Below are positions 1 through 64,000 of a stretch of 64,000 nucleotides of DNA, piece after piece. The DNA comes from Archivesica marissinica (lineage: Eukaryota > Mollusca > Bivalvia > Venerida > Vesicomyidae). A program made the translations under genes and the position numbers. Numbering within the stretch: the first letter of the stretch is position 1; each line of letters starts with the position of its first letter. The notes beneath the pieces were generated by a model. The model searched no databases, was not told the DNA's origin, and saw only the letters and a list, made by a program, of their open reading frames with translations. The DNA lies in assembly GCA_014843695.1 (NCBI GenBank), contig CM026398.1, forward strand, positions 46,909,920 to 46,973,919. The letters run 5' to 3'.

Positions 1-132
1 TCTTCATTCTTGTTTTATTTAATTCTTCATTCTTGTTTTATTTAATTCTTCATTCTTGTTTTATTTAATTCTTCATTCTTGTTTTATTTAATTCTTCATT
101 CTTGTTTTATTTAATTCTTCATTCTTGTTTTG
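1..132 (+). repeat. 23-bp tandem array (cut by the window edge)
   Basis: About 5.6 perfect copies of TCTTCATTCTTGTTTTATTT plus AAT. Confidence 0.95.
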
Positions 133-189
133 ACAATAGTTATCTTTCAATCATTAGTTAATCTGTTCAATGACAAGTTTTTCATTTCC

Positions 190-1210
190 CCCCCCGCCTT
201 GTAAAACCCAAACATGATAATACCCTAAATGTTCTAACGTACTTTTAACTGTTTTAGCCCAACTATCCTTAGTAGGTAGGCGATCTAGATCATTTATCAT
301 CATGTTATATATTTGTTTAATGTATATAGTTGCATTGCTGTTAAGTATTTTGACTATTCTTTTATATTCTTAACGGCATGTGTCCCAGTTCACCATAAAT
401 AACGTTACTTTGCGTTCAATAATTGTTTGCAAAAGTTTAAATGCACATTTTGTATTTTTCTGGAATCATTTATACCCCCCCCCCCCCATATTTCACATCC
501 ACATTGTAAGAAATTGTAAGAAGTTTGTCAAAATAAGTTTGTCAAATATATCTAGAACAAGCTTAATCGAAACGTTTATTGGGGCCCTATATTTAACCCT
601 CTGGAATTGATCCCCCTCTTGTGAAAACCGTACCTAAATATGTAAATTTCTTGACAATTTAGATGTCGGTAACACAATTAGTTAACTTTAGATTTCTACT
701 ATTACTACCACCTAAGAATCATTGCCTTGGTTTCTGAACATTGACTACTAGATTCCATTTCTCACAGTTGTTTTCAAAATCAGTAAACCTATATTTAATG
801 CACTTATTGTGTCCGAGAATATAACAATGTCATCGGCGTATTGTAAACAATTCCACACTAATGCCATTAAACCCGCGTAACATAAATAATGTTTCTTCTA
901 AATTATTTAGATATATTGGAAAAAGAAAAGGCGATAGACAATCCCCCTGACGCACGCCCAAAACCCTCTTGCATTTTTAAATCTCACTTTGTTTGTGTGT
1001 TATCAAACTTAAATAGTTTGCTTCTTAGCAGATTTATATTACGGTCTTGCCGTAGCCATATTCATTCTGCTGCCATCACTCTTATTGTTCCTATAACTAT
1101 TTAGTTGTTCATAAAATATTCTCTCTGTTTTCGTTTACAGTCATTATCGTACAGTGTTGTTAAAATGTGTATAATATATGGTATCTATAATATTTGCAAC
1201 ATTTATCAAT
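190..1210 (-). mobile_element. Degenerate non-LTR retrotransposon (reverse transcriptase remnant)
   Basis: Read on the minus strand from about 1.2 kb down: HKQSEI, a stop, KCKRVLGVRQGDCLSPFLF, IYLNNLEETLFM, then after a frameshift LQYADDIVIFSDT with the catalytic YADD box near 825-850. Further down are IQNVHLNFCKQLLNAK and SWAKTVKSTLEHLGYYHVW, typical of the C-terminal end of such ORFs. Several stops and frame changes show it is dead. The family was not determined. Confidence 0.75.
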
Positions 1211-1574
1211 TAGCCAATCAGATAGCGAGAAAATATCTCGAGTGCGTTATAATTGGTAAGTTAGTTTGCGGATATGGGGATATGGCTTTCAGTTCCCTTT
1301 TGTTGACATGTGTAATGTTTTATAATATAAGTTAACTCGGTCTCTGGTATGAAAACCGGTATTAATTTGTGGTATTCTTGTCATTTTAACAAAGGTATTA
1401 GACGAAAAACCATCATTATTGTTTTCATTTTACTAAAATAATTAGATTTATAATTAAACCTATCAACACAACTTCTTTTTTCTTTTTCCTTGGCATTTAA
1501 GAACATTAGAGCCAGTAGAAAACATTAGTTTTTGTTTTGTGGTTTAAGGTCGTACTGACAGCTTAGATCATATA

Positions 1575-1792
1575 CATAGTGACTCCCCAACTGGTTATGG
1601 TGGATGAAGACCCCGGGTGTCACCGATCCGAGCTGTATTTCAGGCACGGACAGGTACCCGGGTAGAACCACCGATTTTCGGAAGCCAGCAGGATAGCTTA
1701 CTCACATGAAATATTCGACACACACAGTGGAACCTATGGCGGTGAAGGACAAGTGATTTGGAGTCAACCGCTCGGAGGCCATCACAACAGAG
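1575..1792 (-). mobile_element. SINE-D copy 1
   Basis: Family SINE-D has the head GGCCGAGTGGTTA then TTGATTCCAAATCACTT, and the body GAAGCTATCCAGCTGCC, GTTCTACCCGGGTACC, AATAGTCGCCATATGACC. Reverse orientation. Confidence 0.75.
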
Positions 1793-1982
1793 TTGAACAG
1801 TAGGCACACATGTTGTATGTAGTCTCAGTTATAAGAGACACAAATTTGGAACCTTGATGCAGGTGCAAAAGTGTTTCCCCAAAGTGTTATACGATGTTGG
1901 GAATGTCCTAGTACTGGAATTGCATTATTTGGCGAATCGTGTAATATACACTCTGTGTGTGAATATATTGATGTTAATTTAA

Positions 1983-2370
1983 GATGATGATGATGACGAC
2001 GACATACTGAAGATCTTAATGAATGCATTGTCGTCGATGATAATCGTGGTGATTATAATGGGAAATGATAATGATGGGGTAATGAAGATGATGATAGCGC
2101 TGACTATGAATACAGTACTGACGACTAAGCCGTCGATTGTGACGGCTATGCCGTTGATGGGGAGACAATGATGATCATGACTATGGCGACACCACCGGTG
2201 ATGACAATGGTGAGTGTGGTCGATGATGATAGCAAAGATGGTAGCATTGATGATGATTTATGGCACGGGCAACGACGGTAATGGTTGTCGTGATTATTAC
2301 AATAATGCTAAAAATAGTAACAACATCACATCAATGGAGATGACGACATCGATTCTGAAGATAACAATGG
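1983..2370 (+). repeat. Imperfect GAT/GAC-rich low-complexity stretch
   Basis: Interrupted ATGATGATG/GACGACGAC tracts, partly open in frame but with no protein-like pattern. A poly-C plus (CA)n tract follows at 2411-2441. Confidence 0.7.
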
Positions 2371-2925
2371 TGGGTTTAAACCTTATCGGTAAAATTATAA
2401 TGGCTGATGTGACCCCCCCCCCCCCACACACACACACAATTATATAGATGTAAAGTAGTAAAATGTAAAGGGCCATACCTTCACCCATACTCAGTAACTC
2501 TATAAATCCACATCAAAATCACCAGATGCACATCTCCACATGTCGATAAACATTGCTACAAAGTTTTATGCCTGTAAATCAAATATGTCGAATACTCTAC
2601 TAGATGAATCCTCATCTAAAACACCAGACGGGCAACTTCACATGACGACAAATACGTATTCATGTGAGGTATCATGACTGTCACTCAAATGCTTTTGGAG
2701 ATACACGCACTAAAGACGGGTGTGTTTTAAAACTGTAATACTTAAGGACTACAAAATGGTCCTAACCCTAATGACTTAGGAGATTGTCAGCAGTTTTCAT
2801 CTAAAAGTTAGCCCATAAACCCTCCATGAGTGCCGGGACATACGGACAGACAGACGGACAACTCTGCCAAAATCAATATGTCTCCCCATACATGTGGGAA
2901 ACATAATGACTGACATGAATATTCG

Positions 2926-3085
2926 TAGTTACATATGTGCTTTTTGTAGTTACATATACGACTTTAGTTACATATAGGTCCATTTTGTTACATATGTACC
3001 CTGTCTGATAATCATCGAAATAGTTACATATATGGCCGTTTTGTTACATATATTCCACCTTAGTTACATTTAGGGACGAGTTACA
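2926..3085 (+). repeat. Regularly spaced GTTACATAT motifs
   Basis: Eight GTTACATAT-like copies with spacing of about 14-22 bp between variable spacers. The period is loose, unlike the other arrays here. Confidence 0.75.
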
Positions 3086-3094
3086 TAAAGGGCC

Positions 3095-5520
3095 CCAACA
3101 CTCGTCTTTGCAATCTTAACAGTGTGTCAATATTTTGTTGGGTGGTTCTTCCCCATATGATAATAATCAACATGTGGTTGGATATATGCCTTAATTGTAG
3201 TAAAGTATTCTGTAGTTCAGATTGGCAATATACCGTATTTTACCTAATAGCCAAATGCTAGTTGAAATCTTTTTCATAATATAATTTATATGTGAATCCC
3301 ATTTTAATGAATCCTGTCTGTATGTGCACTCCAAGCAACTTCTCTGATTTGCAGGTTTTCAATAATATATTTTCATATTTAAGAAAGAGTGTTGGATTAG
3401 GGAAACCACATTTTCGCTGGGCTGTCATCATAAATAGAACTTTCGTTTTGTCTGTATTAATCTTCATTCCATTTTGAAAACACCAGTATTTCAAGTCTTC
3501 CAAAGCTTGTTGTAATCGTGTTTCTAACACTTCTTTCTGAATATCATATAATGTTTTATCATCTGCATATAAATCGCTACCGGTGCTTTTGTTTCACAAC
3601 GCCAGTGGTAAGTCATTAATAAAAAATAAGAATAAAGGTGGTCCTAATATTGAGTTCTGTGGGGCCTCACAATTAACAGTTTGGTTTCCAGATATAGCGT
3701 CATTTATAGAAACAGTTTGGTTTCCATCACAAAGATATGATTGAAAAAGCTTCAATGTATTGTTGCTACATTTGTATAATGATAATTTCTTTAACAAAAT
3801 AGTATGATCTACAAGATCAAAAGCTTTTCGAAAATCGACCATTACAATTCCAATCAATTTTCCCTCATTTAGTTCTCGCATCCATTTATTAATCATATAA
3901 AGTAAAGCTGATCCAGTTGATTGTCCCGTTCTAAAACCACTTTGTGTTTTGTGAAGTAAATTGAACTGATCTATAATAAAAAGGATGCAATGATTTGTGC
4001 ACGTGTCTTTCAAACGGTTTCGACACAGTTGATGAAATTGATATTTATTGACGTCATTGGTTTTTCCACTTTTGAATAATGGTTTGACTTTTGCAAATGT
4101 CTACGCTTCCGGGAAAGTTGATGTTTGCAAACTCATATTTATTATAACAGTTACATGTTGTACAATGATATCAGCGGACAGTTTTAACAGTTTTGGCCTA
4201 ATATTGTCGATTCATGTAGCTTTATTTAGAAACATTAAGTTTGAGCAATTGCTTTCTGATATTATTCTGTGTAACTTCGGGTATTTCAAACACTACATCA
4301 ACCGTTACATGTTCATTAATAAATCTTGAAAATAGTCAAAGTTTAAGTAATCAGGGACTGGATCTTTGATGTTGGATACAACAGTGACAAAGAATTCATT
4401 AAATATATTTGCCATTTCAACATTTTGGGAGTAATCAGTTCCTTGATGGTATATCGAGTTAATATTGTTTCCAGATTGCGTTGCTTTCCCTGAACCAAAC
4501 TCTTTAAAGATCTTCCAGACAGTATGAGTGTTATCTTTACCAGACTCGATGTGTCTTTCACATGACTCTTTCCTTGCTGTATTAATCATTGCTGACACTT
4601 TGTTTCTAAGTAGTTTATATTGATTAGCCCCTCGCTCTGATGTATCTTGCTTCATTTTATCGCGTTCTTTCATAGTATCTAAGAGTTCTGTTGTTATCCA
4701 GTCTGTTTGATATTTCCTTTTAGTTTTTATTGGAACATGCCTATATACAATTTCCACCACATATTTAATATTTCATTTGGAGCATCATATATATAAACAA
4801 AGGTAAAGTCTGCAATACGTAAATATTCACAAAAGTGTTGCTTATTGCAGTTTTTAAATGATCTGTATGATATTGTTTCATGCATACTTGTATTATTTGA
4901 AGAGTTGACATTACGATTACAGAATACTGGGTAATGATCACTGATAAAAAGCGTTGGTACATACATATTGGCAATGGTTTCTTCCATGTTAGTATATATG
5001 TGATCAATCAAGATGATCTAGTTACCCTAGTAGGTTCCATTACTAACTTTGTAAGACCTATAGGGATATACAAAATGTCCATTCATCATTTGTATAACAA
5101 TCAGTGAGGTTTTTATTGAAATCAAATAATAAACGTATTTCTTTATCTTCACAGAACACATTTTCGATAAACACTTCACATCTGTCTTTCCACTCTATTT
5201 TAGAGTGATGATGCCTACTTAAATGATGGTTTACAATATTTACAAAATATTCTAAATCATAACAGCGTTTGGCATTTAATCCATCTTTAACATATACTAA
5301 AATTCCCCCACCACCATTTCTGTTATTTTGATCTATGCGAAATGGGGGTAACATTCCTTTAATTAAATATGCATTTGTATTTACATCATTTTTAAATATG
5401 GTTTCACTCAGCCCAATAATATCAATTTTATTATTATCAGAGGTCATAAGTAGCTTTACTTATTTCTTCAAATTTATCTAAAGTATTAAGACCATGAACA
5501 TTTAAAATGACCAAAAGTCA
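3095..5520 (-). mobile_element. LINE remnant with endonuclease and reverse transcriptase
   Basis: On the minus strand, pieces of an apurinic endonuclease come first (IDIIGLSETIF, GGGGILVYVKDGL, then IDHIYTN and ISDHYPVF). A linker follows (TDWITTELLD to FFVTVVSNIKDP), then RT motifs: SGFRTGQSTGSAL, VMVDFRKAFDLVDH, NSILGPPLFLFFINDLP, DLYADDKTLYD, and IQPHVDYYHMG near 3.1 kb. At least four frame breaks separate the parts. The organisation is that of a CR1/Jockey-like LINE ORF2; the exact clade was not determined. Confidence 0.85.
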
Positions 5521-5880
5521 TGCCATGCAGACCTATGGTTGGATAGGTACTATTTCCTCCCTTCTTATACGATGGCATTACATTTGCATTTTCCCAGCAT
5601 TCCGGGTATGTATTAAGTTCTAGAGATCTGTTGATCAAAATAGTGAATCATTTACAAAGAGTAAACGGGATTCTTTCAGCATACGGTGACCTTATTGCAG
5701 CAGGTCCACTCGCTTTATTGACAACACTATTTGAAAGAACAGTAATTACATCTTGTTCTGTTAATTCCACATTTGTCTTATTTTTAAATAAATGTTGGTA
5801 ATGTAGAGTGTGTGTCATCAATATTTGAAATTGATACAGAGAAAGTATTGGACTTATGTTTATCTGTAAATGCAAGAGAA
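5521..5880 (-). mobile_element. LINE fragment, N-terminal reverse transcriptase region
   Basis: The minus strand reads VELTEQDVITVLSNSVVNKA, SGPAAIRSP, a stop, ILINRSLELNTYPECWENAN and MPSYKKGGNSTYP, the fingers region of a LINE reverse transcriptase. It abuts the end of the 3.1-5.5 kb LINE. It probably belongs with the oppositely oriented fragment at 5.95-6.29 kb. Confidence 0.7.
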
Positions 5881-5949
5881 AGGTGGCATAATTTCACAAT
5901 TTGAAGAGTATCTTTAATTAGTAAAACTGACATTTTAAAATTACACTTA

Positions 5950-6290
5950 TGTTAATACTGCAGCCCGTGAATTTACAGAAACTGTTTTAAATGTGGAAAA
6001 ACCATGTATACCAAACAGTGTTGCAACAATTCGTCCCAAAGGACAAGCCTTGGTACAACTCAGAAATTAGACCAGTATCTAGACAACGTGACAGGCAAAA
6101 ACGAATAGCTATATGTTCTGGGAAACGTTCAGACTGGGACACATTTAAAAAAACTTAGAAATAAAATAAACCACATGAAAACACATGCTAAAGAAATGTT
6201 CTTTAATAACATTGAATTTACTCTGAGAGACTGCCAACTTTCTGACGAGTATTGGAAAATTGTAAAATTTCAAACGTCAAGAAATATATT
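5950..6290 (+). mobile_element. LINE fragment, endonuclease-RT linker, inverted relative to its neighbour
   Basis: The plus strand reads FTETVLNVEKPCIPNSVATI, then KPWYNSEIRPVSRQRDRQKR, SGKRSDWDTFKK, and after a one-base shift LRNKINHMKTHAKEMFFNN and LSDEYWKI. This is the segment expected just before the RT region found at 5.52-5.88 kb on the other strand, so one copy seems to have been inverted internally. Confidence 0.65.
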
Positions 6291-6821
6291 TATATACCTT
6301 GTGTAAGCATAGTGGATGTTGTATCAAATGAAGTTAAAGATTGGAAGCATAGAAAGATCTATCGCCATATCATCTGTGTTGGTAGATTTAAGTTGATCCA
6401 GTATAATAAGAGTAAATTTAATAATACATCTAAGAGACGCACGTTTAAATGTTTATAACTTATTCATTCAGCAGCAAATACTTCAAATAATTTGTCTTGA
6501 TATTTTTCTGGCAATTATTTTTGCAACATTCACGAATTTAGATCTACAGGTAGTCTATTATAGCTCTCATATTAACTTGAACGCATACAACTGATATTTA
6601 ATCATTTAACAATGAGAGTACGAGCCAGAAATCTAGGTCAGGACAGTTCTCAGCTCACTTCTTTTATTAAAACAGGTAACAAAATATCTTGTAACATTTC
6701 CACATAAGCCTTTAATAGAATAATTATATAACAACTTAACAATAACATTATCAAAGTATTATGCAAATAGTCAACATAAACAATGCAACAAACAATAACA
6801 CGAACTGTCTATATTACTATT

Positions 6822-9196
6822 TCCAGTTCAATCCTCTATAGTATACATATTCTGTTCCGTCAAATCCTGTATTGTATACATATTCTGTCCCGTCAAATCC
6901 TGCATTGCATACATATTCAGTCCCGTCAAATCCTGTATTGTATACATATTCTGTCCCGTCAAATCCTGTATTGCATACATATTCAGTCCCGTCAAATCCT
7001 GTATTGTATACATATTCAGTCCCGTCAAATCCTGTATTGTATACATATTCAGTCCCGTCAAATCCTGTATTGCATACATATTCAGTCCCGTCAAATCCTG
7101 TATTGCATACATATTCTGTCCCGTCAAATCCTCTATTGTATACATATTCAGTCCCGTCAAATCCTGTATTGCATACATATTCTGTCCCGTCAAATACTGT
7201 ATTGTATACATATTCTGTCCCGTCAAATCCTGTATTGTATACATATTCTGTCCCGTCAAATACTGTATTGTATACATATTCTGTCCCGTCAAATCCTGTA
7301 TTGCATACATATTCAGTCCCGTCAAATCCTGTATTGTATACATGTTCTGTCCCGTCAAATCCTGTATTGTATACATATTCAGTCCCGTCAAATCCTGTAT
7401 TGCATACATATTCAGTCCCGTCAAATCCTGTATTGCATACATATTCAGTCCCGTCAAATCCTGTATTGCATACATATTCTGTCCCGTCAAATCCTCTATT
7501 GTATACATATTCAGTCCCGTCAAATCCTGTATTGCATACATATTCTGTCCCGTCAAATACTGTATTGTATACATATTCTGTCCAGTCAAATCCTGTATTG
7601 TATACATATTCTGTCCCGTCAAATACTGTATTGTATACATATTCTGTCCCGTCAAATCCTGTATTGCATACATATTCAGTCCCGTCAAATCCTGTATTGT
7701 ATACATGTTCTGTCCCGTCAAATCCTGTATTGCATACATATTCAGTCCCGTCAAATCCTGTATTGTATACATATTCAGTCCCGTCAAATCCTGTATTGCA
7801 TACATATTCAGTCCCGTCAAATCCTGTATTGTATACATATTCAGTCCCGTCAAATCCTGTATTGTATACATATTCAGTCCCGTCAAATCCTGTATTGTAT
7901 ACATATTCAGTCCCGTCAAATCCTGTATTGCATACATATTCAGTCCCGTCAAAGCCTGTATTGCATACATATTCAATCCCGTCAAATCCTGTATTGCATA
8001 CATATTCAGTCCCGTCAAAGCCTGTATTGCATACATATTCAATCCCGTCAAATCCTGTATTGTATACATATTCAGTCCCGTCAAATCCTGTATTGCATAC
8101 ATATTCAGTCCCGTCAAATCCTGTATTGCATACATATTCAGTCCCGTCAAATCCTGTATTGCATACATATTCTGTCCCGTCAAATCCTGTATTGTATACA
8201 TATTCAGTCCCGTCAAATCCTGTATTGCATACATATTCTGTCCCGTCAAATACTGTATTGTATACATATTCTGTCCCGTCAAATCCTGTATTGTATACAT
8301 ATTCTGTCCCGTCAAATACTGTATTGTATACATATTCTGTCCCGTCAAATCCTGTATTGCATACATATTCAGTCCCGTCAAATCCTGTATTGTATACATG
8401 TTCTGTCCCGTCAAATCCTGTATTGCATACATAATCAGTCCCGTCAAATCCTGTATTGTATACATATTCAGTCCCGTCAAATCCTGTATTGTATACATAT
8501 TCAGTCCCGTCAAATCCTGTATTGCATACATATTCAGTCCCGTCAAAGCCTGTATTGCATACATATTCAATCCCGTCAAATCCTGTATTGCATACATATT
8601 CAGTCCCGTCAAAGCCTGTATTGCATACATATTCAATCCCGTCAAATCCTGTATTGTATACATATCCAGTCCCGTCAAATCCTGTATTGTATACATATTC
8701 AATCCCGTCAAATCCTGTATTGCATACATATTCAGTCCCGTCAAATCCTGTATTGCATACATATTCTGTCCCATCAAATCCTGTATTGTATACAGATTCA
8801 GTCCCGTCAAATCCTCTATTGAATACATATTCAATCCCGTCAAATCCTATATTGTATACATATCCAGTCCCGTCAAATCCTGTATTGCATACATATTCTG
8901 TCCCGTCAAAGCCTGTATTGTATACATATCCAGTCCCGTCAAATCCTGTATTGCATACATATTCTGTCCCGTCAAAGCCTGTATTGTATACATATTCAAT
9001 CCCGTCAAATCCTATATTGTATACATATCCAGTCCCGTCAAATCCTGTATTGCATACATATTCTGTCCCGTCAAAGCCTGTATTGTATACATATTCAGTC
9101 CCGTCAAATCCTGTATTGTATACATATTCAGTCCCGTCAAATCCTGTATTGCATACATATTCAGTCCCGTCAAATCCTGTATTATATACATATTCT
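6822..9196 (+). repeat. 33-bp tandem array, about 72 copies
   Basis: The unit contains CCCGTCAAATCCTGTATTG and TATACATATTC. Because 33 is a multiple of 3 and the unit has few stops, long open frames appear in several frames on both strands (up to 832 codons). They show no coding preference. Variant units (AAATACTG) recur 363 bp and about 693 bp apart, giving a higher-order period of 11 units. Confidence 0.95.
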
Positions 9197-9780
9197 CTCA
9201 ATGGCATACGATTATTTTCACAAATTAACACATTGCACATATTCCACCCAGTTGGTTCCCAGACTACACACATATGTTTATCCTGCTGGTTTTCTGCTCT
9301 CTGATTGACTATCAAGATAGTCTTCCAATTCTGTCACCGACGATGCACATATATAGTACTCGTACACTACACGTATACGCACATTCCGTCCAGTATACTA
9401 TACACACAGTTTACCATACACCATACACATAACCAGTCCAGTTATGTCCGCGAATGGACATATTCCATTCAAAATTCAAATAAGTTGACTAGTGTCATCC
9501 CTAATGAAAGGGCCAATCATTACTGACTTATGAGACACCTTTTTTATGAACATGAGTACTTCCCGAATCCTATGCGTGTAGGCAATCGGTAACCATTATT
9601 TAACTAGCTGGCGGCTCACCAACCGGCCATGTCAGAACGAACCCCTAACAAGGTTCGCACCTTCGACCTCCCGCTCCGGAGCGTAGGCGGGCGCCTTAAC
9701 CACTAGACAATGGATTGGGTATTTCGTCTAGTTCAGTATTTGATTAAGCAGATATCCGCCCAGTGCATTTATCTACTCGA

Positions 9781-10151
9781 TCATACGCATATTCCGTCCG
9801 TAAATTTAATATCGTCTAATAGCATTTCTATCACCTCAGTCGTGTATGTTTGTCTCCGAACCTCGAAAACAATATGATGATAATCACGAGTGATTGTCAC
9901 GCTTGTAGTCGTCCACCTATTTAGCTCTGCCCCCTCTGAACTCCAGAATAGCATTTGATTTACTAGGTGTCCTCCGATAGTGAAATATGTAGCCAGAACA
10001 AGATTATGTTGCGTTGCTCTTATCTTATTAAACGTGAATGTGACACAATGCGGAAGTGTTGTAAACCCGGGTGCTAATGTTGGAGATACGAGTTGGAATA
10101 CGCCAAGGTATACAAATTTATTAATGTCACCTCCTACTTTTAAGTAGCGAT
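9781..10151 (-). CDS. Exon: MAM-2, main part and stop
   Basis: The acceptor is tttcctttcag (phase 1). The frame runs 122 residues to TGA at 9781-9783. It contains VYLGVFQLVSPTLAPGF, LPHCVTFTFNKI, NLVLATYF, RWTTTSVTITRDYHHIVFE, and the closing EMLLDDIKFTDGIC-V-stop. MAM domains normally end in LDDIxxxxGxC, so the protein ends one residue after the domain. No membrane segment or GPI signal follows in this frame. About 590 bp further on begins the 33-bp array. Confidence 0.9.
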
Positions 10152-10235
10152 CTGAAAGGAAATAACACAAATATTACAGCCATTGTTCCTACACCACAGC
10201 CAGGCCCAATATGTGTACAACGTATATATAGTTAG

Positions 10236-10468
10236 TTCATACAACTTTATTTTAGCTCGATTGCGAAACAAGTTCTTTCAACTTATATTAATCACTCTCG
10301 AGACCTCATTCCTGGTGGAATCCATCGCCACGAGGGAGAGAAAAGAGGCATGTGGAATTCAAATGCCTTGCCTAAGAGCACAATCGTTATTGCTCGTGAT
10401 GGGCTCGAACTCCGTGCCTTTCGCATATGAAGCGAACGCGCTAGCACTGCGCTATCACGACTTCCACA
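10236..10468 (-). mobile_element. SINE-B copy 1
   Basis: Family SINE-B is about 230 bp. It has a tRNA-like head (GTCGTGATAGCGCAGTGG, B box GGAGTTCGAGCCC) and a body with CGTTGCCTCTTCTCTCTCCC and GGATTCCATCAGGAATGAGG. The tail is GTGATTAATATAAGTTGT then TTTCGCAATCGAGCTAAAAT. Near full length, reverse orientation. Confidence 0.85.
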
Positions 10469-10496
10469 TGCATTTAGTTTACTTTAATTCAATGGG

Positions 10497-10600
10497 TGTT
10501 CATTGGCCGAGTGGTTATGTTCGTTGACTTCAAATCACTTTCCTATCAACACTTCACCAATAATAACTGGAGAGTCACCACATAAGCTGTTTGTGCGACC
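10497..10600 (+). mobile_element. SINE-D copy 2, interrupted by the TTAA MITE
   Basis: The head (TGGCCGAGTGGTTATG) and a shortened body. The tail continues after the MITE at 11103 (ACCACAAAAACAAACACT). Confidence 0.7.
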
Positions 10601-11102
10601 TTAAAGCGACACTACATCGGTGAAAACGCAAATGTCTGCAGAATGTAATTTGCTATTATATGGTAATATGTGTTCCAAATATTTGCCTCAAAAAAGTATT
10701 TCAACAAAAAACAAAAAACGCGGTTTGTTGACATAATAGAATAATGTAAATAGGGTCGGTCGACATCCATGCGTAATACAACGCGTGTATCCTGAATAAC
10801 ACGAGACATGGTACATATTTACCTGATATCTCACAGTTCTGCCTAATCTTAGTTAAATTATCTCTAAAAGAAAGTATCGCAAGTTTAGTATAGACTCCAA
10901 TGACAAACACACGTCAATTCAGGAGCGTGGGTGTCCGTTATATGAAATCCTACTTTCACTTTTGAATGTTTGAATACCACAAAAACACTGTTTACTGATT
11001 CAATGTTAGTGTTCGAATGTATTCAGAAGAATTTGTCATAGCAATGCATTTATACGTGAAAAATGCATTTTATTTCCTTTTTGCGATGTAATGTCGCTTT
11101 AA
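10601..11102. mobile_element. MITE with TTAA target duplication
   Basis: Terminal inverted repeats TTAAAGCGACACTACATCG (left) and CGATGTAATGTCGCTTTAA (right), with TTAA at both ends, the target used by piggyBac-type elements. No coding capacity. It is inserted inside the tail of a SINE-D copy (10497-10600 continues at 11103). Confidence 0.8.
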
Positions 11103-11354
11103 ACCACAAAAACAAACACTCAAGCAATGATTTCATTCAAGTAGTATCGCCGTTCTTCATCATATATACCATGTACTATAGTAAGCATCGTAGCTGGAAC
11201 GGGTCAGTTGTTCAACACGTTCGACTGCAGGAACCTTTATAATATTAGCAATATATCGGGTGGAACTAGCATCGCAGGTTCAATGCATCGGCATGTATCA
11301 ACTACCCTATGAATCAAGGTTCAATATAAAATATGAGTGTCTATCTAGAAATGT

Positions 11355-11610
11355 CGTAATCCAGGGATCGCAGGTTCGACCCCTCGTCTGACCCTAATAA
11401 AATTAACAGTCTTTCAGATGGGACGTTAAACCGAGGTCTCGTGTCGGTTCTGTCCACCGTGCACGTAAAAGAACCAGAGGAGACTCTGGAATGGGTATCT
11501 GTCTGTATCATTGCACTATCCTCCAAAAATCTAAAATGATTAATCTCTTCAGGAGGCGTCGCTCACATGGGCAACCGGAGACGACGATAAATAAACGTAA
11601 AACACGCACA
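11355..11610 (+). mobile_element. SINE-A copy 1, 5'-truncated
   Basis: Family SINE-A is about 285 bp. It has a tRNA-like head (TAGTCCAGTGGTAACACGC and GCAGGTTCGATCCCC, pol III A and B boxes), a body with CAGTCTTTCAGATGGGACGT, and an end in ACGATAAATAAACGTAAAAC. This copy lacks the A box. Confidence 0.85.
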
Positions 11611-11705
11611 TTGCACATCTTTAGATCGATAATAATTAAAAACAACCACATGATGAATATCTAGAATCGCTTTTTGACGAACACGTGCATGTTCTGTGCT
11701 TAAAG

Positions 11706-11850
11706 GTATAAACTTTATTTATATAACACCGATTGCTAAACAAGCTTTAACAACTTATATTAATCACTCATGATGAAAGTGTATATGCGGTCATTCGTGT
11801 GGGAGGAAACCGGAGTACCCGGAGAAAATCCACCTGTTCGATCGAGTGGT
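11706..11850 (-). mobile_element. SINE-C copy 1, 5'-truncated
   Basis: Family SINE-C has the head TCCGATTTGCGCAGTGGTTA, the body GGAGAAAACCCACCTGTCCG (reverse strand), and the tail GTGATTAATATAAGTTGTTA then TTTCGCAATCGTTGTAAAAT. The head is absent here. Confidence 0.8.
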
Positions 11851-12050
11851 TATTGGCATTGACTTTAAATCAATTGCACCTCATCTCTAGGCTGGTTTGA
11901 ATCCCACCAGGGTTGTGAGGAAACTATCCAGCTAACGTGCAGATGGTGGGTGGTTGTGCACGGGTGCTGCCCGTCTGAACAATGCCCGGACAGGCACATG
12001 GTATCTTATTGGACCACTGAAAGCTGGAATATCGCTATATCACCATAGCT
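11838..12050 (+). mobile_element. SINE-D-related copy 3
   Basis: The head (GATCGAGTGGTTATTGGC) and ACTATCCAGCTAACGTGCAG match SINE-D, but the 3' half (GGACAGGCACATGG region) differs, so this may be a subfamily. Confidence 0.55.
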
Positions 12051-12065
12051 GTTGACACTAGTCTA

Positions 12066-12238
12066 GTTTAAACTTTATTTATTTTACAACGATTGCGAAA
12101 CAAGTTTTAGCAACTTATATTAATCACTCTCGTTGGCTCGGATGAAAGCGTATATGTTGTCATTCGTGTGGGAGGAAATCGGAGTATCCGGTGAAAACCC
12201 ACCTGTCCGATCGGGCGACCACCGTACCATCTCACACT
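12066..12238 (-). mobile_element. SINE-C copy 2, 5'-truncated
   Basis: Reverse orientation from TTTAAACTTTATTTATTTTA to CCACCGTACCATCTCACA; the tRNA-like head is lost. Confidence 0.85.
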
Positions 12239-12392
12239 AGTCTAAATCCAAACATAAAGAAAGATACACGAGGAGATTCGTTACCTAAATTGCCTTGGGC
12301 AGTTCCCTGTAGTTTCACAAGCATCTGGACATATATTTAATTAGTATTGCAATAGCCTGGTGTGGTATGATGACATGGTTGAACAGACTTAC

Positions 12393-12509
12393 CGTTTTCC
12401 TGTTTCAATCCCTGGTCAAGTGTGCAGTTCACAGGAGGGCTCGAAGTACTGACCTGTGTGTACATGCATAGATCCCCTGTATTGAAATTACACTCCAAAA
12501 AGTAGGGCC
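12393..12509 (-). CDS. Exon: MAM-2, N-terminal part
   Basis: A 117-nt phase 1-1 exon, acceptor gattattgcag, donor AACG/GTAAGT. It encodes GPYFLECNFNTGDLCMYTQV, the C-x-F-x(n)-C-x-Y/W start of a second MAM domain, then a linker with one extra Cys (VNCTLDQGLKQENG). The acceptor lies only about 46 bp from the 3' end of an inserted repeat carrying AATAAA motifs in the sense orientation. Confidence 0.86.
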
Positions 12510-12555
12510 CTGCAATAATCATGTGTGGTTTAGTTGCGTCTTTGTTTTTAATAGA

Positions 12556-12960
12556 TTTATTCTTTATTTCAGTCTCATCGTTGTACAATACATAAAATAT
12601 ACACAACAAATTATCGTGGCAAAGTACAACACCATTCATTATAAAAGAATTATAAGAGATGTAATCTAATCACAGATAATCAAACTATCACAGTATACTG
12701 ACATATATATTTACATATTAAAACCGAGGAACAGTCGCTAATTGAAAATTAAATATTTATTAAAACCAGAGATTTTGAAATACTGAAATGGAAAAAAGCA
12801 CTAATGCGCAATTAAGAAATGTTTTTAAAAATCAGTTATCAACCTCGATCAGATCGCGGTTGAACTAATTAGCAGCTGTTTCTCGGAATGAATAAGAGAC
12901 ACACACTCAATCAATCAAATGGATACATTATTTACATAAATAAGTTTAGTTTTGAAATAA
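12556..12960 (-). mobile_element. Interspersed repeat 'G', copy 1 (3' end near MAM-2 acceptor)
   Basis: About 400 bp similar to 26817-27225. Shared landmarks are GAGACTGAAATAAAGAATAA at the minus-strand 3' end, AGTCGCTAATTGAAA in the middle, and a conserved AAATAAGCACTA-type segment. It could be the 3' part of a LINE. The end lies about 46 bp upstream of the exon at 12393-12509. Confidence 0.7.
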
Positions 12961-13021
12961 TAGCAACTACCTAAGTGCACAGTTATAATTTATTTTAAGG
13001 GTATGTACATGCTCTGAACTG

Positions 13022-13312
13022 TGTGTGTGTTTTACGTTTATTTATCGTCGTCTCCGGTTGCCCATATGAGCGACGCCTCCTGAAGAGATTAGTCATTTTA
13101 GATTTTTGGAGGATAGTGCAATAATACGCAGAGAGAAACCCATTCCAGAGTCTCCTCTGGTTCTTTTACGTGAACTGTATACAGCACCGACACGAGACCT
13201 CGGTTTAAAGTCCCACCTGAAAGACTGTTAATTTGATTAGGGTCAGACGGGGGATCGAACCTGCGATTCGTGGATTACCAGTCCAACGTGTTATCACTTG
13301 ACTACATATCCT
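13022..13312 (-). mobile_element. SINE-A copy 2, near full length
   Basis: Reverse orientation, from the TTTACGTTTATTTATCG tail to the tRNA-like head near 13.31 kb. Confidence 0.85.
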
Positions 13313-14044
13313 CTGAACTGCATGTGGATATCCCGGTTTGTATGCCAGCAATTTTCATAAAACATGCTGAAGGTGCACAATGATAACTACATTATGATTC
13401 GTAACAGAGAAGCAGAGCTACTGAGAGGCCCAAACGAAAAAAGCATATCTTATTCAGGTGAAGCCTGTGCTCGGCGTAAATCCCACATATAATGGCCAAT
13501 ATAAAATGTTAACTGCACTTGCTGTATATTAGTATTTACTTAAGTCGTCAACACGACTTTCAAAATCTCTTGTTGACAGTTTTAGCTTCATCACGTGACC
13601 TTGCTGCTCAATTCAGCTATCGCAATGGCACCCGTTTATATGAGGAACATAAGACTTCAGGGCACCTATGCACGGTATACTTGTTATTTAATATTTATCC
13701 ACCAGAACTTGTTGAATATCTTATTTTGATACAGTAACATCATTGAATAAAAACACTTATTGCTGTTAATCAGAAATGGTATAGAAACTATGTGTCTGGT
13801 TAGGTGTTTTAAATTCGGATAGCTATCTGAATTGCTCATACACCGTATCAGTGTCGGTGGAAATACTCTCCCAATGATTTGCTTGTTTATATTCGTCTGC
13901 TGGAACAGTCATGTGACAGTTGCACCAGCCTACCGATACACGCAACGAAATGCTATTGAACCATGCTTCAGCTCTGTCAGCGAAATTATATATATGTCTA
14001 TCTATTTACGTGTGTAATAATGGTTTTGCATCGTTTTGTTACAC

Positions 14045-14772
14045 TCATTTTGTACATAATACATATCGTGTATAGATTGTGTTGCGGTCGTCTTGTACAT
14101 GATACATATCGTGCATAGATTATGTTGCGGTCGTTTTGTACATGATACCTATCGTGTATAGATTGTGTTGCGGTCGTTTTGTACATGATACCTATCGTGT
14201 ATAGATTGTGTTGCGGTCGTTTTGTACATGATACCTATCGTGTATAGTTTGTGTTGCGGTCGTTTTGTACATGATACATATCGTGTATAGATTGTGTTGC
14301 GGTCGTTTTGTACATGATACCTATCGTGTATAGATAGTGTTGCGGTCGTTTTGTACATGATACCTACGTGTATAGACTGTGTTGCGGTCGTTTTGTACAT
14401 GATGAATAACGTGTATAGACTGTGTTGCGGTCGTTTTGTACATGATGAATAACGTGTATAGACTGTGTTGCGGTCGTTTTGTACATGATGAATAACGTGC
14501 ATAGACTGTGTTGCGGTCGTTTTGTACATGATGAATAACGTGTATAGACTGTGTTGCAGACATTTTGTACATGATACCTAACGTGCATAGATTGTGTTGC
14601 AGACATTGTGTACATGATACCTAACGTGCATAGATTGTGTTGCAGACATTGTGTACATGATACCTAACGTGCATAGATTGTGTTGCAGACATTGTGTACA
14701 TGATACCTAACGTGCATAGATTGTGTTTCAGTCATTTTGTGCATGATACATAACGTGTATAGACTGTGTGGC
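14045..14772 (+). repeat. 43-bp tandem array, 17 copies
   Basis: The unit contains TTTTGTACATGATACCTA and ATAGATTGTGTTGCGGTC. It begins about 70-85 bp inside the intron after the MAM-1 main exon. Two blocks differ (GCGGTCG versus GCAGACA). Confidence 0.95.
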
Positions 14773-14840
14773 AATCAGCTTGAACAGGTGTAGAACTGTA
14801 GAAATTATAAACACGTGTGTATAAATTAAATACAACATAC

Positions 14841-15209
14841 CCAAGCATTGACCTCTGGACATAGAGACATTGTCCAATCCCAGACCGGATATTCCCCCAT
14901 GTTCATGCAAAGACACGAACTTCAAGCGTGTGATGTGAGGTGACAGTGTAAATCTGGATGTTCTCCACTTATCTTGTGCAGGATAATTACTCGTCATCCT
15001 CCATAGTAATTCATTAACCGACGATTCCTCTTCGGTGTCGTTGTCGGCTATGCCGAATACGGAAAGTGTGATGTTTGAGTTGCCGCTGAACATGAATGAA
15101 AAGGTTAAACACCCATGTTCTGCGATACTAAACACTGGTGTGAGAAGTGTGGCATTCGCCGCCTCATCATGTTTGCCTGTACTGGTTCTCGATGCGTGCA
15201 GGATAGTAC
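14841..15209 (-). CDS. Exon: MAM-1, main part
   Basis: A 369-nt phase 1-1 exon, acceptor taccattag, donor TTGG/GTATGT. It holds ATLLTPVFSIAEHGCLTFSF (the third MAM cysteine and strand), NITLSVFGI, a Glu-rich loop, LLWRMTSNYPAQDKWRTSRF, LKFVSLHEHGGISG, and LGLDNVSMSRGQC with the closing cysteine. All core strands of the family are present. The LINE remnant at 15.3-16.9 kb lies in the preceding intron, and a 43-bp array begins about 70-85 bp after the donor. Confidence 0.92.
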
Positions 15210-15304
15210 CTAATGGTAGAGAACAGTTTCAGCTTATTGGAAATACTTGGCCTTCACAATTAACCCTTTCAACACCACATACCTCTAAATAGGTTTACAA
15301 CAAG

Positions 15305-16930
15305 TGAAACATTTCTATCTAAACTCACAGAAAAGGCAGCCTTGTTTAGATTAAACGATCATGTCAGTAAAAACAACCTTCTGCCGAAGAACCAGTCTGC
15401 GTATAGACGCTATCACTCATGTGAAACTGCACTACTCAGGTTAGTGAGTGATCTACTAAATGGCATGGAACACCAAGAAGTCAGTGCTCTCATGGCATTG
15501 GACTTAAGCGCCGCGTTTGACACCGTTGACCACGATATTCTAGTGCAAGTGCTGAAATCACAGTATGGACTTAGTGGTGCAGCTATTCATTGGATCGACT
15601 CTTATCTAAGACCACGCAGCTGTAGTGTCACTGTCGACTCCGCCGTATCAACCCCACGTCCACTACAGTGTAGCGTCACCCAGGGTAGCTGTTTAGGGCC
15701 CTGGCTCTACTTGACTTACGCCGGAACATTGTTCAGTGTAATCCCTCAGTCAATTTCATTGTATGGATTTGCAGATGATCACATAGCAAACAAAATGTTT
15801 AAACCAACATCTGAGGATAATGAAAAACAAGCTATCCAAGAACTTGAAAATTGTGCTTTAAACATCGATAACTGGATGAAGCAAAACAAACTCAAAATGA
15901 ACTCATCAAAAACTGAATTCATCTTATTTGGGAGCAGACATCAACTCAAAAAATGCTCAGTAACAGAACTTAACGTTGCTAGTGACAAGATCAAATCTGT
16001 GAGCTGTATATGGTATCTTGGTGCATATTTAGACGAGACTGTCAGTTTTAAAGATCACATCAAACGAAAATGTCAGACCGCATGTTCAATTTTCTCAGAA
16101 TAAAAAATATTAGAAAATACCTTACCAAAGAAGCAACTGAAATTCTGGTGTTATCACTTGTCATCTCGCATTTGGATTATTGCAATGGAATTCTATTTGG
16201 TGTTCCCAAATGTGATATCAAATAAATGCAAAGAATACAAAATATGTGCGCTAAACTTGTTTTAAAGCTCAGGAAATATGATAGTTCAAAACAAGCACTG
16301 TACCAACTTCACTGGCTTCCCATCAGGGCCAGAATTGAATTCAAAATTCTTACTGTAATGTATAACTGTTCAAAAGGCCATGCCCCTGCATATCTTACCG
16401 AGTTATTAATTGAAAATGTACCCAAGACGTAGATTAAGATCTTCAGATGTTACTGGTTGTTATGAGGTACCGTATAACAAACAAAAAACATTTGGTGACA
16501 GGAGCTTCAAAACAGTAGGGCCACAGCTATGGAACACTTTACCCGTATATTTGAGAAACTTGGATTCTGTAGAAACGTTTAAGAAACACCTTAAAACATT
16601 GTTCTTCAGAAAATTTTATTCATGGTTTTAAAACATTCATGTATTGACAGACTGAACAGGATAGTTGTAGAATTAGTATAGTGTTAAAAAAGGTTTTAGA
16701 AACAATGATATAATTTACCAAAAATGATGCTTATAATAATGATTGATCAAATATGTGTTATTGTGTGGTAACATAATTATTTTTAGACCAATGTCTTTTT
16801 GTAAATAACTAGAATTGTGTTCAGGTTTTTATGTAAGTACATGTCTATATATTTATTTTACTTCTATTGTACAACGCCAGTGAATATACTATGTGTAAAA
16901 TTAGGCGTTTTATCAAATTAAACAGTTTCA
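15305..16930 (+). mobile_element. CR1/L2-like LINE, 5'-truncated, frame broken
   Basis: The plus-strand RT domain starts near 15.31 kb (LSKLTEKAALFRLNDHVSKN). It continues with LPKNQSAYRRYHSCETALLR, LDLSAAFDTVDHDIL, VTQGSCLGPWLYL, LYGFADDH (the usual catalytic FADD form), IDNWMKQNKLKMNSSKTEF and WYLGAYLDETVSF. After a frameshift come SHLDYCNGILFGVP, LHWLPIRARIEFKILTVMYN and FGDRSFKTVGPQLWNTLP, the usual C-terminal end. The 3' end is near 16.93 kb. It lies in the intron between the two MAM-1 exons, antisense to the gene. Confidence 0.9.
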
Positions 16931-17545
16931 GTTTCAATTTTAAATCCAGACGAGCCGGCTCGTGACGATTTGTACGTTTGCCAGTAATATTACTATTTTT
17001 ACCCATTTTGATAAATGAACTGGTCCAAATTTAATGTTCTTATTTAATTTATTGGTATAAAAATATCATGCATCAGTCCATGTCAGTTACTTTGTGTTGA
17101 ATGGTTTAAGCTGTTTTATCTTACGTAGGTATTATTATTATTATATCATTATATTGAGCACCCATATCATATATAAATTACACACATATAACAATAAAAT
17201 CAAGAGATTACAAAATGTAGAGTGCAGGGTTAAAAACATGTGATAAAAGTTCGGGAAAAAATATAATTTCGATTTATACATGTTTTAAATAGTAAACTTA
17301 AACTGATGAGGAACCTACTTAAAATATGGATTTAGTTAGTTGTGAATTATGAGAACTATTTATTTCTGATTACATATATTTCGCTACAAGATTCAGTCCA
17401 AAATATGGGAAAATACTGGAGGCATCAATTAAATAACATATATTCAATGTATTTCAGTTCAGTTTAAATTGTTCTGAATTGTATAGAGGAAAACAAAAGT
17501 CAATTATATTAGTTTGTTCGGGGTTTATAGTGGCACCATCAGTTT
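16931..17545. other. AT-rich intron sequence, nothing recognised
   Basis: No open frame with protein-like composition, no repeat family seen elsewhere in the window. Confidence 0.6.
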
Positions 17546-17547
17546 AG

Positions 17548-17778
17548 CTAATATGGCAACTCCCCAGCTAGCATTGGTGGACGAAGACCCCGTGTGTTCC
17601 ACTCCGAGCAGTATACCAGCCACGGATGGGAACCTGGTAGAACCCCCGACCATCCACAAGCCAGCCGGATAACTGCATCACACGAACTAATTCTACACAG
17701 AGGGATTCGAACGTACAGCGGTGATGGGTATATGATTTAAACAAAAACGACCATGACCACTAGGCCACTACTGGAATT
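17548..17778 (-). mobile_element. SINE-D copy 4
   Basis: Near full length, reverse orientation: CTCCCCAGCTAGCATTGGTG to the head region ending near CCACTAGGCCACTACTGGA. Confidence 0.75.
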
Positions 17779-18061
17779 TCAGTTCAAACTGTTCTTTTGA
17801 AATGTAGAAAAAGCAAAAGTAATTTATTTAATGACCTATTAGGTACATTCTCCATAGATCTACAATTTGAGAATTTGGAGATAATGGAGATGAGGATTCG
17901 TCAAATAAACGCCATTAATTGTAACCGATCTGTAATACATATTAAACAGTGCTGCCGAAAAGTACACAACTATACAAGAGATACGTCGATTAAAATACGC
18001 TGGGATTTCGCCAGCTGATCATACAGTAATGCCGTAGGATAGCGGAATATCTAAAATCTAC

Positions 18062-18172
18062 CTTTCACATATTTGTCGCCCGGCTTCCGTGTCCAAATAT
18101 AGGTTCCATTGGAGAGTTCCGTGTAGCCGCACCAATCATCGTCCTCGAAGTCGCACGTGACATTCTTAACAC
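18062..18172 (-). CDS. Exon: MAM-1, N-terminal part
   Basis: A 111-nt phase 1-1 exon, acceptor ctttatag, donor AAAG/GTAGAT. It encodes VKNVTCDFEDDDWCGYTE, the CxFE(D)xxxCG start of a MAM domain, then YIWTRKPGDKYVKG. The next exon follows in phase with GTILHAS. Phase 1 borders are usual for shuffled extracellular modules. Confidence 0.88.
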
Positions 18173-18210
18173 CTATAAAGTAAACCATGCTTGTATATAT
18201 TGTCCGCACA

Positions 18211-18474
18211 GACGGATATGTAGTCCAGTGGTAACAAGCTGGACTGGTAATCCAGGGGTCGCAGGTTCGATCCCTCGTCTGACCCTAACAAAATTAACAG
18301 TCTTTCAGATGGGACGTTAAACCGAGGTCTCGTGTCGGTGTTTTACACCGTGCACGTAAACGAACCAGAGTCTGTATCATGCACTATCCTCCAAAATCTA
18401 AAATGACTAATATCTTCAGGAAGCGTCGCTCATATGGGCAACCGGTAGCGACGATAAATAAACGTAAAAACACA
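18211..18474 (+). mobile_element. SINE-A copy 3, internal deletion
   Basis: Starts GACGGATATGTAGTCCAGTG and ends ACGATAAATAAACGTAAAAA. A short part of the body (GAGGAGACTCTGGAATGGG) is missing. It is the first of three head-to-tail SINEs. Confidence 0.85.
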
Positions 18475-18482
18475 CTATATTG

Positions 18483-18737
18483 TCCGCCTCCGTGGTCGAG
18501 TGGTTAAGATCGCTGACTTGTATACCACTGTAACCTATTATCACTGATGGTCACGGTTTCGAGCCCCGATCAGAACTTAGATCTTTATATGAAAACGTTG
18601 GCAGTTTCTTACGGATGTTGGTGCACCAAGTACTTGTTAACCGCTGGAGCCTGTCCAGGAAAGATGTTGTTAAGTAAGCTACCTGCCGCTCAAATGAGCA
18701 ACCGGTAGCGATGTTAAATAAACTTAAATTCAAAAAG
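18483..18737 (+). mobile_element. SINE-F copy 1
   Basis: The tRNA-Ser/Leu-like head (CGTGGTCGAGTGGTTAAGAT) has a B box (GGTTTCGAGCC) and a body with GTTGGTGCACCAAGTACTTG. The 3' end, GCTCAAATGAGCAACCGGTAGCG then ATAAACTTAA, is like SINE-A. Confidence 0.8.
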
Positions 18738-18755
18738 ATAGTATATATTATAGAA

Positions 18756-18999
18756 GGGCCAGTAATCCAGTAGTAACATGTTGGAATGCAAATCCAAGGA
18801 TCGAGGTTTGACACCCCGTCTAACCGAAATAATATCAACACACGATCATAGGGACTTTAAGCCGAGGTTTCGTGTCGATGCTTTACACCGTGCGCGTAAA
18901 AGAACAAAGAAGACTCTGGAATGGGTCTCTCTCTGTATCATTGCACAATCCTCCAATATCTAAAATGGGCAATCGGTAGCCACGATAAAAAAACATAGA
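18756..18999 (+). mobile_element. SINE-A copy 4, degenerate
   Basis: A diverged copy directly after SINE-F. The head (GTAATCCAGTAGTAACATG) and tail (GCCACGATAAAAAAACATAG) are recognisable. Confidence 0.7.
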
Positions 19000-19475
19000 T
19001 ACACTCGTATATATTCCAGTTCTAACATCCAAACCTTCCACGCCGAAACATAGGCATAGCAGCAAACTAGGTCAAGGACTTCGTTGTTGGAACTCTTTCT
19101 ACATGAACCGAGAGAGAAGCTAATGTCTCAACTCAGTATGAACTACTAACTCGTACGGATGTTGCCCACCTACAACAGTACTGGGCGTGGGCTGTGGAGG
19201 CTGGTGGATTGTTGGTCCTTGTCCAGAGTTTTAACCGGATCCTATTGGTGATGGCGCGTTACAGCTTCTCCGGATGCGACGAAGACGTCAACGAAACAAC
19301 CAGATATGTTCTTGCTGCTGTGAGCTGACACATGCTATAGAATGTGGCCCCAAAAAGATGCTGTTCAGAATGAGATACTCTGGATGTTATGTCACCTGCT
19401 AGACGAAAGAAGACTCCCCCCCCACTCAGTAATGCCTCAACTAGACCACAGAACCGACGTAGAACACATACTTTT
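19000..19475. other. Non-coding segment sharing a motif with 22.84-23.05 kb
   Basis: The stretch around TAGGTCAAGGACTTCGTTG resembles TTGGTCAAGGACTTCGCTG near 22.91 kb, with further similarity on both sides, so both may be copies of an unknown repeat. No first exon for the MAM unit was found here. Confidence 0.5.
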
Positions 19476-19477
19476 GT

Positions 19478-20045
19478 TAATAGACTAACCTAGTCATAAT
19501 AGACTAACCTAGTCAAAATAGACTAACCTAGTCACAATAGACTAACCTAGTCATAATAGACTAACCTAGTCATAATATACTAACCTAGTCATAATAGACT
19601 AACCTAGTCAAAATATACTAACCTAGTCATAATATACTAACCTAGTCATAATATACTAACCTAGTCATACTATACTAACCTAGTCATAATAGACTAACCT
19701 AGTCAAAATATACTAACCTAGTCATAATAGACTAACCTAGTCAAAATAGACTAACCTAGTCATAATAGACTAACCTAGTCATAATATACTAACCTAGTCA
19801 AAATATACTAACCTAGTCATAATATACTAACCTAGTAGTCAAAATAGACTAACCTAGTCAAAATAGACTAACCTAGTAGTCAAAATAGACCAACCTAGTC
19901 ATAATATAATAACCTAGTCATAATATACTAACCTAGTAGTCAAAATAGACTAACCTAGTAGTCAAAATAGACCAACCTAGTCATAATATACTAACCTAGT
20001 CAAAATATTCTAACCTAGTAGTCAAAATAGACTAACCAAGTCAAA
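19478..20045 (+). repeat. 19-bp tandem array, about 29 copies
   Basis: Unit AGACTAACCTAGTCATAAT, some copies with an extra TAG. It lies between the protease and MAM exons. Confidence 0.95.
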
Positions 20046-20212
20046 TATAAGAATATATATATTTCAACAATGTTCAAGTACATTAAAAATGTTAAAAAAG
20101 ATTAATTTAGTTACTACAGAACATGAGTAATACCGATTTTATAATGAATAAAAATGTTTTAGAAATTGTGACCTTCAGTTTGAATATAACTTTAATTGTT
20201 GTTTTGTTTTTA

Positions 20213-20430
20213 GTTTATACAATTTTATTTTAGCTCGATTGCTCGATATTAATCACTCTCGATACCTCATTCCTGATGGAATCCATCGCCACTAGGGAGA
20301 GAGAAGAGGCAACGTGGAATTTAAATGCCTTGTCTAAGGGCACAATAGTAACACGTTCAGTGGTGCTCAAACTCCAGACCGTTCGCACCTGAAGCGAATG
20401 CTCTACAACTGCGCTATCACGACTTCCACT
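20213..20430 (-). mobile_element. SINE-B copy 2
   Basis: Reverse orientation, with part of the tail (TTGTAAGAACTTGTTTCG region) deleted. The minus strand carries AATAAAATTG at the end, about 300 bp past the protease stop codon, so the SINE could supply a poly(A) signal. Confidence 0.85.
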
Positions 20431-20540
20431 TGTTTTGTAATGAACTACCAATGGCGTGACTGGCCTTGAATTGATGTACAACCTGTAAATTGTTAAATGC
20501 AAACAATTTGAAAATCAAGGAAAATGTGAAATCCCACTAG

Positions 20541-20711
20541 TTACCAACCGTTTTTATTCGTTTTCTTGTCAATCCAGTCGATGAATGATACGAAATTAGT
20601 GTAAACTCCTGGTCGGTTTACGGTGCCACACCTATCTCCCCAACTGACGATACCAGCCAACAACCAGCGACCATCTGTGCCATGACACACGAGGCCACTT
20701 CCAGAGTCGCC
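20541..20711 (-). CDS. Exon: protease C-terminus with catalytic Ser
   Basis: The exon starts in phase 0 with GDSGSGLVC, holding the catalytic serine; the usual GDSGGP is GDSGSG here. It continues with [13 protein letters not shown] (Ser214-Trp215-Gly216 and the Cys that pairs with Cys191), RPGVYTNF, and the terminal helix FIDWIDKK. It then reads TNKNGW and TAA. This length is normal for an S1 protease, so 20541 can be a true end. Alternatively a weak donor (AACG/GTTGGT, exon end 20549, phase 1) would skip the stop and join in phase to the MAM exon at 18.17 kb. I see no independent poly(A) signal except the AATAAA in a SINE-B tail near 20.23 kb. Confidence 0.95.
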
Positions 20712-20772
20712 CTGAATATATAAAATGAAATTGTGTTAGATTTGTTTAATAAACATCAAAGAGAGTGAGTTC

Positions 20773-21225
20773 TGTACTGACCCTATGCATGTTGGTGCTT
20801 GTAGGCTAAGCTATGGCCGGACTGAGCCTGTACTGACCCTATGCATGTTGGTGCTTGTAGGCTAAGCTATGGCCGGACTGAGCCTGTACTGACCCTATGC
20901 ATGTTGGTGCTTGTAGGCTAATCTATGGCCGGACTGAGCATGTACTGACCCTATGCATGTTGGTGCTTGTAGGCTAAGCTATGGCCGGACTGAGCCTGTA
21001 CTGACCCTATGCATGTTGGTGCTTGTAGGCTAAGCTATGGCGGGACTGAGCCTGTACTGACTCTATGCATGTTGGTGCTTGTAGGCTAATCTATGGCCGG
21101 ACTGAGCATGTACTGACCCTATGCATGTTGGTGCTTGTAGGCTAATCTATGGCCGGACTGAGTCTGTACTGACCCTATGCATGTTGGTGCTTGTAGGCTA
21201 ATATATGGCCGGACTGAGCATTCAA
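20773..21225 (+). repeat. 56-bp tandem array, 8 copies
   Basis: The unit contains CTGTACTGACCCTATGCATG and GGCTAAGCTATGGCCGGAC. It begins about 60 bp upstream of the acceptor of the catalytic-Ser exon. Confidence 0.95.
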
Positions 21226-21261
21226 ATAGTATCACTAATGTACACAACATAATCACCCTCC

Positions 21262-21548
21262 ATAAATAGATTATTGGATATCCATAATTCGATTCTTGGA
21301 TATCCATAAATGCTGAATAAATAGCACAACGGCGCGCCTGGAAATATGGATATCCATAACTCGAATTATGGATATCCAAAAATCGAATTACGGATATCCA
21401 AAAATCGAATTATGGATATCCAAAAATATTTTTTTAGTATCCATAACTAGCTTCTAATCATGGATATGCATATATCGAATTATAGATATCCAATAATTGA
21501 TTTATGAATATCCATAAATACTGAATAAATAGCAAAACGGCGCTCCAT
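21262..21548. mobile_element. Second GGATATCC MITE copy, partly rearranged
   Basis: Same GGATATCC-rich interior and the same right end (GAATAAATAGCAAAACGGCG, then CTCCAT). An internal extra end-like segment (GAATAAATAGCACAACGGCG) at about 21.31-21.34 kb suggests two copies fused or an internal duplication. The left terminal repeat is missing. Confidence 0.65.
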
Positions 21549-22127
21549 ATATGCCTCCCATCAGGGCATACCAATACATGCACCTCACCAAAACCCGAAC
21601 CCCTCACCCAAACAAATAACGTATAGAGCAGTGCCGAAATACGATTGAGCTACCCTCCCTAGCCTGGGAACAGGCGTCGATATATGTTGCCTGGTCAGTC
21701 AAATAAATATATTTTAACAACGAGACTATTAATTGGGCCGCATTGAGTTTCTGGTCATATCTGTCATTTTGCCAGAAATTAAAAAGTGAAAAATCGACAG
21801 GCTGGAACTCAGGCTATACCCTCCCAATACCAGCTTCCATATCATGGTTGCGTAACATGACCCGTCCATGTTGAAAGATATAGATCGAATAAACACTTTG
21901 TGATAGGCCGTTGTAATTATATAGGTACTAAATTCATTATGCATGAGTAAATGATTGATATTATAAGTCACAGAGTTGTTCACTGGATTACTACTAGCAA
22001 ATATATCAGGATATTCGCTGTCTAATATCAAGTTTACTGTTTATTCAAAGGAAGACTACTCTGTTAAGACTTATCAATGTACATTCACAGTTACCATTCG
22101 TTCCCTTATAGAAATGTGTTTGGGGCC

Positions 22128-22240
22128 TCAGGTAGAACCACCGACTTACCCCAAGCAATCTGGATAGTTTCATGACTTTAAAGATTTCGACACACCCAGT
22201 GAGTTTCGAACCCGCAGCGGCGAGGTTCTCCAGCACAGTT
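22128..22240 (-). mobile_element. SINE-D copy 5, fragment
   Basis: GGTAGAACCACCGACTTACC to GTTTCGAACCCGCAGCGG, the middle and B-box part in reverse orientation. Confidence 0.65.
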
Positions 22241-22241
22241 G

Positions 22242-22435
22242 TATGTATGTATGTATGTTCCATTAATGTCAAACCCCTTGCGGGGACGTAGACATGTTTT
22301 CCTGGGCAAGCTTAGCCGACCTAAGTGGTTAACCAGTACTAAGCAATGTGTGTGAGGTGTCTTGCTCAATGACACTACATACGTGGCCTGACGGAGTATC
22401 GAACCCGGGACGATCGATTCCAGTTCGAATACAAC
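22242..22435 (-). mobile_element. SINE-E copy 1
   Basis: Reverse orientation of a family with a B box in CGTCCCGGGTTCGATACTC, body AGTGTCATTGAGCAAG and AGTACTGGTTAACCACTTAG, and tail GTTTGACATTAATGGAACAT followed by ATAC-type repeats. Confidence 0.8.
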
Positions 22436-22830
22436 TGAAGAAGCTATCCAGCTGGATTGTGGAAGGTCTGTAGTTCTACCCGGGTACCTGAAATAGTGCT
22501 CGTAGGGGCACTCGGATTCTACATCCGCCAATAGTTTATACACATTTATTTTAGCTCGATTGTGAAACATGTTATTACAACTTATATTAATCACTCTCGA
22601 GACCACATTCCTGATGGAATCCATCGCCACGAGGGAGAGAGAAGAGGCAACGTGGAATTTAAATGCTTTGCCTAAGGGCACAATCGTAACGGCTCCAGCG
22701 GGGCTCGAACTCCGGAGCTTTCGCACCTGAAGCGAACGTGCATCAACTGCGCTATCACGACTTCCACCAATAACAACAGCTGTTAGTCGCCATATAACCT
22801 ACGCTGTTGGTGAGCATTTAGACCCACGAA
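22436..22830 (+). mobile_element. SINE-D copy 6, split by SINE-B copy 3
   Basis: The left half ends TACATCCGCCAATAG at 22.53 kb. The right half resumes with GTTAGTCGCCATATAACC at about 22.78 kb. The break is inside the conserved CCAATAGTCGCC motif, so SINE-B is the younger insertion. Confidence 0.75.
22530..22768 (-). mobile_element. SINE-B copy 3, inserted in a SINE-D copy
   Basis: Near full length, reverse orientation. The flanks 22436-22529 and 22769-22830 are the two halves of one SINE-D. Confidence 0.85.
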
Positions 22831-23049
22831 CACACCACAAAATAGCACAGACATCTCCGTAACAACGTGCACGTCGTGACCTAGGCACAGCTCATAGCAG
22901 GAAAATTGGTCAAGGACTTCGCTGATACCAGCCTCGCTGTCGGAACAGAAGAAGCCGAGTGACTCCGCATGAGTAGCCTTAAATTAACTTCCCTACTTGA
23001 CGAGACAGCAATGCTCGGTGCTGTAGACGGCGGATAGCTGGCGTATGCT

Positions 23050-23555
23050 TATTAACGAACATTAACATACCAAGATGAAAACATTTTACAGCTGAATGCA
23101 ATATTTATATCCGCTTACAAATCTTAATTTATTATCATGTCATGCTACCCGTCACAATCAATGCGAGACTAAATGCAGAACATAGCAATGGGAAATTTAA
23201 TGTCGCAGTAAAACATTTAAGTGAATTTCAGCTTGAAATAAATAATTACCGAGTTCGTATCTCCAAACCATTGAAAGACATCCATGAAAACGTAAGAAAG
23301 GTTTAATAAATTCACTTGTGTTCATCTTGTATTTCGGTGTGGCAATATTTTTCATTAGCAATTATCAAGGATCATTTGCTAGTCACTGGGTGAATGAGCA
23401 CATTTACTTTGGAAGCGATCACGCCACGAATCTGTGTTGAGGGCCTCACTTACTTTGCCAACGACAATATCATAGGTCTGGATTGTATTTCATATATCAT
23501 CATATTCCATAGCAAATTATATATATAGTGTCTCTACTTTTTCAGCTTTAACATT
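23050..23555. other. Intron sequence, nothing recognised
   Basis: AT-rich, no coding pattern or repeat found. Confidence 0.55.
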
Positions 23556-23559
23556 ACTA

Positions 23560-23745
23560 CCGTCGGTGTCACGTTATGTCGAATTCCGTCGGACCGAACA
23601 AAATACTTCGACATAACCGAAGTTTGACTTAACGAAATTCGATATACACAGATCCAGTTATATGTAAAATGATAGTGTCTGAAACGGGACTTGATCCGAC
23701 TTCGAGATAACCGATTTTGACATAACCAATGTAGATTGTATATAA
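23560..23745. mobile_element. Possible DNA-transposon-derived repeat
   Basis: Repeated motifs of the form TTCGACATAACCGAAGTTTG and GACTTAACGAAATTCGA, with inverted partners at the other end (TCGAGATAACCGATTTTGAC). This style is common at ends of small DNA elements. Boundaries and family are uncertain. Confidence 0.4.
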
Positions 23746-23927
23746 TTCCAATATGCAATTTTCAGTAATAATCCTTTCATTTGATTTGTATATAACTATA
23801 TAATTTTGAGGGCCTCGTGGTTATCTCGTAAAAGAAGGACTTTATTATTATTATTATTATTATTATTTACCATACTTACCGTGCAAGCTATCACACCATA
23901 GATACACGTTCCGTTCTGCAATCGATG

Positions 23928-24003
23928 TGTGTGTTTTACGTTTATTTATCGTCGCTACCGGTTGCCCATATGAGCGACGCCTCCTGAAGAGATTAGTCAT
24001 TTT
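23928..24003 (-). mobile_element. SINE-A copy 5, 3' end only
   Basis: Only the last roughly 75 bp of SINE-A, reverse orientation. Confidence 0.8.
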
Positions 24004-24149
24004 ACGACCATACCATAGTTCTGGTTTTATTGCCCAACAGTACAAGCACCAATGTCATAAATATTAGTTAATAACCGCACCTACTTCGCAACCCCTATAG
24101 ATCTTGGATAAGCATTTATTTTTACAGTTTCAATGCCAGATATGATATA

Positions 24150-24150
24150 T

Positions 24151-24184
<34 letters not shown>

Positions 24185-24210
24185 ATAATATATATATATA
24201 TATATTATAT
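24150..24210. repeat. (AT)n microsatellite
   Basis: An almost pure AT run. Confidence 0.9.
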
Positions 24211-24261
24211 ATGCTACAGTTCAATGTTTGGACAGATCTATGTCATTGGCCGTACTACCCT

Positions 24262-24910
24262 GAAGCGTCCATACCACGTATCTGGGTTATTGGCGGTACT
24301 TACCCTGCAAACGTCCATGTCACATATCTGGGTTATTGGCGGTACTTACCCTGCAAGCGTCCTACCACGTATCTGGGTATTGGCGTTACTTACCCTGCAA
24401 GCGTCCATACCACGTATCTGGGTTATGGCGGTACTTACCCTGCAAGCGTCCATACCACGTATCTGGGTATTGGCGTACTTACCCGCAAGCGTCCATACCA
24501 GTATCTGGGTTATTGGCGGACTTACCCTGCAAGCGTCCATAGCACATATCTGGGTTATTGGCGGTACTTACCCTGCAAGCGTCCATGTCACATATCTGGG
24601 TTATTGGCGGTACTTACCCTGCAAACGTCCATGTCACATATGGGTTATTGGCGGTACTTACCCTGCAAGCGTCCATACCACGTATCTGGGTTATTGGCGG
24701 TACTTACCCTGCAAGCGTCCATGTCACGTATCTGGGTTATTGGCGGTACTTACCCTGCAAGCGTCCATGTCACATATCTGGGTTATTGGCGGTACTTACC
24801 CTGCAAGCGTCCATACCACGTATCTGGGTTATTGGCGGTACTTACCATGCAAGCGTCCATGTCACATATCTGGGTTATTGGCGGCACTTACCTTGCAAGC
24901 GTCCATGCCA
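24262..24910 (-). repeat. 46-bp array made from an exon end plus 5' splice site
   Basis: About 14 copies. On the minus strand each reads CATGGACGCTTGCAGGGTAA then GTACCGCCAATAACCCAG. The true exon end reads CATGGACGCTTGCAAGGTAA then GTGCCGCCAATAACCCAG, so each unit carries about 19 exonic bases and a strong GTAAGT donor. The array starts at the real donor (24892) and extends into the intron. Confidence 0.93.
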
Positions 24911-25046
24911 CTGCTTATGTATCCTGCACATAGAACGCTGTCGTTAAGCGTGGGTTTATCCGAGTACATGATTCTACATGCGTCCAGTCCGATAATCTTA
25001 ATCTTCAAATGTCTAAGAAACTTTGGTGTCACAGTCGTAAAGTAAT
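24892..25046 (-). CDS. Exon: protease part with S1-pocket Asp
   Basis: A 155-nt exon (phase 1 to 0), acceptor tttttcag, donor GCAAG/GTAAGT. It encodes TPKFLRHLKIKIIGLDACR, the Cys168-Cys182 pair (LDACR and VLCAGY) and GMDACK just before the serine exon. The Asp in MDACK aligns with Asp189 and predicts cleavage after Lys or Arg. The final 19 exon bases plus the donor are repeated about 14 times in the adjoining 46-bp array, so this exon end is a splice-site minisatellite seed. Confidence 0.95.
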
Positions 25047-25206
25047 CTGAAAAACAAAAGAGGAAGTTGCGTATACAGAATCCATAGGCTACATTTCAAA
25101 TGTTCTAAGCGTGTGTGCAACCATTCAAGTGTTGTGTTGCATATTCAGAATACATAGGTCATATACGTGTCTACATTTCAAATGTTCTGAACGTGTGTGC
25201 AACCAT

Positions 25207-25545
25207 TCAAGTGGTTACATGCCGTGGCCGAGTGATTACACGCCGTGGCCGAGTGGTTACACGCCGTGGCCGAGTGGTTACACGCCGTGGTCGAGTGGTT
25301 ACACGCCGTGGTTACAGTGGTTGATTCCAAATCACTTCTGTCCACTGTATGTTGAAATTCCATTAGGGGCGTCACATTATTCCCCGCAGGAAACCAATTC
25401 AGCTGACTTACAGAAGCTCAGTGGTTCTACCCGGGTACCAGGTCGTGTCCGAAATACTGCTCAGCTGATTTATCTCCACCACCAACATAGTCGCCATATG
25501 GTCTAAGATGTCGGCGTGATGTAAAGCACCCCAACTCGCAAAAAC
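25207..25545 (+). mobile_element. SINE-D copy 7 with amplified A box
   Basis: The body is typical (CAGTGGTTCTACCCGGGTAC, ATAGTCGCCATATGGTC). Upstream, the pol III A-box segment GTGGCCGAGTGGTTACACGC is repeated about five times in tandem (25207-25320). Confidence 0.8.
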
Positions 25546-25915
25546 AAACACATGCAAATGATATTAGAATGTCGTTCAAAACATTTCGAGCATCAAGCTT
25601 CATACGACAAGACAACTTTTTAAAGCCTTCATATTCTGAAATACTCTTCACAATTTCGGTTTGGTATACGGGACTATGACAAGATTACGTTTAGGCCATT
25701 ACGCGTGAGTGAATGTAGTCATGCATAATTGATGTAATAGAGCACTTAACACGATTAGGGAACTATGTGTCCTTAATAAACCTCATGTTACTCATTCTCA
25801 CTCGTCACTCGCGCTCTACCAAGTAGGCAGTAGGTATGTGGCTATGTGATTGTGTAATGCAGCGCTGCACTTAACAAATACAGACAATGAATTATGTTAT
25901 GTAATTGAATTCAAA

Positions 25916-26440
25916 TACCTTTATCAAAGAGTATAGATTACAATCTAAAAGCTCCCGCATTGATAATGTTTGGCTAGTTCAGAAAAATAGTCGATGAATG
26001 GTATCTTACAACATTTATTTTTGCAAGCTTGTAAAAGTATAGTTATAATAGACAATGTCACGCTTACTTCTATATAGATGACAACAATGCAGAGAAAACC
26101 ACGTATTTTATTTCAAATACCTTATCCGAGATTTGTATTACATTCTAAAGGCTCCCGCATTGTCTACGTCCCCGCTAGGGGTTCGACATTAGCGGATGAT
26201 AGATAGATATTGCTTGAATAGTTCAGAAAAATAGTCGACGAATGGTATCTTACAAAATTTGTTTTTTGCAAGCTTGTAAAATTATAGTTGTTCACATAGA
26301 CGATGTCACGCTTACTTCTAGATGACAACAATGCAGAGCAAACCACGTTTCGTTTGGATGTACATGTATATCGGGCCGAAGAAGCTACGAGCAAAACCGC
26401 TGAGAATAGAACTAGCCTACCTGTGTGACAACTACCAGAT
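25916..26440 (+). repeat. Local tandem duplications next to the catalytic-Asp exon
   Basis: A roughly 200-bp segment (GCTCCCGCATTG, GTTCAGAAAAATAGTCGA) at 25916-26118 recurs at 26119-26340. A roughly 108-bp segment starting GATGACAACAAT at 26329 recurs at 26437 and runs into the exon donor. Confidence 0.7.
26160..26202 (-). mobile_element. SINE-E tail fragment
   Basis: CTACGTCCCCGCTAGGGGTT then CGACATTAGCGG resembles the reverse of the SINE-E 3' end. It sits inside the second copy of a local tandem duplication. Confidence 0.45.
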
Positions 26441-26516
26441 GACAACAATACGGTGAAAAGACGTTTCGTTCGGAGATATTTCGGCCGGATGAGGCTGCGA
26501 ACAGAACAAAACTAAC

Positions 26517-26782
26517 CGTTCATATCCGAAACTCCAAAACCAGTCACATAACAAAGATCTGACGGCGAAAACTGCTTCCTGTCCCAGGGAAGACATATAG
26601 GACTGACGTCTTCATTGAAGTCTAGAGGGCGTTGTAAACGAAGCAGAGCAATATCCGCATTAAAAATGTAATCATTGTCCGGATGGACGAGAACTTCGGA
26701 TACATAGCGAATATGTCTCAATGCATCGTTGATATCATTCACTCCAGCAATAATCGACAGTATTTGTGGGTTCTTTACCATG
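26517..26782 (-). CDS. Exon: protease central part with catalytic Asp
   Basis: A 266-nt exon (phase 2 to 1). The acceptor is ataatttcag. The donor is AACG/GTTAGT, slightly off consensus. It supplies HPDNDYIFNADIALLRL with the catalytic aspartate, VSPICLP with the cysteine that pairs with the linker, and DLCYVTGFG (Cys136 and the Gly-Trp/Phe-Gly strand). Join to the previous exon: HCVKD then MVKNPQ. The sequence around the donor appears partly duplicated at 26.33-26.44 kb, where the equivalent position reads CACAG/GTAGGC. Confidence 0.95.
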
Positions 26783-26816
26783 CTGAAATTATATTTGAAA
26801 ATGTCTACTGAATATT

Positions 26817-27225
26817 TATTTTATTCTTTATTTCAGTCTCATCAATGTACAGCATATAACAAACATAGAATATAGTTTACATATTAAAAAGTACATTGCC
26901 ACTCAATTCAGAGTTACAAGAGACTATGTATATATACATCATTCATCTATAACATATTGCACTACTATAGTATATACATGTACATGTGATAACTACATGT
27001 GTGAGATAAAGCTGAAAAGCAGTCGCTAATTGAAATTTAAATGTAATGGAATGAAAAATACTGAACGCAAAATAAGCACTACTGCGCAAACTAAAATATG
27101 TTTTAAAAGATCAAATACCAATTCCAATCAGATTGGGATTAGCCTAATTAGCAAATGCTTTTCAGGTGTAATACAATATGAAGACGACATATAGACATTA
27201 TTTACAAAGATAAGATGTACGTTGT
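26817..27225 (-). mobile_element. Interspersed repeat 'G', copy 2 (3' end near catalytic-Asp exon acceptor)
   Basis: Same element and orientation as 12556-12960. Its minus-strand 3' end with AATAAA motifs lies about 35 bp upstream of the exon at 26517-26782, so the branch point must lie in a very short remaining stretch or inside the repeat. Confidence 0.7.
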
Positions 27226-27239
27226 TGTAAAATAATAAA

Positions 27240-27812
27240 ACAGGTTTTGGCAGCTAATCTAATAATGGGTGCATTTGTGAATATGAACTTAAGTTGTTCT
27301 TATTAACAAGTAGACATATTAACAAAACCAGGTTGTATAAGTTGAGCTCTATCAAATAATATGTTTCTTAATGTAATGCCTACACATGTTTGTGTATATT
27401 ACATTTCAGTACAAGCAACTAAATTCAACATCCTCTTCTACATTACAACTATATACGCCTAAACCTAAGGTGGAAATATTCCGTAATACTTTTGTTTATT
27501 CAGGTTCTTCCATTTGGAATTCACTACCTCATTATATTCAAAATTCCAACTCACTCAATATATTTAAGCGTAACATAACATATTGTATTAGACATTAAAT
27601 GGTACAAAACACATCTATAGCCAACACAATTAACATCATATGTAGGCCTAAAGTGCAAAGACAATTTACAGAGAAGTTTAAATACTATTGTGTTCTCCCA
27701 TATTTTCTATTGTTAAATAAAACTCTAAGATGGAATAAAGCCAACAGAAACATAGAAATCTGGTATATGTATATTTCATATAATAAAGTCTTTATTATTA
27801 TTATTATTATGT
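27240..27812 (+). mobile_element. LINE 3' end with (ATT)n tail
   Basis: The plus strand holds the C-terminal tail of a LINE ORF2 (EIFRNTFVYSGSSIWNSLPH, then YIQNSNSLNIFKRNI). A 3' untranslated part follows and ends in AATAAAGTC and a TTATTATT microsatellite, as CR1-like LINEs end. A similar ACTTTATTATTATT tract at 23.84-23.87 kb may be another tail. Confidence 0.7.
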
Positions 27813-27885
27813 ATTACAACAAACTGACACGAGTGAACGGAGGCGCCATACACTTCAATATAATATGATGTACTGGGATGACTTT

Positions 27886-28104
27886 GTGTGTGTTGCGTTT
27901 ATTTATCGTCGCTACCGGTTGCCCATATGAGCGATGCCTCCTGAAGAGATTAGTCATTTTAGATTTTTGGAGGATAGTGCAATGATATAGACAGAGACCC
28001 ATTCCAGAGTCTCCTCTGATTCTTTTACGTGCACGGTGTACAGCACCGACACGATACCTCGGTTTAAAGTCCCATCTGAAAGACTGTTAATTTTATTAGG
28101 GCAA
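27886..28104 (-). mobile_element. SINE-A copy 6, head missing
   Basis: Reverse orientation. The body and tail are intact and the copy stops at TTAATTTTATTAGGG, before the tRNA part. It lies in the intron between the His and Asp exons. Confidence 0.85.
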
Positions 28105-28259
28105 ATAGTAATATCAATTATTTCCTGAATAATATATATGCATTCAAGAAACCGGAAACAGGCTTAACGAACTCAACGTGACGCCGGATGTAGTACTATT
28201 TGGTCTCCTGCGCATGTTACCATCACGTGGAAAACACATCTATTAATAAATCTACTCAC

Positions 28260-28431
28260 TCCTTCACACAATGTCCTGCAGTGACGATCCACAGTCTGTC
28301 TATGATTGTTCCGCCACAGATGACGTTGTTCCCAGACCTCAATGCAACAGTCCAGGGCCACTCGCCTTTACTAGACACAGAACCACCAATTATTCTCTTT
28401 TTTCGAATCGTTTTTGGTTTGGTACCGCATC
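28260..28431 (-). CDS. Exon: protease linker, activation site and catalytic His
   Basis: The exon runs phase 1 to 2 (acceptor ccatag, donor AAGGA/GTGAGT). It begins with the linker cysteine (CGTKPKT) that would pair with the Cys in SPICLP of the next exon and keep heavy and light chains joined. The activation site is IRKKR before IIGG. R-x-K/R-R suits furin-type convertases, unlike a site cut only by another trypsin. The mature N-terminus IIGGSVSSKGEWPWTVAL is typical of S1 proteases. ICGGTIIDRLWIVTAGHC holds the Cys42-Cys58 pair and the catalytic histidine (chymotrypsin numbering). Confidence 0.96.
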
Positions 28432-28528
28432 CTATGGAAGCCGAACAGTAATATATATAGAGTATGTAAGAACGCAGTTATGCATGTGCTCCATGAAATA
28501 GCATGACTTAAACAAATTGAGAATATGT

Positions 28529-28865
28529 ATGGGGCGCCGTTTTGCTATTTATTCGTTATGTATGGTTATCCATAATTCGAATTTTGGATATCCATAATTT
28601 GATGTATGCTATTTATTCGTTTTGCTATTTATTCAGCATTTATGGATATCCATAAATCGATTTTGGTTATCAAAAAATCAAATCATTGATATCCAATAAA
28701 CGAACTATGAATATCCAATAATTAAAAGGAATTATGGATATCCAAAAATCGATGTATGGATATCCAATAATATATTTATTGATATCTAATAATCTAGTTA
28801 TGGATATCCAAAAATCGAATTATTGATAGCCATAAATGCTGAATAAATAGCAAAACGGCGTCCCA
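28529..28865. mobile_element. MITE rich in GGATATCC motifs
   Basis: The ends are ATGGGGCGCCGTTTTGC and GCAAAACGGCGTCCCAT, an inverted repeat extending through GAATAAATAG. The interior is a series of GGATATCCATAA/AAAATCGA units. The acceptor of the catalytic-His exon lies about 95 bp away. A second copy is at 21.26-21.55 kb. Confidence 0.75.
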
Positions 28866-29080
28866 TAAATATTAGGTTACTGTCTTATAAAGTTTAGTTT
28901 ATTAGGCGACTAATAATAAAGCAAAGTTTATTGGGCAGGCAGTTTTTGACAATTTTTGACCATGCAAAGACGTTTGCAGTCTTGACAAATGGTTTCGGTT
29001 CAAAAACCATTTTGATAGTGGATGGCCAGGGCAAGTTGGATCACGGTGCAGGTTGGAACAAACCTACACCATAGTCTTGA

Positions 29081-29264
29081 CACTATACACACAACTTGCT
29101 TAGGTCATATCCAAACATGTTTTAAACACTATACACACAAATTGCTTAGGTCATATCCAAACATGTTTTAAACACTATACACACAAATTGCTTATGTCAT
29201 ATCCAAACATGTTTTAAACACTATACACACAACTTGCTTAGGTCATATCCAAACATGTTTTAAA
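29081..29264 (+). repeat. 46-bp tandem array, 4 copies
   Basis: Unit starts CACTATACACACAAATTGCT and includes CATATCCAAACATGTTTTAA. Confidence 0.95.
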
Positions 29265-29440
29265 ATGACACCCATCACTATCAGAGCATCTGAGTTTCAA
29301 GTATGCTTACTTTTTAATTAATTTATTCATGTCACAGTATCGTATTATTGTATTGGTGATATATAAGCCCATTGGGCCAGGTGTTGAATGGTAATTGTTG
29401 TTAATATGCTTTTGTTAATATACACATGTCACAATAATAA

Positions 29441-29712
29441 TGTGTGTGTGTATTACGTTTATTTATCGTCGCTACCGGTTGCCCATATGAGCGACGCCTC
29501 CTGAAGAGATTAGTAATTTTAGATTTTTGGAGGATAGTGCAATGATACAGACAGAGACCCATTCCAGAGCCTCCTATGGTTCGTTTACGTGTACGGTGTA
29601 AAGCACCGACACGAGACCTCGGCTTAACGTCCCATCTGAAAGACAGTTAATTTTATTAGGGTCAGACGGGGGATCCCTGGATTACCAGTGGTTACCACTG
29701 GACTACAGATCC
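29441..29712 (-). mobile_element. SINE-A copy 7 with target-site duplication
   Basis: Near full length, reverse orientation. GTCACAATAATAA flanks it on both sides (29428-29440 and 29713-29725), direct evidence of retroposition. Confidence 0.92.
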
Positions 29713-29725
29713 GTCACAATAATAA

Positions 29726-30139
29726 ATCATTTACTTATATGGCGTGTCAAAATGTTCTTAGCAAAACATATACAAATACAATTGTGATTTTGAACTATCT
29801 GTCCAGACCCCAGAGTTGATTTGTATTTGAAATTGCTTCATTTCTATCAAACCTGGTATGCGTTTTTATGCAATTAGCATTCCCACTGTATGTTTTTAAT
29901 TTAACTGTGACGTGTTGAGTTTTAAATAGATAAATCGTTCATATATGAAAATCCCAATTCCCTTATCACAGAAGAAAAGGTGGAGACCACGACCGTTACA
30001 ACAGACAATTAGAACAATCAATCAATCAATCAATATAATTTTACGATAACAACAACGACGAGTATTATAGTTCATTGCGTAAAACATCACATCATGAACT
30101 ATTATGTTTTTATTTTATAGATTTAATGCGTAAACATCT
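29726..30139. other. Intron sequence, nothing recognised
   Basis: A short (CAAT)n run near 30.02 kb is the only notable feature. Confidence 0.55.
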
Positions 30140-30330
30140 ATACGATTTGGAATCGAACGGTCCCGGGTTCGATACTCGGGCAGGCCACGTGTGTAGTGTC
30201 ATTGAGCAAGGCACCTCACACATTGCTTAGTACTGGTTAATCGCTTAGGTCGGCGAAGCCTGCCCAGGAAAACACGTCTAAGACCCCGCGATGGGTTTGA
30301 CATTAATGGAACATGTATACATACATAGAG
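30140..30330 (+). mobile_element. SINE-E copy 2
   Basis: Plus strand: GGTCCCGGGTTCGATACTCG, GTGTAGTGTCATTGAGCAAG, TTAGTACTGGTTAATCGC, tail TTTGACATTAATGGAACATG then TATACATACATA. Confidence 0.8.
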
Positions 30331-30705
30331 CACATACAATAATGTCACAGTGTAGTGGATACACAAAACTAATTACCGAGATACACTATATATACATACA
30401 ATATGTCCATCGCCAATAAACATAGCAAACTATCATAACATATGCCTTGGTGAGGCTCGATAAATTACTCAAGTATGAGTTATTGCCGTTTAATATCACA
30501 ATTTACCTGACAGTATGCTTGGCCATTATTTACACCTGATTTATAGTGCAATTTCATCGTTTAATTTATTGAGGTGTTCATGGTAGTCATTGTATATTGA
30601 ATTCATTATTCAAATAAAAGTTCCGCTTAAATTCATTAAGTATTATGGTGTATTAATGTCACAAGGGATTTATTGACCACGTAACATGATGCGTGAAGCC
30701 ATATG

Positions 30706-30995
30706 CCACCCCCTATCACAACGTACACTGTGTACATGATATATACATGATAAATGTATCTATGTCACCCCCTATCACAACGTACAATGTGTACATGATA
30801 TATACATGATAAATGTATCTATGCCACCCCCTATCACAACGTACAATGTGTACATGATATATACATGATAAATGTATCTATGTCATCCCCTATCACAACG
30901 TACACTGTGTACATGATATATACATGATAAATGTACCTATGTCACCCCATATCACAGCGCACAATGTGTACATGATGTATACATGATGAATTTGC
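30706..30995 (+). repeat. About 60-bp tandem array, 5 copies
   Basis: The unit contains CACCCCCTATCACAACGTAC and GTGTACATGATATATACATG. Confidence 0.93.
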
Positions 30996-31318
30996 CGAAG
31001 CACCAACGATTATGTACTCAATACAATATGAATATTTCATTTCCTCTTAATATGCCATAAATATACTGATCTAAGACATAACTATTTGAAACTATGCTAC
31101 TATACCTGGCCTACATTACAAATACTGACCAACCTTTTAACAGTCGAATCAAAGCCATTATTATTAAAATTGTCTAAATGTATTTACTTTGCAAATTTGA
31201 TAAGAAAATAACTTGTTTGCACAATTAAAATAACTTGTATTTGTTAAAAGCTTCTCTGTAAATCCATGACTTTGGAATAATGTGTATTTGCTATAAGGAA
31301 AGTATGTGTTTTATGCAA

Positions 31319-31627
31319 TAAATGTATTGCAGTCACTTACTTATTAATATATACATTGAACATGTAGCATACACAGACAGAGCTACACCGGCTATAAATG
31401 TATTGCAAACACTTACATATTAATATATACATTGAACATGTAGCATACACAGACAGAGCTACATCGGCTATAAATGTATTGCAAACACTTACGTATTAAT
31501 ATATACATTGAACATGTAGCATACACAGACAGAGCTACACCGGCTATAAATGTATTGCAAACACTTACGTATTAATATATACATTGAACATGTAACACAT
31601 ACACAGACAGAGCTACACCGGCTATAA
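31319..31627 (+). repeat. 76-bp tandem array, 4 copies
   Basis: The unit contains AAATGTATTGCAAACACTTA and CAGACAGAGCTACACCGGCT. Confidence 0.95.
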
Positions 31628-31659
31628 AACAGGGACGTTTCTAGTTTTGTTGATTAACA

Positions 31660-31880
31660 GACGGATCTGTAGTCCAGTGGTAACACGCTGGACTGGTAAT
31701 CCAGGGATCGCAGGTGCTGTACACCGTGCACGTAAAAGAACCAGAGGAGACCCTGGCCCTGGAATGGGTCTCTGTCTGTATCATTGCACTATCCTCCAAA
31801 ATCTAAAATGACTAATCTCTTCAGGAGACGTAGCTCATATGGGCAACCGGTAGCGACGATAAATAAACGTAAAACACACA
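31660..31880 (+). mobile_element. SINE-A copy 8, internal deletion
   Basis: The tRNA-like head is intact up to the B box (GGATCGCAGGT) and then jumps to GCTGTACACCGTGCACG, losing the TTAACAGTC-GGTCTCG segment. The tail is complete. Confidence 0.85.
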
Positions 31881-32374
31881 ACATTTTGTTGAGTATACAT
31901 CATCGAACACTCTTAGTTTCTCTGAACAGTTTGCTTATTTAATGTCTCATAATGATATTGCTAAATTATGTGCAAAACATGCAATAGCATTTTAATGGAA
32001 AGACGTAATATTTTATATAAAACCTGAATCATGCATATAGAAATCAAACAGCTTTATAATACTATTACGATTTAACTTGTGTATACATATATGTAAATGC
32101 AACATTATAACCTGGGATGTTAGTTTTAATGTTTTATAAATCTGTATTTTAAATTGAATTTAAAGTAAGTTTTAAGATGCTGTTATATTATATCTTAGAT
32201 TGTCTCTTATAACTCAAACATGAGTGGTTTTGTGCTGTGTCAATATGTTGTGTATGCTTGTACAAAAATGAGACGTTAATAAGCATTTATCTATCTATAT
32301 AACCTGGAGTATCCGTAGTGTAGGGTAATGAGGCCAACTCGTAACTGATGGGTAGGGGTTATGATTTGTGGTGT
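31881..32374. other. AT-rich intron sequence, nothing recognised
   Basis: No coding or repeat signal found by eye. Confidence 0.55.
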
Positions 32375-32583
32375 ATGCAACTTTACTTTAGCTCGATTGC
32401 GAAACAAGTCCTTACAACATTCGTTTAATCGCACTTGAGAACTCATTCCTGATGGAATCCATCGACATGAATGAGAGAGAAGAGGAAGTGTGTTGCAACA
32501 GGACACATTTGTAACGGCTACAGCTTGGCGTGAACTCCGGTCCTCTCACCTCTGACCGCGATACGACTGTGCTATCGTGAATT
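32375..32583 (-). mobile_element. SINE-B copy 4
   Basis: Diverged copy in reverse orientation directly before the 31-bp array, which itself resembles part of SINE-B. Confidence 0.8.
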
Positions 32584-32616
32584 TGAGCACCGCCCAAAAC
32601 TCCGTGATAGTATCCT

Positions 32617-34262
32617 TTTGAATCCACATTGCTTCTTCTCCCTTTCTCTCAAATCCACATTGTTTCTTCGCCCTTCCTGTCAAATCCACATTGCTTCTTC
32701 TCCCTTCCTCTCAAATCCATATTGTTTCTTCGCCCTTCCTCTGAAATCCATATTGCTTCTTCTCCCTTCCACTCAAATCCATATTGCTTCTTCTCCCTTC
32801 CTCTGAAATCCACATTGTTTCTTCTCCCTTCCTCTGAAATCCATATTGTTTCTTCTCCCTTCCTCTCAAATCCACATTGTTTCTTCTGCCTTCCTCTGAA
32901 ATCCTCATTGCTTCTTCTCCCTTCCTCTGAAATCCACATTCTTTCTTCTCCCTTCCTCTGAATTCCACATTGTTTCTTCGCCCTTCCTCTGAAATCAACA
33001 TTGTTTCTTCTCCCTTCCTCTGAAATCCACATTGTTTCTTCTCCCTTCCTCTGAAATCCACATTGTTTCATCTCCCTTCCTCTGAAATCCACATTGTTTC
33101 GTCTCCCTTCCTCTGAAATCCACATTGCTTCTTCTCCCTTCCTCTGAAATCCACATTGTTTCTTCTCCCTTCCTCTGAAATCCACATTGTTTCTTCTCCC
33201 TTCCTCTGAAATCCACATTGTTTCTTCTCCCTTCCTCTGAAATCCACATTGCTTCTTCTCCCTTCCTCTCAAATCCACATTGTTTCTTATCGCTTCCTCT
33301 CAAATCCACATTGCTTCTTCTCTATTCCTCTGAAATCCACATTGCTTCTTATCTCTTACTCTCAAATCCACATTGCTTCTTCTCCCTTCCTCTCAAATCC
33401 ACATTGCTTCTTCTCTATTCCTCTCAAATCCACATTGCTTCTTCTCTATTCCTCTCAAATCCACATTGCCTATTCTCCCTTCCTCTCAAATCCACATTGC
33501 TTCTTATCCCTTCCTCTCAAATCCACATTGCTTCTTCTCTATTCCTCTGAAATCCACATTGCTTCTTATCTCTTACTCTCAAATCCACATTGCTTCTTCT
33601 CCCTTCCTCTCAAATCCACATTGCTTCTTCTCTATTCCTCTCAAATCCACATTGCTTCTTCTCTATTCCTCTCAAATCCACATTGCTTCTTCTCCCTTCC
33701 TCTCAAATCCACATTGCTTCTTCTTTATTCCTCTCAAATCCACATTGCTTCTTCTCTATTCCTCGCAAATCCATATTGTTTCTTCTCTATTCCTCTCAAA
33801 TCCACATTGCTTCGTATCTCTTCCTCTGAAATACACATTGCTTCTCATCGCTTCCTCTCAAATACACATTGATTCTTATCCCTTCCTCTCAAATCCACAT
33901 TGCTTCTTCTCCCTTCCTTTCAAATCCACATTGCTTCTTATGCCTTCCTCTCAAATCCACATTGCTTCTTCTCTATTCATCTCAAATCCACATTGCTTCT
34001 TATCATTCTCTCTCAAATCCACAATGCTTCTTCTCCCTTCCTCTCAACTCCACATTGCTTCTTATCTCTTCCTCTGAAATACACATTGCTTCTTATCGCT
34101 TCCTCTCAAATACACATTGTTACTTCTCCCTTCCTTTCAAATCCACATTGCTTCTTATGCCTTCCTCTCAAATCCACATTGCTTCTTCTCTATTCCTCTC
34201 AAATCCACATTGCTTCTTCTCCCTTCCTCTGAAATCCACATTGCTTCTTCTCCTTTCCTCAT
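32617..34262 (+). repeat. 31-bp tandem array, about 53 copies, SINE-B-like unit
   Basis: The unit AAATCCACATTGCTTCTTCT then CCCTTCCTCTC resembles the SINE-B segment AAATTCCACGTTGCCTCTTC then TCTCTCCCTCG, and the following part of SINE-B continues at the right edge. Long frames on both strands are repeat artefacts. Confidence 0.93.
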
Positions 34263-34312
34263 AGCGATGGATACCACCATGAATGTGGTAGCGAGAGCAA
34301 TTAGTCTAAACT
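34235..34312 (+). mobile_element. SINE-B remnant at the right edge of the 31-bp array
   Basis: TTGCTTCTTCTCCTTTCCTC, then GCGATGGATACCACCATGAATG and GCGAGAGCAATTAG align in order with the SINE-B body. The array unit matches the segment just before this point. Confidence 0.65.
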
Positions 34313-34549
34313 ATGTACTCAATCTATCTAAGCAGTAATATCTCTCCAAAATTGAAAGGGGAATTGTATTAAATCATATATTGAATGAAGCGTGCAAATT
34401 GTCGTGTTACGCTACCTGGGGACATCGAATATCACAGGCTACAGCTGGTTTTAATGTAAGTATTTAATGTTTTTATGTATGTAATAACTACACCTGAATT
34501 CATCCTGTAACTTGTATAACTTGAACACACATTATTATTACATGACTCG

Positions 34550-34691
34550 GCGTCTGGTCTTAATAAAATTAACAGTCTTTCAGATGGTACTTTAAACCAA
34601 GGTCTCGTGCCGGTGCTTTACACCGTGCATGTAAAAGAAGGCGTCGCTCATACCGGGCAACCGGTAGCGACGATAAATAAACGTAAAAAAT
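34550..34691 (+). mobile_element. SINE-A copy 9, truncated and deleted
   Basis: Body fragment (TTAACAGTCTTTCAGATGG) joined to the tail (GGCGTCGCTCATACCGGG) with the middle missing. It directly precedes the 49-bp splice-site array. Confidence 0.8.
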
Positions 34692-34699
34692 AACTAATA

Positions 34700-35790
34700 C
34701 CTGACTCGGCGCTGTAACATATATATAACATGGAGAACTATTCACTATTACCTGGCTCGGGGCTATGACATATATGACATGGAGAACTATTCACTATTAC
34801 CTGACTCGGGGCTATGAAATATATAACATGGAGAACTATTCACTATTATCTGGCCCGGGGCTATGACATATATAAATAGGAGAACTATTCAGTATTACCT
34901 GGCTCGGGGCTATGACATATATAACACGGAGAACTATTCACTATTACCTTACTCGGGGCTATGACATATATAACATGGAGAACTATTCACTATTACCTGG
35001 CTCGGGGCTATGACATATATAACATGGAGAACTATTCACTATTACCTGGCTCTGGGCTATGACATATATAACATGGAGAACTATTCACTATTACCTGACT
35101 CGGGGCTATGACATATATAACATGGAGAACTATTCACTATTACCTGGCTCGGGGCTATGACATATATAAATAGGAGAACTATTCACTATTACCTGGCTCG
35201 GGGTTATGACATATATAACATGGAGAACTATTCACTATTACTTGACTCGGGGCTATGACATATATAAATAGGAGAACTATTCAGTATTACCTGGCTCGGG
35301 GCTATGACATATATAACACGGAGAACTATTCACTATTACCTTACTCGGGGCTATGACATATATAACATGGAGAACTATTCACTATTACCTGGCTGGGGGC
35401 TATGACATATATAACATGGAGAACTATTCACTATTACCTGGCTCGGGGCTATGACATATATAACATGGAGAACTATTCACTATTACCTGACTCGGGGCTA
35501 TGACATATATAACATGGAGAACTATTCACTATTACCTGGCTCGGGGCTATGACATATATAACATGGAGAACTATTCACTATTACCTGGCTCGGGGCTATG
35601 ACATATATAACATGGAGAACTATTCACTATTACCTGGCTCGGGGCTATGACATATATAACATGGAGAACTATTCACTATTACCTGGCTCGGGGCTATGAC
35701 ATATATAACATGGAGACCTATTCACTATTACCTGACTCGGGGCTATGACATATATAAATAGGAGAACTATTCACTATTACCTGGCTCGGC
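34700..35790 (-). repeat. 49-bp array made from the SRCR microexon end plus 5' splice site
   Basis: About 22 copies. On the minus strand each reads CCCCGAGCCAG, then GTAATAGTGAATAG, then TTCTCCATG. The real microexon ends CGAGCCAG before GTAATAGTGAATAG, so about 10 exonic bases and the donor were amplified. The array is contiguous with the true donor at 35781. Confidence 0.93.
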
Positions 35791-35830
35791 GCATTTCATA
35801 TTAACAGTTGTATCACCTGCACACGTTGAA
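35781..35830 (-). CDS. Microexon: SRCR domain, part 3
   Basis: A 50-nt exon (phase 2 to 1) with acceptor aaatttcag and donor GCCAG/GTAATA. It encodes STCAGDTTVNMKCAEPG, the closing cysteine pair of the SRCR domain. It joins in frame to CGTKPK, the start of the protease linker, in the same way that the enteropeptidase SRCR ends just before its linker cysteine. The last 10 or so exon bases and the donor are the seed of the adjoining 49-bp array, so the true donor faces about 22 copies of itself. Confidence 0.82.
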
Positions 35831-35834
35831 CTGA

Positions 35835-36885
35835 AATTTTTAAAAATACGCAAATATATCATAAATCAACTTAAAATGAAACAACATGTATTATTACCTA
35901 ATGCTCTATATAACTTGTAATTCGTTATTTTTGCCTGTTTCATTGCATTTTTCATCCTTCGCTCAGGTCTGGGCAACAGTTCGAACTGTTGACCGGGCAA
36001 TAGTTTGAACTGTTTCATACTAGACTTTTGAAAGTTCGAAATATCTTCCCTGATACCTAACGGCCTCGGGCAACAGTTCGAAAGTATTCCCTGATACCTC
36101 GGGACAATAGTTTTGACTGTTCCCCAAACACCCATGAAATAACTGTATATTACTATTGTCTGAACACGAACTATTGTTACATGATTAAACTGTCTTTGGT
36201 ACATAGTTACAGACTCGTAGAGAATATATACAATTAAGGCGCCCGGTCTGCAGATTGGCACAAAAAATGAAAATTGCAATATGCCAAAAATGCAATAAAA
36301 AGTGGAAGGTATATTGACATGGCTGTATAGTTTGGAATCTAGATCAGCACTCACATAGATCTATCTCAACACGCGATAATATATAACAAAATAGTATGTA
36401 GTACATGTGATAATTCGTCTCTGCATAGTAGTTATATTAAGCATTATGTTAATAATTGTGCAAAAAATGGGAAAAGCATGACAATTGGCATGAATACTCC
36501 TTGGACATATACAATATTCAAACAAAAGAGAACTACTCAATATCTTACAAAATGGCCGCCGGTGGGCCATTTTAAAAATGGCCACCATTTTCATATTTTA
36601 CGTCTTATTTGTTATAGCAATTTTAAACTCAATTTGGTATCAGTTAAAAAATACCTCTCTGAAAATATCGAAATTTGAACGTCTAAGATATAATTTACAA
36701 AGCATCAGAGTACACCATCGACGTTCTAGGATTCAAATTTTCGGGGGGGGGCACCAGCTCTTTAGCACCATCGTACCATCGGTGTTCAATCTATTGTCGA
36801 GCATACACATTCAAAACCGCTGCTATCAAACATCTTATTGAAGATGTAAAAAGATGCTGACATACAGTTTGTTGCTATTAATGTT
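35835..36885. other. Intron sequence with small palindromes
   Basis: A 162-codon minus-strand frame (35866-36354) has no recognisable domain and contains repeats of CAGTTCGAACTG and AATAGTTTGAACTG. A segment near 36.55 kb has ATGGCCGCC/GGTGGGCCAT inverted copies. I see no exon here. Confidence 0.5.
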
Positions 36886-36887
36886 GA

Positions 36888-37112
36888 CGTCAGAGCACGT
36901 GCCCCTCACCGCTGTAGGTTCGAATCACAGGGTGATGTTGCATTCTTTCTTGTGATGAAGCTATCCAACTGCCCAGCGGAAGGTCGGTGGTTCTACCTGG
37001 GTACACGTCCGTGCCTGTAATACTGCTCGGATGGGCACGAGCCTCCCCCACCAATAGTCGCCATATGACCTAAGCAGTAGGCGCGACTTTATACTCTAAA
37101 CACAAACGAAGA
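36888..37112 (+). mobile_element. SINE-D copy 8
   Basis: B box GTAGGTTCGAATCAC, then GATGAAGCTATCCAACTGCC, GGTTCTACCTGGGTACAC, CCAATAGTCGCCATATGACC and the CTCTAAACACAAACG end. The A box is absent. Confidence 0.8.
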
Positions 37113-37383
37113 AACACAACACGTGACTTGGGGTTAAGCGATCAACAATGATTACTCCTGTCATGTTACTAGGCATGCCAGATTTATACCCGAGTCATTC
37201 GATTGTACAAGCCGAAAGCGCTCATTGAGCCATTTGTCGGATATTGTGTTTACTCGGACTCTAAGAATCTTTCGTCCTATGAATGATTCGACCATATACT
37301 CCAGTAATACAACGACAGCAGCAAATTCTCTTAAGGACATCGTGCTACGACATACTGTGGAACGTCTATCATGTAATCATTAC

Positions 37384-37479
37384 CTTGTGGCGAATGTTAG
37401 TTTGGCAGCTTCCCGTCCGAGTATTGAGAACGAATGAGTGCTATGGTTTGCTGCTGTTGCCGTAAGACCTTCAGAGGAT
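37384..37479 (-). CDS. Exon: SRCR domain, part 2
   Basis: A 96-nt exon, phase 2 at both ends, with acceptor atttttag and donor ACAAG/GTAATG. It encodes the central SRCR stretch (SSEGLTATAANHST, then FSILGREAAKLTFAT) and has no cysteines, like the middle part of the enteropeptidase SRCR. It was found by following phase from the 38.4-kb exon and is supported by the exact fit to the next exon. Confidence 0.78.
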
Positions 37480-37659
37480 CTAAAAATACACAGGTGTCCA
37501 ATGATATACAAAACTTCCTTATTCGAAGCTGGAAATTATAATATGAGTCTACTAATGAGTTAATGAGTCCATCAAATGATGACCCGGTGGAGTAGCTGCA
37601 TATACCAGTCGTTAATAAACCAGAATATTAAATGCCGAGCTCGATTTATTTTAATGGCT

Positions 37660-37980
37660 AGACTACAGTCTGTTATAAATATTGGAATGTCGAGCTGGAG
37701 TATTGTTGTATGGATTAGAATACAGTCTGTTATAAATATTGGAATGTCGAGCTGGAGTAGTGTTGTATGGATTAGAATACAGTCTGTTATAAATATTGGA
37801 ATGTCGAGCTGGAGTATTGTTGTATGCATTAGCATACAGTCAGTTATAAATATTGGAATGTCGAGCTGGGTTATTGTTGTATGGATTAGAATACAGTCAG
37901 TTATAAATATTGGAATGTCGAGCTGGATTATCTTTGATGGCAAGAATGCAGTCTGTTATATATATTGGAATGTCGAATAC
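37660..37980 (+). repeat. 57-bp tandem array, about 5.5 copies
   Basis: The unit contains TCTGTTATAAATATTGGAAT and GTCGAGCTGGAGTATTG. It lies in the intron between SRCR parts 1 and 2. Confidence 0.93.
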
Positions 37981-38271
37981 GACTAGGCAGTTAGTCACGA
38001 ATATTGTATTGTCGAGCGGGATTCTATTTGATGGCTTGGAGTACGACTAGGCAGCGCATCCCAGACATTTGGTTGTCATAGATATAACTGATATGGACAA
38101 GTACGGTTACGACGATAAATAAAGATAAACAACATACAATAAGAAAACAACAATAGCAAACATAAATTCAAATCTATCTCATCAGGGACATGGTGTCCAA
38201 GTGTAAAAACATGAAACTTATCAACTGCAAGACTTTTACTGACTGTCAATGTATTATGTTAGTTAACATAC

Positions 38272-38398
38272 CGGTAACCCGCGGCCTTACAAAGGTCATG
38301 GGACATCGACAGTGCTAACTCATGGAAACAAAGGGGCAGCCACTCTCCCTGTATATTAACATGTACAGGTTCATGCTCACTTCCAGATGGTATGGACA
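38272..38398 (-). CDS. Exon: SRCR domain, part 1
   Basis: The exon runs phase 1 to 2, with acceptor tttcctttccag and donor CCG/GTATGT. It encodes the start of a divergent scavenger-receptor cysteine-rich domain: VHVNIQGEWLPLC, then LSMSHDLCKAAGYR, matching the family pattern of W-x-x-V/L-C followed about 15 residues later by C-x-x-L/A-G. It lies immediately upstream of the protease exons, as in enteropeptidase and several TMPRSS proteins. The domain is completed by two further small exons. Confidence 0.88.
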
Positions 38399-38459
38399 CT
38401 GGAAAGGAAACAAAATATATAAATAGTAACAGTCTTAACAAACATTATTCAGTGCCAAG

Positions 38460-38960
38460 CACTTAACAAGGCGGTTAGGCCGTCGGATTATTGTCCTATT
38501 AGTCTATGCTCTGTTTTAAAGATTTTTTACTTAGGTTTACAAAGTCCTTACCTCCCCCCACCCCCACCCCCACCCCATCCCACTGTGTACGGATCAATAG
38601 GATGTGGACCCTGTATGCTTATTATTTATATATAATTTAATAGTATTGGAATTTGACAACATACCATGAATGTTATATAATGATATAATATAATAATATA
38701 TTCAATGTGTTTAATTCTTACTAGTTTTTTCCCTGTGTTATACATAGTACAACTAAGCAAAATATAACTTTAAGATACAGCTAATATCCACCCTAAAATA
38801 TCTTCACATGCAAGGAAATCGCGTACAGTATCAACACTTGTCCAAGTGAAACATGACTCCGGATCCCTACCTATATAACCGAACCACCGGCGACGTCCGT
38901 AAACCCTAACCAGAAACAATATGTTGGTGTTTAGTATTTGTAATAAAGTACCGTTCTATC
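38460..38960. other. Intron sequence, nothing recognised
   Basis: One C-rich tract near 38.55 kb, otherwise AT-rich. Confidence 0.55.
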
Positions 38961-38965
38961 TCAAG

Positions 38966-39214
38966 TTTTAAACTTTATTTATTTTACAATGATTGCGAAG
39001 CAAGTTTTAACAACTTATATTAATCATTCTCGTTGCCGCGGATGAAAAGGTATATGTGGTCATTCGTGTGAGAGGAAACCGGAGTACCCGGAGAAAACTC
39101 ACCTGTCCGATCTGGCGACCACCGTACCATCTCACATACTTCCCAGTCCGGTGATCGAACCTGGGTTGCATTGGTGAGAAGCGAGCGCGCTAACCACTGC
39201 GCAAATCGGACAGT
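38966..39214 (-). mobile_element. SINE-C copy 3, near full length
   Basis: Complete, reverse orientation: tail at 38.97 kb, body, and head (ACCACTGCGCAAATCGGACA) at 39.21 kb, with a B box in GGTGATCGAACCTGGG. Confidence 0.9.
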
Positions 39215-39805
39215 TCTATCTCTATTGCTTGATCAAATTACACATGTAGTCGATTAGGAACAAGAGTATGAACGTTTTCATTTTCTTATTTCTTGACAAT
39301 TCTAGTATATATAGGGTCTTAAATGAGAGATGATTGCATATTTTATGAAACGAGATTTGGAACTTTGTTATTAAGCCAGCATTTTGGCGAGCTTTAAGCC
39401 AGCATTTTGGCGAGCTTAATAGCAAAATTCCAAATACGAGTTTCAGACAATATTGTATGAAATCACCTCGTGTCTAAGATAGTTTTATTCACATTACCAC
39501 AGTAACAACAACCATTATTTTGAAGAAAAAAATACGTTTCTGATATCAGTATATTTTGAGACTAATTACATTAAGTTGCATCCGTACGCCGTAGTAAATA
39601 GTCCCTGATAATTAAATAATCGACACAATAGTTGTAATAACTGCATTCTGCTAGTTCATATTAAATATTATTTTAATCTCGTATTGATTAAGCAGTTGAT
39701 TTTCAACAAATAAAGCATGAACGTATGTAATGTCTATTGCAAGCTGTCAGTCACATGCCGCGACCAATCAGAATCCTTCCAATGTGTTATTAAACGTGTG
39801 GTCGT
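39215..39805. other. AT-rich intron sequence, nothing recognised
   Basis: Only a short direct repeat (AAGCCAGCATTTTGGCGAGC) twice near 39.38 kb. Confidence 0.55.
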
Positions 39806-39819
39806 ATAAGAATTTATGA

Positions 39820-40097
39820 GACGGATCTGTAGTCCAGTGGTTAGCACATTGAACTTGTAATCCAGGGATCACATGTTCGATCCCCCGTCTCACCCTAATA
39901 AAATTAACAGTCTTTCAGATGGGACTTTACACCGAGGTCTCGTGTCGGTGCTTTACATCGTGCACGTAAAAGAAGCAAAGGAGATTCTGGAATGGGTCTC
40001 TGTCTGTATCATGCACTATCCTCCAACATTTAAAATGACTAATCTCTTTGTCGCTCATATGGGCAAGCGACGGTAAATAAACGTAAAACGCACACAC
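39820..40097 (+). mobile_element. SINE-A copy 10 with target-site duplication
   Basis: Near full length. AATTTATGAGA occurs at 39811 and again at about 40098, flanking the insertion. Confidence 0.9.
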
Positions 40098-40361
40098 AAT
40101 TTATGAGATGACTGTATTACACTGAATACAAGTACAGTTATGTGATAACTAGTTTTATATAGGAGAATAAACGAGTGGTGATTTGTTATTGTATTTTAAT
40201 TTTATAAAACGAGTCTTCTAAATACGATAAATACGAGTCTCTACTATCGTACAATTGTATTCGTTTATTTCAAAACCATTATTTTAAGTGTTTCAGTAAC
40301 GAAATAATTCCTTAATTGTAGCATTTTCTGATGTACTTGAATAGTGTTGGAAATTGACCTG

Positions 40362-40768
40362 GTCATTGGACCGGAATGAAGAAAGGATGAATATATCGGA
40401 TCATTGGACCGGAATGAAGAAAGGATGAATAAATCGGATCATTGGACCGGAATGAAGAAAGGATGAATAAATCGGATCATTGGACCGGAATGAAGAAAGG
40501 ATGAATGAATCGGATCATTGGACCGGAATGAAGAAAGGATGAATGAATCGGATCATTGGACCGGAATGAAGAAAGGATGAATGAATCGGATCATTGGACC
40601 GGAATGAAGAAAGGATGAATATATCGGATCATTGGACCGGAATGAAGAAAGGATGAATACATCGGATCATTGGACCGGAATGAAGAAAGGATGAATAAAT
40701 CGGATTATTGGACCGGAATGAAGAAAGGATGAATACATCGGATCATTGGACCGGAATGAAGTAAGAAT
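40362..40768 (+). repeat. 38-bp tandem array, about 11 copies
   Basis: The unit contains ATCATTGGACCGGAATGAAG and AAAGGATGAATAA. It begins about 20 bp inside the intron after the LDLa-2 exon. Confidence 0.95.
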
Positions 40769-40787
40769 AAATGAATTAAAAATATAC

Positions 40788-40898
40788 CACAGTTTTGTTC
40801 ATCAGTCCCATATGGACACTGTACACTGCCGTCACACTGTCTAGAGATGCCACGGCACGTGCTGTCTATGCACTGAATCTGTTCATCCTGGCAGTTAT
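40788..40898 (-). CDS. Exon: LDL-receptor class A domain 2
   Basis: A 111-nt phase 1-1 exon with a short LDLa module: CQDEQIQC, a Cys in STCRG, QCDGSVQC, then GTDEQNC. The six cysteines are present, but the acidic box is weaker than usual (CPYGTDEQNC rather than CxDGSDExxC), so calcium binding may be reduced. The acceptor is tttgttgtag and the donor TGTG/GTATAT. The acceptor region has been duplicated three more times just upstream (40.9-41.1 kb), and a 38-bp array begins about 20 bp after the donor. Confidence 0.9.
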
Positions 40899-41095
40899 CT
40901 ACAACAAATTGGAATTCCGTTGTATATTCGGTCAGTTATCTCAACAAATTGGAATCGATAATTATTTAATTCCGTGGTATATTCGGTCAGTTATCTCAAA
41001 AAATTGGAATCGATAATTATGTAATTCAGTTGTATATTCGGTCAATTATCTCAACAAATTGGAATCGATAATTATGTAATTCAGTTGTATATTGA
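40888..41095 (-). repeat. 55-bp tandem containing the LDLa-2 3' splice site, 4 copies
   Basis: The real acceptor segment (minus strand CCAATTTGTTGTAG then ATAACTG) is followed upstream by three copies reading CCAATTTGTTGAG then ATAACTG, or a close variant. Each extra copy carries its own AG. Confidence 0.85.
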
Positions 41096-41341
41096 GCGTT
41101 ACTTTTTCGTTACAAAGATTTGAATTATGGAATTTATTATTATGAGTGAAGAAAATAATCCTTCACACATTGCACTAATTTCTCCAATAATTAGCACATT
41201 TGGATACCAATTTTTTGTTATCTAAATGGATAAATTTTACCTCTAAAGCAAGTGCACCGTTCCTTTTTAGTGTTAGTTATATATTATGTTATAGTTCGAG
41301 TTTTACGCCTGCATCAGCACCATTTTTGGGCTATATCGCCG

Positions 41342-41550
41342 GCGGGCAGGTTACCTAACAACGCCTTTCCTGGGCAGGCTCCAGTGGTTAACCAGTACTT
41401 GGGTGCACAAACCTCCGTAAGAAACTGCTAACTTTTTCATATAAATGAAACACGGTCTCGAGTTGGGCTCGAAGCCGTGACCATCAGTGATGAAAGGTTA
41501 CAGTGGTATACAAGTCAGCGACCTTAACCACTCGACCACGGAGGCGGACT
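41342..41550 (-). mobile_element. SINE-F copy 2
   Basis: Reverse complement of the 18.48-kb element: the CCACTCGACCACGGAGGCGG head at the right edge, GGCTCGAAGCCGTGACCATC B box, and AACCAGTACTTGGGTGCAC body. Confidence 0.75.
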
Positions 41551-41627
41551 TTTTAGTGTTAGTATATATTTACAATATAATACGTGTTTATGCTTCGGAT
41601 TATAATTATGCTATTTGGGTCTATACG

Positions 41628-42919
41628 TGGGATATCTCGAGACAAGGTTGTATACGTGGGATATCTCGAGACAAGGTTGTATACGTGGGATATCTCGAGA
41701 CAAGGTTGTATACGTGGGATATCTCGAGACAAGGTTGTATACGTGGGATATCTCGAGGTAAGTTTGTCTACATGGGCTATCTCGAGGTAAGTTTGTATAC
41801 GTAGGATATCTCGAGGTAAGTTTGTATACGTGGGATATCTCGAGGTAAGGTTGTATACGTGGGATATCTCGAGGTAAGGTTGTATACGTGGGATATCTCG
41901 AGACAAGGTTGTATACGTGGGATATCTCGAGACAAAGTTGTATACGTGGGATATCTCGAGACAAGTTGTATACGTGGGATATCTCGGGACAAGGTTGTAT
42001 ACGTGGGATATCTCGAGGTAGTTTGTCTACATGGGCTATCTCGAGGTAAGTTTGTATACGTGGGATATCTCGAGGTAAGTTTGTATACGTGGGATATCTC
42101 GAGGTAAGGTTGTATACGTGGGATATCTCGAGACAAGGTTGTATACGTGGTATATCTCGAGACAAGTTGTATACGTGGGATATCTCGAGACAAGGTTGTA
42201 TACGTGGGATATCTCGAGGTAAGTTTGTCTACATGGGCTATCTCGAGGTAAGTTTGTATACGTGGGATATCTCGAGGTAAGTTTGTATACGTGGGATATC
42301 TCGAGGTAAGGTTGTATACGTGGGATATCTCGAGACAAGGTTGTATACGTGGGATATCTCGAGACAAGGTTGTATACGTGGGATATCTCGAGGAATGGTT
42401 GTATACGTGGGATATCTCGAGACAATGTTATATACGTGGGATATCTCGAGACAATGTTATATACGTGGGATAGCTCCAGACAAGGTTGTATACTTGGGAT
42501 ATCTCGAGACAATGTTGTATACGTGGGATATCTCGAGACAAGTTGTATACGTGGGATATCTCGGGACAAGGTTGTATACGTGGGATATCTCGAGGTAAGG
42601 TTGTATACGTGGGATATCTCGAGACAATGTTGTATACGTTGGATATCTCGAGACAAGGTTGTATACGTGGGATATCTCGAGGTAAGGTTGTATACGTGGG
42701 ATATCTCGAGATAAGGTTGTATACGTGGGATATCTCGAGATAAGGTTGTATACGTGGGATATCTCGGGACAAGGTTGTATACGTGGGATATCTCGAGGTA
42801 AGGTTGTATAAGTGGGATATCTCGAGACAAGGTTGTATACGTGGGATAGCTCCAGACAAGGTTGTATACGTGGGATATCTCGAGACAAGGTTGTATACGT
42901 GGGATATCTCGAGACAACA
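41628..42919 (+). repeat. 29-bp tandem array, about 44 copies
   Basis: Unit GTATACGTGGGATATCTCGA then GACAAGGTT or GGTAAGTTT. The embedded ATCTCGAG gives each unit an XhoI-type palindrome. Open frames occur because variant units restore frame; none resembles a protein. Confidence 0.95.
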
Positions 42920-42933
42920 TGTTGTAATCATAC

Positions 42934-43167
42934 CGTCAGCAAAAGATGAATATATGTCACGTCTAATTGTGCGTGACAAGTTGCACCCGTATTTAATATG
43001 CCTTACAATGCTGGCATAGTCGTTTCTTAACATACCGCTGGTCTTGACATACCGAGGCATCCACAATTTTTCAGAACGAGGTAAAATAACGCCACCTATC
43101 ATTCTTTCCATTGAATCAGTGTTGACCCAGAAAGGTAAACATGTGTTGATAAATAAGAAATCATAAA
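42934..43167 (-). CDS. Possible 78-codon exon of unknown type between LDLa-1 and LDLa-2
   Basis: This open stretch has an acceptor (ttgacag), a donor (GACG/GTATGA) and phase 1-1, exactly what the neighbouring exons need; it would add 78 residues without changing the frame. I do not recognise the domain. Visible motifs are FINTCLPFW, MERMIGGVIL, WMPRYVKTSG and KYGCN, with only two cysteines. The polypyrimidine tract is modest, and an open frame of this length could occur by chance. In its favour, the 29-bp array begins only about 15 bp after the donor, as arrays do after several proven exons here. Transcript data would decide. Confidence 0.35.
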
Positions 43168-43169
43168 CT

Positions 43170-44010
43170 GTCAATGTAAGTGGTGAGTAAATTACTGATG
43201 CAAGATGCTTAGTGAATATCAAGATCTATGTAAAATTACCCCACCCCTTTATCTGATAAAATGCTCCAAATGTCCATAATATATATATTTATGTTCATTC
43301 CAACTTTGTAAAATGGCGGTCTGCTATCTGGTATTTATGAATGAAGCTGTTTTGATCACGTGTTTAGGTTACTACGTAATTCCCGTATTACCAAATATGG
43401 CCATAATGTTAAGGTCCGAGACGCGCTTTTTCTACTGAATGATTATTTTTCAAAACAGTTTTCCCACCAAATTTAGTATTTTTTATTAAAAACAAGTTGA
43501 TGTTCATATCTATGGAACTGTCTCCCGTGATGTACATCTATTGACATATGGTGATATAGCCAGATTCCCGCATTTTGTTATTCATAAAAAGTAGGCCCAT
43601 CGTGGGCCTAAACCTATTTGTTGTTTTCTGGTGGGAGATTAAAAAGATATTCATGTTTTATGTTAAAATGATAAATTTACTGCTAGACTTACATATAATA
43701 GAGATTAAGGTCTATATCAAATACTCACATACTTTTATTATGACTATCTTTGTGTAAACACCCAAATCAGGGCCTCGGCCATTTGCCGCGGTATACTCGG
43801 AACTAGTGACTACGTAACTGCTGACACGATGGCGCCAAAAACATGATAAACACAAGTGATTCCCAATAGTATTTCTTCTTTGTGTATTTGTAATGTTGAA
43901 GTGATAGAATGAAGCAAAATGAGTTTTAAATTCAGGTACAAAATAGTATATCTGTAGTCTGGTTTTTAATAGCTAATACCGCGATATACCCATAATGCAT
44001 CCCACAGTTT
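43170..44010. other. Intron sequence, nothing recognised
   Basis: No module or repeat recognised; short AT-rich frames only. Confidence 0.5.
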
Positions 44011-44011
44011 T

Positions 44012-44330
44012 TTAAACTTTATTTAGGTTGTTTAGTTTGTTTCGCGATCGTTGTAAAATATTGGTCAACCACCTGTATTAAGCAGTCACTCTCCAGATTC
44101 CCAATATGTTGACTTAATATAAATGTGACCTCTATTGATAGCCACCTGTATTAAGCAGCGACTTTCCAGATTCACAATATGTTAATTTAATATATATTTA
44201 TCCTCTATTAAGCAGCCACCTGTGCTAAGCAGCCAGTTTCCAGATTCCCTTACTTCCCGGTCCGCTGATCGAACCACGGTTGCTTTGGTGAGAAGCGAGA
44301 GTGTTACCCACTGAGCAAATCGGACAAAGC
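44012..44330 (-). mobile_element. SINE-C copy 4, tail and head separated by a 72-bp tandem
   Basis: The tail (TTTAAACTTTATTTAGG) is near 44.02 kb and the head (CTTCCCGGTCCGCTGATCGA to GCAAATCGGACA) at 44.25-44.33 kb. Between them are three copies of a roughly 72-bp unit containing ACCTGTATTAAGCAG. Confidence 0.65.
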
Positions 44331-44406
44331 ATCGACATACTGATACTAAAATGAAACTATACACGTGCCCTAGAGGTAAAATTGTATCCTTTTTTTAAAA
44401 CATAGG

Positions 44407-44702
44407 TATTTTTTATATTTTACGTTTATTTATCGTCGCTACCGGTTGCCCATATGAGCGACGCCTCCTGAAGATATTAGTCATTTTAGATATTGGAGGA
44501 TAGTGCATGATACAAACAGAGACCCATTCCAGAGTCTCCTCTGGTTCTTTTACGTGCACGGTGTAAAGCACCGACACGAGACCTCGGTTTAACGTCCCAT
44601 CTGAAAGACTGTTAATTTTATTAGGGTCAGACGGGGGATCGAAACCTGCGGTCCCTGGATTACCAGTTCAGCGTGTTACCACTGTGCAATAGATCCGTCT
44701 GT
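44407..44702 (-). mobile_element. SINE-A copy 11 with target-site duplication
   Basis: Full length, reverse orientation. AAAACATAGG flanks it at 44397-44406 and 44703-44712. Confidence 0.92.
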
Positions 44703-44856
44703 AAAACATAGGCCAACTTCTACACGCTTAAATATTGAGTAAATTAGTGCAATGTGTGAAGGATTATTTTCTTCATTCATGATAGTAAGCTCCATAATTC
44801 TAAAATGTGTAGAAAAAAAGTAACACTCAACATAAAGGTGTACAGTTGTTCTATGG

Positions 44857-45107
44857 TGTCATCCAGGGATCGCAGGTTCGATCCCCCGTCTGACCCTAAT
44901 AAAATTAACAGTCTTTCAGATGGGACGTTAAACCGAGGTCTCGTGTCGGTGCTTTACACCGTGCACGTAAAAGAACCAGAGGAGGCTCTGGATTTTGTTT
45001 TTGGGTCTCTTTCTGTATCTTGCACTATCCTCCAAATCTAAAATGAATCTCTTCGGATGCGGTCGCTATATGGGCACCGGTAGAGACGATATAGACGTAA
45101 ATCCACA
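44857..45107 (+). mobile_element. SINE-A copy 12, 5'-truncated
   Basis: Starts at CATCCAGGGATCGCAGG (B box present, A box lost). The tail is diverged (GACGATATAGACGTAAAT). Confidence 0.8.
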
Positions 45108-45147
45108 CATGTGTTCCGTATATTTGATGTCTGAGAAAGAGAATATG

Positions 45148-45415
45148 AGCACGGATCTGTATTCCGTGGTAACTGCTGGACTGGTACTAGGGATCGGCAG
45201 GTCGATCCCACGTCGTGACCCTAATAAATTAACAGTCTTTCAGATGGAGTTAAACCGATGTCCGTGTCGTGCTTTCACGCGTGCACGTAAAAGAACAGAG
45301 GCGGTTCTGAATGGTATCTGGCTGTATCTTGGCACTATCCTCCAAAAATTAAATGACTAATCTCTTCTGTCTGAGATCGTCATATGGTGCAACCGGTAGC
45401 GTCGATAAATGTGAG
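45148..45415 (+). mobile_element. SINE-A copy 13, many small deletions
   Basis: Clearly SINE-A from CACGGATCTGTATTCCGTGG to CCGGTAGCGTCGATAAATG, but with many one-base losses, consistent with an old copy or poor base calling. Confidence 0.75.
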
Positions 45416-45494
45416 TGTGCCCTCGTTTGTTATTGGTGTTTATATTTTGCTGTCGTGCTTCATCGCTTGATTCTTCGCGTCCCTCGCTCTCGTC

Positions 45495-45503
45495 TTCCTC
45501 TTC

Positions 45504-45538
<35 letters not shown>

Positions 45539-45567
45539 TCCCTCTCTCTCTCTCTCGCTCTCTTCTC

Positions 45568-45613
<46 letters not shown>
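45495..45613 (+). repeat. (CT)n-rich microsatellite
   Basis: Long CTCTCTCT runs with few interruptions. Confidence 0.95.
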
Positions 45614-45615
<2 letters not shown>

Positions 45616-45649
45616 GCTCTACCCAGCATATTTTATCAATCATGTGTTC

Positions 45650-46262
45650 AATTGAGGTGCAATTCGAAGCATCAGTATTTACAGCGCCTGTTTTATTCTT
45701 TGATCAGTGTTCTACAGTGGTCATCTCTATTAAGTAGCCAACATATATTCCAAACTCATAGTGTAGCAATTTGGTGACCATGCTAAAGACAAGTCGGACT
45801 GCATTTTCATATACAATGTACATGTATTGCCATGTACTTTTAAATGCTATCGATGGAAATCAGACCGCGAATGATGTATGTATGACATGCTCCAGTTTGT
45901 TTTATGTGTCGTTTTATACACGTCATAATATTATATATTAACTGTATCATTATAGGCTACATAGCTTCATTTATGATACTATCTAATTTATACAATTATC
46001 CGATTGTGAAATAATGTTTCGATACGATATTTGTGTTTATGACTGTAAAATGTATGCGAAAAAAGTCCTAAAGCCATTTTTTAAAATAAATTTATGAAAC
46101 GTGTCATTCGATTTATTACAATAATGTGAGACTAAAAAAGCAAACGTAATAGGTATGGTCAATTGTCAAGTTCATGCATGCGTATATATGTCATTGTTCT
46201 TTTATGGGAATATATGTTAAATAAGTGCAAGATATGTTAACGACACCAGTAGTTATAAACGC
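45650..46262. other. Intron sequence, nothing recognised
   Basis: No coding or repeat signal found. Confidence 0.55.
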
Positions 46263-46266
46263 GTAT

Positions 46267-46270
46267 AGTT

Positions 46271-46328
<58 letters not shown>

Positions 46329-47048
46329 CAAGCAAGTAAGCAAGCAAGCAAGTAAGTAAGCAAGCAAGTAAGTAAGTAAGTAACTAAGTAAGTAAGCAAG
46401 CAAGCAAGTAAGTAAGTAAGCAATCAAGCAAGTAAGTAAGTAAGTAAGCAAGCAAGCAAACAAGCAAGTAAGTACGTAAGTAAGCAAGCAAGCAAGCAAG
46501 TAAGTAAGTAAGCAAGCACGCAAGTAAGTAAGCAAGCAAGTAAGTAAGTAAGTAAGCAAGCAAGCAAGTAAGTAAGCAAGCAAGCAAGTAAGTAAGCAAG
46601 CAAGCAAGTAAGTAAGCAAGCAAGCAAGCAAGTAAGTAAGTAAGCAAGCAAGCAAGTAAGTAAGTAAGTAAGTAAGCAAGCAAGTAAGTAAGTAAGCATG
46701 CAAGTAAGTAAGTAAGTAAGCAAGCAAGCAAGCAAGCAAGTAAGTAAGTAAGTAAGCAAGCAAGCAAGTAAGTAAGTAAGTAAGTAAGCAAGAAAGTAAG
46801 TAAGTAAGTAAGTAAGCAAGTAAGTAAGTAAGTAAGTAAGTAAGCAAGCAAGCAAGTAAGTAAGCAAGCAAGCAAATAAGTAAGTAAGCAAGCAAGTAAG
46901 TAAGTAAGTAAGCAAGCAAGTAAGTAAGTAAGCAAGCACGTAAGTAAGTAAGCAAGCAAGCACGTAAGTAAGCAAGCAAGTAAGTAAGCAAGCAAGCAAG
47001 TAAGTAAGTAAGCAAGCAAGCAAGTAAGCAAGCAAGTAAGTAAGTAAG
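46267..47048 (+). repeat. Tetranucleotide array, GTAA/GCAA
   Basis: About 780 bp of (A)AGT/(A)AGC tetramers. It yields hydrophobic Leu/Tyr/Cys/Ala open frames in all three minus-strand frames, an artefact. Confidence 0.97.
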
Positions 47049-47151
47049 AGTGGCATGTGCACATTTATACGTGATAACTACTGGCTTCAAGTACAGTCAA
47101 TGAATGACGACACAACTCGTACTTGACGAATTACAGTTTATTTTTATATGT

Positions 47152-47757
47152 GTATTTATCGTCGCCAGCATTATATCAAACGTTTTTATTTTAGAGGATA
47201 GTGCAATATACAGAAGAGGCTCCGATATCAGAAGCAGCCTTTTATTAGTTGTAATACCACATGACTTTCGCTTCAGTTGTTTTGTATGCCATGTGTGTAT
47301 AAATCTGTTTTATATTTAAGAGGGTCCCATGGAAGATTAGCCTTGCTAAATGGGTTACCCTCTCTAAATAATGCTTGCTTTGTTTACTTGCTTTGCTTGC
47401 TTGCTTGCTTGCATACTTGCTTGCTTGCGTGCTTGCTTACTTACTTGCTTGCTTGCTTGCGTGCTTGATTGCTTGCTTGTTTGCGTGTTTGCTTGCTTGC
47501 TTGCGTGCTTGATTGCTTGCGTGCTTGCTTGTTTGCTTGCTTGCTTGCTTGCTTACTTGCTGTTGCTTGCTTGCATGCTTGCTTGCTTGCTTGTTCATGG
47601 TTCTTTTAAATGCTTGGTGCATAGCACCGATACATGAGACCTATGTTTATAATCTCATCTGAAAGACTGTTAATATTAGTATGGTCAGACTGGGGATCGA
47701 ACATACAAATGCTGGATTGGCATTCCAACGTGGAATGGACCACTAACCGGTCTGTAT
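47152..47757 (-). mobile_element. SINE-A copy 14, split by a GCTT-rich insertion
   Basis: Tail fragments (TTTATCGTCGCC, TTAGAGGATAGTGCAATA) lie at 47152-47205, and the rest of the body and head (TGGTTCTTTTAAATGC to ACCGGTCTGTA) at 47598-47757. Between them are unrelated sequence and a TTGC/GCTT array. Confidence 0.65.
47385..47600 (+). repeat. Tetranucleotide array, TTGC/GCTT
   Basis: The same tetramer family as the 46.3-47.0 kb array but in inverse orientation, about 340 bp away. Confidence 0.95.
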
Positions 47758-48019
47758 TTAATTGCGGTTTACAATTACCGTGGTCCTGATGGATACATTT
47801 AAACAGTGTACAGTGGCTGTACAGATAAGCAGCCATTTTGTCGGTTTAGTGTCAAACCACATAGTGGGCCTCAATAGGTACCTCTTCACTTTTAAGAAAA
47901 TAACAATTGAATAGATTGCTAACTCTTGTACGGTTCCCACGTTTCGCCGCTATGACTGGTTCCCACTAGTAGATGGATATAGGACGTATTTTGTAACAAT
48001 ACGTGAGAAAATGAAATCA

Positions 48020-48145
48020 TGGAAGTCGTGATAGCGCTGTGGATGCGCGTTCGCTTCAGGTGCGAAAGGTCTGGAGTTCGAGCCCCTCTGGAGCCGTTAC
48101 AATTGTTCCCATAAGCAAGGCATTTATTTTCCACGTTGCCAATAG
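48020..48145 (+). mobile_element. SINE-B copy 5, 3'-truncated
   Basis: The tRNA-like head and the first part of the body, ending at TTTTCCACGTTGCC. Confidence 0.8.
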
Positions 48146-48452
48146 GTTTATTTGCAATATAATAAACTGAAAATGAAACTACGACTTTCCTAAATCGGTT
48201 TGCCACGCCATGTGTGTACTTTCTGATTATCGGCAATCATAACATCTAATACAGCTGTTTCAACATTCGTTGTTTCGTCACACATGGGCATACAGTATTG
48301 TTTACATACCTGTTGTTGAAAAACAACTGACCGCGTATATACAATGGTGGTATATATAATGGTGGTATGGGAATATTTGGATTTTCGAAAACCACAATCA
48401 TAGGCAATTACATCATTATTCTTCAAATATATGCTACATTTTACCAAAGAAC

Positions 48453-49408
48453 CACAGGGTTTCGGCACGTTTGGGGGTACTAGTATATATATTTAAGTAC
48501 AGGGATTCTACTCTGTGGGCCGTCAGATTTCGCATCGATCAGTAAAATGGCCCTATCTGAGACAATTTTGTACAAAGCTGTCCAAATATAACGCCTATCC
48601 CGAGTCTTTATATTGTTCTTCAAATAAAACACAACTTTAAGCTGCATGCATGTATACTTTGCAAACAATTGCCACAAACATTGGCCATAGCAGGTCACAT
48701 TTCCGTACTAGGACACGGGTTCTGTCAGCAACAAAAAAAAATCTTCGTCGGGAGAGTTTTAACTGTGAATAACATTATCAATAAAATGTGTTTCCACTAA
48801 CGTGTAGGTTTATTCGGCAAAAATGTACGTCAAAAAGAGATTTCGTAGCATTTTCAATTTGTTGAAACGAGCGTTGAAACGAGCGTTCTAATTGGATTAT
48901 GATTATTCTTCATATATAAAAAAACATCTTGTTACATTCTAATAATCCAATCAGAACGCTCGTTTCAACGCGAATTGCGCAGCTTTAGAATTTTTCAAAA
49001 CAAATTGAAAATGCTACGAAATCTCTTTTTGACGTACATTTTTGCCGAATAAACCTACACGTTAGTGGAAACACATTTTATTGATAATGTTATTCACAGT
49101 TAAAACTCTCCCGACGAAGATTTTTTTTGTTGCTGACAGAACCCGTGTCCTAGTACGGAAATGTGACCTGCTATGGCCAATGTTTGTGGCAATTGTTTGC
49201 AAAGTATACATGCATGCAGCTTAAAGTTGTGTTTTATTTGAAGAACAATATAAAGACTCGGGATAGGCGTTATATTTGGACAGCTTTGTACAAAATTGTC
49301 TCAGATAGGGCCATTTTACTGATCGATGCGAAATCTGACGGCCCACAGAGTAGAATCCCTGTACTTAAATATATATACTAGTACCCCCAAACGTGCCGAA
49401 TCCCTGTG
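48453..49408. mobile_element. Long near-perfect palindrome (foldback element)
   Basis: The left arm from 48453 and the right arm to 49408 are reverse complements (paired coordinates sum to 97861 or 97862). I see only a one-base difference in a poly-A run in the outer 380 bp. Near the centre the right arm has about 30 extra bases, and the unpaired middle is about 40 bp. Each arm holds the same 72-codon open frame, which I do not recognise. Ends: CACAGGG and CCCTGTG. It is probably a foldback transposon or MITE; an assembly hairpin is the alternative. Confidence 0.85.
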
Positions 49409-49416
49409 CATAGAAC

Positions 49417-49650
49417 ATGTATATCACTCCCAGTCACGTGTATATCACTACCAGTCACGTGTATATCACTCCCAGTCACGTGTATATCACTCCCAGTCAC
49501 GTGTATATCACTTCCAGTCACATGTATATCACTCCCAGTCACGTGTATATCACTTCCAGTCACATGTATATCACTCCCAGTCACGCGTATATCACTCCCA
49601 GTCACGTGTATATCACTCCCAGTCACGCGTATATCACTCCCAGTCAGGTG
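49417..49650 (+). repeat. 21-bp tandem array with CACGTG core, about 11 copies
   Basis: Unit ATCACTCCCAGTCACGTGTA. Most units carry CACGTG (E-box palindrome). It starts within 10 bp of the end of the 48.45-49.41 kb palindrome. Confidence 0.93.
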
Positions 49651-49659
49651 TGTAACTAT

Positions 49660-50088
49660 AGCATAGTGCAAGCAGTGGAATGTAATGTTTTACTGGGATA
49701 CCTAAGCACGTTTATTGGCGGCATTCTAATACAGCTAAACGTGTATTACGAGTATATGGTTGTATTTGGTATATAGTATTATATAGTGTCATACTTTCAT
49801 TACATATTCACTGTACTTCGACAACAACGATTGAGAATGTCTGATCTCGTAAGTGACAAATATCTCTGATATCAATATACTGTCACACATTAAGTTATCT
49901 TTTATTGCTGTAATAGTTTTAATTTATTGCCTTGAAAGACGCGTATGTATTGCACTAAATGGAGCTTTTATTGAAATGATAACCTTAATGCTTACTGAAC
50001 ATGTTAATGGTGATACTTATGTTGAACAATTAACGTTTTGCATCTCTAAAAGCTATGATTGTTTCTTGTCCTCTCACCGCGTTGCCTG
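49660..50088. other. Intron sequence, nothing recognised
   Basis: No repeat or exon recognised between the 21-bp array and SINE-A copy 15. Confidence 0.5.
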
Positions 50089-50090
50089 GC

Positions 50091-50378
50091 GGATCTGTAG
50101 TCCAGTGGCTAACACGTTGGACTGGTAATCCAGGCGTCGCAGGTTCGATCCTCCGTCTGACCATAATAAAATTAAGTCTTTCAGATGGGACTTTAAACCG
50201 AGGTCTCGTGTCGGTGCTTTACACCGTGCACGTTAATGAACCAGAGGAGACTCTGAAATGGGTCTCTGTCTGTATCATTGCACTATCCTCCAACATTTAA
50301 AATGACAAATCTCTTCAGGAGGCGTCGCTCATATGGGCAACCGGTAGCGACGATAAATAAACGTAAAACACACACACG
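50091..50378 (+). mobile_element. SINE-A copy 15, near full length
   Basis: Runs from GGCGGATCTGTAGTCCAGTGG to the TAAACGTAAAACACAC tail. It ends about 25 bp from the donor of the LDLa-1 exon (inside the intron, antisense). Confidence 0.9.
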
Positions 50379-50402
50379 TTGAACTTACAAAACAGGACTT
50401 AC

Positions 50403-50525
50403 CGCAATTATTCTCGTCCGTTCCATCTTCACAGTCCACCAATCCATCACACCACCACTCTACAGGTATACATCTCCCATTTGCCATACATGATATCTTA
50501 CCAGCCGGACATGTATATATTGTAT
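50403..50525 (-). CDS. Exon: LDL-receptor class A domain 1
   Basis: A 123-nt phase 1-1 exon that encodes one complete LDLa module. The six cysteines are in order ([22 protein letters not shown]), and the calcium-binding acidic cluster [11 protein letters not shown] is intact. The acceptor is tttgttag and the donor is TGCG/GTAAGT. LDLa modules bind ligands in a calcium-dependent way, and in mosaic proteases they sit in the heavy chain. A SINE-A copy ends about 28 bp into the following intron. Confidence 0.93.
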
Positions 50526-50529
50526 CTAA

Positions 50530-51250
50530 CAAATAAAGCACAGCTATATATAGATTTCAGGTTGTATATACGTAAATAAGCGGAAGTGCATCCGAGGTCA
50601 AATGTAGTCCTGATAACTAATATAGTTCATTTTTCTTTTTGGTAAAGAATGCATTTTCATGACAGACAGGGTATAGTTTTTGAGAAATTATGTGACTTGG
50701 GAAGACTTCAGACTGGTTGATGTTTAGAGAAAATATGTGATATAAGAAGTCATGCAATTGCAAACTGAATGTGGGGTGTGTGTACTGTAATATTTGGCGG
50801 AAGAATACAGTGTGTAAATACAGTGACGTCATTCACAGATAAGCGATGTCAATGTTTGGCATTGTATTTGTAATATTTTTGCTGTTTTTCAGATTAATTT
50901 GAATACCTCTTCACAGTGGACGTGGACTGTTTTGTGAAGGCGACTCCATACCCTTGTATATAATACTACTACAATATGTTCGATTATAAGTCTTCAGTTT
51001 GTAAGATGTTCACAATTTATCTTTAGAAGGTTGTCTATATTTGGTACTGTAGTGTGTTAATATTGTATTGCTCGATTCGTTTTACATATGAAGACGAAAC
51101 ATGACACATTAAAGAAAGGCAAACGGGTCGGGCCACAAGTTCTAGTAACATGCAAGTTGCACATACACCGTTTGCATGTGTATATAGTATGGAATAAATA
51201 CTATTCTAACACGACCCAGCTAATAATATACATACTTGTAGAGTAAAACC
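50530..51250. other. Intron sequence, nothing recognised
   Basis: Between LDLa-1 and CUB-B second half; no module seen. Confidence 0.55.
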
Positions 51251-51252
51251 TA

Positions 51253-51766
51253 CCTCGGGTTATTCTGCGATATACCTACATTGAACTATGTTGCGCGCGC
51301 ACGGTGTTTTGGCTATTCCATTTATACAATGCGTTTAAAGTTTTATGAATGAATGATGTTTGTAAATACTACCGTGGGAATTCGCGTTTAACGTTTCAGT
51401 TACTATTCTGTACAGTTTTATTTGACAAAATAAATAAAATTATTGATCGGTTACAACTTTTGTTCATTTATGCACTAGATTGATATTTTCCATAAAAAAT
51501 AACGTTATCACCCCTTACGCAAGAGGAAATTTCGAAAGCCAAATGCACGGCGTTTGAAGAAAATACTCCTTTGATTCTCGTCTAAAATTATTAGAAGTAA
51601 GTCGTGTTAGAATCGAAATAATAAGTATCAACCGTTGTATATCGCAGAATAACCCTCGTTTGTCGTTCTTATGCGTAGAAATATATTTGGCGGAAATATA
51701 TTTCTACGCATAAGAACTTCAAACTCGGGTTATTATGAGATATACCACGATTGATACTTATTATTT
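51253..51766. mobile_element. Nested inverted-repeat element
   Basis: CGGGTTATTCTGCGATATA near 51255 is inverted at about 51640-51659, which suggests MITE ends. The right end is itself part of a second palindrome (51616-51766) centred near 51690 on TTCTTATGCGTAGAAATATA and its complement. No coding capacity seen. Confidence 0.6.
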
Positions 51767-51909
51767 CTTAATTAAACAAACAACTGAACATAAACGTTAC
51801 AAAGTATCTGTGAACAAGTATGCATGTAAGCTTTTATCTTAATTTACGTTTACAGTTATTTTCAGATTAAACAAGGATTAAATACGAATTCATATTTACT
51901 AGCCCTCAC

Positions 51910-52153
51910 CAGAAACAAACTCAGTCTTGATATATCTCATTCTAAATCCTGCTTTCTGTTGTATCGAATCTGAGATAAACTCAATCAGGAGGTCTTCAGT
52001 TGATGATATCGTTTCAGGAATGATATGTCCACACAAAGTTGCCGTTACGGTTTTTGTTTCTCCATCGTCGGTCATTTCATAAAATACGAGTCTGTCCCAT
52101 CTACAATCATCCGCTTTTTCAACAGCAAATGTTTCAAACACTATCATTGTTAT
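51910..52153 (-). CDS. Exon: second half of CUB-B
   Basis: The acceptor is cctttcag above 52153 (phase 0) and the donor is CTG/GTGAGG (phase 1). It reads on directly from the preceding exon (TAEKNK, then ITMIVFETFAVE), the usual point at which CUB strands resume. It carries the paired Cys of CUB (DDCRWDRLVFYE and TLCGHIIPE), the LLIEFISDS strand and a final GFRMRY strand. CUB domains are extracellular binding modules of about 110 residues, and this one is complete when joined to the large exon. The intron before it holds the 4.6-kb array at 52.5-57.1 kb. Confidence 0.92.
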
Positions 52154-52395
52154 CTGAAAGGTTTAGGATCAGAGTTTGTGTACCTACTATTATTACTGAC
52201 ATCCATAATTTATATACTGAATTCTGAAGCAGCTTCAACTACTATTATTACTGACAACCATAATGTATACACTGAATTCATACTATTAATTGGTTTAAAC
52301 AGTATTTATTGCAAAGCATAACTCACATATAGCATACAACGACATACATATTGCAAAGGATCAAGTAGGAAGCAAAAAGTAACTTTTCATAATTA

Positions 52396-52526
52396 TGTCT
52401 GCATGAGATCTCGTGTTGCGATGGATACGGTCTCGGCCTCATATCGAAGATAGTGCGAGTTCAATGCCCGACAGAACCACGGTGGTGGTGTCCCAAATTA
52501 CATGGCGACGGATTCATTCAGGAATA
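52396..52526 (+). mobile_element. SINE remnant at the left edge of the 4.6-kb array
   Basis: A tRNA-like head (GTTGCGATGGATACGG, B-box-like GAGTTCAATGC) is followed by ATGGCGACGGATTCATTCAG, which matches the SINE-B segment just before the array unit. Confidence 0.6.
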
Positions 52527-55500
52527 ATGCATGGAGAGCGAGTATTCCATCAGGAATGAGGTAATGGAGAGCGAGTATTCCATGAGGAATAAGGTAATGG
52601 AGAGCGAGTATCCCATCAGGAATGAGGTAATGGAGAGCGAGTATCCCATCAGGAATGAGGTAATGGAGAGCGAGTATTCCATCAGGAATGAGGTAATGGA
52701 GAGCGAGTATTCCATCAGGAATGAGGCATGGAGAGCGAGTATTCCATCAGGAATGAGGTAATGGAGAGCGAGTATTCCATCAGGAATAATGCATGGAGAG
52801 CGAGTATTCCATCAGGAATGAGGTAATGGAGAGCGAGTATTCCATCAGGAATGAGGTAATGGAGAGCGAGTATTCCATGAGGAATAATGCATGGAGAGCG
52901 AGTATTCCATCAGGAATGATGCATGGAGAGCGAGTATTCCATCAGGAATGAGGTAATGGAGAGCGAGTATTCCATCAGGAATGATGCATGGAGAGCGAGT
53001 ATTCCATCAGGAATGAGGTAATGGAGAACGAGTATTCCATCAGGAATGAGGTAATGGAGAGCAAGTATTCCATCAGGAATGAGGCATGGAGAGCGAGTAT
53101 TCCATCAGGAATGATGCATGGAGAGCGAGTATTCCATCAGGAATGAGGTAATGGAGAGCGAGTATTCCATCAGGAATGATGCATGGAGAGCGAGTATTCC
53201 ATCAGGAATGAGGTAATGGAGAACGAGTATTCCATCAGGAATGAGGTAATGGAGAGCGAGTATTCCATCAGGAATGAGGCATGGAGAGCGAGTATTCCAT
53301 CAGGAATGAGGTAATGGAGAGCGAGTATTCCATCAGGAATAATGCATGGAGAGCGAGTATTCAATCAGGAATGAGGTAATGGAGAGCGAGTATTCCATCA
53401 GGAATGATGCATGGAGAGCGAGTATTCCATCAGGAATGATGCATGGAGAGTGAGTATTCCATCAGGAATAATGCATGGAGAGCGAGTATTCCATCAGGAA
53501 TGATGCATGGAGAGCGAGTATTCCATCAGGAATAATGCATGGAGAGCGAGTATTCCATCAGGAATGAGGTAATGGAGAGCGAGTATTCCATGAGGAATGA
53601 TGCATGGAGAGCGAGTATTCCATCAGGAATGATGCATGGAGAGCGAGTATTCCATCAGGAATGAGGTAATGGAGAGCGAGTATTCCATCAGGAATGAGGT
53701 AATGGAGAGCGAGTATTCCATCAGGAATGAGGCATGGAGAGCGAGTATTCCATCAGGAATAATGCATGGAGAGCGAGTATTCCATCAGGAATGAGGTAAT
53801 GGAGAGCGAGTATTCCATCAGGAATGATGCATGGAGAGCGAGTATTCCATCAGGAATGAGGTAATGGAGAGCGAGTATTCCATCAGGAATGATGCATGGA
53901 GAGCGAGTATTCCATCAGGAATGAGCATGGAGAGCGAGTATTCCATCAGGAATGATGCATGGAGAGCGAGTATTCCATCAGGAATGAGGTAATGGAGAGC
54001 GAGTATTCCATCAGGAATGAGGCATGGAGAGCGAGTATTCCATCAGGAATGAGGTAATGCAGAGCGAGTATTCCATGAGGAATAATGCATGGAGAGCGAG
54101 TATTCCATGAGGAATAATGCATGGAGAGCGAGTATTCCATCAGGAATGATGCATGGAGAGCGAGTATTCCATGAGGAATAATGCATGGAGAGCGAGTATT
54201 CCATCAGGGAATGAGGTAATGGAGAGCGAGTATTCCATCAGGAATGATGCATGGAGAGCGAGTATTCCATGAGGAATGAGGTAATGGAGAGCGAGTATTC
54301 CATCAGGAATGAGGTAATGGAGAGCGAGTATTCCATGAGGAATGAGGTAATGGGGAGCGAGTATTCCATCAGGAATAATGCATGGAGAGCGAGTATTCCA
54401 TGAGGAATAATGCATGGAGAGCGAGTATTCCATCAGGAATGAGGCATGGAGAGCGAGTATTCCATCAGGAATGATGCATGGAGAGCGAGTATTCCATCAG
54501 GAATGATGCATGGAGAGCGAGTATTCCATCAGGAATGATGCATGGAGAGCGAGTATTCCATCAGGAATGATGCATGGAGAGCGAGTATTCCATCAGGAAT
54601 AATGCATGGAGAGCGAGTATTCCATCAGGAATGATGCATGGAGAGCGAGTATTCCATCAGGAATGATGCATGGAGAGCGAGTATTCCATCAGGAATGATG
54701 CATGGAGAGCGAGTATTCCATGAGGAATGAGGTAATGGAGAGCGAGTATTCCATCAGGGAATGAGGTAATGGAGAGCGAGTATTCCATCAGGAATGATGC
54801 ATGGAGAGCGAGTATTCCATGAGGAATGAGGTAATGGAGAGCGAGTATTCCATCAGGAATGAGGTAATGGAGAGCGAGTATTCCATGAGGAATGAGGTAA
54901 TGGGGAGCGAGTATTCCATCAGGAATAATGCATGGAGAGCGAGTATTCCATGAGGAATAATGCATGGAGAGCGAGTATTCCATCAGGAATGAGGCATGGA
55001 GAGCGAGTATTCCATCAGGAATGATGCATGGAGAGCGAGTATTCCATCAGGAATGATGCATGGAGAGCGAGTATTCCATCAGGAATGATGCATGGAGAGC
55101 GAGTATTCCATCAGGAATGATGCATGGAGAGCGAGTATTCCATCAGGAATAATGCATGGAGAGCGAGTATTCCATCAGGAATGATGCATGGAGAGCGAGT
55201 ATTCCATCAGGAATGATGCATGGAGAGCGAGTATTCCATCAGGAATGATGCATGGAGAGCGAGTATTCCATGAGGAATGAGGTAATGGAGAGCGAGTATT
55301 CCATCAGGAATGAGGTAATGGAGAGCGAGTATTCCATCAGGAATGATGCATGGAGAGTGAGTATTCCATGAGGAATGAGGTAATGGAGAGCGAGTATTCC
55401 ATCAGGAATGAGGTAATGGAGAGCGAGTATTCCATCAGGAATGAGGCATGGAGAGCGAGTATTCCATCAGGAATGAGGTAATGGAGAGCGAGTATTCCAT

Positions 55501-57120
55501 CAGGAATGATGCATGGAGAGCGAGTATTCCATCAGGAATGAGGTAATGGAGAGCGAGTATTCCATCAGGAATGAGGTAATGGAGAGCGAGTATTCCATGA
55601 GGAATAATGCATGGAGAGCGAGTATTCCATGAGGAATGAGGTAATGGGGAGCGAGTATTCCATCAGGAATGAGGTAATGGAGAGCGAGTATTCCATGAGG
55701 AATAATGCATGGAGAGCGAGTATTCCATCAGGAATAATGCATGGAGAGCGAGTATTCCATCAGGAATAATGCATGGAGAGCGAGTATTCCATCAGGAATG
55801 ATGCATGGAGAGCGAGTATTCCATCAGGAATGAGGTAATGGAGAGCGAGTACTCCATCAGGAATGAGGTAATGGAGAGCGAGTATTCCATCAGGAATGAG
55901 GCATGGAGAGCGAGTATTCCATCAGGAATAATGCATGGAGAGCGAGTATTCCATCAGGAATGAGGTAATGGAGAGCGAATATTCCATCAGGAATGATGCA
56001 TGGAGAGCGAGTATTCCATCAGGAATGAGGTAATGGAGAGCGAGTATTCCATCAGGAATGATGCATGGAGAGCGAGTATTCCATCAGGAATGATGCATGG
56101 AGAGCGAGTATTCCATCAGGAATGATGCATGGAGAGCGAGTATTCCATCAGGAATGAGGTAATGGAGAGCGAATATTCCATCAGGAATGATGCATGGAGA
56201 GCGAGTATTCCATCAGGAATGAGGTAATGGAGAGCGAGTATTCCATCAGGAATGATGCATGGAGAGCGAGTATTCCATCAGGAATGATGCATGGAGAGCG
56301 AGTATTCCATCAGGAATGATGCATGGAGAGCGAGTATTCCATCAGGAATGAGGTAATGGAGAGCGAGTATTCCATCAGGAATGATGCATGGAGAGCGAGT
56401 ATTCCACGAGGAATAATGCATGGAGAGCGAGTATCCCATCAGGAATGAGGCATGGAGAGCGAGTATTCCATCAGGAATGAGGTAATGGAGAGCGAGTATT
56501 CCATGAGGAATAATGCATGGAGAGCGAGTATTCCATGAGGAATGAGGTAATGGAGAGCGAGTATTCCATCAGGAATGAGGTAATGGAGAGCGAGTATTCC
56601 ATGAGGAATAATGCATGGAAAGCGAGTATTCCATCAGGAATAATGCATGGAGAGCGAGTATTCCATCAGGAATGATGCATGGAGAGCGAGTATTCCATCA
56701 GGAATGATGCATGGAGAGCGAGTATTCCATGAGGAATGAGGTAATGGAGAGTGAGTATTCCATGAGGAATGAGGTAATGGAGAGCGAGTATTCCATCAGA
56801 AATGAGGTAATGGAGAGCGAGTATTCCATCAGGAATGAGGCATGGAGAGCGAGTATTCCATCAGGAATGGGGTAATGGAGAGCGAGTATTCCATCAGGAA
56901 TGATGCATGGAGAGCGAGTATTCCATCAGGAATGAGGTAATGGAGAGCGAGTATTCCATCAGGAATGAGGCATGGAGAGCGAGTCTTCCATCAGGAATGA
57001 GGTAATGGAGAGCGAGTATTCCATCAGGAATGAGGTAATGGAGAGCGAATATTCCATCAGGAATGAGGTAATGGAGAGCGAGTATTCCATCAGGAATGAG
57101 GTAATGGAGAGCGAGTATTC
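52527..57120 (+). repeat. 4.6-kb array of 32-33 bp units, about 140 copies
   Basis: Unit GGAGAGCGAGTATTCCATCA then GGAATGAGGTAAT, GGAATGATGCAT or GGAATGAGGCAT. It contains ATTCCATCAGGAATGAGG of SINE-B. A rare variant (CAGGGAATGAGG) at about 54205 recurs at about 54752 with the same neighbours, so a block of roughly 547 bp was duplicated. It lies in the intron that splits CUB-B. Confidence 0.95.
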
Positions 57121-57269
57121 TTAAAATGTTTGTCTAAATTACTAGACTACTAAACTTGCAGGAATATTGACTACATCACAAATTACGTCACTAGATTCTT
57201 TGATCTGAAAAAGTTCAGGTTAACAATTTATCAAACTGCAGTGTTTATGGTTTCCAGCGTAAACCAGTG

Positions 57270-57672
57270 AGAAATAAATTGTGCTATTCCACTGGCTTCA
57301 ACCAGTGGTATAATACATTGTGCTATTCCACTGGCTTCAACCAGTGGTATAATACATTGTGCTATTCCATTGGCTTCAACTAGTGGTATAATACATTGTG
57401 CTATTCCACTAGCTTCAACCAGTGGTATAATACATTGTGCTATTCCACTGGCTTCAACCAGTGGTATAATACATTGTGCTATTCCATTGGCTTCAACCAG
57501 TGGTATAATACATTGTGCTATTCCACTGGCTTCAATCAGTGGTATAATACATTGTGCTATTCCATTGGCTTCAACTAGTGGTATAATACATTGTGCTATT
57601 CCATTGGCTTCAACTAGTGGTATAATACATTGTGATATTCCATTGGCTTCAACCAGTGGTATAAGACATTTT
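57270..57672 (+). repeat. 39-bp tandem array with hairpin units, about 10 copies
   Basis: Unit TTGTGCTATTCCACTGGCTT then CAACCAGTGGTATAATACA. CCACTGG and CCAGTGG pair around a six-base loop in each unit. It begins about 60 bp inside the intron after the mucin exon. Confidence 0.95.
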
Positions 57673-57731
57673 ATTTCACTGATAAATTTCTATATTTCAT
57701 TGAAAAACATAAAATAAAAAAATAATATTAC

Positions 57732-60608
57732 CTTATTCTTTTCCGCTGTAATTTTCCATGTGCAATTACTTTCTGGTGGATAGTCATTGTTATCATAGAA
57801 TCCAGGAGACTCAACGTACCCAGAATCTCCGAGCATTTCTTCTGTCACTCCCGAACATGCCGAACCAGTAGTTATAGTTGACGGTGTTGAATAATTGTGT
57901 GGGGTCTCTGTCGTAGTAGAAGATGTAGGCGTGTGTGTGTTTGTTGTCATTGATTGTGACTTGGGATTAATTGTACTAATAGAATGGCTGGGAGTTTGTG
58001 CCGTCGTAGTTGGGGACCTGGATGTAATTGTTGTACCAGTAGAAGTACCGAAGCTATGTGTCGTCATAGTTGAGGACCTGTGAGTATTTATTGCACTAGT
58101 AGACGGCTTGGGAGTGTTTGCCATTGTAGTTGGGGACTTGGGAGTATCTGTTGCACTAGTAGAAGGCACGGGAGTATTTGTGGTCGTAGTTGGGGACTTG
58201 GGAGTATCTGTTGCACTAGTAGAAGGCATGGGAGTATTTGTGGTCGTAGTTGGGGACTTGGGAGTATCTGTTGCACTAGTAGAAGGCATGGGAGTATTTG
58301 TGGTCGTAGTTGGGGACTTGGGAGTATCTGTTGCACTAGTAGAAGGCACGGGAGTATTTGTGGTCGTAGTTGGGGACTTGGGAGTATCTGTTGCACTAGT
58401 AGAAGGCACGGGAGTATTTGTGGTCGTAGTTGGGGACTTGGGAGTATCTGTTGCACTAGTAGAAGGCACGGGAGTATTTGTGGTCGTAGTTGGGGACTTG
58501 GTAGTATCTGTTGCACTAGTAGAAGGCACGGGAGTATTTGTGGTCGTAGTTGGGGACTTGGGAGTATCTGTTGCACTAGTAGAAGGCACGGGAGTATTTG
58601 TGGTCGTAGTTGGGGACTTGGGAGTATCTGTTGCACTAGTAGAAGGCACGGGAGTATTTGTGGTCGTAGTTGGGGACTTGGGAGTATCTGTTGCACTAGT
58701 AGAAGGCACGGGAGTGTTTGCCATTGTAGTTGGGTACTTGGGAGTATCTGTTGCACTAGTAGAAGGCACGGGAGTGTTTGCCATTGTAGTTGGGTACTTG
58801 GGAGTATCTGTTGCACTAGTAGAAGGCACGGGAGTGTTTGCCATTGTAGTTGGGTACTTGGGAGTATCTGTTGCACTAGTAGAAGGCACGGGAGTGTTTG
58901 CCATTGTAGTTGGGTACTTGGGAGTATCTGTTGCACTAGTAGAAGGCACGGGAGTGTTTGCCATTGTAGTTGGGTACTTGGGAGTATCTGTTGCACTAGT
59001 AGAAGGCACGGGAGTGTTTGCCATTGTAGTTGGGTACTTGGGAGTATCTGTTGCACTAGTAGAAGGCACGGGAGTGTTTGCCATTGTAGTTGGGTACTTG
59101 GGAGTATCTGTTGCACTAGTAGAAGGCACGGGAGTGTTTGCCATTGTAGTTGGGTACTTGGGAGTATCTGTTGCACTAGTAGAAGGCACGGGAGTGTTTG
59201 CCATTGTAGTTGGGTACTTGGGAGTATTTGTTGCACTAGTAGACGGCTTGGGAGTGTTTGCCATTGTAGTTGGGTACTTGGGAGTATTTGTTGCACTAGT
59301 AGACGGCTTGGGAGTGTTTGCCATTGTAGTTGGGTACTTGTGAGTATTTGTTGCACTAGTAGACGGCTTGGGAGTGTTTACCATTGTAGTTGGGTACTTG
59401 GGAGTATTTGTTGCACTAGTAGAAGGCACGGGAGTGTTTGCCATTGTAGTTGGGTACTTGTGAGTATTTGTTGCACTAGTAGACGGCTTGGGAGTGTTTG
59501 CCATTGTAGTTGGGTACTTGGGAGTATTTGTTGCACTAGTAGACGGCTTGGGAGTGTTTGTGGTCGTAGTTGGGGACTTGGGCGAATTTGTTGTACTAGA
59601 AGAATGCATGGGACTATTTGTTGTCGTAGTTGAGGACCAAGGAGTATTTGTTGCACTAGTAGACGATTTGGGAGTGTCTGTCGTCGTATTTGAGGACTTG
59701 TGAGTATGTGTTGAAGTTGTAGACGGCTTAGGAGTGTTTGCCGTCGTAGTCGATGACTTGGTAGTATGTGTTGCATTAGTAGACGGATTGGGACTATGTG
59801 CAGTCGTAGTTGGGAACTTGGCAATATTTGTTTGACTAGAAGAAGGCACAGGATTATTTGTATTTAGTGTACTACTAGAATGACCGAGCGTGTTTGTCAT
59901 TGGTGTTGGTGATTTGTGAGTATTTGTTGTAGTGTTGGGAGTGTTTGTCGTCGTAGTTGATGACTTGGAATCACTTGTTGTATTAGTATAAAGCACGGTA
60001 GTGTCTTCCGTACTTACAGTATCCTTCGGAGTATCTGTCGTCGTCGTGATTGATGATGACTTAGGTGTGCTTGTAATTGTTGTTGATACAGTAGAATACT
60101 TTGAATTATTTATATGTGTTGTAAGAGTGACAGGAACTTTTGTCGTCAGAACAGATGACTTTGGAATGCTTGTCAATGTTGAAATAGATGCAGATCCTTT
60201 CGTCGCGGATTCAGTTACAATTGAACTGAAAGTTGTTTTGGACAACGTTCTGTTTTCTATATTAGCTTCAGTACTTGAATGTGGTAATTCAGTTTTAACA
60301 GTACTTAAATTCGGTGTAAGTGTGATGTTAAATCCAGACTTACTTAAATAGTGATCGGAGTAAAATGTCAAATTGAGTTCAGTAGATTTAATGATCACTG
60401 GAATGCCTTTTTCAAACAGACAACTTTGTTTATGGTTTGTATAATCGAAAGATTGTAAGATGTTTGTCGTACAATTATTAGATCCCGATTGGTACATAAA
60501 CGATCCACACAACTTTATCGTTGTGTCTGCATAGTCCAGCTCCAAATGATCCCATTGGCAATACCGGTGAGTTTCCATGTCAAACTGTTCAACCGTCATC
60601 TGAATTTC
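57732..60608 (-). CDS. Large exon: CUB-A second half, mucin VNTR, CUB-B first half
   Basis: This 2877-nt exon has 959 codons with phase 0 at both ends, acceptor cctccag and donor AATAAG/GTAATA. Residues 1 to about 100 complete CUB-A (VEQFDME, CQWDHLEL, the cysteines, and a final FNITLTP strand). Residues about 110-900 are mucin-like. They begin irregular and become about 24 copies of a 20-residue unit with core PSTSATDTPK, in two subtypes (PTTMAN, and SPTTTTN). The last roughly 50 residues start CUB-B: a Cys, YVESPGFYDNNDYPPESN, CTWKIT. The 60-bp units are nearly identical in DNA, so the copy number is probably variable between alleles. The long open frames on the opposite strand and in other frames are by-products of the repeat. 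The likely product region is a secreted or membrane-proximal heavily O-glycosylated spacer. Confidence 0.9.
58110..59575 (-). repeat. Coding 60-bp VNTR (mucin repeats)
   Basis: About 24 tandem copies of a 60-bp unit in frame within the large mucin exon. The low-coordinate block (about 58140-58700) uses the SPTTTTN subtype; the rest (to about 59560) uses YPTTMAN. Single-base variants mark blocks of identical copies, which suggests recent unequal exchange or conversion. Confidence 0.95.
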
Positions 60609-60715
60609 CTGGAGGAAAAAAGGAAGCAAAATAAATTTATATGTTTTTGGTGATATATGATGATGATGATTATCAGTTTTATGGAATATCAGCAATGTGA
60701 TGGCTTAATAGTGCC

Positions 60716-60798
60716 AAACCAGATATGACGAGCCAGAAACTCAAACCAGATATGACGAGCCAGAAACTCAAACCAGATATAACGAGCCAGACACTAAA
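60716..60798 (+). repeat. 27-bp tandem, 3 copies
   Basis: Unit AAACCAGATATGACGAGCCA then GAAACTC, in the intron between the two CUB-A exons. Confidence 0.9.
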
Positions 60799-61061
60799 AT
60801 AAACATACCAGATGCAGTACCAGAGTTACTAACATTCCATTCACAGACAGGTAACCCGTTTAGTCGCCTATAATATACGTTCTAATTTATATACATTTTC
60901 TGTAACCAAATGGAATATCACTACTACAAAATATATACAATTTAATAACTACATCAATTGATTATTACGATTGAATTAAAATATAAAGAACGTAATGACC
61001 CTGTATGCTTCATTCGTAAGCTTATATTTGCACATACATATGATACTAAAACTGTATTTAC

Positions 61062-61771
61062 CGAGTTCAGAGTATTATTTACTACTATAGTGCACTGTTT
61101 GTTGAGAGGATAGTCTATATTCTCAATAAAACCAGGAGTAACAAGTGTGATAGCTTCCGTCAGAGATAAGTATTCTGTCTGTGGCTCACAAATATCATGT
61201 TTCGCAAAAGGATCAGATTTGTCCATTGTTGCTGTAGGTTGCGTCTGCGTAGAATACGTTTGCGTAGATGTAACTGTAGTCGATTTTGTATTTCCTGGCG
61301 ATGGTGATATCGTTGTTGAAGAGGGTGGTGTTGAAGAAAATGATTCTGAAGCAATTGACGGAGATAAAGAAGAAGAATAAAATGGTGATGATGATGAGGA
61401 GGAGGAAGAAAATGGTGATGTTGATGCAGTTTTGGTTGGTGTTGATGGTGTTGTTATTGATTTTGTGTTTTTCGTTGTTGATGTTGTAGATGATGATACT
61501 GTTGTTGATGGTGATGTCTTTGGTTTTATAGATGTAGATGGCGGAGATGGATTTGAGCGAGTCGTTATCGAATTGGAAGGCGGTGTCACGTGACTTGTGG
61601 TATAGCCTGTCGTTATTGGGTTGGAATGCTGTGTCCCTTGACTTGTACTATAGCTGTTCGTTGTCGGTCCGGAAGGTGGTCGCCATTGAATAGTACTTGA
61701 AAGGACCACTGTTGGGCTTGAAGAGTTTGTATGAATCGTGAATGGTGTATTCGAAGTGTGGTCCTCAATAT
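61062..61771 (-). CDS. Exon: Ser/Thr/Pro-rich stalk and first half of CUB-A
   Basis: The acceptor is tttgtag just above 61771 (phase 1) and the donor is TCG/GTAAAT below 61062 (phase 0). The first roughly 180 residues are almost entirely Ser, Thr and Pro, including a run of eight serines, and fit an O-glycosylated extracellular stalk. The last roughly 45 residues are the start of a CUB domain: a Cys (ICEPQTEYL), the TPGFIENIDYP motif that replaces the usual SPGYPxxYP, then NKQCTIVV. The domain continues in the next exon after the same intron position as in CUB-B. A Met codon at the 5' side of the open frame is intronic and is not taken as the start. Upstream exons are not seen in the window. 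Confidence 0.85.
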
Positions 61772-61774
61772 CTA

Positions 61775-62345
61775 CAAATAGAGAAAACTGACAAATCAGG
61801 TCAATAAGTATGCCCGACAACACATGTTTAATGTTTAGTAATGGTAAACCCCATGAATAATTGTATGCTCCAGTAGGTACTATGTGGCGTCCGGATGAAT
61901 TAATTCCGATGTGTATTCATAATGTATGCACATTGCTTTAGTTTATTGACCTCAGAGTTTAATGAATAAGCTTTGAGCTTTAATCCACATATGGTATGGC
62001 AATTAATGGTACGCAATGTAACACGGTGGTTGGGCCGATACGATACATTCAAACTACGATTGCTCTCATAAATATAAATTAGTCAGGTGTTGGCAAAAAG
62101 ATATACGTGTTATTGTAAATCATAATTCCTTCCGTTTCTTTTATTTTCGCGTTAAGTCTCGAAGCAATGCTCTCGCGCATTCAGGGCCCGATGTTATCAA
62201 ACTGTTCTCAAAACTCAGACTTGAGCTCAGGTGTTTGATTGGTTGATTCTGAGACATACACTCAGCCGAACCAATCAGACACATGTGAATGAGCTTTAGA
62301 TTGGTGAAAAGTTATATAACCTCGAACCCAGGATTTAGCTCATAT
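61775..62345. other. Sequence upstream of the first visible exon, nothing recognised
   Basis: No acceptor/donor-bounded module and no signal-peptide-like start was found. SINEs and the 73-bp array follow to the window end, so the gene start is probably outside. Confidence 0.5.
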
Positions 62346-62347
62346 AC

Positions 62348-62573
62348 GGAAGTCGTGATAGCGCAGTGGTTGCTCGTTTGCTTCGAGTTCGAAAGGCCTG
62401 GAGTTCGAACCCCGCTGTGACCTTAGGCAAGACATTTTAAATTCAACATGCCTCTTCTCTCTCCCTCGTGGCAATGGGTTCCATCAGGAATGAGGTCTCG
62501 AGAGTGATTAATATAAGTTGTAAGACCTTGTTTCGCAATCGAGCTAAACTAATTTTGTATGAACTAACTCTTA
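62348..62573 (+). mobile_element. SINE-B copy 6
   Basis: Full-length plus-strand copy, from GGAAGTCGTGATAGCGCAG to TCGCAATCGAGCTAAACTAA. Confidence 0.85.
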
Positions 62574-62627
62574 TATAATTGATTGTCGTCTAGATTACGT
62601 TCACGTGCGCGAATATTTTTTTAAACT

Positions 62628-62832
62628 TTTTTTTATTTTACAACGATTTAGTTTAGACAAGTTCTAACAACTGTCAAATTCGTTTGGGAGGAAAACGGAG
62701 TACCCGGAGAAAACCCACCTGTCCGATATGGCGACCACCGTACCATCTCACATACTTCCCGGTCCTAGGATCGAACCAGGGTTGCAGTGGTGAGAAGCGA
62801 GCGAGCTAACCATTCCGATAATCGGACAGCCT
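62628..62832 (-). mobile_element. SINE-C copy 5
   Basis: Reverse orientation with a partly deleted tail; the body and head are clear (GGAGTACCCGGAGAAAACCC, CATACTTCCCGGTCC). Confidence 0.8.
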
Positions 62833-62854
62833 GGGAGAATTTAACGTCATATTC

Positions 62855-62922
62855 CAAGGTGATTAATATAAGTTGTTAGAACTTGCTTCGCAATCGTTGT
62901 AAAATAAATCAAGTTTAAATTA
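62855..62922 (+). mobile_element. SINE-C tail fragment
   Basis: GTGATTAATATAAGTTGTTA, then CTTCGCAATCGTTGTAAAAT on the plus strand; only the 3' tail remains. Confidence 0.75.
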
Positions 62923-62929
62923 AAAATTT

Positions 62930-63765
62930 GACAAGGTATCTGCTAGTGGTGAACAGCGTGGTGGGTTTATGCGCTCTACAGAATAGAGCAAGCATGCCAT
63001 TTGGCACGGTTTCTGCTAGCGGTGAACAGCATTGTGGAGGTATGCGCTCTACAGAATAGAACAAGCATGCCATTTGGCAAGGTTTCTGCTAGCGGTGAAC
63101 AGCTTGGTGGGGGTATGCGCTCTACAGAATAGAGCAAGCATGCCATTTGGCAAGGTGCTTCTGCTAGCGGTGAACAGCTTGGTGGGGGTATGCGCTCTAC
63201 AGAATAGAGCAAGCATGCCATTTGGCAAGGTGCTTCTGCTAGCGGTGAACAGCTTGGTGGGGGGGGGGGGGGTACGTACTCTACAGAATAGAGCAAGCAT
63301 GCCATTTGGCACGGTTTCTGCTAGCGGTGAACAGCGTGGTGGGGGTATGCGCTCTACTGAATATAGAAAGCATGCCATTTGGCAAGGTATCTGCTAACGA
63401 TGAACAACGTGGTGGAGGTATGCGCTCTACAGAATATAGAAAGCATGCCATTTGGCAAGGTATCTGCTAGCGGTGAACAGCGTGGTAGGGGTATGCGCTC
63501 TACAGAATAGAGCAAGCATGCCATTTGGCAAGGTATCTGCTAACGATGAACAACGTGGTGAAGGTATGTGCTCTACAGAATAGAGCAAGCATGCCATTTG
63601 GCAAGGTATCTGCTAACGATGAACAACGTGGTGGAGGTATGCGCTCTACAGAATATAGAAAGCATGCCATTTGGCAAGGTATCTGCTAACGATGAACAAC
63701 GTGGTGGAGGTATGCGCTCTACATAATATAGAAAGCATGCCATTTGGCAAGGTATCTGCTATGAT
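62930..63765 (+). repeat. 73-bp tandem array, about 11 copies
   Basis: The unit contains CTGCTAGCGGTGAACAGC, GTATGCGCTCTACAGAATAG and CATGCCATTTGGCAAGG. Copies to the right share CTGCTAACGATGAACAAC, a distinct subtype. One copy has a run of 14 G. Confidence 0.95.
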
Positions 63766-64000
63766 TAATATTAAAGTGGTTTACAGTACATGTATATAGC
63801 TGACGTGAATCTTTCTATCAACTGTTGTTATTGTCCCGATATACACTAACTTTAACAAACATCAGTCATCCCATGTCAAGTTGACCTATCTTTCAAATGA
63901 ATCCACATAGTGAGGATTAAGGCGCAATATTATGTTACATGCATCTATCGACTAGTTGCAACATGGTCACATTTGAATTGTCAAGCTGAGCTATCGTAGT

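Follow-up and report, generated by a model that had tools for sequence, protein, structure and literature searches.

A mirage-type minisatellite formed from the exon end and 5' splice site of a trypsin-like protease gene in a mollusc

How does a gene cope with an intron that opens with a ladder of copies of its own 5' splice site, and how could such a ladder have come about? The question is raised by a protease gene in a mollusc genome of 1.54 Gb in 2808 contigs, from which a stretch of 64,000 nucleotides (G000:C13:46909920-46973919), here called the window, was analysed. An earlier note on this DNA had claimed that an exon end and its 5' splice site are amplified about 14 times inside the following intron, and that either the first donor is reliably chosen or the array tunes the output of active enzyme. 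It also drew a link to intron-start 'mirages' of amphioxus, and both the term and the type of array are indeed in print (PMC3087553, PMC3902484).

The catalytic part of the protease is encoded on the reverse strand by four exons, the edges of which were placed by eye. Translation and in-phase joins define exon A (28260-28431), with IIGG and the catalytic His in TAGHC, and exon B (26517-26782), with the catalytic Asp in NADIALL. Exon C (24892-25046, from its translation) ends in ...GYISSGMDACK at a phase 0 donor, GTAAGT at 24891-24886, and exon D (20549-20711), which begins with GDSGSG, provides the acceptor of the array-bearing intron; the 3' end of exon D was set by eye, and a stop codon just beyond it is the alternative. 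Joined in phase, the four exons form a complete trypsin domain with His, Asp and Ser motifs (Pfam PF00089, 1.2e-53), residues 1-232 matching profile positions 1-220 as a full S1 trypsin-like domain, and the array intron interrupts it in phase 0 at the MDACK/GDSGSG junction. The protease thus shares the full catalytic domain of trypsin-type S1 proteases, TMPRSS11D and TMPRSS13 being its closest PDB relatives by sequence, and the Asp of MDACK is the equivalent of Asp189 in the S1 pocket. The usual serine motif of S1 proteases is GDSGGP, whereas this protein has GDSGSG. Further upstream, this strand carries LDLa and CUB exons, which are taken to belong, with the protease exons, to one gene. Downstream there is MAM-like sequence, so labelled by eye, a 37-residue piece of which gave no Pfam match; between two MAM-like exons, an RVT_1 reverse transcriptase frame (5e-23) of a LINE-like element lies on the forward strand at 15264-16100.

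The array itself (24245-24911, reverse strand; period 46 bp, 14.8 copies and 91% matches according to TRF) starts inside exon C. Each unit is composed of about 20 exon bases, GTAAGT and about 20 intron bases, GGACG(C/T)TT opens all 15 units, and the real exon end serves as unit 1. At the junction, unit 1 reads GGACGCTTGCAAG/GTAAGTG, unit 2 ATG/GTAAGTA and the majority of the later units AGG/GTAAGTA. The last 21 bases of exon C are identical to the next copy at 18 positions (counted by eye), and the register runs unbroken from exon C into unit 2. Beyond the real donor at 24891, GTAAGT is intact in 13 further copies and has decayed to GTAGTA in one more, at 24258. Alignment of the exon C end with the array unit gives a score of 75, while the maximum in 40 rounds of simple shuffles, taken over all boundary-by-array pairs, is 29. 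The amplification and the exonic MDACK codons in the units are therefore as the earlier note described them, the resemblance of unit and exon exceeds chance, and the exon at 24892-25046 is real by its in-phase joins and the trypsin match. Substitutions among the units are patterned. Among the 15 units there are no insertions: every indel is a deletion, in most cases of one base in units 9-12 and 15, and the later units, at 24245-24541, conform to this. This bias is probably residual uncorrected read error; as all indels are deletions, the copy number is uncertain and the exact indels are not to be trusted.

The remainder of the intron was scanned for homology to the 46-bp unit against 200 dinucleotide shuffles (maximum 34, 95% point 30), and eroded remnants were found on the same, reverse strand. 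About 1.7 units are recognizable at 24014-24091 (local score 42), and two units in the 46-bp register, with the exon-like CAAAGTAAGTG, at 23386-23468 (score 62); a possible remnant at 23863-23888, GCTTGCACGGTAAGTA, is borderline with a score of 32. The best remnant, with its CAAAGTAAGTG, is more similar to the real exon end than to the present units. Because eroded copies sit further down the intron, the array is old, and we infer from these remnants that a once longer array has since been homogenised to a derived unit, the edge unit being excluded.

What use of a later donor would produce can be predicted by linking exon C to exon D in silico with one of the 14 inserts between them at a time. 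All 14 predicted products read VSAANNPDM and then meet the same TGA, nine codons past the lysine and ahead of the catalytic serine of GDSG. Since every downstream donor leads to this stop before the serine, no copy, in frame or not, would yield active enzyme, and in terms of predicted translation active enzyme from any downstream donor is ruled out. The earlier note had expected insertions of 46-nt multiples usually to shift the frame before the serine; the loss of the serine stands, 'usually' does not, since the same TGA is reached in every case. For the real donor, U1 pairing is predicted at -11.7 kcal/mol, and for 9 of the 13 intact copies at -11.4 kcal/mol (range -10.0 to -12.8); the copy at 24482, with -12.8 kcal/mol, exceeds the real donor. 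With pairing so nearly equal, the real donor is not distinguished by its strength alone. Exon definition alone cannot exclude copies 46-92 nt downstream either, because their use would result in exons of ordinary size. The suggestion that the array tunes the output of active enzyme is without support, as all downstream donors are predicted to lead to one truncated product, and it is further weakened by similar arrays at unrelated genes and at acceptors and by the small size of the genome-wide tandem-donor excess, both described below. Of the two options, reliable choice of the first donor by the splicing machinery is the likelier.

Four mirages were found beyond the 46-bp array, namely at the acceptor of an LDLa exon, at the donor of one trypsin exon (L025), at the acceptor of another (L027) and at a NOP2 donor. 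The LDLa exon (DNCQDEQIQC...; 40788-40898, reverse strand) is presumably part of the protease gene and matches Pfam LDLa at 2.6e-4 with 21.6 bits, below the curated cut-off of 24.1. It starts, reading 40898-40788, as TTCCAATTTGTTGTAG/ATAACTGCC, and an acceptor-side array of 55 bp x 3.3 copies lies at 40913-41093 on the same strand, with units of the form TTCCAATTTGTTG-AG/ATAACTG (score 41, null maximum 29). What is repeated, ATTCCAATTTGTTG-AG/ATAACTG, is the exon's own 3' splice site with the first seven exon bases. A 38-bp array detected by TRF (40363-40776, reverse strand) starts about 12 bp past the exon's donor, so that arrays flank the exon on either side; no exon copy was seen in the 38-bp array, which is not among the boundary-array pairs above the null. 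For the nine exons inspected on this strand, some with approximate edges, 2 of 18 edges scored above the null.

Further trypsin exons were obtained from a genome profile search with PF00089, which gave 89 matches, the best 20 of which are the loci L022-L041. The sample comprised 22 exons: those of 18 loci, L039 (in the window) and L033 (overlapping L027) being left out, and four from the window. When all array units of the 18 loci were aligned to the 61 bases just inside each match edge, 102 pairs in all, L025 (score 117) and L027 (score 27) alone rose above the null maximum of 16, the former value being inflated because the match extends beyond the true exon end. L025 has a donor-side array (1571-2441) of 12.4 copies of a 70-bp unit over the catalytic-His end of its exon; the unit holds 64 exon bases from the catalytic His region and six intron bases with the weak donor GTTCGT. 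The next exon of this gene appears to be in L038. In L027 (reverse complement of 1231-1516) the array is on the acceptor side, with approximately three eroded copies (scores 89, 77 and 56) of the TTTCAG 3' splice site and about 45 exon bases upstream of the trypsin exon. Exon-copy arrays are hence present at 3 of the 22 trypsin exons (exon C, L025 and L027). A 31-bp array in L024 (1822-2198) begins where the trypsin match ends, at a locus in which the donor could not be placed; its unit scored 15 against the null maximum of 16, no better than shuffles relative to the last 61 match bases, and L024 is therefore not counted as a mirage.

The most extensive case, L018, belongs to a sample of 15 loci taken at round coordinates. 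It was picked up through GTAAGT in an array and not through an exon search, and of seven donor-motif arrays read by eye, which include 31318-31628 of the window, it alone showed a recognizable exon. The exon in which L018 ends matches Pfam RsmB/F (2.1e-27) and can be aligned with the 28S rRNA methyltransferase of PDB 8fkt over residues 451-519; we take that protein to be human NOP2, and the open frames upstream are likewise taken to be NOP2-like from their motifs. In the adjoining 7 kb (L042 and L043, G000:C10:10009601-10016600) a 44-bp array of 87.9 copies according to TRF extends over 250-4116. The intron is nearly filled with copies of the exon end and donor, exceeding the protease array, and contains 82 GGTAAGT sites, the first of which is the real donor. 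There are 85 unit starts, one of them inside the exon; 76 are in an exact TTCTG/GTAAGT context, and 77 of the 84 intervals are exactly 44 bp. The first unit carries an in-frame stop. By eye, a SINE-like insert is located near the end of the array, and the exon that follows reads VEENEWVIDYALKKRNVKLV. The TAAGT of the donor GTAAGT recurs 44 bp (one unit) further upstream, inside the exon, within TTCTAAGTCTGG, which suggests that this array was born by slippage at a five-base microhomology.

These cases have to be viewed against a genome that is rich in tandem repeats. Arrays with a period of at least 10 bp cover 30.9% of the window and 28.9% of the 15 sampled 10-kb loci (66 arrays; 150 kb, including 6 kb of N). 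Around the trypsin matches of 18 of the 20 loci, arrays take up 27.5% of the flanking sequence as a whole, and the share increases from 9.6% in the 50 bp nearest the exon match to 34.4% at a distance of 800-1500 bp. This profile is rough, since the end of a match does not mark the exact splice site and is in some cases a gene end, and since the 20 loci taken were those with the best scores. Genome-wide, tandem AGGTAAGT triplets with 20-50 bp spacing number 11,068 + 9,067 = 20,135 on both strands, and triplets of the reversed motif 7,902 + 9,743 = 17,645, a ratio of 1.14; the counts overlap and are dominated by long arrays, so that enrichment is tested only roughly. Among 129 arrays, GTAAGT occurs in five and the reversed motif in two, too few to judge. 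Targeting of arrays to splice junctions is not supported. On the plainest reading, arrays form throughout the genome, favouring donors slightly at most, and selection presumably thins them out near exons. One further locus (L044, G000:C18:57969556-57970428), on a chromosome-size contig, contains a COX1-like frame with four TGA codons, which is either a nuclear mitochondrial copy or misplaced mitochondrial sequence; among the best word-sharing candidates scored, the best named match of its protein is the bivalve Xylophaga washingtona (71%), with cephalopods at about 70%, and a protein without a name comes closer, at 94%. For a single-exon trypsin of this genome, scored among candidates picked in the same way, gastropods are the nearest named relatives (54-60%), and proteins without a name reach 88%. 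Amphioxus is rejected as the source of the DNA on these relatives and on the genome size.

Taken together, the protease array is probably a mirage-type minisatellite that stems from rampant minisatellite birth and persists as a near-neutral, tolerated intronic passenger. A 46-bp segment spanning the real exon-intron junction may first have been doubled through replication slippage or unequal exchange, before amplification extended the array into the intron; in this genome, minisatellites arise almost everywhere. Selection would retain unit 1 as coding exon, leaving the remaining copies as passengers. The spliceosome would use the first donor, the only one beside the normal exon and the first to be transcribed, while slips to later donors would lead to early stops and be cleared by nonsense-mediated decay; it is this use of the first donor that, we propose, allows the array to be tolerated. 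The observations behind this reading are the array with its exon-derived half, the intact gene, the old eroded copies, the four other boundaries and the lack of a marked tandem-donor excess. That an ordinary intron minisatellite resembles the exon end by chance might be entertained where arrays are so common, but the score of 75 and the continuous register from exon to unit 2 lead us to reject it as scarcely conceivable. An assembly artefact, in which long-read errors collapsed or expanded the repeats, would fit the deletion-only, mostly single-base indels of the 15 window units; patterned substitutions between units, strongly diverged remnants and the cleaner NOP2 array, with its regular spacing and TTCTGG context, argue against it and make it very improbable.

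Two further readings assign the junction itself a role. Minisatellites could arise preferentially at exon-intron junctions, one possible route being microhomology of a donor with the nearby exon. The TAAGT shared by the NOP2 donor and its exon, the finding of five mirages in a small sample and the slight surplus of donor over reversed motifs in arrays are in line with this; array coverage nevertheless declines toward trypsin exons, the motif ratio is just 1.14, and 3 of 22 trypsin exons is below the rate expected from 27% flank coverage if arrays fell freely. We regard such a preference as unlikely. Alternatively, the donor ladder may be regulatory, with downstream donors giving rise to poison transcripts and copy number setting the amount of active protease. 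Thirteen intact donors of nearly equal predicted strength, all leading, like poison sites, to one and the same stop ahead of the serine, are what such a device calls for, and minisatellites readily change length. A somatic change in the Adh3 minisatellite has been reported (PMC3087553). Against regulation, the same arrangement is found at unrelated genes including NOP2 and at acceptors as well as donors, the genome-wide enrichment of tandem donors is slight at most, and chance alone predicts a stop within one or two units; we consider it distinctly unlikely. An equally unlikely extension is that splice-junction arrays are widespread at intron ends in this mollusc lineage and change quickly, their copy number being a heritable, perhaps also somatic, dial: every additional identical donor would divert a little splicing into a dead-end transcript, so that the output of the protease (13 spare donors) and of NOP2 (81 spare donors) would track array length.

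If the protease array is, as we favour, a tolerated passenger, it is useful all the same. Identical tandem donors in an identical context separate position from strength in 5' splice-site choice, and the NOP2 intron is a natural test of a kind that is difficult to construct by hand. A genome that is about 29% minisatellite in the sample also suggests a simple cause for mirages, without special function.

In amphioxus, mirages have been described in Adh3, troponin C and the globins BflGb6 and BflGb9, with similar repeats in PGBD5; units are 10-72 bp long in Adh3 and 150-160 bp in the globins, and two BflGb6 haplotypes have six and three units (PMC3087553, PMC3902484). According to PMC3087553, Adh3 data and RT-PCR of globins suggest that regular splicing in amphioxus is left intact by mirages, and the Adh and troponin C mirages are said to generate no aberrant mRNAs (PMC3902484). 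Boundary-spanning tandem copies on the donor or acceptor side, many units keeping AG or GT, and unit lengths of the same order are common to both systems. The 46-bp units contain exon and intron sequence of the real junction, which itself forms the array's edge unit, and the splice signals are kept, with GTAAGT in 13 of the 14 downstream copies. The reported mirages are from cephalochordates whereas the host here is a mollusc, lineage being no part of the structural definition. The NOP2 array, with 82 donor sites in one intron, is far above the BflGb6 haplotypes in number, and its units, as a further difference, are almost wholly exonic. Splicing and length instability have been examined in amphioxus, whereas the mollusc arrays are known from one genome assembly alone. 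Among the matches listed in a search of open-licence literature by titles and abstract openings, no boundary-spanning minisatellite outside amphioxus was found. In potato, splice signals are likewise tied to a tandem duplication within a gene, that for RdRp, and this duplication is said to have created a new intron (PMC4974935), whereas intron novelty is no part of the evidence for the mollusc arrays. Intron 3 of an abalone TSSK1-like gene, in a gastropod, contains a 27-bp length-polymorphic minisatellite that is intronic like the arrays here but, in the accessible portion of the report, is described without exon-boundary overlap (PMC6905558). The function of the protease array seems ordinary, as far as can be judged from its sequence. 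The array is a real and well-supported new case of the already known mirage type, and the mollusc arrays look like an extension of mirages to a new phylum beyond the cephalochordates.
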